Assembly (NCBI RefSeq): GCF_007988945.1
Contig: NZ_BJVC01000002.1
Location: 248,001-312,000 of the forward strand
Reading direction: 5' to 3'
DNA from: Swaminathania salitolerans
Lineage (GTDB): Bacteria > Pseudomonadota > Alphaproteobacteria > Acetobacterales > Acetobacteraceae
Length of the DNA: 64,000 nucleotides
Shown here: piece after piece, positions 1 through 64,000 of the stretch
How the letters are laid out: each line of letters begins with the position of its first letter
How positions within the stretch are numbered: the first letter of the stretch is position 1
The notes under the pieces: model-generated
Told to the model about the DNA's origin: nothing
What the model saw: only the letters and a program-made list of their open reading frames with translations
The model's database searches: none
Position numbers and translations under genes: made by a program

Positions 1-97
1 ATCGAGACAAATTTCGAAGCTTTCTCCCTGACGAATCACGCAGAGGGTTGGAGGATTTCGTCGTCAGTCACGTCCCCACGAGGCGTGCGCGGTACGC
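1..97 (+). pseudogene. Decayed 3' fragment of an SDR gene
   Basis: The first ~97 bases align with 3485-3582, the region encoding the C-terminal third of the intact SDR gene at 2945-3682. About nine in ten positions match. One T is missing near base 12 (three Ts after ACAAA against four in the intact gene), which shifts the frame, and a further indel lies near base 90. Similarity fades after that. It is therefore a non-functional partial copy in the same orientation as the intact gene. Whether more of it lies to the left cannot be seen. Confidence 0.7.
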
Positions 98-154
98 GGC
101 GGCCTGATGGGTCCGCCGGGAAAAGAGGCGTGCCCGGTCTTTCGAACAGGGGGT

Positions 155-416
155 TAAGCTATAGGCGGGCCTGAGAGAGGACGGATTTATGGGCAAGATT
201 ACGCGGAAGAGGTATTCGGGCGCGTTCAAGTTGCAGGTTGGGATTGCGGCATGGATCGCGCATGACAACGGGCAGTATTCGGCTTTGGCTGGACGCACGC
301 CCGATGAGGCGTATCATGACGCGCCGGCATCCCTTTGGTCCGGGGCTAACCCCGGACCAAAGGGCCAACAGCAACACTGTCAACCTGACAGCATGACAAC
401 AACCGGCTATAGCTTA
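155..416 (+). mobile_element. Internally deleted IS3-family remnant
   Basis: An ATG at 189 begins MGKITRKRYSGAFK, the typical start of an IS3-group OrfA (helix-turn-helix subunit). Within about 20 codons it jumps to residues like those near the end of an IS3-group OrfB (ALAGRTPDEAYHDAP, around 281-330). The HTH remainder and all catalytic DDE residues are missing. The sequence TAAGCTATAG at 155-164 recurs in inverted orientation as CTATAGCTTA at 407-416, and these probably mark the element ends. At ~260 bp it is an inactive relic, although its ends might still be moved in trans by a full-length relative. No target duplication was evident. Confidence 0.7.
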
Positions 417-600
417 TCAGGCCCGCAAAGCTGTCCGAGCGAACGGAGCCACCTCCGTAGGTTAGATGCGCGCAGTCTTGCATCGGACACACCACTTTAC
501 GATCCGTTCCTACATCCAGGAAAGGTACAGTGGGAAACTACAGGTATAGATTGAATTTTTGCGATCCTCTTCCGCGGTAATGCCTTCAAGGAAAAATAAG

Positions 601-1719
601 ATGGGCAGGAATAACAGGAGTCAATACGTCGACATATTGCGTGGAATCTCAATATTCTTAGTACTAATTCACCATTTTAGCATTGTATATAGGTATGAAG
701 ATAATGACTCTATCCTGTCGGCAATATTTCACGCCTCAAGGTATATCTCAAGAAATGGCAACTACGCAGTTACTATGTTTTTTGCTATATCGGGATATCT
801 GATCACATCGAATGCCTATCGGCACTGGGGGGTTTTAAGTAATATTCAAATCAAAACATTTTATATATTCCGTGCCGCACGGATTTTGCCATGTCTCCTC
901 CTTTTGTTGATTGTAGTCAATTTGATGGCGTTCTACGGGTTTGATATTTTTCAGAATCATTCAGAATTTGGCGGTACAGTATCTTGGTGGTTGGTAAACC
1001 TAGCATCTTTGACATATTGGATTAACATATTGATGCGTTTTCATGGATGGTTCAATTATGTTCTTTGTGTGCAATGGTCTTTAGCTATCGAAGAGGTTTT
1101 TTATATTATCTTCCCTATCTTCTGTGTCCTATTCCGCAGGGAACGAAACTTAATCTTTGTATGGGGAGTTTTCATATCTATCGGTCCTATATGGAGGTTC
1201 TTTTATCACGGCTCCGAATATGACGAGCTCAACTCCTATCTATCGTGCTTTGACGGCATAGCTTTTGGTTGCATTGCAGCTGTGATTGATAAATCCATCA
1301 ATCCAAGACCAGAATTAGCCAAGATGATAATATTAACTTCTTCTTTTTTCATGACCATATTTTATCTGACCCAATGGGTCGGACAAAGTGCTTATTACGG
1401 CGTTACATTTATGGCATTTGGAACATCTGTTATTCTAGTTGGACAATCCAGATTGAAACAGAATGTCTGGCGTTTTTGGGTCCCAGTGGCCAATTTAGGG
1501 CGAAACAGCTACGAGCTGTATCTGTTCCACTTACTTGTTCTGGCTCTAATCCAGATTGCTTATCCTTCAGGGACGGTAAGTGGAAAAACAGAACTTTTTC
1601 TTCTTTCCATCTTTTTGGTTTCTGCGATCTCATTTTCACTTATAGTAAGTCGACTGTATTCGAATCCATTGAATAAGTTTTTCCGAGAAAGATTTCGGGA
1701 TCGAAGAACCGCAAATTAG
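601..1719 (+). CDS. Acyltransferase 3 family integral membrane protein
   Basis: This 372-residue protein has the features of the OafA/ExoH acyltransferase-3 family, which transfer acetyl or other acyl groups to cell-surface sugars. The N-terminal YVDILRGISIFLVLIHHF (about residues 9-26) holds the conserved Arg and His pair, and RAARILPCLL follows after the second hydrophobic stretch. About ten hydrophobic segments suggest a polytopic inner-membrane protein. I chose ATG 601 because AAGGA at 588-592 sits 8 bases upstream; a TTG at 559 in the same frame has no such site. The gene is strikingly AT-rich against its neighbours, which suggests recent transfer. Its stop codon TAG is formed by the left end of the downstream IS630 element; without the insertion it would be TAA, so the protein is intact. 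The acceptor substrate cannot be told. Confidence 0.88.
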   Translation: MGRNNRSQYVDILRGISIFLVLIHHFSIVYRYEDNDSILSAIFHASRYISRNGNYAVTMFFAISGYLITSNAYRHWGVLSNIQIKTFYIFRAARILPCLLLLLIVVNLMAFYGFDIFQNHSEFGGTVSWWLVNLASLTYWINILMRFHGWFNYVLCVQWSLAIEEVFYIIFPIFCVLFRRERNLIFVWGVFISIGPIWRFFYHGSEYDELNSYLSCFDGIAFGCIAAVIDKSINPRPELAKMIILTSSFFMTIFYLTQWVGQSAYYGVTFMAFGTSVILVGQSRLKQNVWRFWVPVANLGRNSYELYLFHLLVLALIQIAYPSGTVSGKTELFLLSIFLVSAISFSLIVSRLYSNPLNKFFRERFRDRRTAN

Positions 1720-2773
1720 AGCGTTTTCCTTTCAATCTGGCTTGTATCCAGCGGCGGTGAAGAAGTTGGCGCATTCTGCGGGCGCGACCTGATCGATGAG
1801 TTTGCCGATCCTGTCCCAAAGCCCGTCGCGGGTGCGTTCGGCGGCACGGCGGAGATGGGCCTTGAGTTTGGAAAACGCCATCTCGATCGGGTTGAAGTCC
1901 GGGCTGTAAGGCGGCAGAAACCGCAGGCTGGCTCCGGCGGCCTCGATCGCCGCCTGCACGCCCGGCCCCTTGTGCGAGCCGAGATTGTCCATGACGACGA
2001 TGTCGCCGGGGCGCAGATCCGGCACGAGGACGCGTTCGACATTAGTCAGGAAGCTGCGGCCGTTGATCGGTCCATCCAGCACCATGGGCGCCACGATGCC
2101 GGTCAGCCGCAGTCCCGCGATGAACGTTGTGGTCTTCCAGTGCCCGTGCGGCACGGCGGATCGTAATCTCTGGCCCCGCCGACAGCGACCATGACGTCGC
2201 GCCATGTTGGTCGAGGCCCAGGTTTCATCAATGAAAACCAGTCGCTCGGGGTCGAGGTCGGGCTGGGTATCGAACCAGTCCTGTCTTCGCGTCAGGACAT
2301 CCGGACGATCCTGCTCCGCCGCATGGGCGGACTTTTTTTTCCATGTGATCTGGTGGCGCGCGAAGAAGCGCCACAGCGTGCCAATTGCGAAATGGTGGCC
2401 ATCCTCAGCCAGCTGGTTACGGATTTCGGCAAGGGTCAGGTCGTCCTGCGCCGCGATCAGGGCATAGATCCGGTCGGCCTGTGCTTCGATCCTGTGTGAC
2501 AGCCGATCCCCACCGCGTGGCCTTGCTGCAGGGCTGCCAGTCGAAGCGGCCCGGGCCCATCAGCGAACGGCGCTCGCAGGGCCGACACCGGCGCTCGGCC
2601 GCCTGATGGCAGAACGTGCCCTTCGATACCACCTCAACCACACAGGAACGTAAATCGAGAAATAGCGTACGAGAGGATATCCAGCGCCGGCCTCCATCCC
2701 GGCCGTAATCTTGAAGCAGATCACACCCAGATTGGGAATCCCCAATGATTCAATAAGCAAAGAAAACGCTCTA
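1717..2773 (-). mobile_element. IS630-family insertion sequence (defective)
   Basis: The element is bounded by inverted ends GAGCGTTTTC at 1719-1728 and GAAAACGCTC at 2762-2771. Each end is flanked by the dinucleotide TA (1717-1718 and 2772-2773), the target duplication of IS630/Tc1-type elements. Its length of ~1.05 kb is normal for the family. It carries one transposase gene on the minus strand that is broken in its N-terminal DNA-binding part. The insertion point is the stop codon of the acyltransferase gene. Confidence 0.9.
1732..2640 (-). pseudogene. IS630-family transposase, N-terminal domain disrupted
   Basis: The catalytic part is intact. FIDETW (first Asp), [11 protein letters not shown] (second Asp) and [14 protein letters not shown] (Glu) give the DDE triad of IS630 transposases. 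One frame is open on the minus strand from 2559 down to the stop at 1732 and contains [19 protein letters not shown] followed by a WKKK coded by a run of eight A. In that frame the only ATG is at 2205, inside the DDE domain. Upstream, a TGA at 2560-2562 replaces an expected Trp codon, and the helix-turn-helix remnant (QAAER, ~2590-2640) lies in another frame. I conclude that full-length transposase is not made. Confidence 0.82.
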
Positions 2774-2944
2774 ACGCTGTGCAAAAGAATTTTCCTGAGT
2801 GCAGCCACGCGATTGTGTGTTTCTCATCTCATGAACACAGAACTTCGAGCGCGCTTCCAAGGAGGAAAGCAAGAAAAGACTGGGCTTATGGCGCTAAAAG
2901 GTTAGGATATATTGGAAAATATCTCGTGAGCAGGAGAGAAACGA

Positions 2945-3682
2945 GTGGCGAGATTTGACGGAAAGCGCGTTTTGATTACGGGTGGAACAAGCGGCATGGG
3001 GCTGGCAGGGGCACGCCGGATCGTCTCCGAAGGGGGAGAAGTCATTCTGACCGGTCTGCACGAAGAGAGGCTGCAGGCGGCTCGTGAGGAATTCGGGGAT
3101 CGAGCCATCGTGGTGAAAATCGACTCTTCTGCCCCTGTGGCAACAGCACTCGACGACATCGTCAGGTCGACCGGCAACTTGAATGGACTGTGGCTCAATG
3201 CTGCGTTCGCGACGCTCGGGGCACTTGAGGATATAGGTGCGTCGCAATTCGATAAAATAATGGCGGCAAATGTACGGGGCCCAATGCTCCAACTGGCAGT
3301 GCTTTCGCCAAATCTGGCGCCAGGCGCGTCTGTCGTTTTGACCTCCTCCAGCTCGGCCTATGAAGGGGCGGCTGTCACCAGCCTTTACGCTGCAACGAAA
3401 GGCGCCATCATCGCCATGGCGCGCTCCTGGGCCACAGCCATGGCGCCACGCGGAATTCGCGTGAACGTACTCGTTCCCGGCCCGATCGAGACAAATTTTC
3501 GAAGCTTTCTCCCTGACGAAGCACGTAGAGGGTTTGAGGACTTCGTGATCAATAACGTCCCCATGAGGCGGGCAGGTACGGCTGAAGAGGCCGCTGCCGT
3601 CGCGCTCTTTCTTTTATCGGATGACTCATCATATGTGACAGGAAGCCAATACGCAGTCGATGGGGGGCTCATCGGGTATTAG
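2945..3682 (+). CDS. SDR-family NAD(P)-dependent oxidoreductase
   Basis: This 245-residue classical short-chain dehydrogenase has a Rossmann cofactor motif TGGTSGMGLAGA near the N-terminus, a conserved NVRGPM-type helix, the catalytic SSSS...YAATK stretch (Ser, Tyr-x3-Lys) and the family ending YVTGSQYAVDGG. The start is GTG at 2945, preceded by AGGAGA about 9 bases upstream. The substrate is not evident. The family includes ketone and sugar reductases and ketoacyl reductases. The gene stands alone, downstream of the IS630 element, and a decayed copy of its 3' part lies at the left edge of the window. Confidence 0.88.
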   Translation: MARFDGKRVLITGGTSGMGLAGARRIVSEGGEVILTGLHEERLQAAREEFGDRAIVVKIDSSAPVATALDDIVRSTGNLNGLWLNAAFATLGALEDIGASQFDKIMAANVRGPMLQLAVLSPNLAPGASVVLTSSSSAYEGAAVTSLYAATKGAIIAMARSWATAMAPRGIRVNVLVPGPIETNFRSFLPDEARRGFEDFVINNVPMRRAGTAEEAAAVALFLLSDDSSYVTGSQYAVDGGLIGY

Positions 3683-3938
3683 GGGTCGGCCCGTATCCAG
3701 CCCAGCCGGAGGCTCGGCCTCTCCCGCATGAGGGTCATTCCGCCCGAGGCCGGAAATGGTCCTCATGCAGGAGAGGGAAGCGCTTGTCCCAGGCGATCCG
3801 GTTCCGGATGTCCGGCTTTCCGGATCGCCTTCCTGCCCTCGGCCGGGACAACCCCCCCGGAGCAGCGCCCCCGGGTCATCCCGGCTGCTTTCACCGGGAA
3901 GGCGGATCAATCCCCTGGCCATTGAAGTGGCGTCAGCC

Positions 3939-6455
3939 TCAGCCGCAGCGCCCCAGTTCGATACCGATACTGTGCAGTACACGATAGGCGTCGAGCATGA
4001 TCGCATTCGTGACGCCACCGACATCCCTCACCGAAGAGACCTTTGCAGAGAGGGCGAGCGTGATGCCCGTATCGGTGATGGCCGAGATCGCCACGCCGGG
4101 CGGCGGGTCCTGCATGATGTCCTCACGGCCTTTCATCATTTCCATCAGGGCAAGCTGCGCCTTCGTTGCATCCGCACGCGGAGAAATGGTGACGGTCGCA
4201 GATGCGGCGGAGAGAGATGTTCCGAGTGTCGCATTGCGCACGGCAGAGGTGATGAACTGCGAGTTCGGGACGATCATGGTCGATCCGTCTCCAAGCCCGA
4301 TCTCGGTGGAACGCACGCTGATGCGTTTCACATCGCCCTTTACCGCGCCCAGCTCGATCAGATCGCCGACGCGTATGGGGCGTTCCGCCAGAAGAATGAC
4401 GCCGGATACGAAATTCTGCACGATCGACTGGAGACCGAACCCGATCCCGACCGAAAGGGCGCTGACGACCCAGGTCAGGTTCTTCACCGTAACTCCAGCC
4501 TCGGAGAGAACGAGCAGGAATACGAGGATCCAGGCGACATAGCTGAAGATGTTGAGGATCGAACTCCGCGCGCCGATATCGAGACTGGTCGTGGGGAAGA
4601 GCCGGTTCTCGAGCCAGAGCCGGAAGGCACGGATCGCATAATACGCAACGACGAGGATCGCGATGCAGAACACCGCCGTATTGAGCGAGAACTGGATCCC
4701 GTTGATCGTCTGACCGATGAACAACCCGCGCACATGATCCGCGATGACCGGAAGCGCCAGGGAACCGCCCGAGAGCAGGACGGCCCCGAAGACGATGATG
4801 AGCGCGATGTTGACGATGCCGGAAGACAGAACCCCGAACTGCGCCACGCGGTTCGCATGGACACCGAGCCGCGCCATGCGCCGCGTCACGGGTGAATCGT
4901 GCGAGAAACAGCGCGTCGTGAACTCCTTGACGGCCAGCGCCACAAGCAGGAGCGCGGCCAGGCTGACCGAAACCGATACGACCCAGACGACGAGCGCGAA
5001 AGCGAAGGCGATATAGCCGATGGCGATCGCGATCCAGCTGATCGCCATCACGAGGCAGCCAAGACCGTAGATGGCGGGAGCCATCCGCGCATCGGTTCCA
5101 CGAGACAGACGCCGGCACAGCCCAAGGAACAGAAGGGTCACGACCACCACGAAAAGCGCCTCGATCAGCCGCCGCGACGTGACGGGAAACGCGTTCTCCT
5201 GGCTGATCAGGATCAGGACACTCTGGGCGAGGACGATCAGGGCGACGCACCAGTCGACACCCCAGAGCGCGCGCGCCGAGCGCTGCGACGCGCCATCGAC
5301 CGCGGTGACGCGGCTGAGTGTCGGCAGACCCGCCCCGAGAATGAAGCCGCAAAGCGGCATGATCCCGCCAAGCCCTTCCATGAACGCAGGACTGCGCCCT
5401 GCGCCAAGGCCGAGCACGGCCGCCATGAGCAGCCACAAGGCGAAGGCGACCAGTCCGCTGATGAGCCCGGCAAGGGTGACGGGAATGAACGAGCGATGCG
5501 TCGCGTCGGGAGCGTGTCCGGTGAGGCGCGCGACGATGCGACGCTCGGCCTTTTTCAGGAGGCCGAGGAGGGGGTGGGCAATCAGTGCGGTAAGCGCGAA
5601 CGCACCCGCAAGAACGGCGATGAGAACGGGCCAGCGATAGAAGACCCCGGAGTAACCGTTATCGACGGGTGGCGCGGCCGTACGACGGATATCGGGCAAT
5701 TCACCGGCGACGTCGCGCCAGAACGTCACACCCAGAGGGGAGGGCATGCGCTCGGCGAGCAGCGCCTTCTGGGAGGTCACGCCACGGCGCTGGATTTCCA
5801 TCTGCATCTGCTTCGCCTGAAGCCCGAGCAGACGCCCCTGGGTGACGGTCGACTTGATATCCTGCAAGGCCGCCTGGATACGCTTGCGCTGCGCTGCGAT
5901 CGCATCGCTTTCTCCCTCCACCGGCTTTGCGCCGATGATGTCGAGATAGCTCTCATAGACAGTCTGGTAGGACGACGCCTGACTCTGCACGGACTGCGCC
6001 GTGGCCGAAACCGAATCCGTCTGGTCCGAGAGAGAGGCCATCGCCTCGCTTCCGAGGACGACATCCGTCCGGTTGAGCTGTCCATAGACATAACCGAGCT
6101 TGCCTTGCGCGGCCCGTATCTGCCGGTCGAGGGCCGGGGAAAGCGTTTTCCATCCGTAGCCGTCACCGGAAACAGAGGGCAGACCGGGCGATGCTTTCGC
6201 CGTCTGCCCGGTCTTCATCGGTAGGGTGTCTTTCGTCTGCCGGGCAGCGCCGGAGCCAGTCGAGCCTGCCCCAGAGGAGGAGGGAGCGGCAGAAGCAGGC
6301 ACTGAGGCTGGCGCCGGGGCAGCGAGAGACCCGCGCGGGCTTGCATATCCGGCCACGATGAGTGCGAGAAAAAGCGCCCGGAAAAGAGCGACCGGAGAGA
6401 ACACGCGCCTCGCGCCGGATCGTCCGGGGCCGGTTGGGGTGTCGTGTTCGCGCAT
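3939..6455 (-). CDS. Large MscS-family mechanosensitive channel with DUF3772-type N-terminus
   Basis: The protein has ~838 residues from this start. After a signal-like hydrophobic stretch and an Ala/Pro/Ser-rich linker comes a periplasmic region of about 200 residues with coiled-coil character, then about ten membrane segments, then the MscS core. The core includes SALSVGIGFGLQSIVQNFVS (pore helix, ~650-670), LLAERPIRVGDLIELG and IVPNSQFITSAVRN of the beta domain. It is of the MscK/YbdG size class rather than small MscS, and probably releases solutes on osmotic downshift. The start is uncertain: ATG 6455 gives a long n-region, ATG 6551 adds 32 unlikely residues, and GTG 6404 preceded by GAGG gives the neatest signal peptide. 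It is transcribed in the same direction as pyrD, about 190 bases downstream of it. Confidence 0.85.
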   Translation of the reverse strand: MREHDTPTGPGRSGARRVFSPVALFRALFLALIVAGYASPRGSLAAPAPASVPASAAPSSSGAGSTGSGAARQTKDTLPMKTGQTAKASPGLPSVSGDGYGWKTLSPALDRQIRAAQGKLGYVYGQLNRTDVVLGSEAMASLSDQTDSVSATAQSVQSQASSYQTVYESYLDIIGAKPVEGESDAIAAQRKRIQAALQDIKSTVTQGRLLGLQAKQMQMEIQRRGVTSQKALLAERMPSPLGVTFWRDVAGELPDIRRTAAPPVDNGYSGVFYRWPVLIAVLAGAFALTALIAHPLLGLLKKAERRIVARLTGHAPDATHRSFIPVTLAGLISGLVAFALWLLMAAVLGLGAGRSPAFMEGLGGIMPLCGFILGAGLPTLSRVTAVDGASQRSARALWGVDWCVALIVLAQSVLILISQENAFPVTSRRLIEALFVVVVTLLFLGLCRRLSRGTDARMAPAIYGLGCLVMAISWIAIAIGYIAFAFALVVWVVSVSVSLAALLLVALAVKEFTTRCFSHDSPVTRRMARLGVHANRVAQFGVLSSGIVNIALIIVFGAVLLSGGSLALPVIADHVRGLFIGQTINGIQFSLNTAVFCIAILVVAYYAIRAFRLWLENRLFPTTSLDIGARSSILNIFSYVAWILVFLLVLSEAGVTVKNLTWVVSALSVGIGFGLQSIVQNFVSGVILLAERPIRVGDLIELGAVKGDVKRISVRSTEIGLGDGSTMIVPNSQFITSAVRNATLGTSLSAASATVTISPRADATKAQLALMEMMKGREDIMQDPPPGVAISAITDTGITLALSAKVSSVRDVGGVTNAIMLDAYRVLHSIGIELGRCG

Positions 6456-6643
6456 GGGGATGAATTCGCAAGTCGTTTCCGGACCTGTCTCGATCGTGCT
6501 GTCTATGATCGCCTCCCGTCTTGAGGAATGGTGATGCTGCGGTATCGGCATGCGTGCCTGTTCGTGGATGCAAACGGTCGTAACCGGGGTCCGGTTTTCC
6601 CGCCTCGCCCGACCTTGCGCGGGCTTCCGGCCCGTATCCGGCT

Positions 6644-7717
6644 TCAGGGTGCGAGATCGGCCACCGTCTCGGCCCCGATACGACGCATCTCATGCAGCAG
6701 CTCTCTCTTGATCTGCTGCACCAGGGCAGGACCGTGATAGATGAGCGCCGTATAGAGCTGCACCATCGAAGCTCCGGCGCGAAGTCGCTGCAAGACATCG
6801 AAGCCGCTCTCGATGCCGCCGCAGGAAATGACGGCAAGACGGCGATCGACCAGAGGCACGATACGATCGAGCATGACGATCGCGCGCTGAGCCAGCGGCC
6901 TGCCCGAAAGCCCGCCTGCTTCTGCCGCATGAACCGACCGCAGGGAGGGCGGACGTGCGAGGGTGGTGTTGCTGACGATCAGGCCTGCCGCACCGCCCTC
7001 GACTGCTGCCTCCACGATATCGGGCAACGCATCCGGGTCGAGATCCGGGGCCAGTTTGACCGCGAGCGGCGGATGGTCGGGATTGACGTCGAGGATGGCG
7101 TCGAGGATCGCACGCAGGCTCGTCGCGCTCTGGAGGTCGCGCAATCCGGGCGTGTTCGGGGAAGAGAGATTGATCGTGATGTAATCTGCCCAGGGCGAAA
7201 CCTGCGCGACGAGTGCGGGATAATCCTCAAGCGGCCGGGCGCCGGTCTTGTTGATGCCGAGATTGACGCCAATCGGCACCCCGTTCGGGCGGGCGCGACG
7301 CGCCTCGAGCGTGCGATAGCGGATGAGGTTGCGGGTGAAGGCCTCGATCCCGCAACCGTTGAAGCCCATGCGATTGATGATCGCGCGATCTTCGCTCAGC
7401 CTGAACAGGCGAGGGGCCGGATTGCCGGGCTGGGGGCGTGGCGTCACCGTGCCGCATTCGACATGGCCGAAGCCGAGGCGTGCCAGTGCACCCGGGACGC
7501 GGGCGTTCTTGTCGAACCCGGCACCGAGACCGACCGGATTCGGAAAACGCAGCCCCATGCATCGTGTGGCGAGCGCGGGATCGTCTTTACGCGATCCGGG
7601 GCGCGATCCGGGAGCCAAGCCGAGCGCGAGCGCCTTTATGGCGGCTTCATGGGCCGTTTCCGGGTCGAGAGAATGGAACAGGGCTGTGCCGAGTCTGGCG
7701 AAAGGCGAAAGGGACAT
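6644..7717 (-). CDS. pyrD: Dihydroorotate dehydrogenase (quinone), class 2
   Basis: This 357-residue FMN enzyme oxidises dihydroorotate to orotate in pyrimidine synthesis and passes electrons to the respiratory quinone at the inner membrane. The N-terminal SLDPETAHEAAIKAL is the membrane-associating extension of class 2 enzymes. NPVGLGAGFDKNA, FVECGTVT-like and NLSSPNTPGLRDLQ (with the class 2 catalytic Ser, about residue 180) are all present, as is the FMN-phosphate loop SCGGIES. I set the start at ATG 7717 (MSLSPFARLG) because AGGAT lies a few bases upstream; the longer form from 7765 adds a non-conserved extension. It appears monocistronic. Confidence 0.95.
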   Translation of the reverse strand: MSLSPFARLGTALFHSLDPETAHEAAIKALALGLAPGSRPGSRKDDPALATRCMGLRFPNPVGLGAGFDKNARVPGALARLGFGHVECGTVTPRPQPGNPAPRLFRLSEDRAIINRMGFNGCGIEAFTRNLIRYRTLEARRARPNGVPIGVNLGINKTGARPLEDYPALVAQVSPWADYITINLSSPNTPGLRDLQSATSLRAILDAILDVNPDHPPLAVKLAPDLDPDALPDIVEAAVEGGAAGLIVSNTTLARPPSLRSVHAAEAGGLSGRPLAQRAIVMLDRIVPLVDRRLAVISCGGIESGFDVLQRLRAGASMVQLYTALIYHGPALVQQIKRELLHEMRRIGAETVADLAP

Positions 7718-7946
7718 GTACGATCCTGAACGATGATGCGCTGCGTTCTCTACACCGAACCGCATCGCTTGGTGAACGTCCCATTCATCCGGTTATCGAT
7801 CCCGCTCGAAGCCTGCCGGGCCGCTCGCCACGCTTCGCAAGAGTTTCGTTGCAGCAGTTGCCGTTCGTCCCGAAGCTGTGGAAAGACGGGTACGGCCAGT
7901 CACGTCATCCTGAAAAAACCCACCCGCCAGCTCCGGAGTGCCGACC

Positions 7947-8243
7947 ATGTGGGACGAACCCTATCTCGAGACCTGTTGTCGCTCGACCCTTCATCGCGTT
8001 CTCCTGTGCGAAGGGACAGGCCGCCCCCAGGGGCTGCGCGACCAGCCATGCCTCGAAAGGCTGCAATCCATGGGGTTCGTTACCCTCGAAGCGGATGGCC
8101 GCTTTCATATCACCCCGGCCGGACTCAACCGGCACGATCAGGAAATCGGCCAGCTCAAGCCGATGAGCGCCCGTGCCAGTCGTCATCGCGCGGTTCGTCA
8201 CCGGGCCGATCGCCGCAGCGGGACCGATCGTAACGGGCTCTGA
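7947..8243 (+). CDS. Small conserved-looking protein of unknown function
   Basis: A 98-residue protein starts at ATG 7947 with GGAG 8 bases upstream; GTG 7938 lies in the same frame but overlaps that site. The first ~65 residues look like real protein: MWDEPYLETCCRSTLHRVLL, then CLERLQSMGFV and FHITPAGLNRH, a pattern like a helix-turn-helix plus beta wing. The last ~25 residues are Arg-rich and less convincing. It lies between pyrD (divergent) and the TPP riboswitch of thiC, so it ends ~80 bases before the riboswitch. I do not recognise the family. A DNA-binding role would be a guess. Confidence 0.55.
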   Translation: MWDEPYLETCCRSTLHRVLLCEGTGRPQGLRDQPCLERLQSMGFVTLEADGRFHITPAGLNRHDQEIGQLKPMSARASRHRAVRHRADRRSGTDRNGL

Positions 8244-8322
8244 CTGCCTTGCGGGGGCTGACCGCCTGAAGCTCCTGCGGGACAGGCGTTGACAGCGAGG
8301 CGACAAGCCGCAAGAGTGACCG

Positions 8323-8438
8323 ATACCAGGGGGGGCCTCGACAAGGGGCTGAGAGGCTGATCGCGATGTCATCGCAGCGCAGCGACCCTTTCGTCCCGAT
8401 ACGGGACGGAGAACCTGATCCGGTTCGTACCGGCGTAG
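8323..8438 (+). promoter_or_regulatory. TPP riboswitch (THI element)
   Basis: The conserved core is present: GGGGCTGAGAGG at 8345-8356, ACCCTT at 8385-8390 and GAACCTGATCCGGTT at 8411-8425, followed by ACCGGCGTAGGGA. The closing stem can be formed by ATACCA (8323-8328) with TGGTGT (8433-8438). It lies ~95 bases upstream of thiC and would lower thiC expression when thiamine pyrophosphate is plentiful, probably by masking the ribosome site AAGGGGAGA at 8517-8525. Confidence 0.95.
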
Positions 8439-10463
<2,025 letters not shown>

Positions 10464-10478
10464 GTTCTTTACGTCGCA

Positions 10479-10520
10479 GGGCCGAAGCTGTAGGGAAGCG
10501 GCTCCCGCCGCCTTCGGCCC
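10479..10520 (+). terminator. Hairpin after thiC, possible terminator
   Basis: GGGCCGAAG at 10479-10487 pairs with CTTCGGCCC at 10512-10520. The loop is ~24 bases and can fold further. There is no run of T after it, so Rho-independent termination is uncertain. Confidence 0.4.
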
Positions 10521-10541
10521 GGCCCTGCACTGGTTGACGTG

Positions 10542-10871
10542 ATGACGTATCTCTTTCTCGCCATTGCCATCGTGACCGAAGTTTTCGCGACGACAATGCT
10601 CAAGATGTCGGACAGCTTTACCCGGCCCCTCCCGGGTCTGCTCAGCGTGTGCGGCTATTCCCTGTCCTTTTTCGCGCTGTCCTTCGCGCTTCGGGTCATG
10701 TCCACCGGTGTCGCCTATGCAATCTGGTCCGGAGTGGGGATCGTGCTTATCTCGGCAATCAGCTGGGTGGTTTTCCGGCAGGCTCTGGATGCACCGGCCA
10801 TGATCGGGCTCGGTCTCATCATCGCCGGTGTCGTCGTGGTCAATCTTTTCTCTCATACGGTTTCGCATTGA
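10542..10871 (+). CDS. SMR-family small multidrug/guanidinium-type transporter
   Basis: This 109-residue protein has four hydrophobic helices. The conserved glutamate of helix 1 sits in AIVTEVFATTMLKMSD, the pattern of EmrE/QacE/SugE proteins, and VAYAIWSGVGIV in helix 3 matches the family. Such proteins work as antiparallel dimers in the inner membrane and exchange protons for quaternary cations, polyamines or guanidinium. The pattern is closer to EmrE/QacE than to SugE, but I cannot fix the substrate. ATG 10542 is used; a GTG one codon earlier is also possible. It has no obvious partner gene. Confidence 0.9.
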   Translation: MTYLFLAIAIVTEVFATTMLKMSDSFTRPLPGLLSVCGYSLSFFALSFALRVMSTGVAYAIWSGVGIVLISAISWVVFRQALDAPAMIGLGLIIAGVVVVNLFSHTVSH

Positions 10872-10948
10872 CCCGCCTGACGGATCGCCCGGACGGCCCG
10901 GCGCGACATCGCGGCCCGAGGGTTCGCCTCCTATTCTCTGATTAAAAA

Positions 10949-10963
10949 TCGTTAAATTAACGA
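10949..10963. promoter_or_regulatory. 15-bp palindrome, candidate operator
   Basis: TCGTTAA, a central A and TTAACGA form a perfect palindrome in an AT-rich patch just upstream of the gene starting near 10987. Its size and place suit a protein-binding site. No regulator can be assigned. Confidence 0.4.
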
Positions 10964-10986
10964 ATCACTCAGCAGAACTGTTGACC

Positions 10987-11538
10987 ATGCTCGCGACGTA
11001 TCCATATGCCGTCAGTATGAAGGACAGTTCGGTGAAGCCGCATATACTCGACCGTCTCCCCGAACGCAGACAACCGGACCAGGCGCTGCGCAAACCGGCG
11101 GCGTCGGGCGAAAACCGCGATCCCACAACGGACGGGAAAGACGCTTCTGTCCGGAATGCGTCGGGCGCGAAGGGGCACGTGAGGGGGGACGCAAACCCGG
11201 CGGATCCCGGACCCGATACGTCTGCGCGCCAAGCATCAACGCAACAGACATCACTGCAACAGGATTTGGCGCAGCAGGCATTGGCGCATGAGGCGATACG
11301 CTGTACGACACTCTATGTGAGCGACCAGCCCGATCTTCTGGTCACGCATAGTGCGGCCTTTCTCGACGCGCTGGTCGATCTCTGGGTTGCGCGGGAGATC
11401 GATGTGTCCGATATCTGGCGCGAAATCGATCATCGTACTCAGCTCGGGAACCTGCTCACGCAGCTCAACAAAGACATGCCAGCGCCTCAGGCAAAACCGC
11501 GAAAATTCTGGCGTCCCTCATCGACCAAACTGCCCTGA
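10987..11538 (+). CDS. Unknown protein upstream of cvpA, with a weakly HisE-like C-terminus
   Basis: The protein has 183 residues from ATG 10987. TTG 10981 and ATG 11017 are in the same frame, and none has a clear ribosome site. Residues 1-85 are polar, low-complexity and rich in Gln, Ala and Asp, hence probably disordered. The C-terminal half has HSAAFLDALVDLWVAREID followed by SDIWREI. This resembles the last helices of HisE/MazG-type pyrophosphohydrolases, but the metal-binding Glu residues of those enzymes are not seen, so activity is doubtful. Its stop codon overlaps the cvpA start (TGATG), so the two are probably translated together. Confidence 0.65.
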   Translation: MLATYPYAVSMKDSSVKPHILDRLPERRQPDQALRKPAASGENRDPTTDGKDASVRNASGAKGHVRGDANPADPGPDTSARQASTQQTSLQQDLAQQALAHEAIRCTTLYVSDQPDLLVTHSAAFLDALVDLWVAREIDVSDIWREIDHRTQLGNLLTQLNKDMPAPQAKPRKFWRPSSTKLP

Positions 11539-12065
11539 TGAGCGAAAACGTGGATATCGTCGCGCTCGTCGTTCTGGGCGCGTCCGCCCTCTGGGGTGGC
11601 GCCCGGGGTTTCGCGAGGGAAATCTTCAGTCTGATCTCCTGGGTCGGGGCGTTTCTGCTCGCCGCCCGCGTCGCTCCGCTGATGACGCCATGGTTCGAGG
11701 CGCATTTGCATGAATCCCACGCCGGAACCGCCCTTTCCTATGTCGTGGCCTTCATCGTTCTGCTGCTGGTGCTTTCCTCCATCGGATTGCGCTTTGCCGC
11801 CGCCCTGCGCGGCATTCTCGATGGCGGGATCGACCGACTTCTCGGCCTGGTCTTCGGGCTGGCGCGCGGTTACATCCTCCTCGTCGTGCTCTTTCTCGCG
11901 CTGGTTTCCACCATGGGACACATGATCGCGCGCGAGGCGATCGCAGGGAGCAGGGTCGCTCCCTATATCGAGAGCGGAGTGCAGCTCCTGCAGGAGTTCG
12001 CCCCGCGACTTTCGCAACTTCGTCTTGCCTTGCCGCCCGCAACAGGTCATGACGCTGCGTTCTGA
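11538..12065 (+). CDS. cvpA: CvpA family membrane protein
   Basis: This 175-residue protein has four hydrophobic segments and the family pattern VALVVLGASALWGGARGFARE at the N-terminus, then DRLLGLVFGLARGY. CvpA proteins are inner-membrane proteins first tied to colicin V production and often found directly before purF, as here. The biochemical role is not settled. The start ATG overlaps the stop of the upstream gene, and purF begins 55 bases downstream, so the three are likely one transcript. Confidence 0.9.
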   Translation: MSENVDIVALVVLGASALWGGARGFAREIFSLISWVGAFLLAARVAPLMTPWFEAHLHESHAGTALSYVVAFIVLLLVLSSIGLRFAAALRGILDGGIDRLLGLVFGLARGYILLVVLFLALVSTMGHMIAREAIAGSRVAPYIESGVQLLQEFAPRLSQLRLALPPATGHDAAF

Positions 12066-12120
12066 TCGCCTTCGTCCCTGTACGCCCTTGCGTCCTCATC
12101 TCCAGGAGCGCCGCCCGACC

Positions 12121-13548
12121 ATGACTTCCACCACCAGAGAGACCTCCGGCCGCCCCTATGAGGAATGCGGCGTCGTCGGCATTTGGGGCGCACCCGATGC
12201 GGCGGCGCTCGCCGCGCTCGGGCTGCATGCCCTCCAGCATCGCGGTCAGGAAGCCGCCGGCATCGTCACCCATGACGGCGAACGCTTCTGGCAGCACAAG
12301 GGCCTCGGCCTCGTCGGCGACGTGTTCAGCGATGCGCGCATGATGGGAACCCTCAAGGGCAAGTCGGCCATCGGTCATAACCGCTACGCTACGACTGGCG
12401 GCACATTGTTGCGCAATGTCCAGCCTCTCTATGCGGATTTCGAGTTCGGCGGCCTCGCCGTGGCTCATAACGGCAATCTGACCAATGCCGCGACGCTCCG
12501 GCGCGCTCTGGTCAAACGCGGCTGCCTTTTCCAGTCCACCACGGATACCGAGGTCTTCGTTCATCTGATCGCGATCTCGCTCTACGCCACGGTGCTCGAG
12601 CGCCTCGTCGATGCGGCAAAGCAGGTCAAGGGCGCCTATTCGGTGGTCGCGCTGACGCCCGATTTCCTGATCGGACTACGCGATCCCCTCGGCGTCCGTC
12701 CGCTCATCCTGGGGCGTGTTGCCGATGGTGGCTGGATGCTCGCGAGCGAGACCTGCGCGCTCGATATTGTCGGCGCGGAGTTCGTACGGAATGTCGAGCC
12801 GGGAGAGATGGTCATCATCGACGATGAGGGCATCCGCTCGCTGCGCCCCTTCGGCAAGACGAGCCCGCGCTTTTGCGTGTTCGAGTACATCTATTTCGCC
12901 CGCCCCGATTCCATCCTCGAAGACCATTCCGTCTATGAGGCCCGCAAGCAGATCGGCGTCGAGCTCGCGCGCGAAAGCGGGGTCGAGGCCGACGTCATCG
13001 TTCCGGTGCCCGATTCCGGTGTTCCCTCGGCCATGGGATATGCGGCAGAAAGCGGGATCCCCTTCGAGATGGGGATCATCCGCAATCATTATGTCGGCCG
13101 GACCTTCATCGAGCCCACGGACCAGATCAGAAATCTGGGCGTCCGGATGAAGCATTCGGCGAATGCGCCGGCGCTCAGGGGGAAACGCGTGGTTCTGGTG
13201 GATGACTCGATCGTTCGGGGCACCACGTCGCGCAAGATCGTCGATATGGTTCGCGCGGCAGGCGCGACCGAGGTCCATATGCGGATCAGCTCTCCACCGA
13301 CGCGGCATCCGTGCTTCTACGGGATCGATACCCCCGAGGAGAGCCAGCTTCTCGCCGCGACGCACTCGGTCGCGCAGATGGCCGAAGCCATCGGCGTCGA
13401 TTCGCTCGCCTTCATCTCGTTCGACGGGCTTTATCGCGCGCTCGGTCATGACGACCGCGCCGATGCCGAAGGACGCTATTGCGACGCCTGCTTCACCGGC
13501 GATTACCCGATCGAACTCGTCGACAAGGAAGGCCATCTCGTCTCCTGA
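12121..13548 (+). CDS. purF: Amidophosphoribosyltransferase
   Basis: PurF catalyses the first step of purine synthesis: glutamine and PRPP give phosphoribosylamine. The 475-residue protein starts MTSTTRETSGRPYEECGVVG. Cys16 is the N-terminal nucleophile of the glutaminase domain, so a 15-residue propeptide must be removed, as in Bacillus-type enzymes. LHALQHRGQEAAGI and HNRYATTG follow. The PRPP-binding loop VVLVDDSIVRGTTSRK is at about 357-372. The ATG at 12121 has AGGAG about a dozen bases upstream; the frame extends further 5' into the end of cvpA without a better start. Confidence 0.97.
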   Translation: MTSTTRETSGRPYEECGVVGIWGAPDAAALAALGLHALQHRGQEAAGIVTHDGERFWQHKGLGLVGDVFSDARMMGTLKGKSAIGHNRYATTGGTLLRNVQPLYADFEFGGLAVAHNGNLTNAATLRRALVKRGCLFQSTTDTEVFVHLIAISLYATVLERLVDAAKQVKGAYSVVALTPDFLIGLRDPLGVRPLILGRVADGGWMLASETCALDIVGAEFVRNVEPGEMVIIDDEGIRSLRPFGKTSPRFCVFEYIYFARPDSILEDHSVYEARKQIGVELARESGVEADVIVPVPDSGVPSAMGYAAESGIPFEMGIIRNHYVGRTFIEPTDQIRNLGVRMKHSANAPALRGKRVVLVDDSIVRGTTSRKIVDMVRAAGATEVHMRISSPPTRHPCFYGIDTPEESQLLAATHSVAQMAEAIGVDSLAFISFDGLYRALGHDDRADAEGRYCDACFTGDYPIELVDKEGHLVS

Positions 13549-13580
13549 CCGCAGGCATGGCGCCACCGGTCGCACGCCTT

Positions 13581-13610
13581 GCCTTGCCTGACCCGGAGGG
13601 CAGGCAAGGC
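13581..13610 (+). terminator. Perfect hairpin after purF
   Basis: GCCTTGCCTG (13581-13590) and CAGGCAAGGC (13601-13610) form a perfect 10-bp stem with a 10-base loop, 32 bases after the purF stop. A T-run is missing, so it may end transcription weakly or protect the 3' end. Confidence 0.5.
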
Positions 13611-13716
13611 GCTGCGCTCACGCTGTTATGATGGGATCCCCGCTGGACGGGCCCATTCCGGTTGGAGAACACTCCCCGCACCTGGCTTCGGAGGGCAGAA
13701 AGGGGAGGGCGTTCTG

Positions 13717-14496
13717 ATGAAACTCCAAGGAAAGACCGTTCTGGTCACAGGTGCCGCGCAGGGTATAGGGCGCGGCATAGCGCTGCGCCTTGCACGCGAC
13801 GGAGCGAATATCGCCCTCCTCGACCTCAACAGGGAAAAGCTCGAAACGGTCCGTGAGGAGACGGAGGCTCTGGGCCGCAAGGCATGTGTCATCACGGCCG
13901 ATGTCAGCAAACGCGACGAAATCCGTGCCGCCGTCGATCGGGCCGAGAGCGCGCTCGGCGGTTTCGATGTCATGATCAACAATGCGGGCATCGCTCAGGT
14001 AAACCCGATCGCGTCGGTCACGGAAAGCGAGGTCGATCGCATCCTCGACGTGAATATCAAGAGTGTGATCTGGGGGATGCAGGCGGCAGCTGCGAAATTC
14101 ATCGCGCGCGGACACAAGGGAAAGATCATCAATGCCTGTTCCATCGCGGGACATGAGGGTTTCGCGATGCTCGGTGTCTATTCGGCCACGAAATTCGCCG
14201 TGCGCGGTCTCACGCAAGCCGCAGCCCGCGAATATGCGGGCGCCGGCATCACGGTGAATGCCTATTGCCCCGGGATCGTCGGCACGGATATGTGGCTCGA
14301 GATCGACGCCCGTTTCGCAGAGCTGACCGGAAGCGGGAAGGGCGAGACCTACAGGAAATATGTCGATGGGATCGCCCTCGGACGCGCCCAGACAGCCGAT
14401 GACGTCGCGGCCCTCGTCGCCTTCCTCAGCAGTGAGGAGTCCGATTACATCACGGGTCAGTCCATCCTCACCGATGGCGGTCTCGTCTATCGGTGA
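13717..14496 (+). CDS. SDR dehydrogenase, acetoin/diacetyl reductase-like
   Basis: This 259-residue classical SDR has the cofactor motif [23 protein letters not shown], the catalytic Ser in CSIAGHEG and the YSATK active-site motif. The Asp after the second strand (LLDLNREK) favours NAD over NADP. The stretch [14 protein letters not shown] and the ending [12 protein letters not shown] are typical of ButA/BudC acetoin reductases (2,3-butanediol dehydrogenases), which is the best guess; sorbitol-type dehydrogenases are alternatives. ATG 13717 is preceded by AGGGGAGGG. It ends 10 bases from the convergent TetR gene. Confidence 0.85.
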
Positions 14497-14505
14497 AGCC
14501 TTGCT

Positions 14506-15219
14506 TCAGGACTGCGCAACCGCTGCGCAGCACGACCCGGCCTGTCCCGCTCCGACAAGAAAACTGCGAACGGCGCGCGGGATATAGTCCGGGTTGTCCC
14601 GCCAGTAATTCACGGGCCTGCAATGGGTGAGCTCGCACAGCATCAGCGTGGCGAGCGCGCTGCCATAGAGCATGTCCGACGCCTCTTCGATATCGTCGAC
14701 CCGGATCCTGCCCTCGTCCCTCAGCCGGGTGAGCCAGATCTTGAGAGGAAAAGGCTCGCTCGCACTGGAAAAGAACTCCCGTACGAAGCGGCTGACTTCC
14801 GGGTTGCGCGAAACCTCCGCGATCACGACACGGATGAGATTGAGGCGCTTTTCCTCCATCATGGCATCGCGGAGGGCCTCCAGACCGAAGATGAGCTGCG
14901 CCTCGACCGTTTCGCCCTGAAGCCTGAGATCGCGCAGCTCGGACAGCAGGAGCCTGTCCTTGAGCAGGAGCTCGACCATCTCCTGCTTGGACGCGAACAT
15001 ATGGTAGAGCGTCTTTTTCGACATGTTGGAACAGCGCGCGATGCGGTCCATGGAAGCTCCGCTGTAACCGTGCTGCTGGAGCACGATCTCCGCGGCATCG
15101 AAAATCCGCTCGCGCCGCTCCTCTTCCGCAAGAACGGGCGGACGCCCGCATTGACGCCGCGCGTCGCAGGGACGCTCCCCCTTCCGGGTGGATGGGGGGA
15201 AGGATTCTCTAGTTGACAT
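14506..15219 (-). CDS. TetR/AcrR-family repressor, probable regulator of the adjacent RND pump
   Basis: The 237-residue protein has a TetR helix-turn-helix at about 33-80 (ERIFDAAEIVLQQHGYSGAS, then NMSKKTLYHMFASK) and a helical ligand-binding C-terminal domain. The first ~30 residues are a basic Arg/Pro-rich tail. It is divergent from the MFP-RND-OMF operon starting at 15431, and inverted TTTC-G-GAAA type sites lie between them. This supports, but does not prove, that it represses the pump and its own gene and is released by a toxic ligand. Confidence 0.88.
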   Translation of the reverse strand: MSTRESFPPSTRKGERPCDARRQCGRPPVLAEEERRERIFDAAEIVLQQHGYSGASMDRIARCSNMSKKTLYHMFASKQEMVELLLKDRLLLSELRDLRLQGETVEAQLIFGLEALRDAMMEEKRLNLIRVVIAEVSRNPEVSRFVREFFSSASEPFPLKIWLTRLRDEGRIRVDDIEEASDMLYGSALATLMLCELTHCRPVNYWRDNPDYIPRAVRSFLVGAGQAGSCCAAVAQS

Positions 15220-15258
15220 CGTATTGCGAAAAACCGCTCTTGAACTTCATCCGATCCG

Positions 15259-15319
15259 TTGACCGGATTTCGGAAACCGTATAGTTCCCTACGCATAAGA
15301 AACTCAAGGGTTTCCGAAA
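15259..15319. promoter_or_regulatory. Candidate TetR operator pair and promoter of the efflux operon
   Basis: TTTCGGAAACC (15268-15278) and GGTTTCCGAAA (15309-15319) are a perfect 11-bp inverted repeat 30 bases apart. Each arm is itself close to a palindrome (TTTC-G-GAAA). A possible promoter, TTGACC at 15259-15264 and TATAGT at 15280-15285 with a short 15-base spacer, has the first arm between its two boxes, which is a fitting place for repression. Confidence 0.6.
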
Positions 15320-15430
15320 GTCTTTTTCGGATTGCCTGTCCCCGTAGCTTTCGGGCTCAACCCAGTCGTCAGTTTGGATAGCGCCAGCATGCGAGTTCGC
15401 CCCTCCCATTTTCTGCATTCCCGGTGGAGT

Positions 15431-16594
15431 ATGAGAAGCACGACCAGTCTTTCGCTCAAGGTCATTCCCCTGGCCCTGCTCACGCTCGATCTCGGCGGCT
15501 GCAAACACGAAAACAAGGCGCAGCAACCTCCGCCGCAGCAGGTCGGGGTCGTGACGATTCATCCCCACGCGCTCAAGACGAGCACATCCCTGCCGGGACG
15601 GGTCGAGGCCTTCGAACAGGCGCAGATCCGGCCGCAGGTCGGCGGACTCATACTAAAGCGCTGTTTCGAGCAGGGAACCGACGTCAAGGCCGGGCAGCTC
15701 CTTTATGTGATCAATCCGGCGCCCTTCAAGGCAAGCTACGATCAGGCCCGTGCGCAGCTGCTTCATGCCAGGGCTGCGTCCCTGAGCATCAAGGCGCAGC
15801 TCGAACGCTATCGTCCTCTGGCCGCGGCTCATGCTGTCAGCAAACAGGACTATGACAATACCCTTTCTTCCGCACGACAGGCGGAAGCGGATATCGCCCA
15901 GGCCCAGGCCAATCTGGACAGCGCCAAGGTCAATCTCGACTGGACACAGGTGCGTTCGCCCATCGACGGCCGTATCGGACGCATGCTCGTGACCCCGGGC
16001 ACGCTGGTCACGGCTGGGCAGACGACGGCGATCGCGACGGTGACACGGATGGACCCGATCTATGTCGACGTGAATCTCGCAACCAGCGACATGCTCCGTC
16101 TGAGACGGGAAATGGCCAGCGGCAAGCTGGAGAAGGTCGAGGGCAATGCCGCCTCTGTCGGGCTTACGCTCGAGGATGGCAGTCATTACGACATCCCCGG
16201 CAAGCTGAGGCTGACCGAGGTCACCGTCGACCCAGCGACCGGCACGATGGTCGTGCGCGCCGAGTTCCCCAATCCCGACAAGCTCCTGATGCCCGGCATG
16301 TATGTTCATGCAGAGATCGCCGAGGGCGTCGATCCCAAGGCGGTGACGATTCCCCAGCAGGCGCTGCAGAGGGATTCGAAGGGCGATCCCTTCGTCTACA
16401 CGGTGGACAAGGACGACAAGGTTGCGGTTCGCATGGTCCAGCTCGATCATGCGGTCGGAAGCGAGTGGGTGCTTTTCAGCGGATTGAACGAGGGTGACCG
16501 GGTCATCTTCAACGGCATCCAGAAGGCCCACCCGGGCGCGAAGGTCAAACCGGTCGAGAAGACCGAAGACGCCAAGCCCGCGCACGCAGGATAA
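15431..16594 (+). CDS. RND efflux periplasmic adaptor (MFP, AcrA/MexA type)
   Basis: The 387-residue protein begins with a lipoprotein signal (VIPLALLTLDLGGC; Cys in the lipobox near residue 24), so it is probably anchored to the inner membrane facing the periplasm. It has the HlyD-type order of barrel, lipoyl (QVGGLILKRCFEQGTDVKAG), a long alpha-helical hairpin (~100-170), and lipoyl again (VRSPIDGRIGRMLVTPG). It bridges the RND permease and outer-membrane channel encoded next. ATG 15431 gives the best signal peptide; longer in-frame starts at 15332 and 15389 exist, so the exact start is open. Confidence 0.92.
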   Translation: MRSTTSLSLKVIPLALLTLDLGGCKHENKAQQPPPQQVGVVTIHPHALKTSTSLPGRVEAFEQAQIRPQVGGLILKRCFEQGTDVKAGQLLYVINPAPFKASYDQARAQLLHARAASLSIKAQLERYRPLAAAHAVSKQDYDNTLSSARQAEADIAQAQANLDSAKVNLDWTQVRSPIDGRIGRMLVTPGTLVTAGQTTAIATVTRMDPIYVDVNLATSDMLRLRREMASGKLEKVEGNAASVGLTLEDGSHYDIPGKLRLTEVTVDPATGTMVVRAEFPNPDKLLMPGMYVHAEIAEGVDPKAVTIPQQALQRDSKGDPFVYTVDKDDKVAVRMVQLDHAVGSEWVLFSGLNEGDRVIFNGIQKAHPGAKVKPVEKTEDAKPAHAG

Positions 16595-16604
16595 GAGTTT
16601 CTCC

Positions 16605-19600
16605 ATGTCTCGTTTTTTCATCGACAGGCCGATCTTCGCGTGGGTCATAGGCCTGATCATCATGCTTGTGGGCGGCGTCGCCATCTTCAGCATGCCGATC
16701 GCGCAATATCCGTCGATCGCTCCGCCGCAGATCGCCATCACGGTCGATTATCCGGGGGCTTCGGCCGAGACCGTGAACAACACGACCGTGCGGCCGATCC
16801 TGCAGCAGATGTACGGTCTCGATCATCTCGAATATCTCTCTGCCTCCTCCTACGGCAGCGGGCATATGGAGATCGATCTGACCTTCGCCCAGGGCACGAA
16901 TCCCGACATCGCCCAGGTCCAGGTGCAGAACAAGCTGCAGCTGGCCCAGCCGCGCCTGCCGACGGAAGTCGTCAATCAGGGGCTGAGCGTGACCAAGGCG
17001 GTCAAGAACTTCATGCTCGTGATCGCCTTCATCTCCACCGATAACAGCATGTCGGGTCAGGACATCTCCGACTATGTCGCCTCGAACATCTCCGATCCGC
17101 TCTCGCGGGTTTCGGGCGTGGGCGATCACACGCTGTTCGGCTCCGAATATGCGATGCGCATCTGGATGGACCCTGGAAAACTCTACAAATACGCGCTGAA
17201 TGTCAGCGACGTGCAGTCAGCGATCCAGCAGCAGAACATCCAGGTTTCCTCCGGCGAACTCGGCGGCCTCCCTGCCACCAAGGAAATCGGTTTCGATGCG
17301 ACGATCATCGGTCCGACGCGTCTCAGCGAGCCGGAACAGTTCGAGAAAATCGTGCTCAAGGTGCAGCCGGACGGATCGCAGGTGCATCTCCGCGATGTCG
17401 CCCGGGTGGAACTTGGCGCGCAGAACTACAACCTGACGTCGTTCTATAACAATCTGCCGACGGTCGGTATGGCGCTCAAGCTTGCGCCCGGAGCCAACCA
17501 GCTCACGACCGAGAGCGCGGTCCGCGCCAAGATTGCCGAACTCGAGAAATTCTATCCCCAGGGCCTCAAGACCGTCTATCCGCTCGATACGGAGCCCTTC
17601 ATCACCCTGTCGATCAAGGAAGTCGTCATCACCCTGCTCGAGGCGATCGCGCTCGTCTTCGTCGTGATGCTGATCTTCCTGCAGAATTTCCGCGCAACGC
17701 TCATCCCGACGATCGCCGTGCCCGTCGTGCTTCTGGGCACGTTCGGCGTGCTCTCCGCATTCGGCTATTCGATCAACACGCTGACCATGCTCGCCATGGT
17801 GCTCGCGGTCGGGCTTCTCGTCGACGATGCGATCGTCGTGGTCGAGAACGTCGAGCGCGTCATGAGCGAGAAACACCTCTCGCCCAAGGAAGCGTCACGC
17901 CAGTCGATGGACGAGATCTCCGGTGCGCTCGTGGGTATCGTTCTGGTGCTGACGGCGGTCTTCCTGCCAATGGCGGCATTCAGCGGCTCGACCGGCGTCA
18001 TCTACCGTCAGTTCTCGATCACGATCTGCGCGGCGATGTGGCTGTCGGTCCTCGTCGCGATGGTCATGACGCCGGCGCTTTGCGGCTCGATGCTCAAGCC
18101 CACCCACAAGAAACACGAGCGCGGCCCGATCGCCTGGTTCAATCGCTCCTTCGATCGACTGACCCACGGATATCTGCGCGGGGTCAAGTTCCTCGTCCGT
18201 GGGCGGGTGATCAGCATGATCCTGTTTCTCGCCTTCACGGCGGGGGCGGTCTTCCTGTTCGCCCGTGTGCCCACCGGCTTCCTTCCCGATGAGGATCAGG
18301 GAATCATCTTCGGTCAGGTCACGATGCATCCCGGAGCCACGGCAGCCCAGACTGCTGCCGTCAATCGCAAGATTTCCGATTACGTCATGAACACCTACGG
18401 AGATATCGCGGAATCGGTGTTCTCGATGAACGGGTTCAACTTCGCGGGGCAGGGGCAGAGCGCCGGCGCGTTCTTCGTGCGCCTCAAACCCTGGGACGAA
18501 CGCCCGGGCTATGAAAACACCACCATGTCCGTCGCCGGCAAGATCATGAAGCATTTCTGGATGGACCCGGACGCCATCATCTATGCGATCAATCCTCCGG
18601 CCGTCATGGAGCTCGGCAATGCGACCGGTTTCGACGTCGAGCTGCAGGATGCGGGCCATCTCGGACACAAGGCCCTGCTTGACGCGCGGAACAAGGTGCT
18701 TTCGGAAGCGGCGAAAAACCCGCATCTCCAGGCGGTTCGTCCCATGGGTCTGGAAGATCAGCCCCAGTTCCATCTCGATATCGATCGCGAACGCGCCAAT
18801 GCGCAAGGCGTGACCAATGCCGAGATCAACACCACCATCCAGGGTGCATTCGGTTCCATCTACGTCAACCAGTTCATGCGCAGCGACCGCGTCAAGCAGG
18901 TCTATATCGAGGGCGAGGCCAGCGCACGCATGACGCCGGAAGACCTGAACAAATGGTATATCCGGAACACCACAGGAACCATGGTGCCCTTCAATTCCTT
19001 CGCGACCGGAAACTGGATCGTCGGTCCCCAGAAGGTCGAGGATTATAACGGCCTCAATGCGTTCGAGCTCCAGGGACAGCCGGCACCGGGAACGAGTTCC
19101 GGCGAGGCGATGAAGGAGATGGAAAAGATCATGAATGCCCTGCCGAAAGGCATCGGATATTCATGGACCGGGCTGTCCTTCGAGCAGGTCGCATCGAGCG
19201 GCTCGACGGGGCCGCTCTACGCTCTCGCCGCCATCGTCATCCTTCTCTGTCTGGCGGCCTTGTACGAGAGCTGGGCGATTCCGCTTGCCGTGCTCATGGT
19301 TCTTCCGCTCGGGGTTCTGGGCGCAATCGGTGCCACGCTCCTGCGCGGTCTCGACAATGACGTGTATTTCCAGGTCGGCCTCCTCACCACGGTGGGCCTG
19401 TCGGTCAAGAATGCCATCCTCATCGTGGAATTCGCCAAGGAGTTCTTCGAACATGGCGACAGCCTCGAGGACGCCGTTCTCAAGGCCGGTCGCGAGCGTC
19501 TGCGCCCGATCCTGATGACCTCCATCGCCTTTGTCTGCGGTGTCTTTCCGCTTGCCATCGCGACCGGTGCAGGCTCGGCCGCCCGTGTGGCCATCGGAAC

Positions 19601-19760
19601 ATGCGTGGTGGGCGGCATGGTTTCGGCAACGTTGCTGGCCGTCTATTTCGTTCCCGTCTTCTTCGTCGTGATCCTGCGTCTGTTCCGCGTCACCCGCGTG
19701 AAGGATCGCAAGGACCCCTATGAAAAGACCGCCCCAGCATCCGAGGGAGAAGGCGCATGA
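16605..19760 (+). CDS. RND multidrug efflux permease (HAE1, AcrB/MexB type)
   Basis: The 1051-residue length is typical of hydrophobic/amphiphilic drug exporters. The N-terminus MSRFFIDRPIFAWVIGLIIM is characteristic. The proton-relay residues are present: Asp407-Asp408 in GLLVDDAIVVVEN and a Lys at about 935 in GLSVKNAILIVEFAKE. Two large periplasmic loops fall between helices 1-2 and 7-8. It forms a trimer in the inner membrane and works with the MFP upstream (10-base gap) and the outer-membrane factor downstream (ATGA overlap). Substrates cannot be predicted beyond the drug/solvent class. Confidence 0.95.
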   Translation: MSRFFIDRPIFAWVIGLIIMLVGGVAIFSMPIAQYPSIAPPQIAITVDYPGASAETVNNTTVRPILQQMYGLDHLEYLSASSYGSGHMEIDLTFAQGTNPDIAQVQVQNKLQLAQPRLPTEVVNQGLSVTKAVKNFMLVIAFISTDNSMSGQDISDYVASNISDPLSRVSGVGDHTLFGSEYAMRIWMDPGKLYKYALNVSDVQSAIQQQNIQVSSGELGGLPATKEIGFDATIIGPTRLSEPEQFEKIVLKVQPDGSQVHLRDVARVELGAQNYNLTSFYNNLPTVGMALKLAPGANQLTTESAVRAKIAELEKFYPQGLKTVYPLDTEPFITLSIKEVVITLLEAIALVFVVMLIFLQNFRATLIPTIAVPVVLLGTFGVLSAFGYSINTLTMLAMVLAVGLLVDDAIVVVENVERVMSEKHLSPKEASRQSMDEISGALVGIVLVLTAVFLPMAAFSGSTGVIYRQFSITICAAMWLSVLVAMVMTPALCGSMLKPTHKKHERGPIAWFNRSFDRLTHGYLRGVKFLVRGRVISMILFLAFTAGAVFLFARVPTGFLPDEDQGIIFGQVTMHPGATAAQTAAVNRKISDYVMNTYGDIAESVFSMNGFNFAGQGQSAGAFFVRLKPWDERPGYENTTMSVAGKIMKHFWMDPDAIIYAINPPAVMELGNATGFDVELQDAGHLGHKALLDARNKVLSEAAKNPHLQAVRPMGLEDQPQFHLDIDRERANAQGVTNAEINTTIQGAFGSIYVNQFMRSDRVKQVYIEGEASARMTPEDLNKWYIRNTTGTMVPFNSFATGNWIVGPQKVEDYNGLNAFELQGQPAPGTSSGEAMKEMEKIMNALPKGIGYSWTGLSFEQVASSGSTGPLYALAAIVILLCLAALYESWAIPLAVLMVLPLGVLGAIGATLLRGLDNDVYFQVGLLTTVGLSVKNAILIVEFAKEFFEHGDSLEDAVLKAGRERLRPILMTSIAFVCGVFPLAIATGAGSAARVAIGTCVVGGMVSATLLAVYFVPVFFVVILRLFRVTRVKDRKDPYEKTAPASEGEGA

Positions 19761-21301
19761 AGATCCTCAAGCGCACGCGGCTCGCAGGAGGCCTGATGGC
19801 CTTCACGATGCTCGCATCCTGCAACCTCGCTCCGAAATATCATCGCCCCGCCCAGCCGGTGCAGAATGCCTATCCTGCCAATTCCGGCGTCACGCGCCCC
19901 CTGCGGGGTCAGGCTGCGGCGGATATAGGCTGGGAGCATTTCTTCACCGATGCCCGCTTGCGCGCCCTGATCGATCTCGCCTTGCGCAACAACCGGGATC
20001 TGCGCAGTCAGGCTGCCGCGATCATGGAGGCGCAGGGCAGCTACGAGGTGCAACATGCGTCGCTCTTCCCGCCGATCGGCGTGACGGGTCAGTCGCAATA
20101 TTTCGCCCCCTCGGAAACGGCCGGCTATTCCTTCGCGCCGGGTCTGGGGCGCAATGTGTCGCTCCTGCGCTTCTACAATCTCGGGATCGGCTTCTCGTCC
20201 TATGAGATCGATCTGTTCGGACGGATCCGCAATCTCTCGCGCCAGCAGGCGGAAGAGATGCTCGGCTCGAGGCTGAATGCCCAATCCGTCCTGATCAGCA
20301 CGGTCTCGCAGGTTGCCAACACCTATCTGCAATGGCTCGCCGATCGCGAGCTGGTCCGGGTAACGCAGGATACCCTGTCTTCGCAGCAGGACACGCTGCG
20401 CCTGACCCGCCTCAAATACGAGCACGGCGAAGCCGACGCCCTGACCCTGCATCAGGCCGAGACGCAGGTGGAGCAGGCCGCCAACAACAAGGCGCAGTAC
20501 GAGCGGCAGATGGCGCAGGACGAGCATCAGCTTCAGCTTCTCGTCGGCGCCCCGCTTCCGGACACGCTCCCGGCTCCGGCGCCTTTCGGCGCGCAGACGA
20601 TGCTTGCGAATCTGCCTGCCGGGCTGCCTTCCGACCTCATCGCACGCCGGCCCGACATCCAGGCAGCCGAGCATAATCTCAAGGCGGCAAACGCCAATAT
20701 CGGCGCAGCGCGTGCGGCGTTCTTCCCGCGTGTGATGCTCACGGCTCAGGAAGGGGTAAGCAGCCTCCAGTTCCGCCATCTCTTTACGCCGGGCGCTCAA
20801 ACCTGGTCGGCCTCGCCCAATATCACCCTGCCTATCTTCACATGGGGGCAGAACGCCGGAAATCTCAGGATCTCCAAGGCACGGCGTGCGCAGCAGATCG
20901 CGACGTACGAAAAAGCGGTCCAGACCGCCTTCAAGGAGGTCTCCGACGCGCTGACCGCACGCGAGACCTATCTCGCTCAGGATACGCATCTGAATGCGCT
21001 GGTGCATTCATCCCGTCAGGCCTACGATCTTGCGCGCATGCGCTACGATTCTGGCATCGATCCCTATCTGACGACCCTGACGCAGCAGCGCAGCCTCTAT
21101 GAGGCGCAGCAGGGGCTGATCGTGGTGCAGCTGGCTCGATACCAGAATCTCGTGACGCTCTACCGGGCGCTCGGCGGTGGCTGGAGTGCAAGGGATGTCG
21201 TTGCCGATGCTGCCGGAAAGGCGCAGGGACCGGAGGGCACCCGCACGTCATCCGGACAATCCGGCATGGATGGAGCCTCCCTTGGCGCACGCAAGGGATA
21301 G
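19757..21301 (+). CDS. RND outer-membrane factor lipoprotein (NodT/OprM type)
   Basis: The 514-residue protein has a lipoprotein signal (LMAFTMLASCN; Cys near residue 22) and two repeated halves with long helices, as in OprM. FNLGIGFSSYEIDLFGR-like signatures of the first half are seen (SYEIDLFGRIRNLSRQQAEE), and TQVEQAANNKAQYERQ and RRPDIQAAEHNLKAANANIG mark the repeats. It forms the trimeric exit duct through the outer membrane. The start overlaps the permease stop by 4 bases, showing a shared transcript. Confidence 0.93.
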   Translation: MKILKRTRLAGGLMAFTMLASCNLAPKYHRPAQPVQNAYPANSGVTRPLRGQAAADIGWEHFFTDARLRALIDLALRNNRDLRSQAAAIMEAQGSYEVQHASLFPPIGVTGQSQYFAPSETAGYSFAPGLGRNVSLLRFYNLGIGFSSYEIDLFGRIRNLSRQQAEEMLGSRLNAQSVLISTVSQVANTYLQWLADRELVRVTQDTLSSQQDTLRLTRLKYEHGEADALTLHQAETQVEQAANNKAQYERQMAQDEHQLQLLVGAPLPDTLPAPAPFGAQTMLANLPAGLPSDLIARRPDIQAAEHNLKAANANIGAARAAFFPRVMLTAQEGVSSLQFRHLFTPGAQTWSASPNITLPIFTWGQNAGNLRISKARRAQQIATYEKAVQTAFKEVSDALTARETYLAQDTHLNALVHSSRQAYDLARMRYDSGIDPYLTTLTQQRSLYEAQQGLIVVQLARYQNLVTLYRALGGGWSARDVVADAAGKAQGPEGTRTSSGQSGMDGASLGARKG

Positions 21302-21335
21302 GCGGCCCAGCCGACAGGAGAAGGAGCACATCGTC

Positions 21336-21698
21336 ATGAGAAAGCTATCGCGTCACATCCGCCCGGCAACGCTCGGCCTCGCGGCATTCGGCCTTTCGAC
21401 GCTCTGGACACTCGCGCTTTCGACGCCGGGTCTCGCCCAGGAGGAGGACGAGGAAAAGAAGAAGCCGGACATGCATCAGCTTGCACGGTCATCGGCCCTG
21501 CCGAAAGCGGAGGCGGATTTCAGCATGTTCCGCTACCGTCCGCCGGGCGACAAGGTGATCGAACAGGCCGATGCCCATCGTCTGCTCTTCAAGCGACCGG
21601 ACGGAACCCCCGACGGTTATGCGCAACGTCGGGGCAATGCCGTCATCTATTACGATCGTAACGGAAAAGTATCTCACGTCCAGCCTCTGGATGAGTGA
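21336..21698 (+). CDS. Small exported protein of unknown function, last gene of the efflux operon
   Basis: This 120-residue protein starts at ATG 21336 with GGAGAAGGAG just upstream. It has a clear signal peptide (Ala/Leu-rich, cut after PGLAQ, about residue 35), then an acidic-basic patch (EEDEEKKKPD) and a compact domain of ~65 residues with YRPPGDKVIEQ and GYAQRRGNAVIYYDRNG. It lies 34 bases after the OMF gene and before a hairpin, so it belongs to the pump transcript. I do not recognise the family. A role beside the pump in the periplasm is only a guess. Confidence 0.75.
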   Translation: MRKLSRHIRPATLGLAAFGLSTLWTLALSTPGLAQEEDEEKKKPDMHQLARSSALPKAEADFSMFRYRPPGDKVIEQADAHRLLFKRPDGTPDGYAQRRGNAVIYYDRNGKVSHVQPLDE

Positions 21699-21708
21699 GT
21701 TCCTGAGG

Positions 21709-21736
21709 AACGCAAGGGCGGAATCGCCTTTGCGTT
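21709..21736 (+). terminator. Terminator after the first RND operon
   Basis: AACGCAAGGGCG (21709-21720) and CGCCTTTGCGTT (21725-21736) form a 12-bp stem with one G-T pair and a GAAT loop, 11 bases after the last stop. The bases after it (TCTGTCTTG) are moderately T-rich. Confidence 0.7.
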
Positions 21737-21822
21737 TCTGTCTTGTAACACTATTTTTTAATTTAGCGTTCAGCCAAGTTTTGTAGCGGTTCTCCTCCGA
21801 TGAGCCCCTAAGATCGCCGACC

Positions 21823-23109
21823 ATGTCAGTGATTCCCCGAAGGCGCGCATCGCAGCGCCTCCTTCCGAAGCGCCTATCCTCCCGTGTCAGGGAAAGGCAC
21901 GTCCTTGCCTGTGCGCTCGGACTCGGCCTGTGCCTGATCCCGGCCGCCGCGCGTGCCGGAAGCTTCCACGACGCCTTGCGTGCCGCCTGGGTCAGGGATC
22001 CGAGCAACCGGTCCTTCTCGATCGACGCGAAGGCCTCCCACGCGAATGCGGGCGCTGCGGAATCCTGGTTTCCGGGCGGACCGATCGTCTCGGGCGAATA
22101 TCTCGACGATCACTTCATCGGCAGCAATCTCGGCTACACGACCTATCAGGGCGCCATAAGCGTACCGCTCTGGTTGCCGGGACAGGGAACGGCAACCATG
22201 CGAAGCGCGCTCGCCGACGAGGCCGTGTCGCGCGCCCGGATCAACGTCCAGCGTCTTCTGGTTGCGGTCAGGGTTCTCGATCTCGCGAGTTCGGCCACGC
22301 TCCTGCAGAAGAAGATCGGCAATCTGCGCGCGACGAGCACCATTCTCCAGCGCGTGGTGCATAGCGCACAGGACGGGCTGAGGGCCGGGGAGATCGCGTC
22401 CTCCGATTTCGATGCCGTCGTGGGCGAGAAGGGCGATGTCGACTCCCGCATCGCCGAGGCGGAACAGGCCCTGGAGAGTACGCGGGCCGAGCTCGAAGCC
22501 CTGACGGGATCGGACGATATTCCCGATATCCTGTCGCTCGACGGGCGTATTCTGGGGACACAGCGTCTCGCCCTCGATCCCTCCCGTGATCCGCGTCTCA
22601 TCATGGCGTCCGCGCTCGTGAAAAGTGCTAAGGCATCCTACAATCTGGCGCGGCATTCCTACATGCCGAACCCCACGCTCGGCGTTCAGGTGACCAAGCA
22701 GGGGCAGTACGGCAGCCCGTGGGATACGCAGGTCGGTGCCCAGTTCTCCGTGGCACTGCCGAGCGAGGCGCGCAACACGCCCATCGTCATGAAAGAGGTC
22801 AAGGCGATGGGTGCGGCAGAACGCGACGCCACCCTCGCCAAACGCAAGGTGACCGTTGAATACCGCCAGACCCGGGCGCGACTCAGCTCGGCTCTGGTGA
22901 TGCTGAAACATACCAACACCGCCCGTCAGGCGCTCGATCAGCGCGCGGCGGATCTCGAACGCGCATGGCGTGTCGGCGAGGCGCCCGTCATCGAATATCT
23001 CCGCGCGAGACGATCCGCCCTCGAATCGGGCCAGAGAGCCGCCGAAGCCGATGTGATCTGGCACGCCGCCATGATCCGAATGAGCCTGATGGCAGGAAAT
23101 TATCCATGA
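21823..23109 (+). CDS. Heavy-metal RND outer-membrane factor (CzcC type)
   Basis: The 428-residue TolC-family protein has a signal peptide with its cut after AARAG (about residue 46) and two helical repeats containing LRAGEIASSDFDAVVGEKGD and RVGEAPVIEYLRARRSALES. It is the outer-membrane duct for the Czc-type pump encoded next; the following adaptor gene starts within its stop codon (ATGA). The N-terminal basic stretch before the hydrophobic core is long (about 25 residues), so translation might start later, but no alternative ATG is well placed. The adaptor and permease classes define this as a metal pump rather than a drug pump. Confidence 0.87.
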   Translation: MSVIPRRRASQRLLPKRLSSRVRERHVLACALGLGLCLIPAAARAGSFHDALRAAWVRDPSNRSFSIDAKASHANAGAAESWFPGGPIVSGEYLDDHFIGSNLGYTTYQGAISVPLWLPGQGTATMRSALADEAVSRARINVQRLLVAVRVLDLASSATLLQKKIGNLRATSTILQRVVHSAQDGLRAGEIASSDFDAVVGEKGDVDSRIAEAEQALESTRAELEALTGSDDIPDILSLDGRILGTQRLALDPSRDPRLIMASALVKSAKASYNLARHSYMPNPTLGVQVTKQGQYGSPWDTQVGAQFSVALPSEARNTPIVMKEVKAMGAAERDATLAKRKVTVEYRQTRARLSSALVMLKHTNTARQALDQRAADLERAWRVGEAPVIEYLRARRSALESGQRAAEADVIWHAAMIRMSLMAGNYP

Positions 23110-24284
23110 AGCGCACTCTTCTGCCGATCGGCATGCTCCTCCTCGGTATGGCCTCTCCCGCTCTGGCTTCTCCCGCTCTGGCCGCATCCGGCTGGCCCGA
23201 TCACCCGATCGCAATCTCCCGTGAGGCCCTCAAACGCGAGGCGATCCACGTCGCCGTCGCCAAAGCGGGCGCGCTTCCTCCCCATATCGACGTGCCGGCC
23301 TATATCGATCAGGACGACAGGCGCAGCGCCCGGATCCATCCGGTGGGGCAGGGCAGGGTACAATCCGTGCTCGTGACGCCGGGCGAGATCGTCAAGCGCG
23401 GTCAGGTCCTGTTCACCTATGACGATTTCAGCCTCAGCGATGAGCGTCAGCGTCTGCTCTCGGCAGAAGCGGCCCTGCAGCAGCAGAAGGCCCTGAGGGA
23501 CGACGCCAGCCTGTCCTATCACCGCGCCCGTACGTTGCAGGGTGGCGCCGTATCCAGAGGCGAGGCACAGCGCCGTCTGTCGAGATTGCGGGATGCAGAG
23601 GGCGCCGTGAAGCGCAGCGAAGCGCTCGTTCAGAACGAACGCGAACGTCTCGCCCGCTTCAGTTCGAGTTCGGAGCGCACACAGGGCCTGCATTCGGCCG
23701 TCATCTCGCCCATAGACGGCATCGTCGACAAGATCACCGTGAGCGTGGGAGAGGAAGTGTCCAATCGCAGCAAGGCGGCGGTAGAAATCGACAATCTCTC
23801 CCATGTCTGGGTGGTGTCCCAGGTCGGTGAGCAACAGGCTGCGCATCTCACGCGCGGTGGACGCCAGCTCACCTGGCCCGCGCCGGATGTCGCCCCCATC
23901 GAATCACGGATCGAGCTGATCGAGGGGAGTGTCGATCCGATGACGCGCCATGTTCTGGTGCGCAGTCTGGTCGCGAACAGGCACGGCCAGCTCCGGCCCG
24001 AGATGCTCGTGAAAACGCGTCTTTTCTCATCGCGCAAGGTTTCCGGCGCGATCGTTCCCGATACGGCGATACAAACGATCGGCTCGCAGGATTGCGTGTT
24101 CGTCCGGCGCGACGAGACGCATTACGAGGCCAGAAAGATCGTCAAGGGCCCCGATCTCGACGGAGAGATCGTGATCACCGAGGGACTCAAGCCGGGCGAG
24201 ACGGTGGTTACGAATGGCAGTTTCGTGCTCAAATCCCAGGCGCTTCTGACCCCGCCGACCACGGAAGCCGGGGGCGGCAGGTAA
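23106..24284 (+). CDS. Heavy-metal RND periplasmic adaptor (CzcB type)
   Basis: The 392-residue protein has a signal peptide that contains a duplicated ASPAL-type block coded by an exact 15-base tandem repeat (23153-23182). The HlyD/CzcB order follows: VGQGRVQSVLVTPGEIVKRG (lipoyl), a coiled-coil hairpin rich in Arg/Glu/Ala, then SAVISPIDGIVDKITVSVG. The last third, with PGETVVTNGSFVLKSQ, is the membrane-proximal domain of CzcB/CusB proteins. It lacks an obvious His- or Met-rich metal-binding tail. It overlaps czcC by 4 bases and is 2 bases from the permease gene. Confidence 0.9.
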   Translation: MKRTLLPIGMLLLGMASPALASPALAASGWPDHPIAISREALKREAIHVAVAKAGALPPHIDVPAYIDQDDRRSARIHPVGQGRVQSVLVTPGEIVKRGQVLFTYDDFSLSDERQRLLSAEAALQQQKALRDDASLSYHRARTLQGGAVSRGEAQRRLSRLRDAEGAVKRSEALVQNERERLARFSSSSERTQGLHSAVISPIDGIVDKITVSVGEEVSNRSKAAVEIDNLSHVWVVSQVGEQQAAHLTRGGRQLTWPAPDVAPIESRIELIEGSVDPMTRHVLVRSLVANRHGQLRPEMLVKTRLFSSRKVSGAIVPDTAIQTIGSQDCVFVRRDETHYEARKIVKGPDLDGEIVITEGLKPGETVVTNGSFVLKSQALLTPPTTEAGGGR

Positions 24285-24286
24285 CC

Positions 24287-27200
24287 ATGCAGTTCATGCT
24301 CAAGCTGCTGAAGGGCCGCGCCGCGATTCTCGGCGCCGTGGTCCTTCTCATGATCGCCGGTATTGCCGATCTGCGAACCCTTTCGGTCGAGCCCGTACCC
24401 GACATTTCCCCCCGGCAGGTTCTGGTTTCGGTGCAGGCTCCGGGCCTTCCGACCGAGGAGGTCGAGCGCCTCGTCACCTTTCCCATAGAGACGGTGATGT
24501 CGGGGCTCGTCGGCGTCACGTCGATGCGCTCGGTTTCGCGCACGGGCGTCGCGGTGCTGTATCTCCAGTTCGATGACGGGACCGACATCTATCGCGCCCG
24601 TGAACTGGTCGCGCAGCGGCTCGACACAGCACGCGCAGCTGTAACCGTGCGAGGGCTTTCGATCAGTATGGGCCCCATGGCGACAGGCATGGGCGAGATC
24701 ATGCAGATCCAGATCCACGGAAAAGGCCGCTCCCTCGCCGCGCTGAACCGGATCATGACCTGGAACGTCGTTCCCAGGCTGCGTCTGATCCCCGGTGTGA
24801 TCGACGTCAACATAAACGGCGGCGCATCCCAGACCTTCGAGGTCGCTCTCAATCCGATGGCGTTGCGACAATATCGCGTCTCCGTTTCGGATGTGTTCCG
24901 CGCCGTCGATCAGGACAACGAGGCAGCGGGCGGCGCGTGGATCGAGCATAATGACGAGCAGCACGTCATAGTCGGGCGGTCTCTCATCGACAGTCTGGCG
25001 GAGCTCGGCGACGTTCAGGTGCGCAGTATGCCCAATGGCGGCGTCGTCCATGTCCGGGATGTGGGAAGCGTGCATGAGGGGCGTCTGCCGAGGCTGGGCG
25101 GCGTCACCCGCGACGGGCAGGGCGAGATCGTCAATGCGGTGATCCTGCTCCGGCAGGGCGCCAATGCGGAGGCGACTCTGGACCGGATCCGCAAGGCTCT
25201 GCCTCAGATCGTGCACAGCCTGCCCGAGGGTGTCACGATCGAACCCTATTACAGCCGCGCGACGCTGACGGATGTCACGATCCACACGGTGAAGGAAAAC
25301 CTCCTTCTGGGCGCGCTGCTGGTGCTTGTCGTGCTTCTCGTGGTCATCGGCGACTGGCGGGCATCGCTCGTCATCATCTCGGTCATTCCGTTTTCGCTCG
25401 TCGCCGCGATGGTGGGCATGAACCATCTGGGAATATCGGCGAATCTCCTCAGTCTCGGCGCGATCGATTTCGGCATGGTCGTCGACAGTGCTCTCGTGAT
25501 CGTCGAAAGCGTTCTGGCGAGCCAGGCAGCGGCCTCCGTTCCCCTGACCCATCGTATAGCGGCGACCGTCGCGTCCGTCGCAAGACCCGTGATCTTCGCG
25601 ATCCTGATCATCATCATGGTCTATCTTCCGGTGCTCACGCTGGAGGGGATCGAGGGACGCATGTTCCGCCCGATGGCGCAGACGGTGATTCTCGCCCTGA
25701 TCGCCTCTCTGGTTTACGCCCTGGTCTGCGTCCCGGCCTTCGCTGCACTGATCATGCGCATCAAGCCGCATACCCATGCCCAGGATGGGGCGCATGACGG
25801 GGCGCACGAAGAGGCACATGAAGCGAGCGGGGGAGAAACAGCCGCAGAGAACAAGGCCGCCCCGGGCAAAGGCCCGGAAGGCTCCGGGGCTGCGCATCCG
25901 CTCACGGGAACGGAGCACGACACGGCCTTCATCCGGTTCCTCCGCCGTGGCTTCGAGCCTGCCTCGCGCTGGTGCATGGCGCGCGGTCGTCTGGTCGTCG
26001 GGATCGCGCTTGCCGTGCTGGTCGTCTCGGTCGGACTGACCACGCGCCTCGGCGGCGAGTTCATCCCCCAGTTGCAGGAAGGCGACCTGATCGTCACCTC
26101 CACCCGGCTTCCCGGCATTTCGCTCGATGCATCGCTCAGGGCCGTCCAGCGGATCGAACGGACTTTGCGCGCCTTCCCCGATGTGCGCCTCGTCGTCAGC
26201 AATACCGGCACCTCGGCCATTCCGACCGATCCGCAGGGCGGCGAGCAGTCGGACACCTATGTGCTGCTCAAGCCGCGTTCGGAATGGAAGACGGCGTCCA
26301 CCCAGGAAGGACTCGTCACGGCATTCAACAAGGCATTGCTTCGCGACAATCCGGGATCGCTCTACAACTGGAGCCAGCCGATCCAGATGCGCATGGACGA
26401 TCTGCAGTCCGGGGTGCGCTCGCAGATCGCGATCGGGATCTACGGCCCGAAGATCGACACGCTCATGAAACTCGCCGCGGAGACGGCTGAGGTCGTCGCT
26501 GCGGTTCCGGGCGCCGCCGACGTGGCGCCCCAGGATGTCGGGACCATTCCCTATCTCCATATCGATGTCGACCGCACGGCGGCAGCACGCCTCGATGTCG
26601 ACACGGCCGAAGTCCTCGACGTCGTCGAGTCAGTGGGCGGACATGTCGGCCCACCCGTCTCGCTGCAGGATGCGCTGATCCCGACAGAGGTCCGTATCGC
26701 ACCGGGCGGGCGAGAGGATATGGACGATATCAGGATGCTTCCCGTCGTCACCCGTGGCGATCATGTCGTCAGGCTCGAGCAGGTTGCCGACATCACCACG
26801 CGGGACGGCCCCGCCGCGATCCGCCGGAACCAGGGCGAACGGCGCATGATGGTCCAGGCCAATGTCCGCGGACGCGACCTGAGTTCCTTCGTTCAGGCGG
26901 CCCAGAGCGCCGTGCAGAAAAAGATCGCGTTGCCGCCGGGCTATCGCATCGAGTGGAGCGGCCAGTTCAAGAACCTCCAGACTGCCGTGGCCCGGCTCGA
27001 GATCGTGGTGCCGATCACGCTCGTCCTCATCTTCTGCCTGCTGGTTCTCGCACTGGGCGACGTCTGGCTCGCAGGGCTGGTTTTCGTCAATCTACCCTTT
27101 GCGGCAACGGGCGGCATCATGGCCTTGTGGATACGCGGCATGCCATTCAGCATCTCCGCGGGAATCGGCTTCATCGCCCTGTTCGGCGTGGCCACGCTGA

Positions 27201-27496
27201 ACGGCGTCGTTCTGATCTCCTATATCCGGGACAAGCGCCTCGCGGGGCTGGACGCCGTCTCTGCCGCCGTGACTTCGGCCAGGGAACGCTTTCGCCCCGT
27301 GATGGCGACGGCCACGGTCGCCTGTCTCGGGTTTTTCCCCATGGCGTTCTCGATGAGTGAAGGCGCGGAGGTGGAAAAACCGCTCGCGACCGTCGTGATC
27401 GGGGGGCTCATCTCCTGTACGGCGCTCACCTTGCTCGTTTTGCCGACTCTTTATATCAAACTGTCTCAATGGAGAGAGCGCACCGCCAGTCTTTGA
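24287..27496 (+). CDS. Heavy-metal RND permease (HME, CzcA-like) with His-rich loop
   Basis: This 1069-residue inner-membrane exporter belongs to the HME class. In transmembrane helix 4, LGAIDFGMVVDSALVIVES puts Asp394, Asp400 and Glu407 at the spacing of CzcA Asp402, Asp408 and Glu415, the pattern of Zn/Co/Ni-type rather than Cu/Ag-type pumps. An insert of about 50 residues (around 493-545), with HTHAQDGAHDGAHEEAHE and more charged residues, follows the helices of the first half; it should lie on the cytoplasmic side and may bind metal. It works with the adaptor and channel just upstream. No metal-sensing regulator gene is adjacent. Confidence 0.93.
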   Translation: MQFMLKLLKGRAAILGAVVLLMIAGIADLRTLSVEPVPDISPRQVLVSVQAPGLPTEEVERLVTFPIETVMSGLVGVTSMRSVSRTGVAVLYLQFDDGTDIYRARELVAQRLDTARAAVTVRGLSISMGPMATGMGEIMQIQIHGKGRSLAALNRIMTWNVVPRLRLIPGVIDVNINGGASQTFEVALNPMALRQYRVSVSDVFRAVDQDNEAAGGAWIEHNDEQHVIVGRSLIDSLAELGDVQVRSMPNGGVVHVRDVGSVHEGRLPRLGGVTRDGQGEIVNAVILLRQGANAEATLDRIRKALPQIVHSLPEGVTIEPYYSRATLTDVTIHTVKENLLLGALLVLVVLLVVIGDWRASLVIISVIPFSLVAAMVGMNHLGISANLLSLGAIDFGMVVDSALVIVESVLASQAAASVPLTHRIAATVASVARPVIFAILIIIMVYLPVLTLEGIEGRMFRPMAQTVILALIASLVYALVCVPAFAALIMRIKPHTHAQDGAHDGAHEEAHEASGGETAAENKAAPGKGPEGSGAAHPLTGTEHDTAFIRFLRRGFEPASRWCMARGRLVVGIALAVLVVSVGLTTRLGGEFIPQLQEGDLIVTSTRLPGISLDASLRAVQRIERTLRAFPDVRLVVSNTGTSAIPTDPQGGEQSDTYVLLKPRSEWKTASTQEGLVTAFNKALLRDNPGSLYNWSQPIQMRMDDLQSGVRSQIAIGIYGPKIDTLMKLAAETAEVVAAVPGAADVAPQDVGTIPYLHIDVDRTAAARLDVDTAEVLDVVESVGGHVGPPVSLQDALIPTEVRIAPGGREDMDDIRMLPVVTRGDHVVRLEQVADITTRDGPAAIRRNQGERRMMVQANVRGRDLSSFVQAAQSAVQKKIALPPGYRIEWSGQFKNLQTAVARLEIVVPITLVLIFCLLVLALGDVWLAGLVFVNLPFAATGGIMALWIRGMPFSISAGIGFIALFGVATLNGVVLISYIRDKRLAGLDAVSAAVTSARERFRPVMATATVACLGFFPMAFSMSEGAEVEKPLATVVIGGLISCTALTLLVLPTLYIKLSQWRERTASL

Positions 27497-27653
27497 CCGC
27501 CCCCGGGAGATCCGGATATTTCCGGGCAAACCCGGGGAGGGGTATCGCGTTTTTCTCTCCTGACCGCATCCGGACCGTCTCGCCCGCTGCTCCGCACCGC
27601 CGAGGGACGGATCCCGCGATGTTTCCAGACTTTCCCTCTCCAGGAGACCACCG

Positions 27654-28709
27654 ATGCTGTCCTGTACAGGTTATGCCGCCCGCAGCGCTTCCGACCCGCT
27701 CGCTCCCTTCAGTTTCGAACGTCGCGACACCGGGCCTGACGACGTGCGGATCGAGATCCTCTATTGCGGTGTCTGCCACTCCGACATCCATCAGGCGCGC
27801 AATGAATGGGGCAACACCCTCTATCCCTGCGTCCCCGGTCACGAGATCGTCGGTCGCGTCAGCGAAGTCGGCACCAATGTGTCCCGGTTCCGGCAGGGCG
27901 ATGTCGTCGGCGTCGGTTGCATGGTCGATTCCTGCAGGGAATGCAAAAGCTGCCGCGACGGCTACGAGCAATATTGCGAGCAGGGCTTCGTAGGCACCTA
28001 TAATGGCGAGGATCGCCAGGGCAGGGGGATTACCCTGGGCGGCTATTCGAAATCTGTCGTCGTCGATCAGGCCTTCGTTCTCAAGGTTCCGGACGGGCTC
28101 GACCTCGCCGCCGTCGCCCCCCTGCTCTGCGCGGGTATCACGACATATTCGCCGCTCCGCCACTGGAAAGTCGGCCCCGGCCAGCGCGTCGGTATCGTGG
28201 GTCTCGGGGGGCTCGGTCATATGGGCGTCAAATTCGCCCGTGCCTTCGGAGCCGAAGTCGTCCTGTTCACCACCTCCCGCGGCAAGATCGAGGACGGATT
28301 GCGCCTCGGCGCCCACGAGGTCGTGCTCTCCACCGACAAGGAGGCGATGGCGCGCGAAACGGGACGCTTCGATTTCATCCTCGATGCGGTTTCCGCCCAG
28401 CACGACATCAACAGCTATCTTGCGCTGCTCAAGAGAGACGGCACGCTGGTGCAGGTGGGGGCGCCCGAAGATCCGCTCCCCGTCTCGGTGTTCAGTCTCC
28501 TGATGAAGCGTCGCAATTTCGCGGGATCGCTGATCGGCGGCATTCCTGAAACCCAGGAAATGCTCGATTTCTGCGGAGCCCACGGCATCACGGCCGATGT
28601 CGAGATGATCGCGATGGACGAGATCGAGACCGCCTATGCGCGCATGCTGCGCTCGGACGTCAAATACCGCTTCGTGATCGACATGAACACCCTGGCGGCG
28701 TCGGCCTGA
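27654..28709 (+). CDS. Zinc-dependent NADP alcohol dehydrogenase (YahK/cinnamyl-alcohol type)
   Basis: The 351-residue medium-chain dehydrogenase has the catalytic zinc ligands in YCGVCHSDIH and GHEIVG, and the four structural zinc cysteines in CRECKSCRDGYEQYC. The Rossmann motif is GIVGLGGLGHMGVKFA. Its sequence pattern places it with E. coli YahK/YjgB and plant cinnamyl-alcohol dehydrogenases, which reduce a broad range of aldehydes with NADPH. CAGGAGA lies 7 bases before ATG 27654. It stands alone between the metal pump and a perfect hairpin. Confidence 0.93.
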   Translation: MLSCTGYAARSASDPLAPFSFERRDTGPDDVRIEILYCGVCHSDIHQARNEWGNTLYPCVPGHEIVGRVSEVGTNVSRFRQGDVVGVGCMVDSCRECKSCRDGYEQYCEQGFVGTYNGEDRQGRGITLGGYSKSVVVDQAFVLKVPDGLDLAAVAPLLCAGITTYSPLRHWKVGPGQRVGIVGLGGLGHMGVKFARAFGAEVVLFTTSRGKIEDGLRLGAHEVVLSTDKEAMARETGRFDFILDAVSAQHDINSYLALLKRDGTLVQVGAPEDPLPVSVFSLLMKRRNFAGSLIGGIPETQEMLDFCGAHGITADVEMIAMDEIETAYARMLRSDVKYRFVIDMNTLAASA

Positions 28710-28713
28710 CCGG

Positions 28714-28757
28714 GAGGCTCTGCCATGCCGCGTCCACTCCGGGTGTGGCAGAGCCTC
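28714..28757 (+). terminator. Terminator-like hairpin after the alcohol dehydrogenase
   Basis: GAGGCTCTGCCA (28714-28725) and TGGCAGAGCCTC (28746-28757) are a perfect 12-bp inverted repeat with a 20-base loop, starting 5 bases after the stop codon. No clear T-run follows. Confidence 0.6.
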
Positions 28758-28896
28758 GTACTGCCACTCGCTTCATTCGGACCTGCGTTTGCTTTGGCGC
28801 GTAGCGACAGTGGCCTTGTCCACAGCGGCGAAATAGCGGAGATGAAGACACTACGCGGTATTTTTCCGTCAGGTTTAGAGCGAGGAACTCTCTATT

Positions 28897-31179
28897 TTGT
28901 TGGGATTGTTCAAAAAGGCAACCATACGCGTCGAAGCGAGCGCATCCGACGCCTCGGAAGATCTTGAAACCCTGGCGAAAGCCGTCATAAGACGCGACTG
29001 GACGATCCTCGGGGATAAACGAGATCGCGCGTCCCAAGAGGCGCCCTGGCTGAGCATGCCCGCTGCGCTTGCGCGCCTGCTTCGTCGGTTTTTAGAGGAA
29101 GCAGATAGAAATCGGGACGCAGGTAATACGCCAGACGCCGCGTTACTGTATGAGGCAGCTTATACACTCTCTCCATCCCGTATGGATCTATATGTTCAGT
29201 GCGGGAACATGCTTAAAGATTCGGGCGATCTGGAGAGAGCCGAACGCGTTTATCGCGACGTGATCAGCAAATTTCCTGATGAAGCCGAGGCCTATCTTCA
29301 ACTCGGCCATACGTTCAAAATCTCTGGTCGGAGAAACGCGGCTCTGGATGCCTATCGCGCTGCGTTAAAGCGCGACCCTGGGAATAATGATGCCCATGAC
29401 GAACTCATACTTCTCGGCGATTCCTTCAGCCAGCACGCGGCAGCGCAGCATATAGGCTTCACACGGACATTGATAGCCTCCCTCGACGTTGCCCGCAAAC
29501 TGGAAGCAATCGGCGAGGAGTTGAGATCGTGCAAGGGAATCATGAACCTCAACTATCCGTTCACGGCAATTCCCCGGGAAGACTTCTCGTCCCATCGCGA
29601 GATGTTCGTCGCCGAAAACGAGACAAAAATAGAAAATGACGACTTCGCGATCGTCTTGCCACAGTTCGACGTAGAGCCAGACCTTCTCCAACTTCAAATC
29701 GACGCATTGGCACGTATCTCCGATCCGTTCCGCCTTGTAACTATCGGCGCCACTCCAGCGGTTCGTGAGAACTGGGATCGCCCAGCCCGGTTGCGACGGA
29801 AGGTCGTTCACATCGACACGTTCGCCGGCCTCGAAAATCACATCGAGCGCGAGAACGTGCTCTTTCTTTCCTCCCGCGACATCCCCACCACCAACTCATT
29901 GCGCTGGTTCAAGATTGCGATAGAGTCCGGTGCCGATTTCGCCTATTGCGACGAGATCCGTCATGAAGGTGTGGCATCCCGTGGCACGGCTCGATCGCGG
30001 ATATCGCTGCTTTCCAAACCATGCTTCGATGAAATCTGGAACGAACAGGTCAACTATCTGGGAAGCGCTTTTTGTGTGAAGAACGCATTGTTCGCAGGGA
30101 CGCCTCTCCCGATTGATACAACGCCACAGGCTTACCTATCACGTGCTCGGAAAGTCGCTCACATTCCTTACCCGTTAATCGAAAGCTACCGTGAGCTTTC
30201 TGACAAATCCCCGTCAGGAAGCAATGAACTCCCCACTCGTTTTGCCAGCCTAAGCAGGGATCATGACATTCATGTCGTGATATGTACCCATAATAACGCA
30301 GCCTCATGTCGTGACATGATAGCGAGCTTGCGTGACAAGGCCCGTGCATGCGAACGGGTGAAGATAACGGTCGTCGACAACAGGACGAGCCGACCCAACG
30401 ACCTCGCCATCCTCGAGAGTCTCGAAGACATTGCAGAATTGAACGTCGTGCGAGACCCGCATGCATTCAACTGGTCGCATATGAATAACGAAGCCGCCTC
30501 CCTGAGCGACTCGCATATTGTCGTCTTCTGCAATGACGATATGGAAATGCTTTCAGAGGGCTGGGACGACATGTTGAGCCAACTTCTCGACGACGACGAA
30601 GTGGGCATGGTCGGCGCAAAATTGCTTTACGCCGACGACACGATTCAGCACGGTGGCATATTGCTTGGGTGGCAAGGATCGGTGATCCATGACGGCCTCT
30701 ATGAACCGATGGACAGCATGGAGCAATTCGCACGCTGGCAGTGCACAAGAGAATGCGAGGCTGTAACCGGAGCGTTTCTTGCGATGCGACTATCTCTCTT
30801 TCAGGATCTAGGCTGTTTCAACGCCGAACATCTCGCCATTTCCTATAGTGACGTCGATCTCTCTTTGCGTGTCTCAAAATCTGGTTACAAAGTCCTTTGG
30901 ACACCGGCCATACGACTCCGCCACGATGAATCGGTCAGCCGCGGTCTCGACCATCTTGACTCTATGCGTCAGGCACGAGCAGCCTCGGAACGGAGATGCT
31001 TTGAGCGGATATGGGGTGAGTCGAGACTGAGCAGGGATCGGACTGTAAATCCGGTCTGGGCCGATGTGACGCTTCCTTTCCGGCTCTTGAGGCCGGTAAA
31101 CCATGAGACCGCGATCCAACATATCCGATACTCGATGTCACTCAACAAGAGGAGCGCTGACGGTCAGTCCGCGCCGTGA
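28897..31179 (+). CDS. TPR-containing family 2 glycosyltransferase
   Basis: The ~760-residue protein has at least two TPR units at about 85-160 (AERVYRDVISKFPDEAEAYL, AALDAYRAALKRDPG). A middle region (~245-440) resembles a GT-A fold with YCDEIRHEG in place of the metal motif. A C-terminal GT2 domain (~448-740) has VVICTHNNAASC, FCNDDMEM as the metal-binding motif and AVTGAFLAMRLSLF. It probably adds sugars to surface polysaccharide or protein. The start is TTG at 28897 or 28900, with AGGAA about 10 bases upstream. The gene looks lower in G+C than its flanks, a hint of transfer. No other polysaccharide genes are beside it. Confidence 0.87.
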   Translation: MLGLFKKATIRVEASASDASEDLETLAKAVIRRDWTILGDKRDRASQEAPWLSMPAALARLLRRFLEEADRNRDAGNTPDAALLYEAAYTLSPSRMDLYVQCGNMLKDSGDLERAERVYRDVISKFPDEAEAYLQLGHTFKISGRRNAALDAYRAALKRDPGNNDAHDELILLGDSFSQHAAAQHIGFTRTLIASLDVARKLEAIGEELRSCKGIMNLNYPFTAIPREDFSSHREMFVAENETKIENDDFAIVLPQFDVEPDLLQLQIDALARISDPFRLVTIGATPAVRENWDRPARLRRKVVHIDTFAGLENHIERENVLFLSSRDIPTTNSLRWFKIAIESGADFAYCDEIRHEGVASRGTARSRISLLSKPCFDEIWNEQVNYLGSAFCVKNALFAGTPLPIDTTPQAYLSRARKVAHIPYPLIESYRELSDKSPSGSNELPTRFASLSRDHDIHVVICTHNNAASCRDMIASLRDKARACERVKITVVDNRTSRPNDLAILESLEDIAELNVVRDPHAFNWSHMNNEAASLSDSHIVVFCNDDMEMLSEGWDDMLSQLLDDDEVGMVGAKLLYADDTIQHGGILLGWQGSVIHDGLYEPMDSMEQFARWQCTRECEAVTGAFLAMRLSLFQDLGCFNAEHLAISYSDVDLSLRVSKSGYKVLWTPAIRLRHDESVSRGLDHLDSMRQARAASERRCFERIWGESRLSRDRTVNPVWADVTLPFRLLRPVNHETAIQHIRYSMSLNKRSADGQSAP

Positions 31180-31195
31180 TTGCAAGAGACCCTCT

Positions 31196-32005
31196 TCAGC
31201 AGGTTTCGATCGGGATCCCGGCGGCTTCGAGATCCTGCCGGATTTCCGGTCGGATCTGCGTGTCGGTAAGGATACGGCTGAAATCGTGCAGCGAGGTCAG
31301 GCGATGCAATCCTCCCTGCCGGAACTTCGTGCTATCCACGAGAAGGACGCTCTGATCGGCAATCGCCATCAGGGCGCGCTTGACCTTGACCACATCCTGA
31401 TCGTTCTGGAATGCCGTGTCTCCCGAGATGACCGAGGTGGACATGAACATGATATTGCCGCGCAGCGATCGTGCGGCCTGCTCGCATACGAGGCCGAAGA
31501 AAGCGTTTCGTGAATTGCTGTAATCGCCGCCGAGGCAGATGATCTTGATACCGGGGAACGGTGCCAGAGCCTGAACGACCCCCACGGCGTTGGTGATGAC
31601 GGTCAGAGGCGCCCGGGCCGGGAGGAGGGGAAGCATTTCCGCAACGGTCGTGGAATCATCGAGTATGACCACCTGGCCGGGTTCGATCATCGATACGGCA
31701 CGCTGGATGATCGCCTTCTTGAGATTGGCTGCCCTGTGCTGACGATAGGCGACGTTTTTCTCGGTACGCGCCCGGTTCTTCAGCGTAATACCGCCATGGA
31801 TCTTGTCGATGAGCCCCTGACTCGCGAGCGCATGAGCGTCCCTGTGGATCGTCATCCGGCTGACCTCGAAATGCTCCGACAGGAATTCGATACTGGCATT
31901 CCCCTGTTCGAACAGGAGGTCGAGAATCTGCTGCTGGCGGGTTTTGAGGTTCTGACGCTTGATCCCGGTCTCGGACAGGGATGCCGATTTCAGATCACCA
32001 CTCAT
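31196..32005 (-). CDS. DeoR-family repressor of the polyol locus (copy 1)
   Basis: The 269-residue protein has a DeoR helix-turn-helix (QQQILDLLFEQGNASIEFLS, then [14 protein letters not shown], about 24-75) and the phosphosugar-binding DeoRC domain with VVILDDSTTVAEML, LTVITNAVGVV and KIICLGGDYS. Such proteins repress nearby sugar genes and are released by a sugar phosphate. It is divergent from the FGGY kinase at 32288. I chose ATG 32005; an in-frame ATG at 32071 adds 22 residues. It is a clear paralogue of the second DeoR protein at 36688-37515. Confidence 0.9.
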   Translation of the reverse strand: MSGDLKSASLSETGIKRQNLKTRQQQILDLLFEQGNASIEFLSEHFEVSRMTIHRDAHALASQGLIDKIHGGITLKNRARTEKNVAYRQHRAANLKKAIIQRAVSMIEPGQVVILDDSTTVAEMLPLLPARAPLTVITNAVGVVQALAPFPGIKIICLGGDYSNSRNAFFGLVCEQAARSLRGNIMFMSTSVISGDTAFQNDQDVVKVKRALMAIADQSVLLVDSTKFRQGGLHRLTSLHDFSRILTDTQIRPEIRQDLEAAGIPIETC

Positions 32006-32191
32006 ATGCGCGAACTGCCTTTGACAGGTTAGGCTTTGATCCTCGGATCGAAGCGGATCGGAAGGTAACATAACAAAAATATCACAAACATCTCACACTA
32101 GCAAGATGCTCTCACGCCGGGACTGCGCGTAGACTACCCGTTATGCATCGTCTCTGCGCTGTCCTGCACAGACAGAGACAAATAATTCGTA

Positions 32192-32225
32192 TCATATATC
32201 GCACTCAATTGTGATTTCTATCACA
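32192..32225. promoter_or_regulatory. CRP-like palindrome and shared TCATATATC motif before the kinase gene
   Basis: TGTGATTTCTATCACA at 32210-32225 fits the CRP/FNR consensus TGTGA-N6-TCACA exactly. TCATATATC at 32192-32200 occurs again at 35719-35727 upstream of the eryH-like gene and may be part of a DeoR operator. Both lie between the divergent repressor and kinase genes. Confidence 0.6.
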
Positions 32226-32287
32226 GTAATTGCCATTCTAGAAACAGGAAACCGACGGCTTGGCGTGACCGACTGAGGACAACGATT

Positions 32288-33865
32288 ATGAGTGGGCATT
32301 ATCTCCTTGGCATTGACTGCGGCTCGTCGACGGCCAAATCCGTGATATTCACGCCTGATGGCAGGATCGAAGGGGTAGGGCAGGCACGCGTCGCCCAGAT
32401 CACGACGACTCCCCATCATGTCGAGCGCGACATGGCTGCGACCTGGGAGATCGTTGCAGGAACGGTGCGCGCAGCTCTCGCAGATGCCGGTATCGAGGGG
32501 AGCGCGATCGCCGGCGTCGGGGTCACCGCGCATGGTGACGGTCTCTTTCTGCTCGACCGTTCGGGACAACCGCTCGGCCACGGAATCATGTCTCTCGACA
32601 GCCGTGCGCGCCAGATCCACGAATCCTGGCGCGACACGGGCCTTCTCGACCGTGTCATGCCCTGCTCCGGGCAACGACCCTATCCCTATTCCGCAACCGC
32701 GCTTCTGGCCTGGATCAGGGATCATGAGCCCGCGCGTTACGACGCCATCGGCACTGCGTTCTTTGCCAAGGACTGGATACGCCTCTGCCTGACCGGAGAG
32801 ATCGCAACGGATCTGACCGAGGCAAGCACGGCCTTCACGGATGTGCACAGCCAGGAATACAGCCGGGAAATCCTCGATATGCTCGGCCTGGATGGCATTG
32901 CCCACGCCTTGCCGGATCTGCTCGATTCCTGTGCGCAAGCCGGGGGCGTCAGCGCGGAGGCCGCGCGGCTTACCGGGCTCGCGGTCGGCACGCCGGTTTC
33001 GGCCGGTCTTCACGACGTCACGGCGGCAGCGGTCGGGCTCGGTCAGATCCGCGCGGGCGACATGACCGTAACGGCCGGTACTTTCTCCATCAACGAGGTT
33101 CTTCGCGACCGCCCCGTGACGGGCAGGACCTGGTCCTGCAGGGCCGGGTACCGACGCGGATTGTGGAACTGCATGGCGATCTCTCCGGCTTCAGCGAGCA
33201 ATCTGGAGTGGATGGCCGGATTGACGGCGCCCGGGGATCCGGACTGCGCCGCCAGATTGATCGACGGGGCAATCGCGCGTTTTTCGGGCGCGCGTTTTTC
33301 AGGCGAACGTTCCCGGCATGTTCTTCCGCTCTATCATCCCTATCTGTTCGGCTCGCCATTCGAGGCGCCTGCGACCGCCTCTTTTCTCGGTCTGCAATCC
33401 TGGCATGACCCCATCGACCTGTTCCAGGCCATGATCGAGGGAACGATCTTCAATCACCGTCAGCATGTCGAGGATCTGCTGCAAACCGGCCCCGTACTGC
33501 GTCTCGGTATATCCGGAGGGGGAAGCAGAAGGCCGGAGATCGGACAGCTTTTCGCCGACATACTGGGGCGTCCGGTTATGACCTCTCCGGTGCGCGAAGC
33601 AGGCGCCCTGGGGGCCGCCCTGACCGCGGGGGTGGCGAGCGGCGTTCACGCGTCGCTCGAGAGCGCAGTCGCCGCGCTCGATATCGAACCGCGTCAATTT
33701 ACCCCCGCCCCCCGCATGACCTGCTTCCATGACAGGCAATATGCCCGTTACAGGGCCGTTGCGGAGGCACTCGCGCCTTTCTGGCCGGGCCTGATCGATG
33801 CGTCCCAGGTCGATACACCCCAGATCGATATGCCCCCGGTTGGCGTATCCCCGGTGGTGGCGTGA
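32288..33865 (+). CDS. FGGY-family polyol/ketose kinase (EryA/LyxK-like)
   Basis: The 525-residue protein has the FGGY ATPase fold. LLGIDCGSSTAKSVIF (phosphate 1 loop, residues 6-21), GVTAHGDGLFLLD, the DxR-type SLDSRARQI and GLHDVTAAAVGL (catalytic Asp about 243) are seen in the first domain, and LGISGGGSRRPEIGQLFADI (adenosine motif) in the second. Overall it recalls L-xylulose kinase LyxK and erythritol kinase EryA about equally. The neighbouring EryB-, EryH- and EryI-like genes favour erythritol or another C4/C5 polyol as substrate, giving D-erythritol 1-phosphate in the first case. The Pro/Asp/Val-rich tail after residue 505 is loose. It is divergent from DeoR copy 1 and first in its operon. 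Confidence 0.85.
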   Translation: MSGHYLLGIDCGSSTAKSVIFTPDGRIEGVGQARVAQITTTPHHVERDMAATWEIVAGTVRAALADAGIEGSAIAGVGVTAHGDGLFLLDRSGQPLGHGIMSLDSRARQIHESWRDTGLLDRVMPCSGQRPYPYSATALLAWIRDHEPARYDAIGTAFFAKDWIRLCLTGEIATDLTEASTAFTDVHSQEYSREILDMLGLDGIAHALPDLLDSCAQAGGVSAEAARLTGLAVGTPVSAGLHDVTAAAVGLGQIRAGDMTVTAGTFSINEVLRDRPVTGRTWSCRAGYRRGLWNCMAISPASASNLEWMAGLTAPGDPDCAARLIDGAIARFSGARFSGERSRHVLPLYHPYLFGSPFEAPATASFLGLQSWHDPIDLFQAMIEGTIFNHRQHVEDLLQTGPVLRLGISGGGSRRPEIGQLFADILGRPVMTSPVREAGALGAALTAGVASGVHASLESAVAALDIEPRQFTPAPRMTCFHDRQYARYRAVAEALAPFWPGLIDASQVDTPQIDMPPVGVSPVVA

Positions 33866-33999
33866 TCCATCCCCGCAACAACCATCCCCGCGACGAGACA
33901 CAGCCTTACGTCGCGCCTGGTCCTCTTACGCTGCCGAACAGCGTTATCATCCCGCCGCCTGTTCTGCAGGCGCTTTCATACGCGAACGGATAATACCCG

Positions 34000-35667
34000 A
34001 TGACTCATTCCGCTCCCTGCCTCGACTCCGCACATTTCGACGTGACCATCATCGGTGCCGGGATAAACGGCGCCGGTCTGTTCCGGGAGCTGGCTTTGCA
34101 GGGACTCAATGTCCTGCTGATCGACCGCGGGGATATCTGCGCCGGGGCGTCCGCCGCACCCTCGCGCCTCATCCACGGCGGAATCAAATATCTCGAGACG
34201 GGGGAGTTCCGCCTCGTGGCGCAATCCACCCTGGAGCGCAACCTGCTTCTGCGCAATGCACCGCATGTGGTCAAACCGCTTCCCACGATCATCCCGATCC
34301 ATTCCTGGCTCGGCGGGATCCTGCCTTCGATCAAGCGCTTCCTGCGCCTCAAGGCGAAACTGGCCGACAGGGGCATAGCGATCACCGAAATCGGGATGCA
34401 GATCTACGACTTCCTCGGGCGACGTGCCCGCGTCATGCCACGCCATACGCTTTCGATCGGACGGAAGATGCGCAGAGCCTGGCCGCATATGAGCCACAAG
34501 GTCATCGCGACGGGCCGCTATTTCGACGCCGCCATTACACAACCGGAACGACTGGGATTCGAATGCGTGGAAGACGCGCTGCGGCTCAATCTCGGTTGCG
34601 CCGTCAGGACCTACACGACGGTTGCCGGTTTCGAAGCGGGAAAACTGATCCTGCGGGATGCGCTGGACGGCACGACAACAACCGTCACCACCGATCTGGT
34701 CGTGAATGCTGGCGGCGCATGGATCGACCGGATCAACGCGGATCTGGGGCTGCATACCCGTTATATCGGGGGCACGAAGGGTTCGCATCTCGTGCTCGAT
34801 CATCCCGGTCTCCTGCGTGAGCTTGCGGGGCAGATGGTCTATTTCGGCACACCCGACGGACGGATCTGTCTCGCCTATCCCTTCATGGGACACGTGCTGG
34901 TGGGCTCGACCGATATCCCCGTGAACGACCCCGACAGCGCAACATGCTCCGAAGACGAACAGCGCTACATGCTCGACATGCTCGGTCAGCTCTTTCCCGG
35001 GTTCCGCTTCACCGATCGTGACGTGATCTATCGCTATTGCGGCGTGCGACCGCTTCCTGCGTCCAATGCCGACGATCCGGGAGCGATCAGCCGCGACCAT
35101 GTCGTGCATGCCGATCGGGCGCAGGGCAAGCCGGTGCTGTCTCTCGTGGGAGGAAAATGGACGACGTTCCGCGGGCTGTCGGAGGAGGTCGCCGACGATA
35201 TCCTCAACCGCCTCGGTCGCAAACGCAGGCTGTCTTCCCGTGAGCGCGCGATCGGCGGCGGCGCGGGCTATCCGGCCGAACGCGCGCGTTCGGCCTATAT
35301 CCGGACGCTCTCGACGCGGCACGACATCAGCGTCGCTCGCGCAGCTACGCTGTTCGAGCGTTACGGCACGACAGCGGAGCGCATTGCCGCATCCTGCGGA
35401 CGCTCGGAAGACGCGCCTCTTGCCAGCCTTCCCGACTACACACGTAACGAGCTGATCTGTCTGGCGCGTGACGAACTCGTTCGCACCGTGGATGACCTCG
35501 TTTACCGACGCACGCCCATCGCGCTCTCGGGTGCGCTGAACCGGGAGGTCCTGTCCGAGATCTGCGACATCCTGGCCGCCCCGCTCGGCTGGGACACGAC
35601 AGAGCGGGACAGACAGGAAAACGCCTGCTGGCAGGTCGCCCGGACGCAGCACGGCCTGCATTCCTGA
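34000..35667 (+). CDS. eryB: GlpD-family FAD dehydrogenase, EryB-like (D-erythritol 1-phosphate dehydrogenase)
   Basis: The 555-residue flavoprotein has the FAD-binding motif VTIIGAGINGAGLFRELA at about 15-32 and GlpD-type blocks APSRLIHGGIKYLETGEF, LVAQSTLERNLLLRNAPH and VLVGSTDIP. The last three, and the RVMPRH block, fit EryB of Brucella/Rhizobium better than glycerol-3-phosphate dehydrogenase GlpD, whose N-terminal block differs. EryB oxidises D-erythritol 1-phosphate to D-erythrulose 1-phosphate and passes electrons to the respiratory chain. It follows the FGGY kinase by ~130 bases and ends at a strong hairpin. A GlpD role cannot be ruled out. Confidence 0.82.
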   Translation: MTHSAPCLDSAHFDVTIIGAGINGAGLFRELALQGLNVLLIDRGDICAGASAAPSRLIHGGIKYLETGEFRLVAQSTLERNLLLRNAPHVVKPLPTIIPIHSWLGGILPSIKRFLRLKAKLADRGIAITEIGMQIYDFLGRRARVMPRHTLSIGRKMRRAWPHMSHKVIATGRYFDAAITQPERLGFECVEDALRLNLGCAVRTYTTVAGFEAGKLILRDALDGTTTTVTTDLVVNAGGAWIDRINADLGLHTRYIGGTKGSHLVLDHPGLLRELAGQMVYFGTPDGRICLAYPFMGHVLVGSTDIPVNDPDSATCSEDEQRYMLDMLGQLFPGFRFTDRDVIYRYCGVRPLPASNADDPGAISRDHVVHADRAQGKPVLSLVGGKWTTFRGLSEEVADDILNRLGRKRRLSSRERAIGGGAGYPAERARSAYIRTLSTRHDISVARAATLFERYGTTAERIAASCGRSEDAPLASLPDYTRNELICLARDELVRTVDDLVYRRTPIALSGALNREVLSEICDILAAPLGWDTTERDRQENACWQVARTQHGLHS

Positions 35668-35676
35668 TCCATGTCC

Positions 35677-35701
35677 GTCCCCCGCCGGACCGGCGGGGGA
35701 C
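35677..35701 (+). terminator. Strong GC hairpin after the eryB-like gene
   Basis: GTCCCCCGCCG (35677-35687) and CGGCGGGGGAC (35691-35701) are a perfect 11-bp stem with a 3-base loop, 9 bases after the stop codon. It probably separates the kinase-dehydrogenase transcript from the following isomerase-transporter transcript. Confidence 0.65.
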
Positions 35702-35718
35702 GTATCGCAGTTTGTGTT

Positions 35719-35826
35719 TCATATATCATTGCATGATAACATTTCATATCATGTCAAAAATCGCGGAAAACCGCGCGAAATCCAGAGTCTCCGGCTTCGA
35801 CTTCTGTCTAAATCATATCAATGTGA
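35719..35826. promoter_or_regulatory. Repeated TCATAT motifs before the eryH-like gene, candidate operators
   Basis: In an AT-rich stretch, TCATATATC (35719-35727), TCATATCAT (35744-35752) and TCATATCAA (35813-35821, followed by TGTGA) are repeats of one motif; the first also occurs exactly at 32192-32200. A CGCGG-AAAA-CCGCG hairpin sits at 35762-35775. The repeats are likely regulator sites for the second transcript of the locus, perhaps for a DeoR protein. Confidence 0.5.
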
Positions 35827-35926
35827 ACTAACTGAGTGAGATTATATCCTTGTCATTGTTATTCTCTGAGATAGTATCACATCGTTAGCGTTAGATTTTC
35901 CGTTTCGCTCGATCTCGGGGACAAAG

Positions 35927-36691
35927 ATGTCAAGAAAACCGCTCTGGGTAGGAACCAGCTGGAAAATGAACAAGGGCCCCAGCGCCGCCCGGGCGGCCGC
36001 CGAGGCCCTCGCTGCGATCGATGTTCCTGACGGGATACACCCTTTCGTCATTCCGCCCTTCACCTCGCTCGAAGCCGTTGCGGGACTGCTCGAAGCGACC
36101 CGATGGCAGGTCGGCGCCCAGAACATGCACTGGGAGGACGAAGGTGCCTGGACCGGCGAGATATCGCCTCCGATGGTCAGGGAGTGCGGCGCAACACTGA
36201 TCGAGCTGGGCCACTCCGAACGGCGCGAGCATTTCGGCGAAACGGATGTGACCGTCAATCTCAAGGTCAAGGCTGCCCTGCATCACGGATTGTCGCCGCT
36301 GATCTGCATCGGCGACAGTGCGGAGGAATATGCCTCGGGTGCGACACACGACACCCTCGCGAGGCAGGTCCGCATGGCGCTTCACGAGCTTCCTGCAGCC
36401 TCGATCGGCGCCATCCGTCTCGCTTACGAGCCGGTCTGGGCGATCGGTGCGCAGGGGCGGGCTGCAGAATCGGATTTCGTCGCTGCGGCTCATGCGAGAT
36501 TGCGCTCTGTCCTTGCGGAACTCGCAGGGGTCGATATCGCGAGACGGGTTCCGATCCTCTATGGCGGAAGCGTCTCGCTCGAGAACGCGTCCGGCTATAC
36601 CGCGCTCGCGGATGTCGATGGCGTGTTCATCGGTCGCTCGGCCTGGAGCCCCGCCGGGCTGGAGGCGATCATCCGGTCGGTGGCATCATGA
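35927..36691 (+). CDS. eryH: Triose-phosphate isomerase-like EryH (L-erythrulose 1-phosphate isomerase)
   Basis: The 254-residue TIM barrel has all TpiA catalytic residues: Lys13 in TSWKMNK, His96 in ELGHSERREHFGET and Glu168 in AYEPVWAIG. The phosphate loop is LYGGSVS. Its variant blocks VGAQNMHWEDEGAWTGEISP and DGVFIGRSAW are those I recall from Brucella EryH (TpiA2), which converts L-erythrulose 1-phosphate to D-erythrulose 4-phosphate, rather than those of the glycolytic enzyme. The start ATG at 35927 is the first codon of the open stretch. It leads the second transcript, and the next regulator gene overlaps its stop by 4 bases. Confidence 0.87.
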   Translation: MSRKPLWVGTSWKMNKGPSAARAAAEALAAIDVPDGIHPFVIPPFTSLEAVAGLLEATRWQVGAQNMHWEDEGAWTGEISPPMVRECGATLIELGHSERREHFGETDVTVNLKVKAALHHGLSPLICIGDSAEEYASGATHDTLARQVRMALHELPAASIGAIRLAYEPVWAIGAQGRAAESDFVAAAHARLRSVLAELAGVDIARRVPILYGGSVSLENASGYTALADVDGVFIGRSAWSPAGLEAIIRSVAS

Positions 36692-37515
36692 GCGGCGGCA
36701 TCGGAATCGAGAGCAAGGCCGTATCGGCGCGTCGCCGCGAGATACTGGATTACGTTCTCGAAAACGGTGGCGCCCAGATCGAGGAACTCGTCGAGCGTTT
36801 CTCCACCAGCCGCATGACGATCCATCGCGACCTCCACGCTCTGTCGGAGCAGGGGCTGGTCCGCAAGGTGCATGGTGGCGTGACCATGCTCGCCAGCGGC
36901 GTCATGGAGACGAGCGTCGTTCACCGGATGCGGCGGGCCTCGCGGGAGAAACATGCCATAGCGCGTGTCGCGGCGTCCTTCATCAAGGCGGGCGATATCA
37001 TCGCTCTGGACGATTCCACCACATCGCGCGTGCTGTCGGAGCAGCTCCCCTCTGCGATGCCGCTCACGGTGCTGACCAACAGCATGGGCATAGCTACCCA
37101 AATTGCCGGTGCCAGGGATGTCAATCTGATCTGCCTGGGCGGAAAATATCACCCGCGTTTCGACGCCTTCCTCGGCATTCTGTGCGAGCAGAGCTCGAAA
37201 TCGCTGCGGGCGAATACATTGTTCATGTCGGTCTCGGCCGTTCGCGATCTCGGCGCCTATCATCAGGAGCAGGAAATCGTGAAATGCAAGATGGCGCTCA
37301 TGGAAATCGTCGATCGTCGGATCCTCATGATCGACAGCCACAAATTCGACGTCACGGCGCTCAACCGTCTCGCGAATCTCTCCGATTTCGACGTGGTGAT
37401 CACCGATTCCGGTGTTTCCGATCGTCAGAAAACCAAGATGCTCGATGCGGGTATCAATCTTCACGTCGCAGCGCTCGACGAGGAGACCTCCGCATCGCGT
37501 GCCTCCTCCCACTGA
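36688..37515 (+). CDS. DeoR-family repressor of the polyol locus (copy 2)
   Basis: The 275-residue DeoR protein has the DNA-binding block [20 protein letters not shown], then [14 protein letters not shown], and the effector domain with [23 protein letters not shown] and [10 protein letters not shown]. It shares these blocks with DeoR copy 1, so one is probably a duplicate of the other. It overlaps the eryH-like gene (ATGA) and is inside the operon, so it probably controls its own transcript. Brucella EryD also sits within the ery cluster but belongs to a different regulator subfamily as far as I can tell. Confidence 0.9.
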
Positions 37516-37537
37516 ATTCAAGGAAAAGAGACGAACG

Positions 37538-38005
37538 ATGAAAATTGCAGTTGGTGGCGACAGCGCCGGCGAAGGCCTCGCCCAGCAGATCGTGGCCCAT
37601 CTCAAGGCAAAGGGTTTTTACGTAACCGATCTGTCGAAGCCGGAAAGCGGAACCGGCGAGCTCTATTCCGAGCTCAGCGAGCGCGTGGGACGCGCCATTC
37701 TGGCCGGCACCTATGAGCGCGGTATCCTGTGCTGCGGCACGGGGATCGGGGTTGCGATTTCCGCGAACAAGATCCCCGGTATCCGTGCGGCGCAGACCCA
37801 CGACACCTATTCCGCCGAGCGCGCGGCGCTGTCGAACAACGCCCATATCATCACCATGGGCGCGCGCGTGATCGGCGTCGAGCTTGCGAAAGCCATCGCC
37901 GAGGCATGGCTGGCCAAGGAATTCGATCCGGCAAGCGCATCGTCGCGCAATGTCGACGGTATCGACGCCCTGGACCGGAAGTATTCGCCCAATTCATGTT
38001 CCTGA
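37538..38005 (+). CDS. eryI: RpiB-family EryI (D-erythrulose 4-phosphate isomerase)
   Basis: This 155-residue RpiB/LacAB-type isomerase has the family start [15 protein letters not shown], the active-site cysteine in [17 protein letters not shown] (Cys65/66) and the block [27 protein letters not shown]. These blocks match what I know of Brucella EryI, which converts D-erythrulose 4-phosphate to D-erythrose 4-phosphate for the pentose phosphate pathway. AAGGAAAAGAG is just upstream. A ribose-5-phosphate isomerase B role is the main alternative, but the gene order with the eryH-like gene supports EryI. Confidence 0.88.
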
Positions 38006-38036
38006 TGGATTAACCTGACCATAAGGGTCTCATCCG

Positions 38037-38963
38037 ATGAAAAAAGCCCTGCTTGCCGCCGCTACTCTCCTCTGTGCTCCCCTGTCAGCCCAGGCTGCCA
38101 CGGATACGGGTCCCATGCGCTTCGTCATGATCCCGAAGGCCGTTCATCCCTGGTTCGACAAGGCCAATAACGGCGCCCAGGCCGCCGCCGCTCTTCTGAG
38201 CAAGGCGACCGGTCGCCAGATCACCGTGGAGTATCGTGCGCCGCAAACCGCCGATGTCTCGACCCAGAACGACATCATCGAGCGGGCGATCGCCACCCAT
38301 CCCGACGGACTCATTCTCGATCTTCTCGACGAGAAGGGCAATCGCGCGACGATGCAGGAGGCGGTCGAGGAGAAGATCCCGATGACCGTGTTCGATTCCC
38401 TCCCGCCGGAAGGAATGAACATCACGGCTGTCGGCGCTGATTTCTGCGAGCAGGGAACCCTTGCGGCCGAGCGTCTCGCGAAGCTGATCGGCAACAAGGG
38501 CGAGGTCGCCATCATGATGGGCGTCCCCACCGCGCCCAATCACGCGCTGCGCGCGCGCTGCGAGCTCAAGGTCTTTTCGAAATATCCCGATATCAAGGTC
38601 GTCGCGACCGGGATCGACAATGACAGCATCGAGACGGCCCAGAAGCAGGCTTCGGCGATCATGCAGGCCCATCCCGATCTCGCAGGCTGGGTTGCGTGCG
38701 ATGCAGCCGGCCCCGTCGGGATCGGCCAGGCCATTCGCGAGAGCGGAAAGGTCGGGAAGGTCAAGGAAGTCGGCCTCGACAATCTCAACGACATGCTCCA
38801 GCTGATCAGGGACGGCGTGGTCGACTCATCGGCGTCGAGCCGTCCCGAGATGCAGGGATACTGGGCCGTCATCGCGGCGTGGCAGAAGGCCCTCGGGCAG
38901 CAGACACCCAAGAACATCGATACCGGCATCGATATCATCACGAAAAAAACGCTCTCCAAATAA
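38037..38963 (+). CDS. Sugar/polyol ABC transporter periplasmic binding protein
   Basis: The 308-residue protein has a clear signal peptide (MKKALLAAATLLCAPLSAQA, cut near residue 20) and a type I (RbsB-like) periplasmic-binding fold. Blocks FVMIPKAVHPWFDKANNG, VSTQNDIIERAIATHPDGLI and VGADFCEQGTLAAERLAKLI are typical of ribose/polyol-type binding proteins. It is followed by the ATPase and permease genes with small gaps, forming a complete importer. By position it corresponds to EryG of Brucella. The ligand may be erythritol, L-erythrulose or another polyol/ketose. Confidence 0.9.
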   Translation: MKKALLAAATLLCAPLSAQAATDTGPMRFVMIPKAVHPWFDKANNGAQAAAALLSKATGRQITVEYRAPQTADVSTQNDIIERAIATHPDGLILDLLDEKGNRATMQEAVEEKIPMTVFDSLPPEGMNITAVGADFCEQGTLAAERLAKLIGNKGEVAIMMGVPTAPNHALRARCELKVFSKYPDIKVVATGIDNDSIETAQKQASAIMQAHPDLAGWVACDAAGPVGIGQAIRESGKVGKVKEVGLDNLNDMLQLIRDGVVDSSASSRPEMQGYWAVIAAWQKALGQQTPKNIDTGIDIITKKTLSK

Positions 38964-38980
38964 ACGATGGAGACGGGACA

Positions 38981-40486
38981 ATGGTCCTTCTCAAAGCAAC
39001 GGGTATCCGCAAATCCTATCCGGGAGTTGTCGCCCTGGACCATATCGACCTCACGCTCGAACCCGGCAAGGTCCATATCCTTGCCGGTGAGAACGGCGCG
39101 GGCAAATCGACGCTGATCAAGACCTTGTCCGGGCTCGTCCGTCCCGATGAGGGAGCACTCGCCATCGAGGATGGCGATGCGCTCCAGGAGCCGCGTCTGT
39201 TCCAGCGTGTCGCCTATGTTCCCCAGGAACTGAATCTCTTTCCCTATCTTACCGTCGCCGAAAACATGTTCATGCCCTTCGGGCGGAGCGGCTTCGGGAC
39301 GATCACCGTTTCCGAAAAGGCCATGGAGCGCGAGGCGGAGAAATTCATCTCCCGCTTCGGCATTCATGCCCGCGCCGATCAGAAGGTGGCCGATATCAGC
39401 GTTCCGGATCAGCAGCTTCTCCAGATCGCCCGCGCGGCGACCCAGGAGGAATTCAGGATCATGATCCTGGACGAGCCGACCTCGTCGCTGACAGCGAAGG
39501 AAACGGAACGGCTCTTCCGCATCGTCAACGACCTGCGTGACAAGGGCATCGCCATCGTCTTCGTCTCTCACAAGATGGAGGAGATCTTCTCTCTCGGAGA
39601 CACCGTCACCGTGCTTCGGAACGGCCGCAGCGTCGGCACCTTCCCGATGGCGGACATGACGGAAAGCGAGCTGATCCGTCTCATGTCGGGCAGCACGGTC
39701 AAGCTGGACGAGCAATTCCAGTCGCGCAGCGAAACGCGCGACGACGATGTCATCCTGTCGGTGGAGGGGCTGTCGGGCCCCGGATTCGACGATGTGTCCT
39801 TCACCCTCCGTCGAGGCGAGATCCTCGGTTTTGCGGGCCTCGTGGGCGCCGGACGCTCCGAAGTGATGCAGACGATGTTCGGCTTCCGGAAAGCGCGCGC
39901 GGGCCGCGTGATGCTCGAAGGGAAGGAGATCGCCCGCAACCGCCCGGACAAGGCGGTCAGGGCCGGAATGATGTATCTGTCGGAAGAGCGCAAGCATCAC
40001 GGCATTTTCCCCATGCTCAGCGTGCGCGAGAATATCGCTCTGGCGGTGACCGGCGCGATCACGAAAGGCGGGCTCATTTCCGGCGCCCGCGAAACCGCGA
40101 CCGTATCGGACATCATCGGCCGGTTCGATGTACGGACGTCCTCGCCCGAAAAGAAGATCATGTTCCTCTCGGGCGGAAACCAGCAGAAAGCGATCATCGG
40201 GCGGGCAATGGCCCGCAAGCCGCGGCTGCTGATTTTCGACGAACCGACGAAGGGTATCGATATCGGAACGAAGTTCCAGATCTACCGGATCATGCAGACT
40301 CTTGCCGAAGAAGGCGTGGGGATCATTCTCGTTTCCTCGGAAATGAGTGAACTCCAGCGTTGCGCGAACCGGATCGTCACCATGTATGCCGGCCAGATCA
40401 ACGGTTCGTTCGATCATGCCGACACAGATGTCAGCACCTTGGTAGCCGCCATCATCGGCTCGCCGGAGACCAGCCATGTCGCCTGA
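38981..40486 (+). CDS. Sugar/polyol ABC transporter ATP-binding protein (two-domain, RbsA/EryE type)
   Basis: The 501-residue protein has two ABC domains. The first has Walker A GENGAGKST at 36-44 and MILDEPTSSL. The second has a degenerate Walker A (GLVGAGRSEVMQ) but a normal signature LSGGNQQKAIIGRAM and LIFDEPTKGID, as usual in RbsA-type proteins. It drives import by the permease encoded next. The start ATG 38981 follows a GGAG at 38969-38972. It overlaps the permease gene by 11 bases. Confidence 0.94.
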   Translation: MVLLKATGIRKSYPGVVALDHIDLTLEPGKVHILAGENGAGKSTLIKTLSGLVRPDEGALAIEDGDALQEPRLFQRVAYVPQELNLFPYLTVAENMFMPFGRSGFGTITVSEKAMEREAEKFISRFGIHARADQKVADISVPDQQLLQIARAATQEEFRIMILDEPTSSLTAKETERLFRIVNDLRDKGIAIVFVSHKMEEIFSLGDTVTVLRNGRSVGTFPMADMTESELIRLMSGSTVKLDEQFQSRSETRDDDVILSVEGLSGPGFDDVSFTLRRGEILGFAGLVGAGRSEVMQTMFGFRKARAGRVMLEGKEIARNRPDKAVRAGMMYLSEERKHHGIFPMLSVRENIALAVTGAITKGGLISGARETATVSDIIGRFDVRTSSPEKKIMFLSGGNQQKAIIGRAMARKPRLLIFDEPTKGIDIGTKFQIYRIMQTLAEEGVGIILVSSEMSELQRCANRIVTMYAGQINGSFDHADTDVSTLVAAIIGSPETSHVA

Positions 40487-41501
40487 AACCTCGCCAGCAC
40501 CGGCCCCCGCATCGGGCGCCCAGCTTCCACCGCCGCCCTCGCTGGCGGACCGGATCAAGACAGTGGCGGCCAATCCGCTTTGCGGCGTGGTCGTCGCGCT
40601 CGTCGTGATCTTCGTCCTTTCCTGCCTGTTATCCGCGCATTTTCTCACAGCCTTCAACATGAAGATCATCGCCCGGTCGCTCGCCTTCGTGGGGCTCGTG
40701 ACCATCGGCCAGGCCATTCTGATGATCCTCGGCGAACTCGATCTTTCCGTCGGCGCCATAGGCGGCCTGTCCGGCGTTGCCGGCGGACTCTTCATGGTGC
40801 AGTTCGGCCTCGATCCGTGGCTGTCTCTCGTGCTCTGTCTCGCGCTCGGCACGGCATGCGGATTGCTCAACGGCGTTCTCATCACGCAGCTCCGCCTTCA
40901 TTCGCTCGTGCTCACGATCGGCATGGCGGGTGTGTACGGCGGTGCCAATCTCGTTCTGACCAAGGGCGTCGCCATTACGGGCATACCGGGAGCCATCTCG
41001 TTTCTGGGGCGCGGCATGATGTTCGGTCTTCCGGTGCCGTTCGTCATCCTTCTCGTCTGTCTCGCCATCGTCTCCTTCGTGATGCTGCGCACGCCGCTCG
41101 GTCGCTATGTCTATGCCATCGGCAGCAACAAGGCCGCGGCACGCATGCTCGGCATCCGGGTCGACGCGATCCGGATCTGTGCCTTCGCCAGTGCGGGGTT
41201 TCTCTCGGCACTCGCAGGAATCGTCATGGTCGCCCGACTGGGTACGGCGCAGCCCTCGATCGGCGATACCTGGGTGCTCGCTCCGATCGCCGCTGCGGTA
41301 ATCGGCGGCGTCGCAACCACCGGCGGGCTCGGCAGCCCCTTCGGCGCCGTGCTGGGAGCCGTCATCATCGGCATCATCGAGAATGTCATCGTGCTGTTCG
41401 GTATCTCGCCCTACTGGCAGTCGATCGTCAGCGGCGGGATCGTCGTTGCTGCGATCTCGTTCGACTCCGTCGCCCGCCGCTACTTCAACCGGGAGGCCTG
41501 A
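40476..41501 (+). CDS. Sugar/polyol ABC transporter permease (RbsC/EryF type)
   Basis: The 341-residue membrane protein has about eight to ten hydrophobic helices after a Pro/Ala-rich N-terminal tail. The block GELDLSVGAIGGLSGVAGGL and the cytoplasmic coupling loop with GSNKAAARMLGIRVD are hallmarks of BPD_transp_2 permeases such as RbsC. Overlap with the ATPase gene shows translational coupling. The last gene of the set, the DhaK-DhaL kinase, begins 40 bases later. Confidence 0.93.
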   Translation: MSPETSPAPAPASGAQLPPPPSLADRIKTVAANPLCGVVVALVVIFVLSCLLSAHFLTAFNMKIIARSLAFVGLVTIGQAILMILGELDLSVGAIGGLSGVAGGLFMVQFGLDPWLSLVLCLALGTACGLLNGVLITQLRLHSLVLTIGMAGVYGGANLVLTKGVAITGIPGAISFLGRGMMFGLPVPFVILLVCLAIVSFVMLRTPLGRYVYAIGSNKAAARMLGIRVDAIRICAFASAGFLSALAGIVMVARLGTAQPSIGDTWVLAPIAAAVIGGVATTGGLGSPFGAVLGAVIIGIIENVIVLFGISPYWQSIVSGGIVVAAISFDSVARRYFNREA

Positions 41502-41541
41502 CGGCCTCTCCCGGGTCCTCACCTATCAGGGAGCCATCTCC

Positions 41542-43263
41542 ATGACCAAGATCTGCGGCGATGCCGAAAATTTCGCGACATCCGCCCTGCGGGGTTTCGC
41601 CGATATCCACCGCGATATCGTAAGGCTCGTACGAGGGGGCGTGATCCGGTCCCGTCCGGCCACCCGAGGGAAGGTAAGTCTCGTCGTCGGGGGTGGATCG
41701 GGCCATTTCCCGGCCTTCAACGGTTATGTCGGCAAGGGCTTCGCCGATGCCTCCGTTGCAGGCGATGTGTTCGCCTCTCCCTCGACCCAGGCCATTCTGC
41801 GCATCGCGCGGGAAGCCCATCTCGGTGGCGGCGTCATTCTCGGTTATGGCAACTACGCCGGTGACGTCCTCAATTTCAGCATCGCAGCCGAGCGTCTGAG
41901 GGCCGAGGGCATCGATACCCGCATGATCGCGACGACGGACGACATTGCCAGCGCGCCCGAAGACGAGGCACCGCGACGGCGTGGCACCGCCGGGGATCTG
42001 CCCGTCTTCAAGATCATTGGCGCCGCGGCCGAAGAGGGCATGACCCTCGATCAGGTCGAGGCGATCGGAAAGCACGCAAACGCCCGTACACGGACCTTCG
42101 GCGTCGCTTTCGACGGATGCACCTTGCCGGGAGAAAAGGAAAAGCTCTTCCATGTTCCGGATGGCCGCATGGCCATCGGGCTCGGGGTGCATGGCGAGCC
42201 GGGCATCGACGAGACGGATGTGTTGAGTGCGGAAGCGCTGGCGAGCCTGCTCTGCGACCGTCTGCTTCGCGAAGCACCGGCAGGGGGCGGCTCACGCATC
42301 ACGGCGGTCCTGAACGGGCTGGGCGCGACGAAATACGAGGAGCTCTTCGTGTTGTGGGAGGCGATCATCCCGCATCTCGAGAACGCTGGCTATACGGTCA
42401 TCGCACCACTTGCCGGGGAATACATCACCAGCCTCGACATGGCCGGGTGCTCTCTCACCATCGTCTGGCTCGACGAGGAACTCGAGCGACTGTGGCGCGC
42501 GCCCGTGGAATCCGCGGCATTCCGGCGCGACCTCGTCTCAGGTTCGTTCACGGGGGGAACGCCTTCGCCTGCGGATATTCCCTCCGCCTACATGAAATCC
42601 CTGACAGAGGCGGGGCGTCAGGGCGGGCGCTGCGTCGCAACCGTCATGCACAAACTGTCCCTGGCGCTGAGTGCCGCCGAACATGAACTCGGACAGATCG
42701 ACGCCCTGGCAGGCGATGGCGATCATGGGCAGGGAATGGCCCGGGGCGCAGGCGCTGCCGCCCGGGCGGCTCTGGCCGCCGTCGATGCCGGAGCGGGCCC
42801 CGCTTCCGTCCTTGCGGCCGCTGCCGATGCATGGGCCGATCGGGCCGGCGGAACGTCGGGCGCTCTGTGGGGGGCCGGACTTTTCGCCTTCAGCACGGCA
42901 TTCGACGACGCAGCCGCTCCGGACGCGCAAAGCATTGCCACCGGTCTGCGCCGCGCCATGGAGAAAATCATGGCGCTGGGCAAGGCACGTCCCGGCGACA
43001 AGACGCTCATGGATGCGCTTCATCCTCTGGTGGAGACTTTCGAAGACAATCTGCGCAAGGGCGAGCCGATCGCCCGGTCCTGGCAGGATGCCGCCATCGT
43101 CTCGATGGAAGCCGCCGAAGCGACGAAGGATCTTCTTCCGCGTCTGGGGCGCGCCCGCACCCACGGCGAACGAAGCAAGGGCCATCCTGATGCAGGGGCG
43201 ATCTCTCTTGCGCTTTGCGCACGGGTCGTCGGGGAGGAGCTGGCAGCGCTGTCGTTGCGCTAG
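41542..43263 (+). CDS. Dihydroxyacetone/erythrulose kinase, DhaK-DhaL fusion (LerK-like candidate)
   Basis: The 573-residue protein fuses DhaK (1-~330) and DhaL (~355-573), the ATP-dependent kinase form. In DhaK, GGGSGHFPAFNGYVGKG and His217 in GLGVHGEPG, which binds the ketose covalently, are present. In DhaL, GDGDHGQGM gives the Asp residues for Mg-ATP (about 392, 394), with GGTSGALWG after. The family includes dihydroxyacetone kinase, L-erythrulose 1-kinase (LerK) and D-erythrulose 4-kinase (DerK). The adjacent EryH- and EryI-like isomerases favour L-erythrulose as substrate, by inference. Plain dihydroxyacetone kinase is the alternative, since these bacteria also make dihydroxyacetone from glycerol. 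Confidence 0.88.
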   Translation: MTKICGDAENFATSALRGFADIHRDIVRLVRGGVIRSRPATRGKVSLVVGGGSGHFPAFNGYVGKGFADASVAGDVFASPSTQAILRIAREAHLGGGVILGYGNYAGDVLNFSIAAERLRAEGIDTRMIATTDDIASAPEDEAPRRRGTAGDLPVFKIIGAAAEEGMTLDQVEAIGKHANARTRTFGVAFDGCTLPGEKEKLFHVPDGRMAIGLGVHGEPGIDETDVLSAEALASLLCDRLLREAPAGGGSRITAVLNGLGATKYEELFVLWEAIIPHLENAGYTVIAPLAGEYITSLDMAGCSLTIVWLDEELERLWRAPVESAAFRRDLVSGSFTGGTPSPADIPSAYMKSLTEAGRQGGRCVATVMHKLSLALSAAEHELGQIDALAGDGDHGQGMARGAGAAARAALAAVDAGAGPASVLAAAADAWADRAGGTSGALWGAGLFAFSTAFDDAAAPDAQSIATGLRRAMEKIMALGKARPGDKTLMDALHPLVETFEDNLRKGEPIARSWQDAAIVSMEAAEATKDLLPRLGRARTHGERSKGHPDAGAISLALCARVVGEELAALSLR

Positions 43264-43533
43264 GGCGCGCAACACCTCCGGGCGGGCTGAGCGCCACGCC
43301 TGCCCGGAGATTGCCGCTCCTGTTTTGCGGATCGCCCGCCCCGTTGGATCGTGTCCGGGGCCGAGGCCAGGGCCGGGAGCGAGGGGCGGGGTCTTGCTCC
43401 GCCTTGTCCGGACAGAGAGGTCCTGCTCCGGAAAACGCCCACCGGAACGCGCAGGACCCTGCAGCCCGACCGGGTGTCCGGGTCGATATGCTGCATATCG
43501 CGTTGCACACCCTGTTCCCGGGTTTCCCTCAGG

Positions 43534-43580
43534 TTTTCCACATCCTTACCCACGGACACATCCACGAAATCTGTGGGTAA
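43534..43580. other. Cluster of DnaA-box-like 9-mers in a ~420-base gap
   Basis: The gap 43264-43681 shows no convincing gene. Within it, TTTTCCACA (43534-43542) fits TTWTNCACA, TTACCCACG (43546-43554) differs at two places from TTATCCACA, and TGTGGGTAA (43572-43580) reads TTACCCACA on the other strand. The last two are also the arms of an imperfect 11-bp inverted repeat (43546-43556 with 43570-43580). It could be a DnaA-binding patch or simply a terminator hairpin after the kinase gene. Confidence 0.35.
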
Positions 43581-43681
43581 ACGGCGCGACCGGGGAAAGG
43601 CGCGTCTCCTGTGAGACAGAGTGGTTCAGCTGAGGGAAAAGGCGGACGCCCCGTTCCGGGGGCCGCATCGGCAGAGGACGA

Positions 43682-45094
43682 TCAGTCCCGCCTTTCCCGC
43701 GCGAAGTTCGAGTTATGCCGCGAATAGAACCAGTATGTCGCAAAGCCGAGCACAGCATAGGCGCATAGCAGCAAGGCCGGGACCGGATTGCCCCGTATCA
43801 GGGCACGCGCCATATCCGCAAAGAGCGGGGCGATCATGACGACGCAGAAGATCATGCCGAGCGTGGGGGCAATGCCGATCCACCATCCTCCGATCGTCAC
43901 GCCGCCAAGAGGAACGCTGAAGCTGCGCGGCATCTCCGGATGCATGTTGCGCTGCCAGATCACGGTGAAACAGACGATACCGAATGCCGCAGCCGTTCCG
44001 ATACTGACCAGATCGCTGATGACGTCGATCGGCAGAATGGCGGCTGCGAGAGCGACGAGGAGTCCGAGCAGGATCGTCCCGGTCCAGGGCGTTCGAAAAC
44101 GGGGATGCACGTAGGAGAAGACCGGCGGGAGCAGACCGTCGCGGCTCATGGCGAAAAAGATGCGCGTCTGACCGTAGAGAAGGCCGAGCAGCACCGAGCA
44201 GAGACCGATCGTCGCACCGAGATTGACGAAAAGCGCGAGCCAGGGCTGCTTCATGGCCCTGACAGCGATCGCCAGCGGATCGGCGACGTTCAGCTCACGA
44301 TAGGGGACGATCCCGATCAGTACCGAAGCGACGCAGACATAAACGAGGGTACAGATGACGAGGCTTCCGATGATCCCGATCGGGACATCCCGTCTCGGGT
44401 TACGGGCTTCGGCGGATGCCGTGGAGACCGCCTCGAACCCGACATAGGCGAAGAAGATGATCGAGGCGGCACGAAACATGCCCGGTACGCCGTACTGGAA
44501 CCCGCCCTGATATTCGGGGATGAACGGATGCCAATAGGCCGGATGCAGCGCAAAGAGACCGCAACCGACGAACAGGGCCAGAACACCGACCTTTATGAAG
44601 ACGATGACCGTATTCACCCGCGCGGATTCCTGAACGCCGCGAACGAGGCAGGCTGTCACCACGGCTATGGCAAGGGTCGCGACGAGATCGAAACGCCATC
44701 CGGCCGTTATGACCATGCCGCCACTGCCGGGGACAGTCTGGAAGGTCGCCTGACGAAACGCTGCCGGAACGTGCACCCCGAAGCCCGAGAGCAGGCTCGA
44801 CGCATATCCTGAAAGGCCGGAAGCGACCGCAGCGCAGGAGATTCCATATTCCAGGAGAAGCAGCCACCCGACGGTCCAGGCCGCTCTCTCTCCCATCGAC
44901 ACATAGGCATAGGAATAGGCGGAACCGGAAACCGGCAGGCTGGATGCAAGCTCTCCGTAGGAAAAGGCCGTGAAGAGGCAGGCGAGCGCGGCGATGACGA
45001 AGGAGACGAGAATGGACGGCCCGGCATATTCCGCGGCCGCAGTTCCGGTCATAACATAGATCCCGGCCCCGATCGTCGAGCCGACACCGAGCAT
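43682..45094 (-). CDS. APC-family (cationic) amino acid permease with displaced or broken start
   Basis: From the first in-frame ATG (45094) the protein has 470 residues and about twelve membrane helices, beginning MLGVGSTIGAGIYVMTG, the typical first helix of the CAT subfamily of amino acid transporters. Homologous-looking sequence continues upstream in the same frame (for instance ADYETNGLKRSLTATQLV) to about 45220, but contains no ATG, GTG or TTG. An ATG at 45239 lies in another frame, and removing one C from the TTCC at 45230-45227 would join it as MGDFKIPDLATPPS. Either a one-base insertion near the start has occurred or a rare start is used. The amino acid carried is not known. Confidence 0.85.
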   Translation of the reverse strand: MLGVGSTIGAGIYVMTGTAAAEYAGPSILVSFVIAALACLFTAFSYGELASSLPVSGSAYSYAYVSMGERAAWTVGWLLLLEYGISCAAVASGLSGYASSLLSGFGVHVPAAFRQATFQTVPGSGGMVITAGWRFDLVATLAIAVVTACLVRGVQESARVNTVIVFIKVGVLALFVGCGLFALHPAYWHPFIPEYQGGFQYGVPGMFRAASIIFFAYVGFEAVSTASAEARNPRRDVPIGIIGSLVICTLVYVCVASVLIGIVPYRELNVADPLAIAVRAMKQPWLALFVNLGATIGLCSVLLGLLYGQTRIFFAMSRDGLLPPVFSYVHPRFRTPWTGTILLGLLVALAAAILPIDVISDLVSIGTAAAFGIVCFTVIWQRNMHPEMPRSFSVPLGGVTIGGWWIGIAPTLGMIFCVVMIAPLFADMARALIRGNPVPALLLCAYAVLGFATYWFYSRHNSNFARERRD

Positions 45095-45247
45095 AACCAG
45101 TTGGGTCGCGGTGAGCGAACGTTTCAGTCCGTTCGTCTCGTAATCGGCATTGATCTGCGCGAGGGTCTTGCGACGCGCTGCGATCGACGGGGGAAGGGAA
45201 GGAGGTGTGGCCAGGTCAGGAATTTTGGAAGTCGCCCATGTCTAAAG

Positions 45248-45269
45248 GGCCGATCATGCCCGATCGGCC
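45248..45269. repeat. Perfect inverted repeat upstream of the APC permease gene
   Basis: GGCCGATC (45248-45255) and GATCGGCC (45262-45269) form an 8-bp stem with a 6-base loop, between the uppP stop and the permease start. It may be the uppP terminator, although no T-run follows on the minus strand, or an operator. A second small inverted repeat, AACGAA/TTCGTT, is at about 45275-45291. Confidence 0.4.
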
Positions 45270-45342
45270 ACGGAAACGAAACTTATTTCGTTGTCAAAAG
45301 AGTGTCAGGATAGGAATAGGTCCGAACCGGGATAGGCCGGAC

Positions 45343-46188
45343 TCAGAAGAACGTCAGAACGACGAGTGAGAAGATGCCGGCCCCCATGCAGTAGAAGGCA
45401 AACGGAGACAGCGCCCAGCGCTCATGATCGCGGAAATAGCGCAGAAGGACTGCCGTACTGATCAGGGCCGTGATTCCTGCCGCGATCGCCGCGATGACCG
45501 AGATCGATATCATCTCATGGCTGACCGTCATGTGACGAAGCTTGAAAGCCTCGTGAACCGTGGCCGCGAAAACGGCCGGCTGTGCCATGAGCAAAGAGAA
45601 TCTGGCCGAGGTCTCGTGGTTCAGGCCGCAGAGCAGGCCCGCATTGATCGTCGAGCCCGAGCGGGAGATGCCCGGGAAGAGGGCGAGGCACTGCCAGAAC
45701 CCGATGATCAGGGCATCGCGGCCCGACATGTCGGCGATCGCACGCTGGGGGCGCTTCCCCTTGTAGGAGCGCATCCATTCCGTGACGATCAGGATCAGAC
45801 CGTTGAGGAAGAGGAAAAACGCGACGATGAGCGGTGTCCCGAAGATCACCTTCAGACGATGTTCGAAAAAATAGCCGAAACAGACGACTGGCAGGGTCGC
45901 GACGATGAGCAGGACGAGGATCCGGATCGACTCCTCCCGGCGTTCCGCACCGTATCGCCCCAGAACGCCTGCCGCGATCGCCAGCCAGTCGCGCCAGAAG
46001 AAACACAACAGCGCCACGAGCGTGCCGAAATGCAGCATGGTCAGAAAGGGAAGAAACAGATCGCTGCGCTCGTCCAGAGGCCAGTGAAGCAATGCGGGAA
46101 GCAGCACCGCATGTCCGAGGCTGCTGACCGGGAAAAGTTCGGTCAGTCCCTGAACAACAGCGAGGAACAAGGCTTGAAGCAGCGTCAT
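45343..46188 (-). CDS. uppP: Undecaprenyl-diphosphatase UppP (BacA)
   Basis: This 281-residue membrane protein dephosphorylates undecaprenyl pyrophosphate, recycling the lipid carrier for peptidoglycan and O-antigen; it also gives bacitracin resistance. Both signatures are present: VQGLTELFPVSSLGHAVL (Glu17 region) and FPGISRSGSTINAGLL. About eight membrane helices are seen, as in the known BacA structures. The length is normal. It is monocistronic and divergent from the MlaD-like gene. Confidence 0.95.
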   Translation of the reverse strand: MTLLQALFLAVVQGLTELFPVSSLGHAVLLPALLHWPLDERSDLFLPFLTMLHFGTLVALLCFFWRDWLAIAAGVLGRYGAERREESIRILVLLIVATLPVVCFGYFFEHRLKVIFGTPLIVAFFLFLNGLILIVTEWMRSYKGKRPQRAIADMSGRDALIIGFWQCLALFPGISRSGSTINAGLLCGLNHETSARFSLLMAQPAVFAATVHEAFKLRHMTVSHEMISISVIAAIAAGITALISTAVLLRYFRDHERWALSPFAFYCMGAGIFSLVVLTFF

Positions 46189-46319
46189 GTGAGCTCGATA
46201 CGATGATAAATTATGCCTTCTCCTGCCTCACTGCGCTCCGCTTCGCAAGCCCGTGCTTGACCGGGCGCCCCAGCCGCGCGATGAACTGCGTTCGGGACAC
46301 TGACGGGATAAAGGCGCCG

Positions 46320-46772
46320 ATGGCTGCAAAAAACAGAGGCGGAGCGATCCTGGCGAGCACGATCGTGCTCGGGGTCGCCGCGGGTTTCCTGATCTATGCG
46401 GGTGCGCAGCGTCATGGCCCGGCCGGAGATACCCAGAGACTTCACGCCCGCTTCGTATCGGCCAACGGGTTGTCGCGCGGAGCGTCCGTCGTACTCGCCG
46501 GAGTCAGGGTCGGAACAGTGTCGCGGATTTCCCTCGATCCGGGGACCCAGATGGCCATGGTCGATTTCTCGATCGACAGGAATCTGCGTCTGCCTGTCGA
46601 TACGGCCCTCAGCATCGCCGCCCCGTCGATGACCTCGGATAACGCCCTTCAGATCGCCCCGGGGAAGTCCAGGCAGTTTCTCGCAGCGAACACGACCATC
46701 ACCGATACGCGCGCGCCGAGCTCGCTCGAACAGCAGGTCAGCAATTATATCTTCGGTTCGGGAATCCAGTAG
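46320..46772 (+). CDS. MlaD-like MCE-domain protein
   Basis: The 150-residue protein has an N-terminal membrane anchor (ASTIVLGVAAGFLIYAGAQR, about 12-31) and one MCE domain (about 40-125) with LHARFVSANGLSRGASVVLAG-type and VGTVSRISLDPG blocks. This is the architecture of MlaD, the hexameric periplasmic part of the Mla phospholipid transport system. MlaF, MlaE, MlaB and MlaC genes are not adjacent, so the gene is separated from the usual operon within this window. ATG 46320 is used; ATG 46281 in the same frame is possible. Confidence 0.85.
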   Translation: MAAKNRGGAILASTIVLGVAAGFLIYAGAQRHGPAGDTQRLHARFVSANGLSRGASVVLAGVRVGTVSRISLDPGTQMAMVDFSIDRNLRLPVDTALSIAAPSMTSDNALQIAPGKSRQFLAANTTITDTRAPSSLEQQVSNYIFGSGIQ

Positions 46773-46805
46773 CGTCCGGACGCGCTCGGGCCGGGCCGCT
46801 TCGGA

Positions 46806-47945
46806 TCAGTCGTTGAGGGGATAGAGCGCGAGAAGCCGCCTCTGCTTGCGCCAGTACCGCAGCATCGTATAGGCGCCGCAGGTCTTCCACCCGCGTGCCC
46901 GGTTCAGCGCCCCGATACGGAAGGCCTGACGATAGTGATAGAACTGGGCCCTGTAGGCTTCCCAGAGGGTCGTACGCGAATCCCAGATATGGGTGGCCTC
47001 CGAACCGACCCCGTTCAGCTCGATGATCTCGAATCCCTCACCCGCTCGCAGGGCTTCCACGGAATCCGCCTTCACATCGATCCGCCCGAAATGGAATTCG
47101 GAAACGTCGCCGATGATCTCATCCAGACGCCGTGTCAGGGCCTCGGTGGCATCCTTGCACCCGTTGCGGAAGATGGAGCCCTTGCAATGATTGCCGGTGA
47201 ACACGAGCTGAACCGCTTCGCCCGGTGCCGGTACGGTGTCGAGACGCTCCCGAAGCCGGGGGAGATAGATATCGGGCAGGAGATTGGTCCGGCTGTCTCG
47301 CGCGATCAGATCGCGGATGGATGTCTGTCCGTCGCCATGAAGAACAGGGGCCTCCTTGTACGTGATCGACGTGATCCGGCCATGGGGGTCACCGGGGTCG
47401 CGCATGTAGAAAAGACCCGCTTCGACAGGGCCGCGCGCCAGAGCCTGGGCAAGGACGCGCACCCCGAGCGGAAAACTGTCGAGAACCGCACCGAGCTGCT
47501 CGCGTCGTTCGACGAGTTTGACCCCTGTCCCGTTGCAGCCGATATCGGGCTTGACCACGAGCGGGAAGCTCAGCCCGCGAGCGTCGATCTTCGCCAGAAG
47601 CCTCTCGGCATTGCCTTCCTTCCGGTTCCGGCGAAGCATGATCGTCACATAAGGTGCGATCCAGCCCCGTGCCACCGGGCCGGCAAGATCGAGAATGCCG
47701 CTCTTGCTTTCTCCACAGAGCCCGCCTGTCTCGATCAGCGGATTGGCGGCGCTCGGTATGCTGAAATCGCCATATCTCAATCCCATGGCGATCCAGTAGA
47801 GGACGATCGGCGTATAGAAGATCGAACCGGGCCAGAATTCGAAAAGGGAGAGGGGATGCGGCTCGCGAGAGTCTGTTTCCCTGTCTGTCCGGACTCCGTC
47901 CGACGACGTTTCATGAACTGTCTGCAGCATCGATCTATCAGTCAC
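46806..47945 (-). CDS. ATP-grasp family ligase of unknown substrate
   Basis: The 379-residue protein has an N-terminal domain with a hydrophobic block (SLFEFWPGSIFYTPIVLYWI, about 33-52) and GLCGESKSGILDL, then an ATP-grasp core: LSFPLVVKPDIGCNGTGVKL (ATP-binding Lys), SITYKEAPVLHGDG and FEIIELNGVGSEATHIWD (metal-binding Glu/Asn near the end). The family joins a carboxylate to an amine, thiol or hydroxyl via an acyl phosphate, and relatives are often labelled D-alanine ligase-like, but this is not Ddl. It overlaps the DedA gene by 8 bases and is the second gene of that pair. Confidence 0.8.
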   Translation of the reverse strand: MTDRSMLQTVHETSSDGVRTDRETDSREPHPLSLFEFWPGSIFYTPIVLYWIAMGLRYGDFSIPSAANPLIETGGLCGESKSGILDLAGPVARGWIAPYVTIMLRRNRKEGNAERLLAKIDARGLSFPLVVKPDIGCNGTGVKLVERREQLGAVLDSFPLGVRVLAQALARGPVEAGLFYMRDPGDPHGRITSITYKEAPVLHGDGQTSIRDLIARDSRTNLLPDIYLPRLRERLDTVPAPGEAVQLVFTGNHCKGSIFRNGCKDATEALTRRLDEIIGDVSEFHFGRIDVKADSVEALRAGEGFEIIELNGVGSEATHIWDSRTTLWEAYRAQFYHYRQAFRIGALNRARGWKTCGAYTMLRYWRKQRRLLALYPLND

Positions 47946-48534
47946 TGAAAGTCTGGAAGCGCGCTATGAGCCGCCCGACGAAAAGAAGTGTCAGAACGAA
48001 CCCCGCGATCCCGAACCATCGCCATCCCTCCATATGCGCGCTCAGCCAGCCCCCGACATGGAGGGAGACACCGAAGAGGAGCGATGTCCAGATCAGCGTG
48101 GCGACAACAGCACTCCCCGCGAAGGCGCCGAACGGTGCCCGGAAGAATCCGCAGGCCGTATAGAGAGGCAGGCGCGCTCCGGGGATGAAACGGCTGATGA
48201 CGACCGTCCTGACCACGTTGCGGACAAACCAGTCGTGACCGCGGTCGTGGCGGGGCAAGGTGAGCCAGCGTCGTGCAGGCGGCCAGGACGAGCCGAGCGC
48301 TCCGAGGCCATAGAGACCCAGATCGCCGACCGCGACGCCGATATAGAGAGCGACGAGCGCGACGGACACGCTGATACGGCCGTCATCTGCCGCCATGGCG
48401 GCGATCATCGTGGTCGCGTCCTCCAGAATGAAGGTACCCAGAATCACGGCAAGCCCCTTGGACCACCAGGCCGCCCCCGCAACGGAGAGCAGATGATAGA
48501 GCGAGCCGGTTTGAAACATGGAACCTTCAGACAT
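47938..48534 (-). CDS. DedA-family membrane protein
   Basis: The 198-residue protein has about five hydrophobic segments and DedA signatures: FILEDATTMIAA with the conserved acidic pair near residue 38, and VVISRFIPGARLPLYTACGF at about 112-131 with the conserved Arg and Gly residues. DedA/Tvp38 proteins act in membrane lipid handling; some flip undecaprenyl phosphate or phosphatidylethanolamine and need the proton motive force. A second in-frame ATG at 48519, preceded by AAGG, might be the true start. It is followed by the overlapping ATP-grasp gene, which suggests a joint function. Confidence 0.88.
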   Translation of the reverse strand: MSEGSMFQTGSLYHLLSVAGAAWWSKGLAVILGTFILEDATTMIAAMAADDGRISVSVALVALYIGVAVGDLGLYGLGALGSSWPPARRWLTLPRHDRGHDWFVRNVVRTVVISRFIPGARLPLYTACGFFRAPFGAFAGSAVVATLIWTSLLFGVSLHVGGWLSAHMEGWRWFGIAGFVLTLLFVGRLIARFQTFSD

Positions 48535-48663
48535 GGCGGAGCATGTGCCATGCCCGCACGGAAAACGCCAATCCGGCGAAACGCCGTTACCATAGCGCCA
48601 TTCACCGACGAGGCAAATATCGGGGGAACACCCCGAGGCAGATCCCGGGACAGATTCCGGGGC

Positions 48664-48717
48664 GGCTCCGGGGGCTCGTCCCCGGTGCTCGGCTCCGGGG
48701 GCTCGTCCCCGGTGCTC
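48664..48717. repeat. 27-bp tandem repeat, two copies
   Basis: GGCTCCGGGGGCTCGTCCCC plus GGTGCTC occurs at 48664-48690 and exactly again at 48691-48717, with a partial third copy after it. Each unit can fold on itself (CCGGGG/CCCCGG). It lies in the ~245-base gap between the DedA and LacI genes, where no gene is seen. Confidence 0.85.
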
Positions 48718-48782
48718 GTCCCCGGGGCTCGTATCGGGAGCAAAGCCGGTTATGGCGGGAAAGGAGGGCAGGAGAGGGAAGT

Positions 48783-49838
48783 TCAGCCCCCTTGCGGTTC
48801 AGCGGCTGACGCGCCGAAACTCGCACGCAGGATCAGGCGTGGCGGAATCACATCTTCCTCGAAAGGGAGATCGGGCCGCTCTATACGCGCATGCAGTCGT
48901 CTCGCTGCGGCAAGCCCCACCTCCCGGGGTCGTGTCGCGATCGTCGCAAGTGGCGGAAAGGCGGCCGCCGCCTGAGGCAGATCGTCCATCCCGATAACGG
49001 CGAAAGCCTCTCCGACCCGACGCCCCAGTCGCCGCAGATGATGCGAGAGATCAAGGGCAATGACGTCGTTGAAACAGATCGCTGCGTCGGGAGCATCCGG
49101 GGAGTCGAGGAGGCGATCCATGGCGGCCTCATCGTAACGGTTATCCGGCTTGCCCGAAACGACATAGCGTTCACCGATACCGAAGCGTCGCGCAAATGCC
49201 AGATAGGCCTCGAGCCGCGCGCGCCCGGCGGAGTGCGCGGTCATGTTGCCGACATAGGCGATCCGTCGCCTGCCGCTCTCAACAAGGCGCTCCATCGCCT
49301 GAGCGACACCGCGCCCATAATCCACAGCGACGTAATCTCCCGTCATCCCGCCAGCATCACCGACAGGGATCCTGCGCAAGACCTGCACGAAGGGAAGACG
49401 CAGACGCGAGAGCTCCCCGACGAGATCGGGCCCGCTGCCGATCGCGGGGCAGAGGATGATTCCATCCACATTATGCTCGCGCAGGCGCTGGATCTGCCTG
49501 GCCTGGCGGTCTGCGGATTCTCCGCTATTGGCGATGAAGCACACTGTGCCGAGAAGGTCGTTCGCCTCCTCGACGCCTGCGGTCAGCGCGCCGAAGAACG
49601 GATTATCCATGTTCGGAAGGACGAGACCGACGGTTCCGGTCCGGTTGTGACGGAGATTGGCCGCACCGCGATTATAGATATAGCCCAGACGCTTCATTGC
49701 ATCCTGAACCCGGTCGCGGGTCGCGGTTGCGACGAGGGGACTTTGCCTGAGTACGAGTGAGGCCGTTGCCCGGGAGACCCCGGCCTCCCGGGCGACTGTC
49801 AGGAGATTGACGGACGCCTTTCCGGGCTTCGCTTTCAT
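48783..49838 (-). CDS. LacI-family transcriptional regulator
   Basis: The 351-residue protein has the LacI DNA-binding head (LLTVAREAGVSRATASLVLR, about 12-31) with the hinge helix GAANLRHNRTG, and the periplasmic-binding-like effector domain with VGLVLPNMDNPFFGALTAGV, NVDGIILCPA and AAICFNDVIALDL. It should repress a carbon-utilisation operon and be released by a sugar. No sugar gene is next to it, so its target may be elsewhere. ATG 49838 is chosen as the usual distance before the HTH; the longer form from 49925 is less likely. Confidence 0.9.
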   Translation of the reverse strand: MKAKPGKASVNLLTVAREAGVSRATASLVLRQSPLVATATRDRVQDAMKRLGYIYNRGAANLRHNRTGTVGLVLPNMDNPFFGALTAGVEEANDLLGTVCFIANSGESADRQARQIQRLREHNVDGIILCPAIGSGPDLVGELSRLRLPFVQVLRRIPVGDAGGMTGDYVAVDYGRGVAQAMERLVESGRRRIAYVGNMTAHSAGRARLEAYLAFARRFGIGERYVVSGKPDNRYDEAAMDRLLDSPDAPDAAICFNDVIALDLSHHLRRLGRRVGEAFAVIGMDDLPQAAAAFPPLATIATRPREVGLAAARRLHARIERPDLPFEEDVIPPRLILRASFGASAAEPQGG

Positions 49839-50233
49839 CGCCCCACCATGCGGGATCCGGTCTCGCCGGAAAGAAGCGAATTCCCCTCGCACTTCAGAAT
49901 TATACAATCCTCCCAGAAAGATCATAAGTTGGTTACAGAAAATCGTTCATATGAGCAATAAAAATTCAAAATGATTTGTTACTAGCCACTCCAGCCCTCT
50001 TTCGACTAGGAGGCACGCAACGAAGTTGACATGTGGGACAGAATGCAAAACTCAACGCAAACCCACAATTCGGGTATAAGCACAACACGACATCGGGAGA
50101 ATCGGAGTTAATTCAAATGATTTTTCTGGTGTAGACGCTGACCTGTCTCTGAAACCGGGGCTGGAAAAAGCCCTTTCGTCCTGCTAGTTCCCCGGCTCGT
50201 TCTTTATTCATAAAGAAAACTAAGAGGTTGCCA
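49839..50233. other. AT-richer intergenic region between divergent genes
   Basis: No gene is supported in these ~395 bases. It must hold the promoters of the LacI gene (minus) and of the repeat protein (plus). ATTCAAAATGATTT (49964-49977) and ATTCAAATGATTTTT (50111-50125) are near-identical direct repeats and may be protein-binding sites. TTGACA at 50026-50031 could be a -35 box, but no good -10 box follows at the right distance. Confidence 0.4.
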
Positions 50234-50752
50234 TTGGCTAAGATCGCCCGGTCCCGCTCGACCGCCGCCCGCAAGAGAACAACCGCAAAGACGTCGGACG
50301 GGACCAATCGCGAGAGCGTGCCGGCCACGCCCTCGCCCGAGGAACCGGCTTCTGCGCCGGAGGCGGAGCCCGTTTCCGCAACCGAGCACGACGCGCAGGC
50401 TTCCGGAGGCGGAACCTCGCAACAGCACGCATCGGCGACGGATGCGGACGCGAGCGCGTCCGGCGCGGCAGAGACGCCTGCCGGGCCGCCCGTGCAGACG
50501 ACACGCTATCCGGCAGACGCATTATATTTCGACGCAGCCTGGTATCGTGCGGCCTATCCGGATGTCGAAGCCTGCGGAATGGATGCCGTGGAGCATTTCA
50601 TGACGCACGGATATCTCGAGGGCCGGAATCCGAACGCGATATTCAGGGTCGACGCGTATATCGCGGCCAATCCCGACATCAGCTTGACGATAAACCCTTT
50701 CTTGCACTTCATCATGTATGGCGCGTCCGAGGGTCGTCCCCTGCATCCCTGA
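50234..50752 (+). CDS. Protein with basic disordered N-terminus and two ~40-residue YPDV-type repeats
   Basis: The 172-residue protein starts at TTG 50234 with AAGAGG 6 bases upstream (TTG 50228 would leave no spacing). Residues 1-20 are Lys/Arg-rich and 20-90 are Ala/Glu/Ser/Pro-rich and likely disordered. The last ~75 residues hold two copies of a repeat: YFDAAWYRAAYPDVEACGMD with HFMTHGYLEGRNP, then FRVDAYIAANPDISLTINPF with HFIMYGASEGRPL. This repeat occurs in some bacterial surface proteins and beside glycosyltransferase domains, as far as I recall. Here it stands alone, just before mltB. The function is unknown. Confidence 0.75.
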   Translation: MAKIARSRSTAARKRTTAKTSDGTNRESVPATPSPEEPASAPEAEPVSATEHDAQASGGGTSQQHASATDADASASGAAETPAGPPVQTTRYPADALYFDAAWYRAAYPDVEACGMDAVEHFMTHGYLEGRNPNAIFRVDAYIAANPDISLTINPFLHFIMYGASEGRPLHP

Positions 50753-50804
50753 GCCGGGGAGGGTCGCATGGAGCGCTTTCGAGACCCGAACGGCAAGGAT
50801 GGGA

Positions 50805-51842
50805 ATGACTGTGCTCGATAGAAGATCGCTCCTCGCGACCGCTATACTGGCCCCTGCCGCGGCCCGACCCGCCATGGGTCGTACTGCCGCGCATCATGCG
50901 GCCGCGCATCATGCGGCCGCGCATCGCAAGACGCATGCAGCGCATAAAAGCTATGCGTCATTTCTGGCGGGCATACGCGAGGAGGCGATCGCGCAGGGTC
51001 TTTCCGCCGCGATCGTCACCCGGGCTCTCGCGTTGACGAAAACGCCGAATGCCAGGGTTCTGAAACTCGATCGTCACCAGCCTGAATTCACGATGACCTG
51101 GGCGCAATACCGGACGCGCGTCGTCGGAGCGACCCGGATCAGTCAGGGGAAGGCCGCCTGGCAGCAGCGTCAGGATCTGCTCGAACAGACGGGACGGGCC
51201 TATGGCGTCGATCCGCGCGCCATCATCGGTATCTGGGGTCTCGAATCGGGATTCGGTCGCAAGACCGGCTCGTTTTCGGTCATCGATTCCCTTGCCACGC
51301 TCTCCTATGACGGGCGTCGCGCGAAGTTTTTCCATGGCGAGCTGATGAAGGCGCTCCAGATCCTCGACCATGGCGATATTCTCCCCGAGGCAATGCTCGG
51401 CTCCTATGCCGGCGCCATGGGTCAGCCCCAGTTCATGCCGAGCGCCTATCTCCGCTTCGCCGTGGATGCCGATCATGACGGGCATCGCAATATCTGGACC
51501 AGCGAGCCGGATGTCTTCGCTTCGGTCGCCAATTACCTGCACAAGAGCGGGTGGCAGGATGGGGCGCCATGGGGGCAGCCCGTCCAGCTTACCCAGCCCA
51601 TCGATCAGGCCCGGACCGGTCGTGGCAAGACGCGCACCCTCGGGGAATGGATGTCCCTCGGGGTGCGACGCAGCGACGGAAGCCGGTTCTCCCGTCCGGA
51701 TGAGCCCGGCGCGCTCCTCCGTCCCGACGGGGACGGAACGGAAGCCTTCATGGTCTATCACAATTTCAACGTGATCCGGCGCTACAATCCCTCGGATTAC
51801 TATGCACTCGGCGTGGGGCTTCTCGGTTATGCCATTGCCTGA
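50805..51842 (+). CDS. Lytic murein transglycosylase (MltB family)
   Basis: The 345-residue enzyme cleaves peptidoglycan glycan strands to leave 1,6-anhydro ends. It has a signal-like N-terminus (DRRSLLATAILAPAAARPAM) and a short His/Ala linker coded by an exact 15-base repeat. The catalytic Glu147 lies in GIWGLESGFGRKTGSF, and GSYAGAMGQPQFMPSAYLRF is the family block. DADHDGHRNIW recalls the metal-binding motif of MltB/Slt35. The last 14 bases overlap the rlpA-like gene, the first link of a long packed gene run. Confidence 0.93.
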   Translation: MTVLDRRSLLATAILAPAAARPAMGRTAAHHAAAHHAAAHRKTHAAHKSYASFLAGIREEAIAQGLSAAIVTRALALTKTPNARVLKLDRHQPEFTMTWAQYRTRVVGATRISQGKAAWQQRQDLLEQTGRAYGVDPRAIIGIWGLESGFGRKTGSFSVIDSLATLSYDGRRAKFFHGELMKALQILDHGDILPEAMLGSYAGAMGQPQFMPSAYLRFAVDADHDGHRNIWTSEPDVFASVANYLHKSGWQDGAPWGQPVQLTQPIDQARTGRGKTRTLGEWMSLGVRRSDGSRFSRPDEPGALLRPDGDGTEAFMVYHNFNVIRRYNPSDYYALGVGLLGYAIA

Positions 51843-52698
51843 TTCGCGACGTCTCGTCGCTTTCCTGTGCCTTTACGGTCTGGCCGGATGTCATCATGAA
51901 TCGTCGAAAACGCGACAGGATGTGCGCTACGTAACGGGTGCGGCGTGGCAGGGGCGGGATGGCTGGTTCTACCCCGCCGAGGATTTCGCCCTGAAGGAAC
52001 GCGGTCTGGCGGTAATCGCGACGAAGCCCGCAAGCGGCGTGACCGCAGATGGCGAGATCTGGTCGGCGCGCGCGATGACGGGCGCACATCAGACGCTTCA
52101 GCTCCCCGCCGTGGTGAGCGTACGGAACCTGCAAAACGGACGGATCGTCCGGATACGTCTCAATGATCGCGGGCCCGGTACGGCAGGGCGCATCATCGCG
52201 ATTTCACCACACGCGGCCGCGCTGCTCGGCATGGGAGAGGCGCCAACCCCCGTCGAGATCGTGGAAGACGAGGCGCTCAGCAGACGCATCGCCGACTCCG
52301 ATCCCCATGCCGCCAAGCTCGAGATCGCGACCGCACCGCGCGAGGCGATCACGGCAGAATCGCTTACGGACGGTCACAAGGAGGAAATCGGCGGCGCGCC
52401 CTCCCGCGAGGACGCAAGGAGCCAAGCGCTCCTGCTGCCTGAAATGCCGGCGACGGTGCAAAACGGAATGGCCGAGACCGTCAGTTACGAAATCCTGCTC
52501 GGATCCTTTTCGGGTCGATCCGTCGCCGCCCGGGTCGCAGCGCGATGCGACGGTGCGGTCACGCGCGGATCGGAAGACGGAGGGCGTTTGCCGTGGCGCG
52601 TGACACGCGGCCCCTTCACAACGGTCGCCGAGGCAGATAGGGCATTGGATCAGGCGCGCCCATGCGGCAGCACGGGCGCTCGGATTGTGGTCAGGTAA
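51829..52698 (+). CDS. RlpA-like septal lipoprotein with SPOR-like tail
   Basis: The 289-residue protein has a lipoprotein signal (LVAFLCLYGLAGC; Cys near residue 21). A double-psi beta-barrel domain follows (about 30-135), with the block GRIVRIRLNDRGPGTAGRII that includes the Asp of RlpA lytic transglycosylases. The C-terminal ~75 residues (YEILLGSFSG, then WRVTRGPFTTVAEADRALD) look like a SPOR domain, which binds denuded septal peptidoglycan. In RlpA it cleaves naked glycan strands. It overlaps mltB and is 9 bases from the carboxypeptidase gene. Confidence 0.87.
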   Translation: MPLPDSRRLVAFLCLYGLAGCHHESSKTRQDVRYVTGAAWQGRDGWFYPAEDFALKERGLAVIATKPASGVTADGEIWSARAMTGAHQTLQLPAVVSVRNLQNGRIVRIRLNDRGPGTAGRIIAISPHAAALLGMGEAPTPVEIVEDEALSRRIADSDPHAAKLEIATAPREAITAESLTDGHKEEIGGAPSREDARSQALLLPEMPATVQNGMAETVSYEILLGSFSGRSVAARVAARCDGAVTRGSEDGGRLPWRVTRGPFTTVAEADRALDQARPCGSTGARIVVR

Positions 52699-52707
52699 GG
52701 GTTCGAC

Positions 52708-53934
52708 GTGCGGACAAGACGTTTTCTGCTTTCAGGTGCGGCTGGTTTGGCCGTCTCGACTCACTTCGCCCTGGCGCGACCCAGACGCGGCCATTCGGGA
52801 CATGCATCTCCCACGCCCGAGGCCACGCCTGCGCCGGGCGCCTCTCCGGCCAGCACGCCGATCGGCCCCCTGGACACCGTCGCACGCTGGGCCTGCGTGA
52901 TCGATTACGATACGGGAGCGACCCTGCTCGAGAAGGATGCCGACGCGCATATGCCGCCATCCTCCCTGACCAAGATGATGACCGCCTATATCGTGTTCGG
53001 AATGCTGCGCTCGGGTCATCTCTCGCTCACGCAGATGCTTCCGGTCAGCGAGAAAGCCTGGCGTACCCAGGGATCGAAAATGTTCGTTCCGCTGGGCGAG
53101 AGCGTCTCGGTTTCCGATCTGATCGAAGGGATGGTCATCCAGTCCGGAAACGACGCCTGTATCGTGCTCGCCGAGGGAATCGCGGGGTCGGAAGATCAGT
53201 TCGTGGCGATCATGAACAGGGAGGCGGCGAAGCTTCGCCTCGCGAACACCCATTTCATGAACTGTACCGGCCTGCCCAACGACGCCCAGTACATGTGTGC
53301 GCGCGACGTCAGTCTGCTCGCGATGCATCTCATCCGCGACTACCCTGAATATTATCATTTCTTCGGCGCCACGGAATTCACCTTCAACAAGATCAAGCAG
53401 GGCAATCGCAACGTTCTGGTCGACAAGGGTCTCGCCGACGGGCTGAAGACGGGCCATACCGATGCCGGAGGATACGGCCTGTGCGCGAGTTCCAAACGGA
53501 ATGGACGCCGGGTCATCATGACCATCAACGGGACGAACTCGATGAACGAGCGTGCCCATGAAGGCGAGCGTCTGCTCGGCTGGGCCTTCGCGAATTTCGA
53601 GAACGTGACGCTCTTCCATCACGGTCAGGTCGTCGATCACGTGCCGGTCTATATGGGCGAACAGGCAGACGTGCCACTGATCGGCACGCGCGACATCGTC
53701 CTGACCCTTCCGCATGGCTGGCAGCAGCGCAGCCGTATCAGCGTCGAATATCCGTCTCCCGCCATAGCTCCCGTGATGGCCGGACAGACGCTCGGCGCGC
53801 TCGTGCTGCAGAACCAGGGAATGCCCGACATCCGTCTCGATCTCGTCGCCGGACAATCTGTGCCGCGTCTCGGGCTGGTCGGTCGCGCCATGGCCCGTCT
53901 GGGCCACGGCCCCAAACCCGTGCCGCATAGCTGA
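52708..53934 (+). CDS. D-alanyl-D-alanine carboxypeptidase (PBP5/6 family)
   Basis: The 408-residue low-molecular-weight penicillin-binding protein trims the terminal D-Ala of peptidoglycan peptides. All three motifs are present: SLTK with Ser86 as nucleophile, SGN at about 146 and KTG at about 247. An N-terminal signal with an Arg pair (RTRRFLLSGAAGLAVS) precedes a Pro/Ala-rich linker, and a C-terminal beta-domain follows the catalytic domain. The start is GTG 52708. It sits between septal wall genes and tmk. Confidence 0.95.
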   Translation: MRTRRFLLSGAAGLAVSTHFALARPRRGHSGHASPTPEATPAPGASPASTPIGPLDTVARWACVIDYDTGATLLEKDADAHMPPSSLTKMMTAYIVFGMLRSGHLSLTQMLPVSEKAWRTQGSKMFVPLGESVSVSDLIEGMVIQSGNDACIVLAEGIAGSEDQFVAIMNREAAKLRLANTHFMNCTGLPNDAQYMCARDVSLLAMHLIRDYPEYYHFFGATEFTFNKIKQGNRNVLVDKGLADGLKTGHTDAGGYGLCASSKRNGRRVIMTINGTNSMNERAHEGERLLGWAFANFENVTLFHHGQVVDHVPVYMGEQADVPLIGTRDIVLTLPHGWQQRSRISVEYPSPAIAPVMAGQTLGALVLQNQGMPDIRLDLVAGQSVPRLGLVGRAMARLGHGPKPVPHS

Positions 53935-53937
53935 GGC

Positions 53938-54567
53938 GTGAGCGGGTTTTTCATCACCTTCGAGGGCGGGGAGGGCGCCGGGAAATCGACGCAGGCCCGC
54001 GCGCTCACCGCGGCACTCCGGGCGCTCGGCAAGACCGTGGTTCTCACCCGCGAACCGGGCGGATCGCCCGGGGCTGAGTCGATGCGCGAACTGCTTCTGT
54101 TCGGCGATGCGCCCCTTTCGCATCGCGCGCAGATTCTCGCTCACATGGCGGCTCGGGCGGATCATCTCGATACACTGATCCTGCCGGCGCTGAAGCGCGG
54201 GGAGATCGTCATCTGCGATCGCTTCCACGATTCGACGATGGTCTATCAGGGATACGGACTTGCCAGCGCGGCACCGGATATTCTCGCATTCATCCGTGCC
54301 CAGCGCGCCCTTCTCGCCTGCGAGCCCGACCTGACCCTTCTTCTCGAAGTGCCGGTCGATACGGGTGCCGAGCGCGTCCGCATCCGCGGGGGGCGTGCCG
54401 ACCGGTACGAAGCCGAGGCGCGCGGCTTCCACGAGCGGGTCGCTTCGGGGTTCGCGTCTCTGGCGGAGGATTTCCCCGAGCGCATTGCGCGCATCGATGC
54501 GACGCGTGACGAGGCGACGGTCACGTCGGATGTCGTGGCGACGACCCTGCATCGCCTGCCGCGATGA
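53938..54567 (+). CDS. tmk: Thymidylate kinase
   Basis: The 209-residue enzyme phosphorylates dTMP to dTDP. The P-loop FEGGEGAGKSTQ lies at about 8-19, the DR(F/Y) motif in VICDRFHDSTMVYQ, and the REPGGSPG block follows the second strand. The lid has RIRGGRADRYE. The start is GTG 53938, 3 bases after the carboxypeptidase stop, and its end overlaps holB by 4 bases. The tmk-holB pairing is common in bacteria. Confidence 0.97.
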   Translation: MSGFFITFEGGEGAGKSTQARALTAALRALGKTVVLTREPGGSPGAESMRELLLFGDAPLSHRAQILAHMAARADHLDTLILPALKRGEIVICDRFHDSTMVYQGYGLASAAPDILAFIRAQRALLACEPDLTLLLEVPVDTGAERVRIRGGRADRYEAEARGFHERVASGFASLAEDFPERIARIDATRDEATVTSDVVATTLHRLPR

Positions 54568-55508
54568 GCCGCGAGGCGAACACCCCCGCTTCGACGCCGC
54601 TGGTCGGTCATATCGCCGAACGGCGTCTCTTCCGACGGGCGATGGAAAGCGGGAAACTGCACCATGCCTGGATGATTCACGGAAGGGCGGGAACAGGTCG
54701 GACCTGCTTCGCATTCGACGCCGCGCGCCTGCTCCTGAACGGAACCGATCCGGACAGCAGAAGCGCGAGACAGATCTCTGCCGGGTCGCATCCGAATCTT
54801 CTCGTGATTCGCAGGCGCATGGACGAGAAACGCAAGAAAATGCGTCAGGAAATCGTCATCGACGATGTTCGACCGGTTCAGGATTTTCTTCATCATACGG
54901 CAGCGGATGGCCGTTGGCGTGTGGTGATCGTGGACGATGCCGAAACGCTCAACCGCAGCGCCGCGAACGCCCTGCTGAAACTGCTGGAGGAACCGCCGGA
55001 GGACGCCGTCTTCCTGCTGACCTGTCCGTCACCCTCGAGCCTCCTGCCGACCCTGCGCAGTCGCTGTCGTCTTCTCGCCCTGTCTCCCCTCGACGACACG
55101 GAATGCGACCGGGTCCTGGCCCAATGTGGCGTCGATGCGGCTGACCGGCCGCGGCTCGTGCGTCAGGCCCAAGGTGCGCCGGGCCGTGTTCTGGCCACCG
55201 ACCTCGACCAGGACGAGACGGCACGCAGGATCGTGGCGTCCCTCCTCGAGGGGAAGGAGGATCCGGAGTCCGACATGCTCGCCGCGTTCCTCAGGCACGA
55301 GGACGGTTTTGCCATTCTCTGCAATTTGCTAGGAGAGGCCCTTGCGGACCGGGCCAGATCGCTGGCTGCGCAAGGAAAGCTGAGTGCGGCCTCCCGGGCC
55401 GCGGACGCATTCTCCTCCCTCCAGACGCTCAGACGCGAGACGGAGCGGTTCAATCTGGACAAGAATCAGGCTGCCAGACAGGCGGCCGCCATAGCGAGTG
55501 CCCCATGA
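54564..55508 (+). CDS. holB: DNA polymerase III subunit delta'
   Basis: The 314-residue AAA+ protein of the clamp loader has the family pattern HHAWMIHGRAGTGRTCFAFD near the N-terminus, where Arg replaces the usual P-loop Lys, as expected for a subunit that need not hydrolyse ATP. NRSAANALLKLLEEPPEDAV and LLPTLRSRCRLL (sensor region) are hallmarks. The usual zinc-binding cysteines of delta' are not apparent. It is linked by 4-base overlaps to tmk and metG. Confidence 0.93.
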   Translation: MSREANTPASTPLVGHIAERRLFRRAMESGKLHHAWMIHGRAGTGRTCFAFDAARLLLNGTDPDSRSARQISAGSHPNLLVIRRRMDEKRKKMRQEIVIDDVRPVQDFLHHTAADGRWRVVIVDDAETLNRSAANALLKLLEEPPEDAVFLLTCPSPSSLLPTLRSRCRLLALSPLDDTECDRVLAQCGVDAADRPRLVRQAQGAPGRVLATDLDQDETARRIVASLLEGKEDPESDMLAAFLRHEDGFAILCNLLGEALADRARSLAAQGKLSAASRAADAFSSLQTLRRETERFNLDKNQAARQAAAIASAP

Positions 55509-57070
55509 CCTCCATCACGACCACACCAGGGACCAACAGATATTACGTCACGACTCCCATCTATTACGTGAATGGCGCACCGCATATCGGTCACGCATAT
55601 ACGTCCGTTGCAGCCGACGTTCTGGCCCGCTTCAACCGCCTCGACGGAAAGGATGTGTTCTTCCTGACCGGCACGGACGAGCACGGCCAGAAGGTCGAGC
55701 AGGCCGCGCAGAATGCCGGTGTGGAAACGCAGGCCTTCACCGACGGGATTGCGTCCGATTTCCGCGACATGGCCGATGCCATGGACATTTCCTATGACGA
55801 TTTCATCCGGACCACGGAGCCGAGACACAAGAAGGCCGCCCAGGCGCTCTGGGAGGCGGTATCGGCGAACGGCCATATCTATCTCGGCGCCTATGAGGGG
55901 TGGTACGCGCTGCGCGACGAGTGTTTCTACTCGGAAGACGAACTGACGACCCGTCCCGACGGCAGCCGCATCGCGCCGAGCGGCGCCCCTGTGGAATGGG
56001 TGCGCGAACCGTCCTATTTCTTCCGTCTCTCCGCTTTTCAGGATCGGCTCCTCGCGCTTTACGAGCAGCATCCCGAGTTCCTCGGGCCGTCGGGACGCAG
56101 GAACGAGATCGTGAGCTTCGTGCGACAGGGCCTCAAGGATCTGTCGATCAGCCGCACGAGCTTCAGATGGGGCATTCCCGTCCCGAACGATCCGGACCAT
56201 GTGATGTATGTGTGGTTCGACGCGCTGACCAATTATCTCTCGGCACTCGGCTATCCCGATCCCGGGGCCGAACGCATGGCCTTCTGGCCCGCCTCGGCGC
56301 ATATCGTCGGCAAGGATATCATCCGTTTTCATGCCGTGTTCTGGCCCGCCTTTCTCATGGCGGCCGGAATCGCGCTTCCCGAGGCGGTCTATGCCAATGG
56401 CTGGTGGACCATCGAGGGAGAAAAGATGAGCAAGTCGGTCGGCAACGTCGTGGATCCCCGCGATCTCGTCGCGACATACGGTCTGGACCCGGTGCGGTTC
56501 TTCCTTCTGCGCGAGGTGCCGTTCGGCGGTGACTCCGATCTGAACCGGCGCTCGCTCGTCAACCGGCTCAATGTCGAGCTGGCCAACGATCTCGGCAATC
56601 TCGCCCAGCGTACGCTGAGCCTGATCGCGCGGAACTGCGAGGGCATTCTTCCCGCCTTCGGCACGCTTTCCGACGATGACCGCGCGCTGCTTGCCGGTGC
56701 ATCGCTCCTGCCTGAGCTTCTTCGTGGACAGATGAAGCGTTTTGCCCTGACCGATGGTCTCGAGGAGGTGTGGAAGGTCATCCGGGCCTGCAATGCCTAT
56801 ATCGATCGTCAGGCTCCCTGGGCGCTGAAAAAAACCGATATCGTGCGTATGGCGAGCGTCCTGCGCGTTCTTCACGAGGCTTTGCGGCATATCGCGACGA
56901 CCCTTCAGCCTTTCATGCCCGGAACCATGGCGAAGCTACTCACCCAGCTCGGGGTCGCAGAGGAGAAACGCGACTTCGCAGCCCTGAGTGAAACGCTCGA
57001 GGAGGGAATCGTCCTGCCTGCACCTCAGGGCCTTTTCCCCCGGCATGTGCTTCCGGAAGATGCCTCGTGA
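55505..57070 (+). CDS. metG: Methionyl-tRNA synthetase
   Basis: The 521-residue class I synthetase charges tRNA-Met. The HIGH motif is at 27-30 (NGAPHIGHAYT) and KMSKS at about 307-311. The connective insert GWYALRDECFYSEDEL has lost the cysteines of zinc-binding relatives. It lacks the C-terminal tRNA-binding domain of the long E. coli form, so it is the short type. It is joined by overlaps to holB before and tatD after. Confidence 0.97.
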   Translation: MTSITTTPGTNRYYVTTPIYYVNGAPHIGHAYTSVAADVLARFNRLDGKDVFFLTGTDEHGQKVEQAAQNAGVETQAFTDGIASDFRDMADAMDISYDDFIRTTEPRHKKAAQALWEAVSANGHIYLGAYEGWYALRDECFYSEDELTTRPDGSRIAPSGAPVEWVREPSYFFRLSAFQDRLLALYEQHPEFLGPSGRRNEIVSFVRQGLKDLSISRTSFRWGIPVPNDPDHVMYVWFDALTNYLSALGYPDPGAERMAFWPASAHIVGKDIIRFHAVFWPAFLMAAGIALPEAVYANGWWTIEGEKMSKSVGNVVDPRDLVATYGLDPVRFFLLREVPFGGDSDLNRRSLVNRLNVELANDLGNLAQRTLSLIARNCEGILPAFGTLSDDDRALLAGASLLPELLRGQMKRFALTDGLEEVWKVIRACNAYIDRQAPWALKKTDIVRMASVLRVLHEALRHIATTLQPFMPGTMAKLLTQLGVAEEKRDFAALSETLEEGIVLPAPQGLFPRHVLPEDAS

Positions 57071-57849
57071 CAGGTCTGATCGACTCCCATTGCCATCTCG
57101 ACCGTCTGGACGATGTGCCCGCCGCCCTTGCCATGGCCCGCGAGAGCGGGGTGAGCGGCATGACGACGATCGGCACGCGTCTGTCCCATGCACAAAAGCA
57201 GATCGACCTGACCGCTTTCGATCGTCCCGAGCTGCGCATCTGGTGCACGATCGGCACCCATCCGGACCATGTCGGAGAAGAGGCCCCGCCGCGTCTGGAC
57301 GAGATCATGACGCTGTGCGCGCCCGATTGCGTGATAGGCATCGGGGAATCCGGGCTCGATTATCTTCACGGCGGCGTGCCTGTCCGCGCGGCCCAGGCAG
57401 ACAGCTTCCGTGTTCATATCGCCGCGGCGCGCGAGACGGGTTTGCCTCTGGTGATCCATGCGCGCGAAGCCGATGACGACGTGGCCGCCATCCTGCGCGA
57501 CGAGCACGAAAAAGGGGCCTTTCCCTTCCTGCTGCATTGTTTCGCATCCGGCATGGCGCTCGCCCGCACTGCGGTCGAGCTTGGCGGTTACATCAGCTTC
57601 TCGGGGCTTCTGACCTTTCCGAAATGCGAGACGATCAGGGAAGTGGCGCGTGCCATGCCGCAGGAGCGCATCCTGGTCGAGACCGATAGCCCGTTTCTCG
57701 CCCCCGTACCCAGGCGCGGCAAGCCCAACACGCCGGGCTATGTCATCCATACCGCGGCCCGTCTCGCACAGGAGCGGGGCATGTCGGCAGAGGAAATCGC
57801 CGCGCTGACGACAGGCAATTTCCGGCGTCTCTTCCGGCGCGCTGCATGA
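57067..57849 (+). CDS. TatD-family metal-dependent hydrolase
   Basis: The 260-residue TIM-barrel hydrolase has IDSHCHLDRL (first metal His pair), GIGESGLDYLH (Glu), PLVIHAREADDD and ETDSPFLAPVP (last Asp), the full TatD metal set. The family has 3'-5' exonuclease or deoxyribonuclease activity; this copy is of the YcfH type usual after metG. The start is GTG 57067 inside the metG stop (GTGA). Confidence 0.94.
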   Translation: MTGLIDSHCHLDRLDDVPAALAMARESGVSGMTTIGTRLSHAQKQIDLTAFDRPELRIWCTIGTHPDHVGEEAPPRLDEIMTLCAPDCVIGIGESGLDYLHGGVPVRAAQADSFRVHIAAARETGLPLVIHAREADDDVAAILRDEHEKGAFPFLLHCFASGMALARTAVELGGYISFSGLLTFPKCETIREVARAMPQERILVETDSPFLAPVPRRGKPNTPGYVIHTAARLAQERGMSAEEIAALTTGNFRRLFRRAA

Positions 57850-58631
57850 AGGTCACGATTCTGGGCTGTGGCGGCTCCGGCGGCGTTCCCATGGTCGGGG
57901 GAGATCATGGCGAGGGGATCTGGGGCGTCTGCGATCCGGCCAATCCGCGCAATGCGCGTACGCGCTCTTCCATCGTCATCGAATCCCGGGAAGGAAAGCG
58001 GCTTCTCGTGGACTCGGGTCCGGATCTGCGGGCACAGCTGCTTCGCGAGCATATCGGGGTCGTCGATGGTGTGATCTACACCCATGAACATGCCGATCAT
58101 GTCGGGGGGCTGGACGAGCTGCGCGCGATCAACCGCATGCTCGGCGCGCCGCTTCCGCTCTATGCCACGGAAGCCGTCATGCGCGAGCTAGAGGCGCGCT
58201 ACGCCTATGCGTTCCGCCCCTGGAGCGGATCGGGCTTTTTCCGCCCCGTCCCGGATCCGCATATCGTCGGCATGACCGATCGTCTGGATATTTGCGGCCT
58301 CGATCTCCAGCTCTTCCCGCAGCGTCACAATCGCATCCCGACGCTCGGGCTGCGCTGCGGTGATTTCGCCTATTCGACGGATGTCGAGCATCTGGAAGAA
58401 GAGTCTCTCCTGGCACTCGAAGGGGTGAAGACCTGGATCGTCGGCTGTTTCCAGTACGAACCCCATATCGCCCATGCCTGGGTCGATCTGGTGATCGCAT
58501 GGTGTGAACGCTTGCGGCCCGAGCGCACCATCCTGACTCATATGGGGCCTGGCCTGGACTACGAAACCCTGAAAAACGCCCTGCCGCCGGGAATCGAGCC
58601 CGGTTTCGACGGCATGAGCTTCACGGTCTGA
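57846..58631 (+). CDS. MBL-fold metallohydrolase (PhnP-like)
   Basis: The 261-residue protein has the metallo-beta-lactamase HxHxDH motif (His80, His82, Asp84, His85 in THEHADHVGG) and starts with MKVTILGCGGSGGVPMVGGD, typical of PhnP-like phosphodiesterases. YSTDVEHLEEES contains the bridging Asp. It is the usual partner after metG-tatD in Alphaproteobacteria. The natural substrate is unknown; cyclic phosphodiesters are likely. It overlaps tatD by 4 bases. Confidence 0.9.
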   Translation: MKVTILGCGGSGGVPMVGGDHGEGIWGVCDPANPRNARTRSSIVIESREGKRLLVDSGPDLRAQLLREHIGVVDGVIYTHEHADHVGGLDELRAINRMLGAPLPLYATEAVMRELEARYAYAFRPWSGSGFFRPVPDPHIVGMTDRLDICGLDLQLFPQRHNRIPTLGLRCGDFAYSTDVEHLEEESLLALEGVKTWIVGCFQYEPHIAHAWVDLVIAWCERLRPERTILTHMGPGLDYETLKNALPPGIEPGFDGMSFTV

Positions 58632-58975
58632 TTCCACGTTCGCAATCTGCCACCCGGATCTGCTTCCCCCGGATCGAGACCGGGACTCCGGGATCCGTTT
58701 TCTGGAACCGGCAGACGATTTTTTTGTTGAAGCGCGCTCGGGCTACGCGATAGCGTGAGCATTCCGGGTCGGTCCGGTGCTGTTTCATCCCGCCTCAAAT
58801 CCCTGAAAATCCGGAATAACCGGAACGTTCAATCGTCTGTCGAAGAATGCGCTTCTTCGCGGCTTTCGTCGTCCTCTGTCGCCTGACTTCCCGACTCAAC
58901 GCCTGCATGTCTCCCGGAGGGTTCGACCGCTTCGCCCCCGAACCAGTGGCAGGTTTTCATCGGAGCATAAGAGTC
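58632..58975. other. Gap with a weak hairpin between the metG and prkA operons
   Basis: No gene is supported here, although the prkA frame is open upstream. CGGATC (58670-58675) and GATCCG (58692-58697) can pair around a C/G-rich loop and are followed by TTTTCTGG, a possible terminator of the metG run. The promoter of the prkA operon must lie between there and 58975; no clear box pair was found. Confidence 0.45.
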
Positions 58976-60922
58976 ATGAGTTCATCCTCGGACGTTTTCA
59001 CGCTTGCTTCCTCCTTTCGCGAGGAGCGCCGCGAAACAGAGATGTCTCTGGCCGCCTATCTGTCGCTCTGCCGTGAAGATCCGAGCTGCTATGCGAGCGC
59101 TGCCGAACGGATGCTCAGGGCGATCGGAGAGCCGGTCATGCTGGATTCGGCGCGCGACCCGCGGTTGAGCCGCATCTTCATGAATCGCACCGTCCGCACC
59201 TATCCGGCCTTTGCCGATTTCTACGGTATGGAAGATGCGGTCGAACAGATCGTCGGGTTCTTCCGTCATGCCGCGCAGGGTCTGGAGGAACGCAAGCAGA
59301 TCCTCTATCTGCTCGGCCCGGTCGGCGGTGGAAAATCCTCGCTCGGCGAGCGCCTGAAATCGCTGATGGAACGCCAGCCGATCTATGTGCTCAAGGCGGG
59401 AAAGCAGATCAGCCCCGTCTTCGAAAGCCCGCTCGGGCTGTTCGATCCCGAGCGTTACGGGGATACGCTCGAGGCCCAGTACGCTATTCCCCGTCGCGTG
59501 CTTTCGGGCATAGCCAGCCCGTGGGCGCTCAAGCGGCTGGAGGATTTCGATGGAGATATCTCGCGCTTTTCGGTCGTGCGCCTCAATCCCTCCAGACTGC
59601 GTCAGATCGCGATTGCCAAGACGGAACCGGGAGACGACAATAATCAGGACGTCTCGGCGCTGGTGGGCAAGGTCGATATCCGCCAGCTCGAGAATTTCAG
59701 CCAGAACGATCCGGACGCCTACAGCTTCTCCGGCGGGCTCAATCGCGCTAATCAGGGCATTCTCGAATTCGTCGAGATGTTCAAGGCCCCGATCAAGATG
59801 CTTCATCCGCTCCTGACGGCCACGCAGGAGGGGAATTACGTCGGAACGGAGAATATCGGTGCGATTCCGTTCACGGGTGTCATCCTCGCCCATTCGAACG
59901 AGGCGGAGTGGCAGTCATTCCGCAACAACAGGACCAACGAGGCCTTTCTCGACCGGGTCTGCGTCATCAAGGTGCCCTATTGCCTGCGCGTGACCGAGGA
60001 ATCGCGTATCTACGAAAAACTCATCCGCTCCTCGGCGCTCGGAGATGCACCCTGCGCGCCGCATACGCTCGAGATGCTTGCGCAATTCGCTGTCCTGTCG
60101 CGCCTGAAACCTCATCCGAACTCGACCCAATACGCCAAGATGCGGGTCTATGACGGCGAGAACATACGCGAGACGGATCCGAAGGCGCGCGCCATGCAGG
60201 AATACAAGGACAATGCGGGCGTCGATGAAGGCATGGAGGGCATTTCGACACGCTTTGCCTACAAGGTTCTCTCGGCCACGTTCAATCACGATCCGTCAGA
60301 GATTTCAGCCGACCCTGTGCATCTCATGTATGTGCTCGAGCAGGCGATAAGACGCGAGCAGTTTCCCGCCGAAACGGAAGCCGCCTATCTGGCGTCGCTG
60401 AAATCCGATCTTGCGCGGCGCTATGCCGAGTTTCTGGGCAACGAGATCCAGAAAGCCTATCTGGAAAGCTACAATGATTACGGACAGAACCTGTTCGACC
60501 GGTATCTCGACTATGCGGATGCCTGGATAGAAGACCAGGATTTCAAGGACCCGGATACCGGGCAGCTCATGAACCGCGATCTTCTCAATGCCGAGCTGAG
60601 CAAGACGGAAAAGGCCGCGGGAATCGCAAACCCGAAGGATTTCCGCAACGAGGTGGTAAAATTCTCGCTCCGGTCGCGCGCGAATAACGGTGGGCGCAAT
60701 CCCTCCTGGACGAGCTACGAGAAAATTCGCGACGTGATCGAAAAGCGCATGTTCAGCCAGGTGGAAGATCTTCTTCCCGTCATCAGCTTCGGTTCGAAGA
60801 AAGACAGCACGAGCGAGCGCAAGCACGACGAATTCGTAAGCCGTATGGCCGCACGCGGCTATACGGAGCGTCAGGTGAGACGTCTGGTCGAATGGTATAT
60901 GCGCGTCAAGCAGTCGGCCTGA
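58976..60922 (+). CDS. prkA: PrkA-family serine protein kinase (YeaG)
   Basis: The 648-residue protein matches E. coli YeaG in length and order: an N-terminal AAA-type domain with Walker A LLGPVGGGKSSLGERL (about 115-130) and a C-terminal kinase-like part. The blocks ENFSQNDPDAYSFSGGLNRA and TQEGNYVGTENIGAIPFTG are family-specific. YeaG acts in stationary-phase and nitrogen-starvation responses. ATG 58976 matches the family start; the frame is open further upstream to 58847. It heads a three-gene operon with yeaH and spoVR. Confidence 0.95.
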   Translation: MSSSSDVFTLASSFREERRETEMSLAAYLSLCREDPSCYASAAERMLRAIGEPVMLDSARDPRLSRIFMNRTVRTYPAFADFYGMEDAVEQIVGFFRHAAQGLEERKQILYLLGPVGGGKSSLGERLKSLMERQPIYVLKAGKQISPVFESPLGLFDPERYGDTLEAQYAIPRRVLSGIASPWALKRLEDFDGDISRFSVVRLNPSRLRQIAIAKTEPGDDNNQDVSALVGKVDIRQLENFSQNDPDAYSFSGGLNRANQGILEFVEMFKAPIKMLHPLLTATQEGNYVGTENIGAIPFTGVILAHSNEAEWQSFRNNRTNEAFLDRVCVIKVPYCLRVTEESRIYEKLIRSSALGDAPCAPHTLEMLAQFAVLSRLKPHPNSTQYAKMRVYDGENIRETDPKARAMQEYKDNAGVDEGMEGISTRFAYKVLSATFNHDPSEISADPVHLMYVLEQAIRREQFPAETEAAYLASLKSDLARRYAEFLGNEIQKAYLESYNDYGQNLFDRYLDYADAWIEDQDFKDPDTGQLMNRDLLNAELSKTEKAAGIANPKDFRNEVVKFSLRSRANNGGRNPSWTSYEKIRDVIEKRMFSQVEDLLPVISFGSKKDSTSERKHDEFVSRMAARGYTERQVRRLVEWYMRVKQSA

Positions 60923-60943
60923 CCGCTGATAACGGAGCGTTTC

Positions 60944-62254
60944 ATGGAACTCATAGACAGACGCCCCAATCCTCACGGCAAGAATACCGAAAACCGCCAG
61001 CGCGTCCTGACCCGCGCGCGTCAGGCCATACAGGATGCGGTGAGGAACGCCGCGGCTCAGGGTCGCATTCGCGAGATCGGCAAGGACAGCGCGGTATCCA
61101 TTCCCGCCGACGTGCTGCACGAACCGAGCTTCCACCGTCAGATCACGGCCGGGCGCCGTCATTTCGTGCTGCCCGGCAACAGGGAGTTCGTGAAGGGGGA
61201 CAGGCTGCGCAGACCGCCGGGCGGGGCCGGGGAGGGAAGCGGGGAGGGAAACTCGGCCAGCGAGGAGGGGGGCGGTCAGGATTCCTACCGCTTCGTCCTC
61301 TCGAGGGATGAGTTTCTGGATCTGTTTTTCGACGATCTTGAGCTGCCGGACCTCGTCAAGAGGGAGATCGCTGCGACCACCTCCCGCGCGACCAGCCGTG
61401 CAGGCCTGACGAGCGACGGATCACCGTCCCAGATCGATCTGGGACGAACGATGCGCCGCTCGATGGGACGGCGTATCGGTCTGAAAAGACCCAAACCGGC
61501 CGAACTGATCGCGATCGAGGAAGAAATCGACGGGCTGGAAGCCTGCCGCCCCTTGTCGGACCGGCAGTTTCTCAGGCTGCAAACACTGCGTGAGGCACGC
61601 GATCATCTCCGGCAGAGACTGGCTCGCATCCCCTGGGTCGATCCGGTTGATCTCCGGTTTCGCCGGTTCACCCCGGTTCCGAAACCCACGACCCAGGCCG
61701 TCATTTTCTGCGTCATGGATGTCTCGGGTTCGATGACCGAGAAGATGAAGGAGCTCGGAAAACAGTTTTTCCTTCTGCTGCACGTCTTCCTTGAGAAACG
61801 ATACGAGAAGCTGGAAATCGTTTTCATCCGCCATGCCGAGACGGCGGAAGAGGTCGATGAGGACAAGTTCTTCACGGATACGCGAACCGGTGGGACCGTC
61901 GTTTCGACCGCGCTGGAGCTGATGCACGGCATACAGGCCGAGCGCTTTCCTGCGGATCGATGGAATATCTATGTCGCGCAGATCTCGGACGGCGACAATA
62001 TCGCGTCGGACATGACCCGCGTCAACCGGCTCATGGTCGAGCAGATCCTGCCAGTCGTACAGTATTTCGCCTATGTCGAGGTCAGTATCGGCGGGTCTGT
62101 CCTGCGGGGAGAAACGGATCTGTGGAAAGGATATAAATCCCTCGCCGACGCAACACCGCATCTGGCCATGCGCCGCATCGAGGATCGTCGCGAGATTTTC
62201 CCGGTTTTCAGAGAGCTGTTCGCCAGAAAGGCGCAGGAACGGGCAGGGGGGTGA
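60944..62254 (+). CDS. yeaH: YeaH/YhbH family protein (DUF444)
   Basis: The 436-residue protein has the DUF444 N-terminus (IDRRPNPHGKNTENRQRVLT), a Gly/Glu-rich linker (about 90-110) and a von Willebrand-A-like domain with VIFCVMDVSGSMTEKMKEL, a MIDAS-type metal site. It is the constant partner of YeaG and may be its substrate or adaptor. It begins 21 bases after prkA and overlaps the spoVR-like gene by 4 bases. Confidence 0.94.
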   Translation: MELIDRRPNPHGKNTENRQRVLTRARQAIQDAVRNAAAQGRIREIGKDSAVSIPADVLHEPSFHRQITAGRRHFVLPGNREFVKGDRLRRPPGGAGEGSGEGNSASEEGGGQDSYRFVLSRDEFLDLFFDDLELPDLVKREIAATTSRATSRAGLTSDGSPSQIDLGRTMRRSMGRRIGLKRPKPAELIAIEEEIDGLEACRPLSDRQFLRLQTLREARDHLRQRLARIPWVDPVDLRFRRFTPVPKPTTQAVIFCVMDVSGSMTEKMKELGKQFFLLLHVFLEKRYEKLEIVFIRHAETAEEVDEDKFFTDTRTGGTVVSTALELMHGIQAERFPADRWNIYVAQISDGDNIASDMTRVNRLMVEQILPVVQYFAYVEVSIGGSVLRGETDLWKGYKSLADATPHLAMRRIEDRREIFPVFRELFARKAQERAGG

Positions 62255-63759
62255 CCATGCTCTATACAGGAACCGACTGGACATTTGCCACGCTGCGCGA
62301 TTGCTATGGAGAAATCGACCGCATTGCGAGCGAAGAGCTGCGCCTCGACACCTATCCCAACCGGATCGAGCTGATCACCTCCGAGCAGATGCTCGACGTC
62401 TATACATCGCATGGCATGCCGATCAGTTATCCGCACTGGTCTGCGGGCAAGCGCTTCGTCTCGCATGAAAATGCCTACAGGAAGGGCCTCATGGGGCTCG
62501 CCTATGAGGTCGTCATCAATTCCAGCCCCTGCATCAGCTATCTGATGGAGGAAAATACGGCAACGATGCAGGCCCTGGTCATCGCCCATGCGGCATTCGG
62601 TCATAATCATTTCTTCAAGAACAACAGGCTGTTCAGGGAGTGGACGGACGCGACCCAGATTCTCGACTATCTGGAATTCGCGCGGGGTTATGTGGCGCGC
62701 TGCGAGGAGAGATACGGGGTCAGGGCGGTGGAGCGTGTTCTGGATGCCGCCCATGCCCTGCAGAACCAGGGGGTGGATCGCCATACGGGCAGCAAGCGGC
62801 TCGATCTGCGTCAGGAGCAGGAACGCGCGCGAGAGAGGCGCGCCTATGAGGACGAGCAGTTCAACGATCTCTGGCGAACCCTGCCTGACGAGAAGACAGC
62901 CGATCTGCGCAAGGGTGAGGATGCCGATCCATCGACGGGGCAGGGGCTGCCGGAGGAGAACATCCTCTATTTCCTAGAAAAAAACGCGCCGAGGCTGGCG
63001 AACTGGGAGCGGGAAATCATCAGGATCGTTCGTCTCATCGCCCAGTATTTCTATCCCCAGCCTCAGGCAAAACTCATGAACGAAGGCTGCGCGACCTGGG
63101 TCCACAACCGCATCATGCATCGCCTGCATGAGAAGGGCCTCATCGACGACGCCGCCATCATGGAGACGATCCATTCGACGACGAACGTGATCACCCAACG
63201 CGGCTTCGAGGAAGGGGGAGGGCCGAATTTCAATCCCTATGCGCTCGGTTTCGCAATGATGACCGATATCGCGCGCGTCTGCACCGAGCCGACAGAGGAA
63301 GACCGGCTCTGGTTTCCGGGCCATGCCGGCAATGACGACCCGATCGGCACCTTGCATCACGCCTGGTCCGAGTATCGGGACGAAAGCTTCGTCCAGCAAT
63401 TCCTGTCCCCGAAAGTGATCCGGGATTTCAGGCTGTTCCGTATCGAGGACGATCTCTCACAGCCGTTCCTGCTCGTGGATGCCATTCATGACGAGCAGGG
63501 TTACCGCGAGATACGACGCAGCGTTTCCGCCTCCTACGATCCCGGGCTCCAGTCGGAAGAGATCGAGATCGTCGGTGTCGATCTTACCGGAGATCGCATA
63601 TTGCGGCTCGAGCACCGCACGCGGCCAGGGCAGCTTCTGCACCCGACCGATGCCCGCCTGACCCTCGACCATCTGAGCGCGCTTTGGGGGTATGGCGTCA
63701 TCATCAAGGAAGTCGATGCCTCGACCGGCGCGGAGCTGGGAAGTTACGCCAAGGCCTGA
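62251..63759 (+). CDS. SpoVR-family protein (YcgB)
   Basis: The 502-residue protein has the SpoVR pattern: DTYPNRIELITSEQMLDVY, GMPISYPHWSAGKRF, KLMNEGCATWVHNRIMHRL and NPYALGFAMMTDI. SpoVR acts in spore cortex formation in Bacillus, but in non-spore-formers it is a stress-linked partner of YeaG-YeaH. The start is GTG 62251 in the yeaH stop; ATG 62257 is two codons later. It completes the conserved trio. Confidence 0.94.
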   Translation: MTMLYTGTDWTFATLRDCYGEIDRIASEELRLDTYPNRIELITSEQMLDVYTSHGMPISYPHWSAGKRFVSHENAYRKGLMGLAYEVVINSSPCISYLMEENTATMQALVIAHAAFGHNHFFKNNRLFREWTDATQILDYLEFARGYVARCEERYGVRAVERVLDAAHALQNQGVDRHTGSKRLDLRQEQERARERRAYEDEQFNDLWRTLPDEKTADLRKGEDADPSTGQGLPEENILYFLEKNAPRLANWEREIIRIVRLIAQYFYPQPQAKLMNEGCATWVHNRIMHRLHEKGLIDDAAIMETIHSTTNVITQRGFEEGGGPNFNPYALGFAMMTDIARVCTEPTEEDRLWFPGHAGNDDPIGTLHHAWSEYRDESFVQQFLSPKVIRDFRLFRIEDDLSQPFLLVDAIHDEQGYREIRRSVSASYDPGLQSEEIEIVGVDLTGDRILRLEHRTRPGQLLHPTDARLTLDHLSALWGYGVIIKEVDASTGAELGSYAKA

Positions 63760-63831
63760 CAGACCCGTTTTCCGACGGCGATGTGGCGCGATGCGGTGGA
63801 TCGGCGGTTCCGGGATCGCGGGTCCGGAATT

Positions 63832-63893
63832 CCGGGCTCAGGATCCCGGGCTCACGATCACGGGGTCAGGATCACGGGCCAACGATCCGGACG
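63832..63893. repeat. Imperfect short tandem repeat, about 15-bp unit, four units
   Basis: Units such as CCGGGCTCAGGATC, CCGGGCTCACGATCAC, GGGGTCAGGATCAC and GGGCCAACGATC follow each other after the spoVR-like stop. They vary by one to four bases. It is non-coding and may be a transcription stop or a slippage product. Confidence 0.6.
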
Positions 63894-63914
63894 TCGCATC
63901 CGGATGATGCATGA

Positions 63915-64000
63915 CTAGAACCATGGCGCGGGTTTTCCGTAGCGAATGGTCCGGAACGTCGCGCCATCCATGCACGGATTGCAGCCGACCAGTGCCGCAG
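63915..64000 (-). CDS. Possible partial gene end at the window edge
   Basis: On the minus strand, one frame runs from the window edge to a TAG at 63915-63917 and reads ...CNPCMDGATFRTIRYGKPAPWF in the last 22 residues, which looks protein-like (Cys-x2-Cys, aromatic end). Only about 28 codons are visible, so this may be chance. No family can be named. Confidence 0.3.
   Translation of the reverse strand, partial: AALVGCNPCMDGATFRTIRYGKPAPWF

Follow-up and report, generated by a model that had tools for sequence, protein, structure and literature searches.

We propose from sequence that the 573-residue DhaK-DhaL fusion kinase encoded at 41542-43263 of the forward strand probably uses ATP to phosphorylate a tetrulose and is most likely an L-erythrulose 1-kinase of the LerK type, and that its gene is the last of a C4-ketose salvage operon. 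All positions without a contig prefix refer to the window, the whole stretch of 64,000 nucleotides of Swaminathania salitolerans DNA that was analysed. We regard the tetrulose reading as well supported, and the dihydroxyacetone (DHA) kinase annotation of this protein as probably wrong; the preference for the L form over the D form draws on a TPI-like gene of the operon and on the known physiology of acetic acid bacteria. An earlier note on this DNA had suggested an L-erythrulose rather than a DHA kinase, and that suggestion is now supported by the clade, residues and neighbours of the kinase, by the accompanying isomerases, and by a separate DHA kinase candidate in the genome. We infer the substrate, its stereochemistry, the phosphorylation site, the transport step and the direction of the pathway proposed below.

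The kinase gene starts with ATG and stays open for 573 codons before its stop; on the opposite strand, frame 1 of the same interval contains stops. The protein matches Pfam Dak1 at residues 17-325 (363.7 bits) and Dak2 at residues 390-561 (159.1 bits), in both cases far above the cut-off. H55, D108 and H217 align with H56, D109 and H218 of E. coli DhaK; in the DhaL part, D387, D392 and D394 do not vary across 18 aligned sequences, both paralogs among them. The retention of the catalytic residues (His217 and the DhaL aspartates) claimed by the earlier note is confirmed. Among solved structures, the AlphaFold model (mean pLDDT 85.8, pTM 0.60) is closest to E. coli DhaK and to 1un8, the DHA kinase of C. 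freundii (E 3.5e-34). LerK is a fused DhaK-DhaL kinase, and the window kinase shares its fused Dak1-Dak2 architecture with the catalytic His and Asp.

Upstream on the same strand lie an FGGY kinase (32288-33865) and a GlpD-like FAD dehydrogenase (34000-35667), followed by a TPI-like isomerase of the operon (EryH/LerI) type (35927-36691), a DeoR-family regulator, DeoR2 (36688-37515), whose ATG overlaps the TPI stop as ATGA, an RpiB-like isomerase (37538-38005), and an importer (38037-41501). From the TPI gene to the kinase, the genes overlap or have at most 40 bases between them, and the placement of the kinase beside an importer and isomerases, which had been pointed out before, holds. The importer comprises a periplasmic substrate-binding protein of the Peripla_BP_4 type (38037-38963), an RbsA-type ATPase (38981-40486) and an RbsC-type permease (40476-41501), with 60-61%, 55-57% and 68% identity, respectively, to the counterparts beside related kinases (group KL_A, defined below) in Salinicola loci L136 and L139; none of the NCBIfam models listed for the binding protein reached its cut-off. 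A second DeoR-family regulator, DeoR1 (31196-32071, reverse strand; 42.5% to DeoR2), is divergent from the operon. The scan gave 3 promoter-like sites, not above shuffles (mean 3.3, sd 1.8), and 10 terminator-like sites, about as in shuffles (mean 7.5, sd 2.5). The ORF at 28897-31179 was considered as a polyol dehydrogenase subunit and rejected, as by eye it looks like a TPR/glycosyltransferase protein.

The genome has three long DhaKL matches, which fall into three groups that we call KL_A (the window kinase), KL_B (a paralog at C1:360397-362238 in G000, 39% identical to it) and KL_C (a paralog on C5, 33% identical). In a careful tree of 76 rows, KL_A (37 rows), KL_B (17), and KL_C together with the Citrobacter glycerone kinase (6) each have support of 100/100. 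A quick tree of 114 rows, with long branches flagged, gives the same split and a wider KL_A of 79 rows that takes in actinobacterial groups. Clustering with DHA kinases, the outcome that the earlier note had named as speaking against its proposal, was seen in neither tree: the window kinase lies in KL_A in both, and it is the organism's own KL_C kinase (L007) that groups with the Citrobacter glycerone kinase, apart from KL_A. That kinase also scores 454.7 bits against C. freundii DHA kinase 1un9 and 453.1 against 1un8, versus 192.0 and 192.2 for the window kinase, and is on this evidence a better candidate for a DHA kinase. The cut-off of the glycerone kinase model TIGR02361 (574.95 bits) discriminates weakly here, since it is missed not only by the window kinase (351.5) but also by the KL_C kinase (492.5). 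Members of KL_A carry the annotation "dihydroxyacetone kinase family protein", and one gammaproteobacterial member, L113, had no match in E. coli genomes by blastn. The gene next to and downstream of the KL_B paralog encodes a zinc alcohol dehydrogenase (EltD-like) that shares 56% identity with an annotated erythritol/L-threitol dehydrogenase, and the paralog could be another erythrulose kinase.

Beyond what the earlier note described, three otherwise conserved positions that lie near catalytic residues in the sequence are changed in the window kinase: where E. coli DhaK has K104, E57 and T107, it has G103, F56 and A106. For these counts, genes were sorted by their best-scoring query, giving 147 KL_A, 39 KL_B (split halves included) and 13 KL_C genes. 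The DHA-type trio of Lys104, Glu57 and Thr107 is complete in 13/13 KL_C. Position 104 is Gly in all 147 KL_A genes; at position 57, 145 of them have an aromatic residue (141 Y, 4 F), and the two with Glu, from L260 and L262, are DhaK genes that stand separate; and position 107 is Ala in 139. In KL_B, among the 30 rows having a residue there, 26 have Gly at position 104 and 28 have Glu at position 57; the organism's own KL_B paralog carries Gly and Ala at positions 104 and 107. Lys104 of E. coli DhaK presumably contacts the substrate, and its loss would fit a larger ketose. The open-licence literature, including the parts of PMC6643234 that were accessible, offered nothing useful on DhaK pocket residues.

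We then compared the genes found within about 9 kb on each side of each kinase gene. Within the family of the window organism, KL_A genes have RpiB in 17/22 cases, TPI in 14/22 and both in 12/22; in other Pseudomonadota the figures are 9/9 for RpiB and 7/9 for TPI. The best 80 of 581 relatives, a best-scoring rather than a random sample, hold 82 KL_A genes of named loci, of which 74 have RpiB, 71 TPI and 66 both. KL_B genes have RpiB in 7/22, EltD-like genes in 8/22, D-threitol-dehydrogenase (DthD)-like genes in 8/22 and TPI within range in 1/22, that one (L118) falling outside the KL_B clade; none of the four occurs near the 13 KL_C genes. Fisher tests of same-family KL_A against KL_C (7e-6 for RpiB, 2e-4 for TPI) and against KL_B (0.006 for RpiB, 4e-4 for TPI, using 2/22) are rough only, the rows being related. 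The second KL_B case in that count is G008:C30 (L123), which has FGGY2 and GlpO and an operon-type TPI about 8.4 kb from the kinase, just beyond the stretch compared for that gene; linkage to TPI is therefore not confined to KL_A. Given TPI in only 2/22, we do not favour reading KL_B as LerK on the strength of its EltD-like neighbour.

The window kinase gene shows the linkage to a TPI-type (LerI) and an RpiB-type (DerI) isomerase gene that is expected of LerK. A DerK-type kinase would be expected near a D-threitol dehydrogenase gene; within the window, the best DthD-like match, with 32% identity, lies 27 kb from the kinase, and a TPI gene is present in the operon. A window-like gene set from the GlpD-like gene to the kinase recurs in L052, L053, L054, L056, L057 and L058; in L065, the only ones found together, among the genes looked for, are those for the kinase, RpiB, TPI, a DeoR regulator and an ADH. 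Of the best 80 of 581 loci, 22 (21 of which are gammaproteobacterial) also carry transketolase or transaldolase genes, in line with a product that enters metabolism as erythrose 4-phosphate. Plasmid KL_A relatives in Rhizobiaceae and Paracoccus have neither isomerase in range (RpiB 0/6, TPI 0/6), though locus L077, one of the six, does contain both at a distance of 15-17 kb; FGGY2/GlpO is near two of these six. Two actinobacterial KL_A sets, mostly from the order of Prauserella, have RpiB throughout (15/15 and 9/9) and TPI hardly at all (2/15 and 0/9). Membership of KL_A therefore need not mean L-erythrulose as the substrate, and we rejected the equation of all KL_A with LerK.

Both isomerases also tie the operon to known erythritol loci. 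The window RpiB passes the curated model for D-erythrulose 4-phosphate isomerase (NF051858, cut-off 240) by 0.9 bit, at 240.9; RpiBs of ery loci pass with 257.1 and 255.0 bits, and two KL_B-linked RpiBs fail with 169.1 and 164.9. In a quick 60-row tree, 15 housekeeping TPIs separate from 45 TPIs of kinase or ery loci (SH-aLRT 99.7); the window TPI is on the operon side, and a housekeeping TPI of the genome is encoded elsewhere. Adjoining eryA-eryB-eryC-eryD-eryR-tpiB-rpiB in Shinella zoogloeoides ATCC 19623 are a KL_A gene (64% identity with the window kinase across 227 compared residues), GlpO, FGGY2, a DeoR gene and an ABC importer; the ery names are those that we assigned by gene order and by PMC3599248. 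Rhizobium ruizarguesonis has the same ery order, and in [Erwinia] mediterraneensis (L189) a KL_A gene lies beside eryDCBA. The presence of relatives of the window operon genes in the Shinella erythritol locus links them to the CHARACTERISED pathway. Compared with the Shinella module, the window TPI, DeoR and RpiB are 53%, 37% and 64% identical; similarity to the Shinella importer is low, with 24% identity for the binding protein. The contiguous TPI-DeoR-RpiB genes correspond to the eryR-tpiB-rpiB module in a different order, tpiB coming first.

The set of EryA, EryB and EryC is not reproduced in the operon. Its FGGY and GlpD-like proteins are only about 30% identical to EryA and EryB, and 44% and 50% identical to the Shinella FGGY2 and GlpO, respectively, so we rejected the former names and assign them to the FGGY2 and GlpO groups. 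A search of the genome for EryC gave no homolog at E<=0.1, an empty answer that alone shows little; it would make a route needing a D-erythrulose 1-phosphate epimerase unlikely. In PMC10733421, EryC is given as converting D-erythrulose 1-phosphate to L-erythrulose 1-phosphate, and LerI and DerI as converting L-erythrulose 1-phosphate to D-erythrulose 4-phosphate and on to D-erythrose 4-phosphate.

These parts can be assembled into a proposed pathway. A polyol dehydrogenase that depends on PQQ and acts outside the cytoplasm would oxidise meso-erythritol to L-erythrulose; PMC9171043 and PMC11837542 describe L-erythrulose formation from meso-erythritol by acetic acid bacteria, the latter citing work on a PQQ membrane-bound dehydrogenase for this step, and the genome has a split pair of SldB-like (C7:19354-19683) and SldA-like (C7:17168-19102) genes. 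The RbsABC-type importer would take up the L-erythrulose, the kinase would bind the ketose carbonyl through His217 and phosphorylate C1, and the TPI-like and RpiB-like isomerases would convert the resulting L-erythrulose 1-phosphate to D-erythrulose 4-phosphate and then D-erythrose 4-phosphate. The FGGY kinase and GlpD-like dehydrogenase would probably feed a tetritol into the same intermediate.

The most serious competing explanation, which we nevertheless consider unlikely, is that the kinase is a D-erythrulose 4-kinase of the DerK type, or acts on both enantiomers, and that the TPI-like gene serves only the FGGY-GlpD branch. An L-erythrulose 1-kinase needs a TPI-like enzyme and RpiB, whereas a D-erythrulose kinase needs only RpiB, and the presence of TPI therefore favours the L form. 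The actinobacterial KL_A genes, with RpiB and mostly without TPI, and some of them beside EltD-like and DthD-like genes, are more in keeping with a D-specific or dual kinase, as is G008:C30, where FGGY2, GlpO and an operon-type TPI accompany a KL_B kinase as though TPI belonged to the FGGY2-GlpO branch. PMC10733421 also indicates that a characterised LerK may accept both enantiomers. Against this, KL_A and RpiB occur with TPI where FGGY2/GlpO was not detected, in L065, L060, L061, L108 and most named loci (FGGY2 or GlpO in 0/82 and TPI in 71/82 among the best 80 of 581), which favours the L form; the erythritol product of acetic acid bacteria in the sources cited above is L-erythrulose; and DthD-like genes accompany KL_B and none of the 22 same-family KL_A genes.

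We think it improbable that the protein is a true DHA kinase salvaging the DHA that SldAB makes from glycerol. DHA is abundant in acetic acid bacteria, the fold and catalytic residues are those of DHA kinases, and a TPI would suit DHAP as well; the clade, the three replaced residues and the neighbours nevertheless led us to set this reading aside, given that the genome holds a better DHA kinase candidate of a type with neither isomerase nearby (0/13). To our knowledge RpiB has no role in DHA use, which we count against it too. In the literature, it agrees with the treatment of GOX2222 of G. oxydans 621H, which PMC6191907 annotates as dihydroxyacetone kinase and maps to DHAP; the same paper gives GOX2217 as one of two TPIs and GOX2218 as a second ribose-5-phosphate isomerase that does not strongly resemble the first, and the transcripts of GOX2217, GOX2218 and GOX2222 are long-lived (12.4, 13.3 and 19.1 min). 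From the gene numbering, which fits TPI, RpiB, three transporter genes and a kinase (the window has an extra DeoR between TPI and RpiB), GOX2222 is itself probably a KL_A kinase. Another small ketose as substrate, such as one released from a branched acid sugar by an OiaC-like decarboxylase, seems to us highly improbable. OiaC-like genes, a name that we take to apply although no library model confirmed it, lie near 9/22 same-family, 4/6 plasmid and 13/82 KL_A genes (the last in the best 80 of 581 loci), and L070 combines one with KL_A, RpiB and TPI; the window contains none that we could find, and the operon isomerases are of the C4 type. Moreover, OiaC is a 3-oxo-isoapionate decarboxylase that itself yields L-erythrulose, so such neighbours would support an L-erythrulose 1-kinase rather than argue against it.

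If the kinase is indeed an L-erythrulose 1-kinase, the bacterium could re-import and burn the L-erythrulose formed extracellularly from erythritol, such an operon would drain product in L-erythrulose or erythritol fermentations, and the "dihydroxyacetone kinase family protein" annotation of KL_A would be corrected. The locus is also a candidate importer-kinase set for one tetrose. A more comprehensive reading, which we advance only tentatively, is that the operon encodes complete re-uptake of L-erythrulose to D-erythrose 4-phosphate, that KL_A is a tetrulose kinase family, and that FGGY-GlpD is a second tetritol route; GOX2222, GOX2217 and GOX2218 would then be mis-assigned in metabolic maps of industrial Gluconobacter oxydans. 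In that joint reading KL_A spans Pseudomonadota and Actinomycetota and is marked by GGGSGH[YF]P and by Gly for Lys104, and the FGGY-GlpD pair, so far unrecognised, would yield L-erythrulose 1-phosphate directly, with no need of the EryC epimerase. Strains closest to Curtobacterium citreum were isolated from D-erythrose and L-erythrulose enrichments, according to PMC12780249, and KL_A is present in four Curtobacterium loci (L186, L197, L213 and L215) among the best 80 of 581. Among the titles listed by our searches of open-licence PubMed Central, none concerned an L-erythrulose kinase of acetic acid bacteria and none had a bacterial L-erythrulose kinase as its topic (PMC10733421 uses one as a tool); no paper treating apionate together with erythrulose came up there.

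Taken as a whole, the operon combines elements of C4 pathways of the rhizobial and the mycobacterial type. LerK was reportedly described with LerI and DerI in Mycolicibacterium smegmatis by Huang in 2015. That system resembles the window in having a fused kinase linked to TPI-type and RpiB-type isomerases, with D-erythrose 4-phosphate as the end product that we also propose here; the window operon differs in having no EltD-type dehydrogenase and an extra FGGY kinase and GlpD-like gene. The C. freundii-type DHA kinase 1un8 shares the fold, domain order and catalytic His and Asp with the window kinase, which belongs to another clade and neighbourhood and has Gly for Lys104, Phe for Glu57 and Ala for Thr107. 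KL_B kinases, which may be D-erythrulose kinases, form their own clade, mostly keep Glu57, often have EltD- or DthD-like neighbours, and rarely have TPI. With the rhizobial and Brucella eryABCD-eryR-tpiB-rpiB locus, as set out in PMC3599248, the window shares TPI, DeoR and RpiB as the eryR-tpiB-rpiB module, whereas its FGGY and GlpD-like proteins are 30% identical to eryA and eryB products, EryC was not found, and a DhaKL kinase is present instead. A eukaryotic parallel is the erythrulose kinase EYK1 of Yarrowia lipolytica, which, as proposed here for the window kinase, phosphorylates erythrulose in erythritol catabolism.

Two DeoR regulators (31196-32071 and 36688-37515, 42.5% identical to one another) flank the FGGY-GlpD-TPI part of the window operon on both sides, and it is possible that the operon answers to two inducers.

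The KL_B paralog of the same genome (L006:7398-10397, on G000:C1) is followed directly by an EltD-like (erythritol/L-threitol) dehydrogenase, with no isomerases detected nearby; we regard this pair as a candidate for cytoplasmic erythritol/D-erythrulose use. In another genome, a cluster on G008:C30 (L123 and L327) comprises FGGY2, GlpO, a KL_B kinase, a DthD-like (D-threitol dehydrogenase-like) SDR and an operon-type TPI, and therefore the FGGY2-GlpO pair is able to travel with KL_B in place of KL_A, the clade of the window kinase. A short DhaL-like fragment (G000:C1:226795-226998; L008:4769-5089) is perhaps the relic of one more kinase gene.

The single TPI gene found in one relative (L065, G045) is of the operon type and adjoins KL_A; either this gene also does the work of a housekeeping TPI, or the relative has a broken lower glycolysis. 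At the loci of a KL_A-like actinobacterial group (L311-L319), which carry RpiB and an EryA-like FGGY kinase, a search for TPI detected none.

Loci L051 and L053 hold a second KL_A gene (54-55% identical) a few kb away from the window-type kinase, accompanied by an OiaC-like match and a weak SDR match; a search of the window revealed neither an OiaC-like gene nor another KL_A. At four rhizobial and Paracoccus loci (L038, L039, L041 and L050), KL_A genes adjoin a PdxA-like gene, a tripartite tricarboxylate transporter and an OiaC-like gene, gene sets that probably represent an acid-sugar route with L-erythrulose as its end point.
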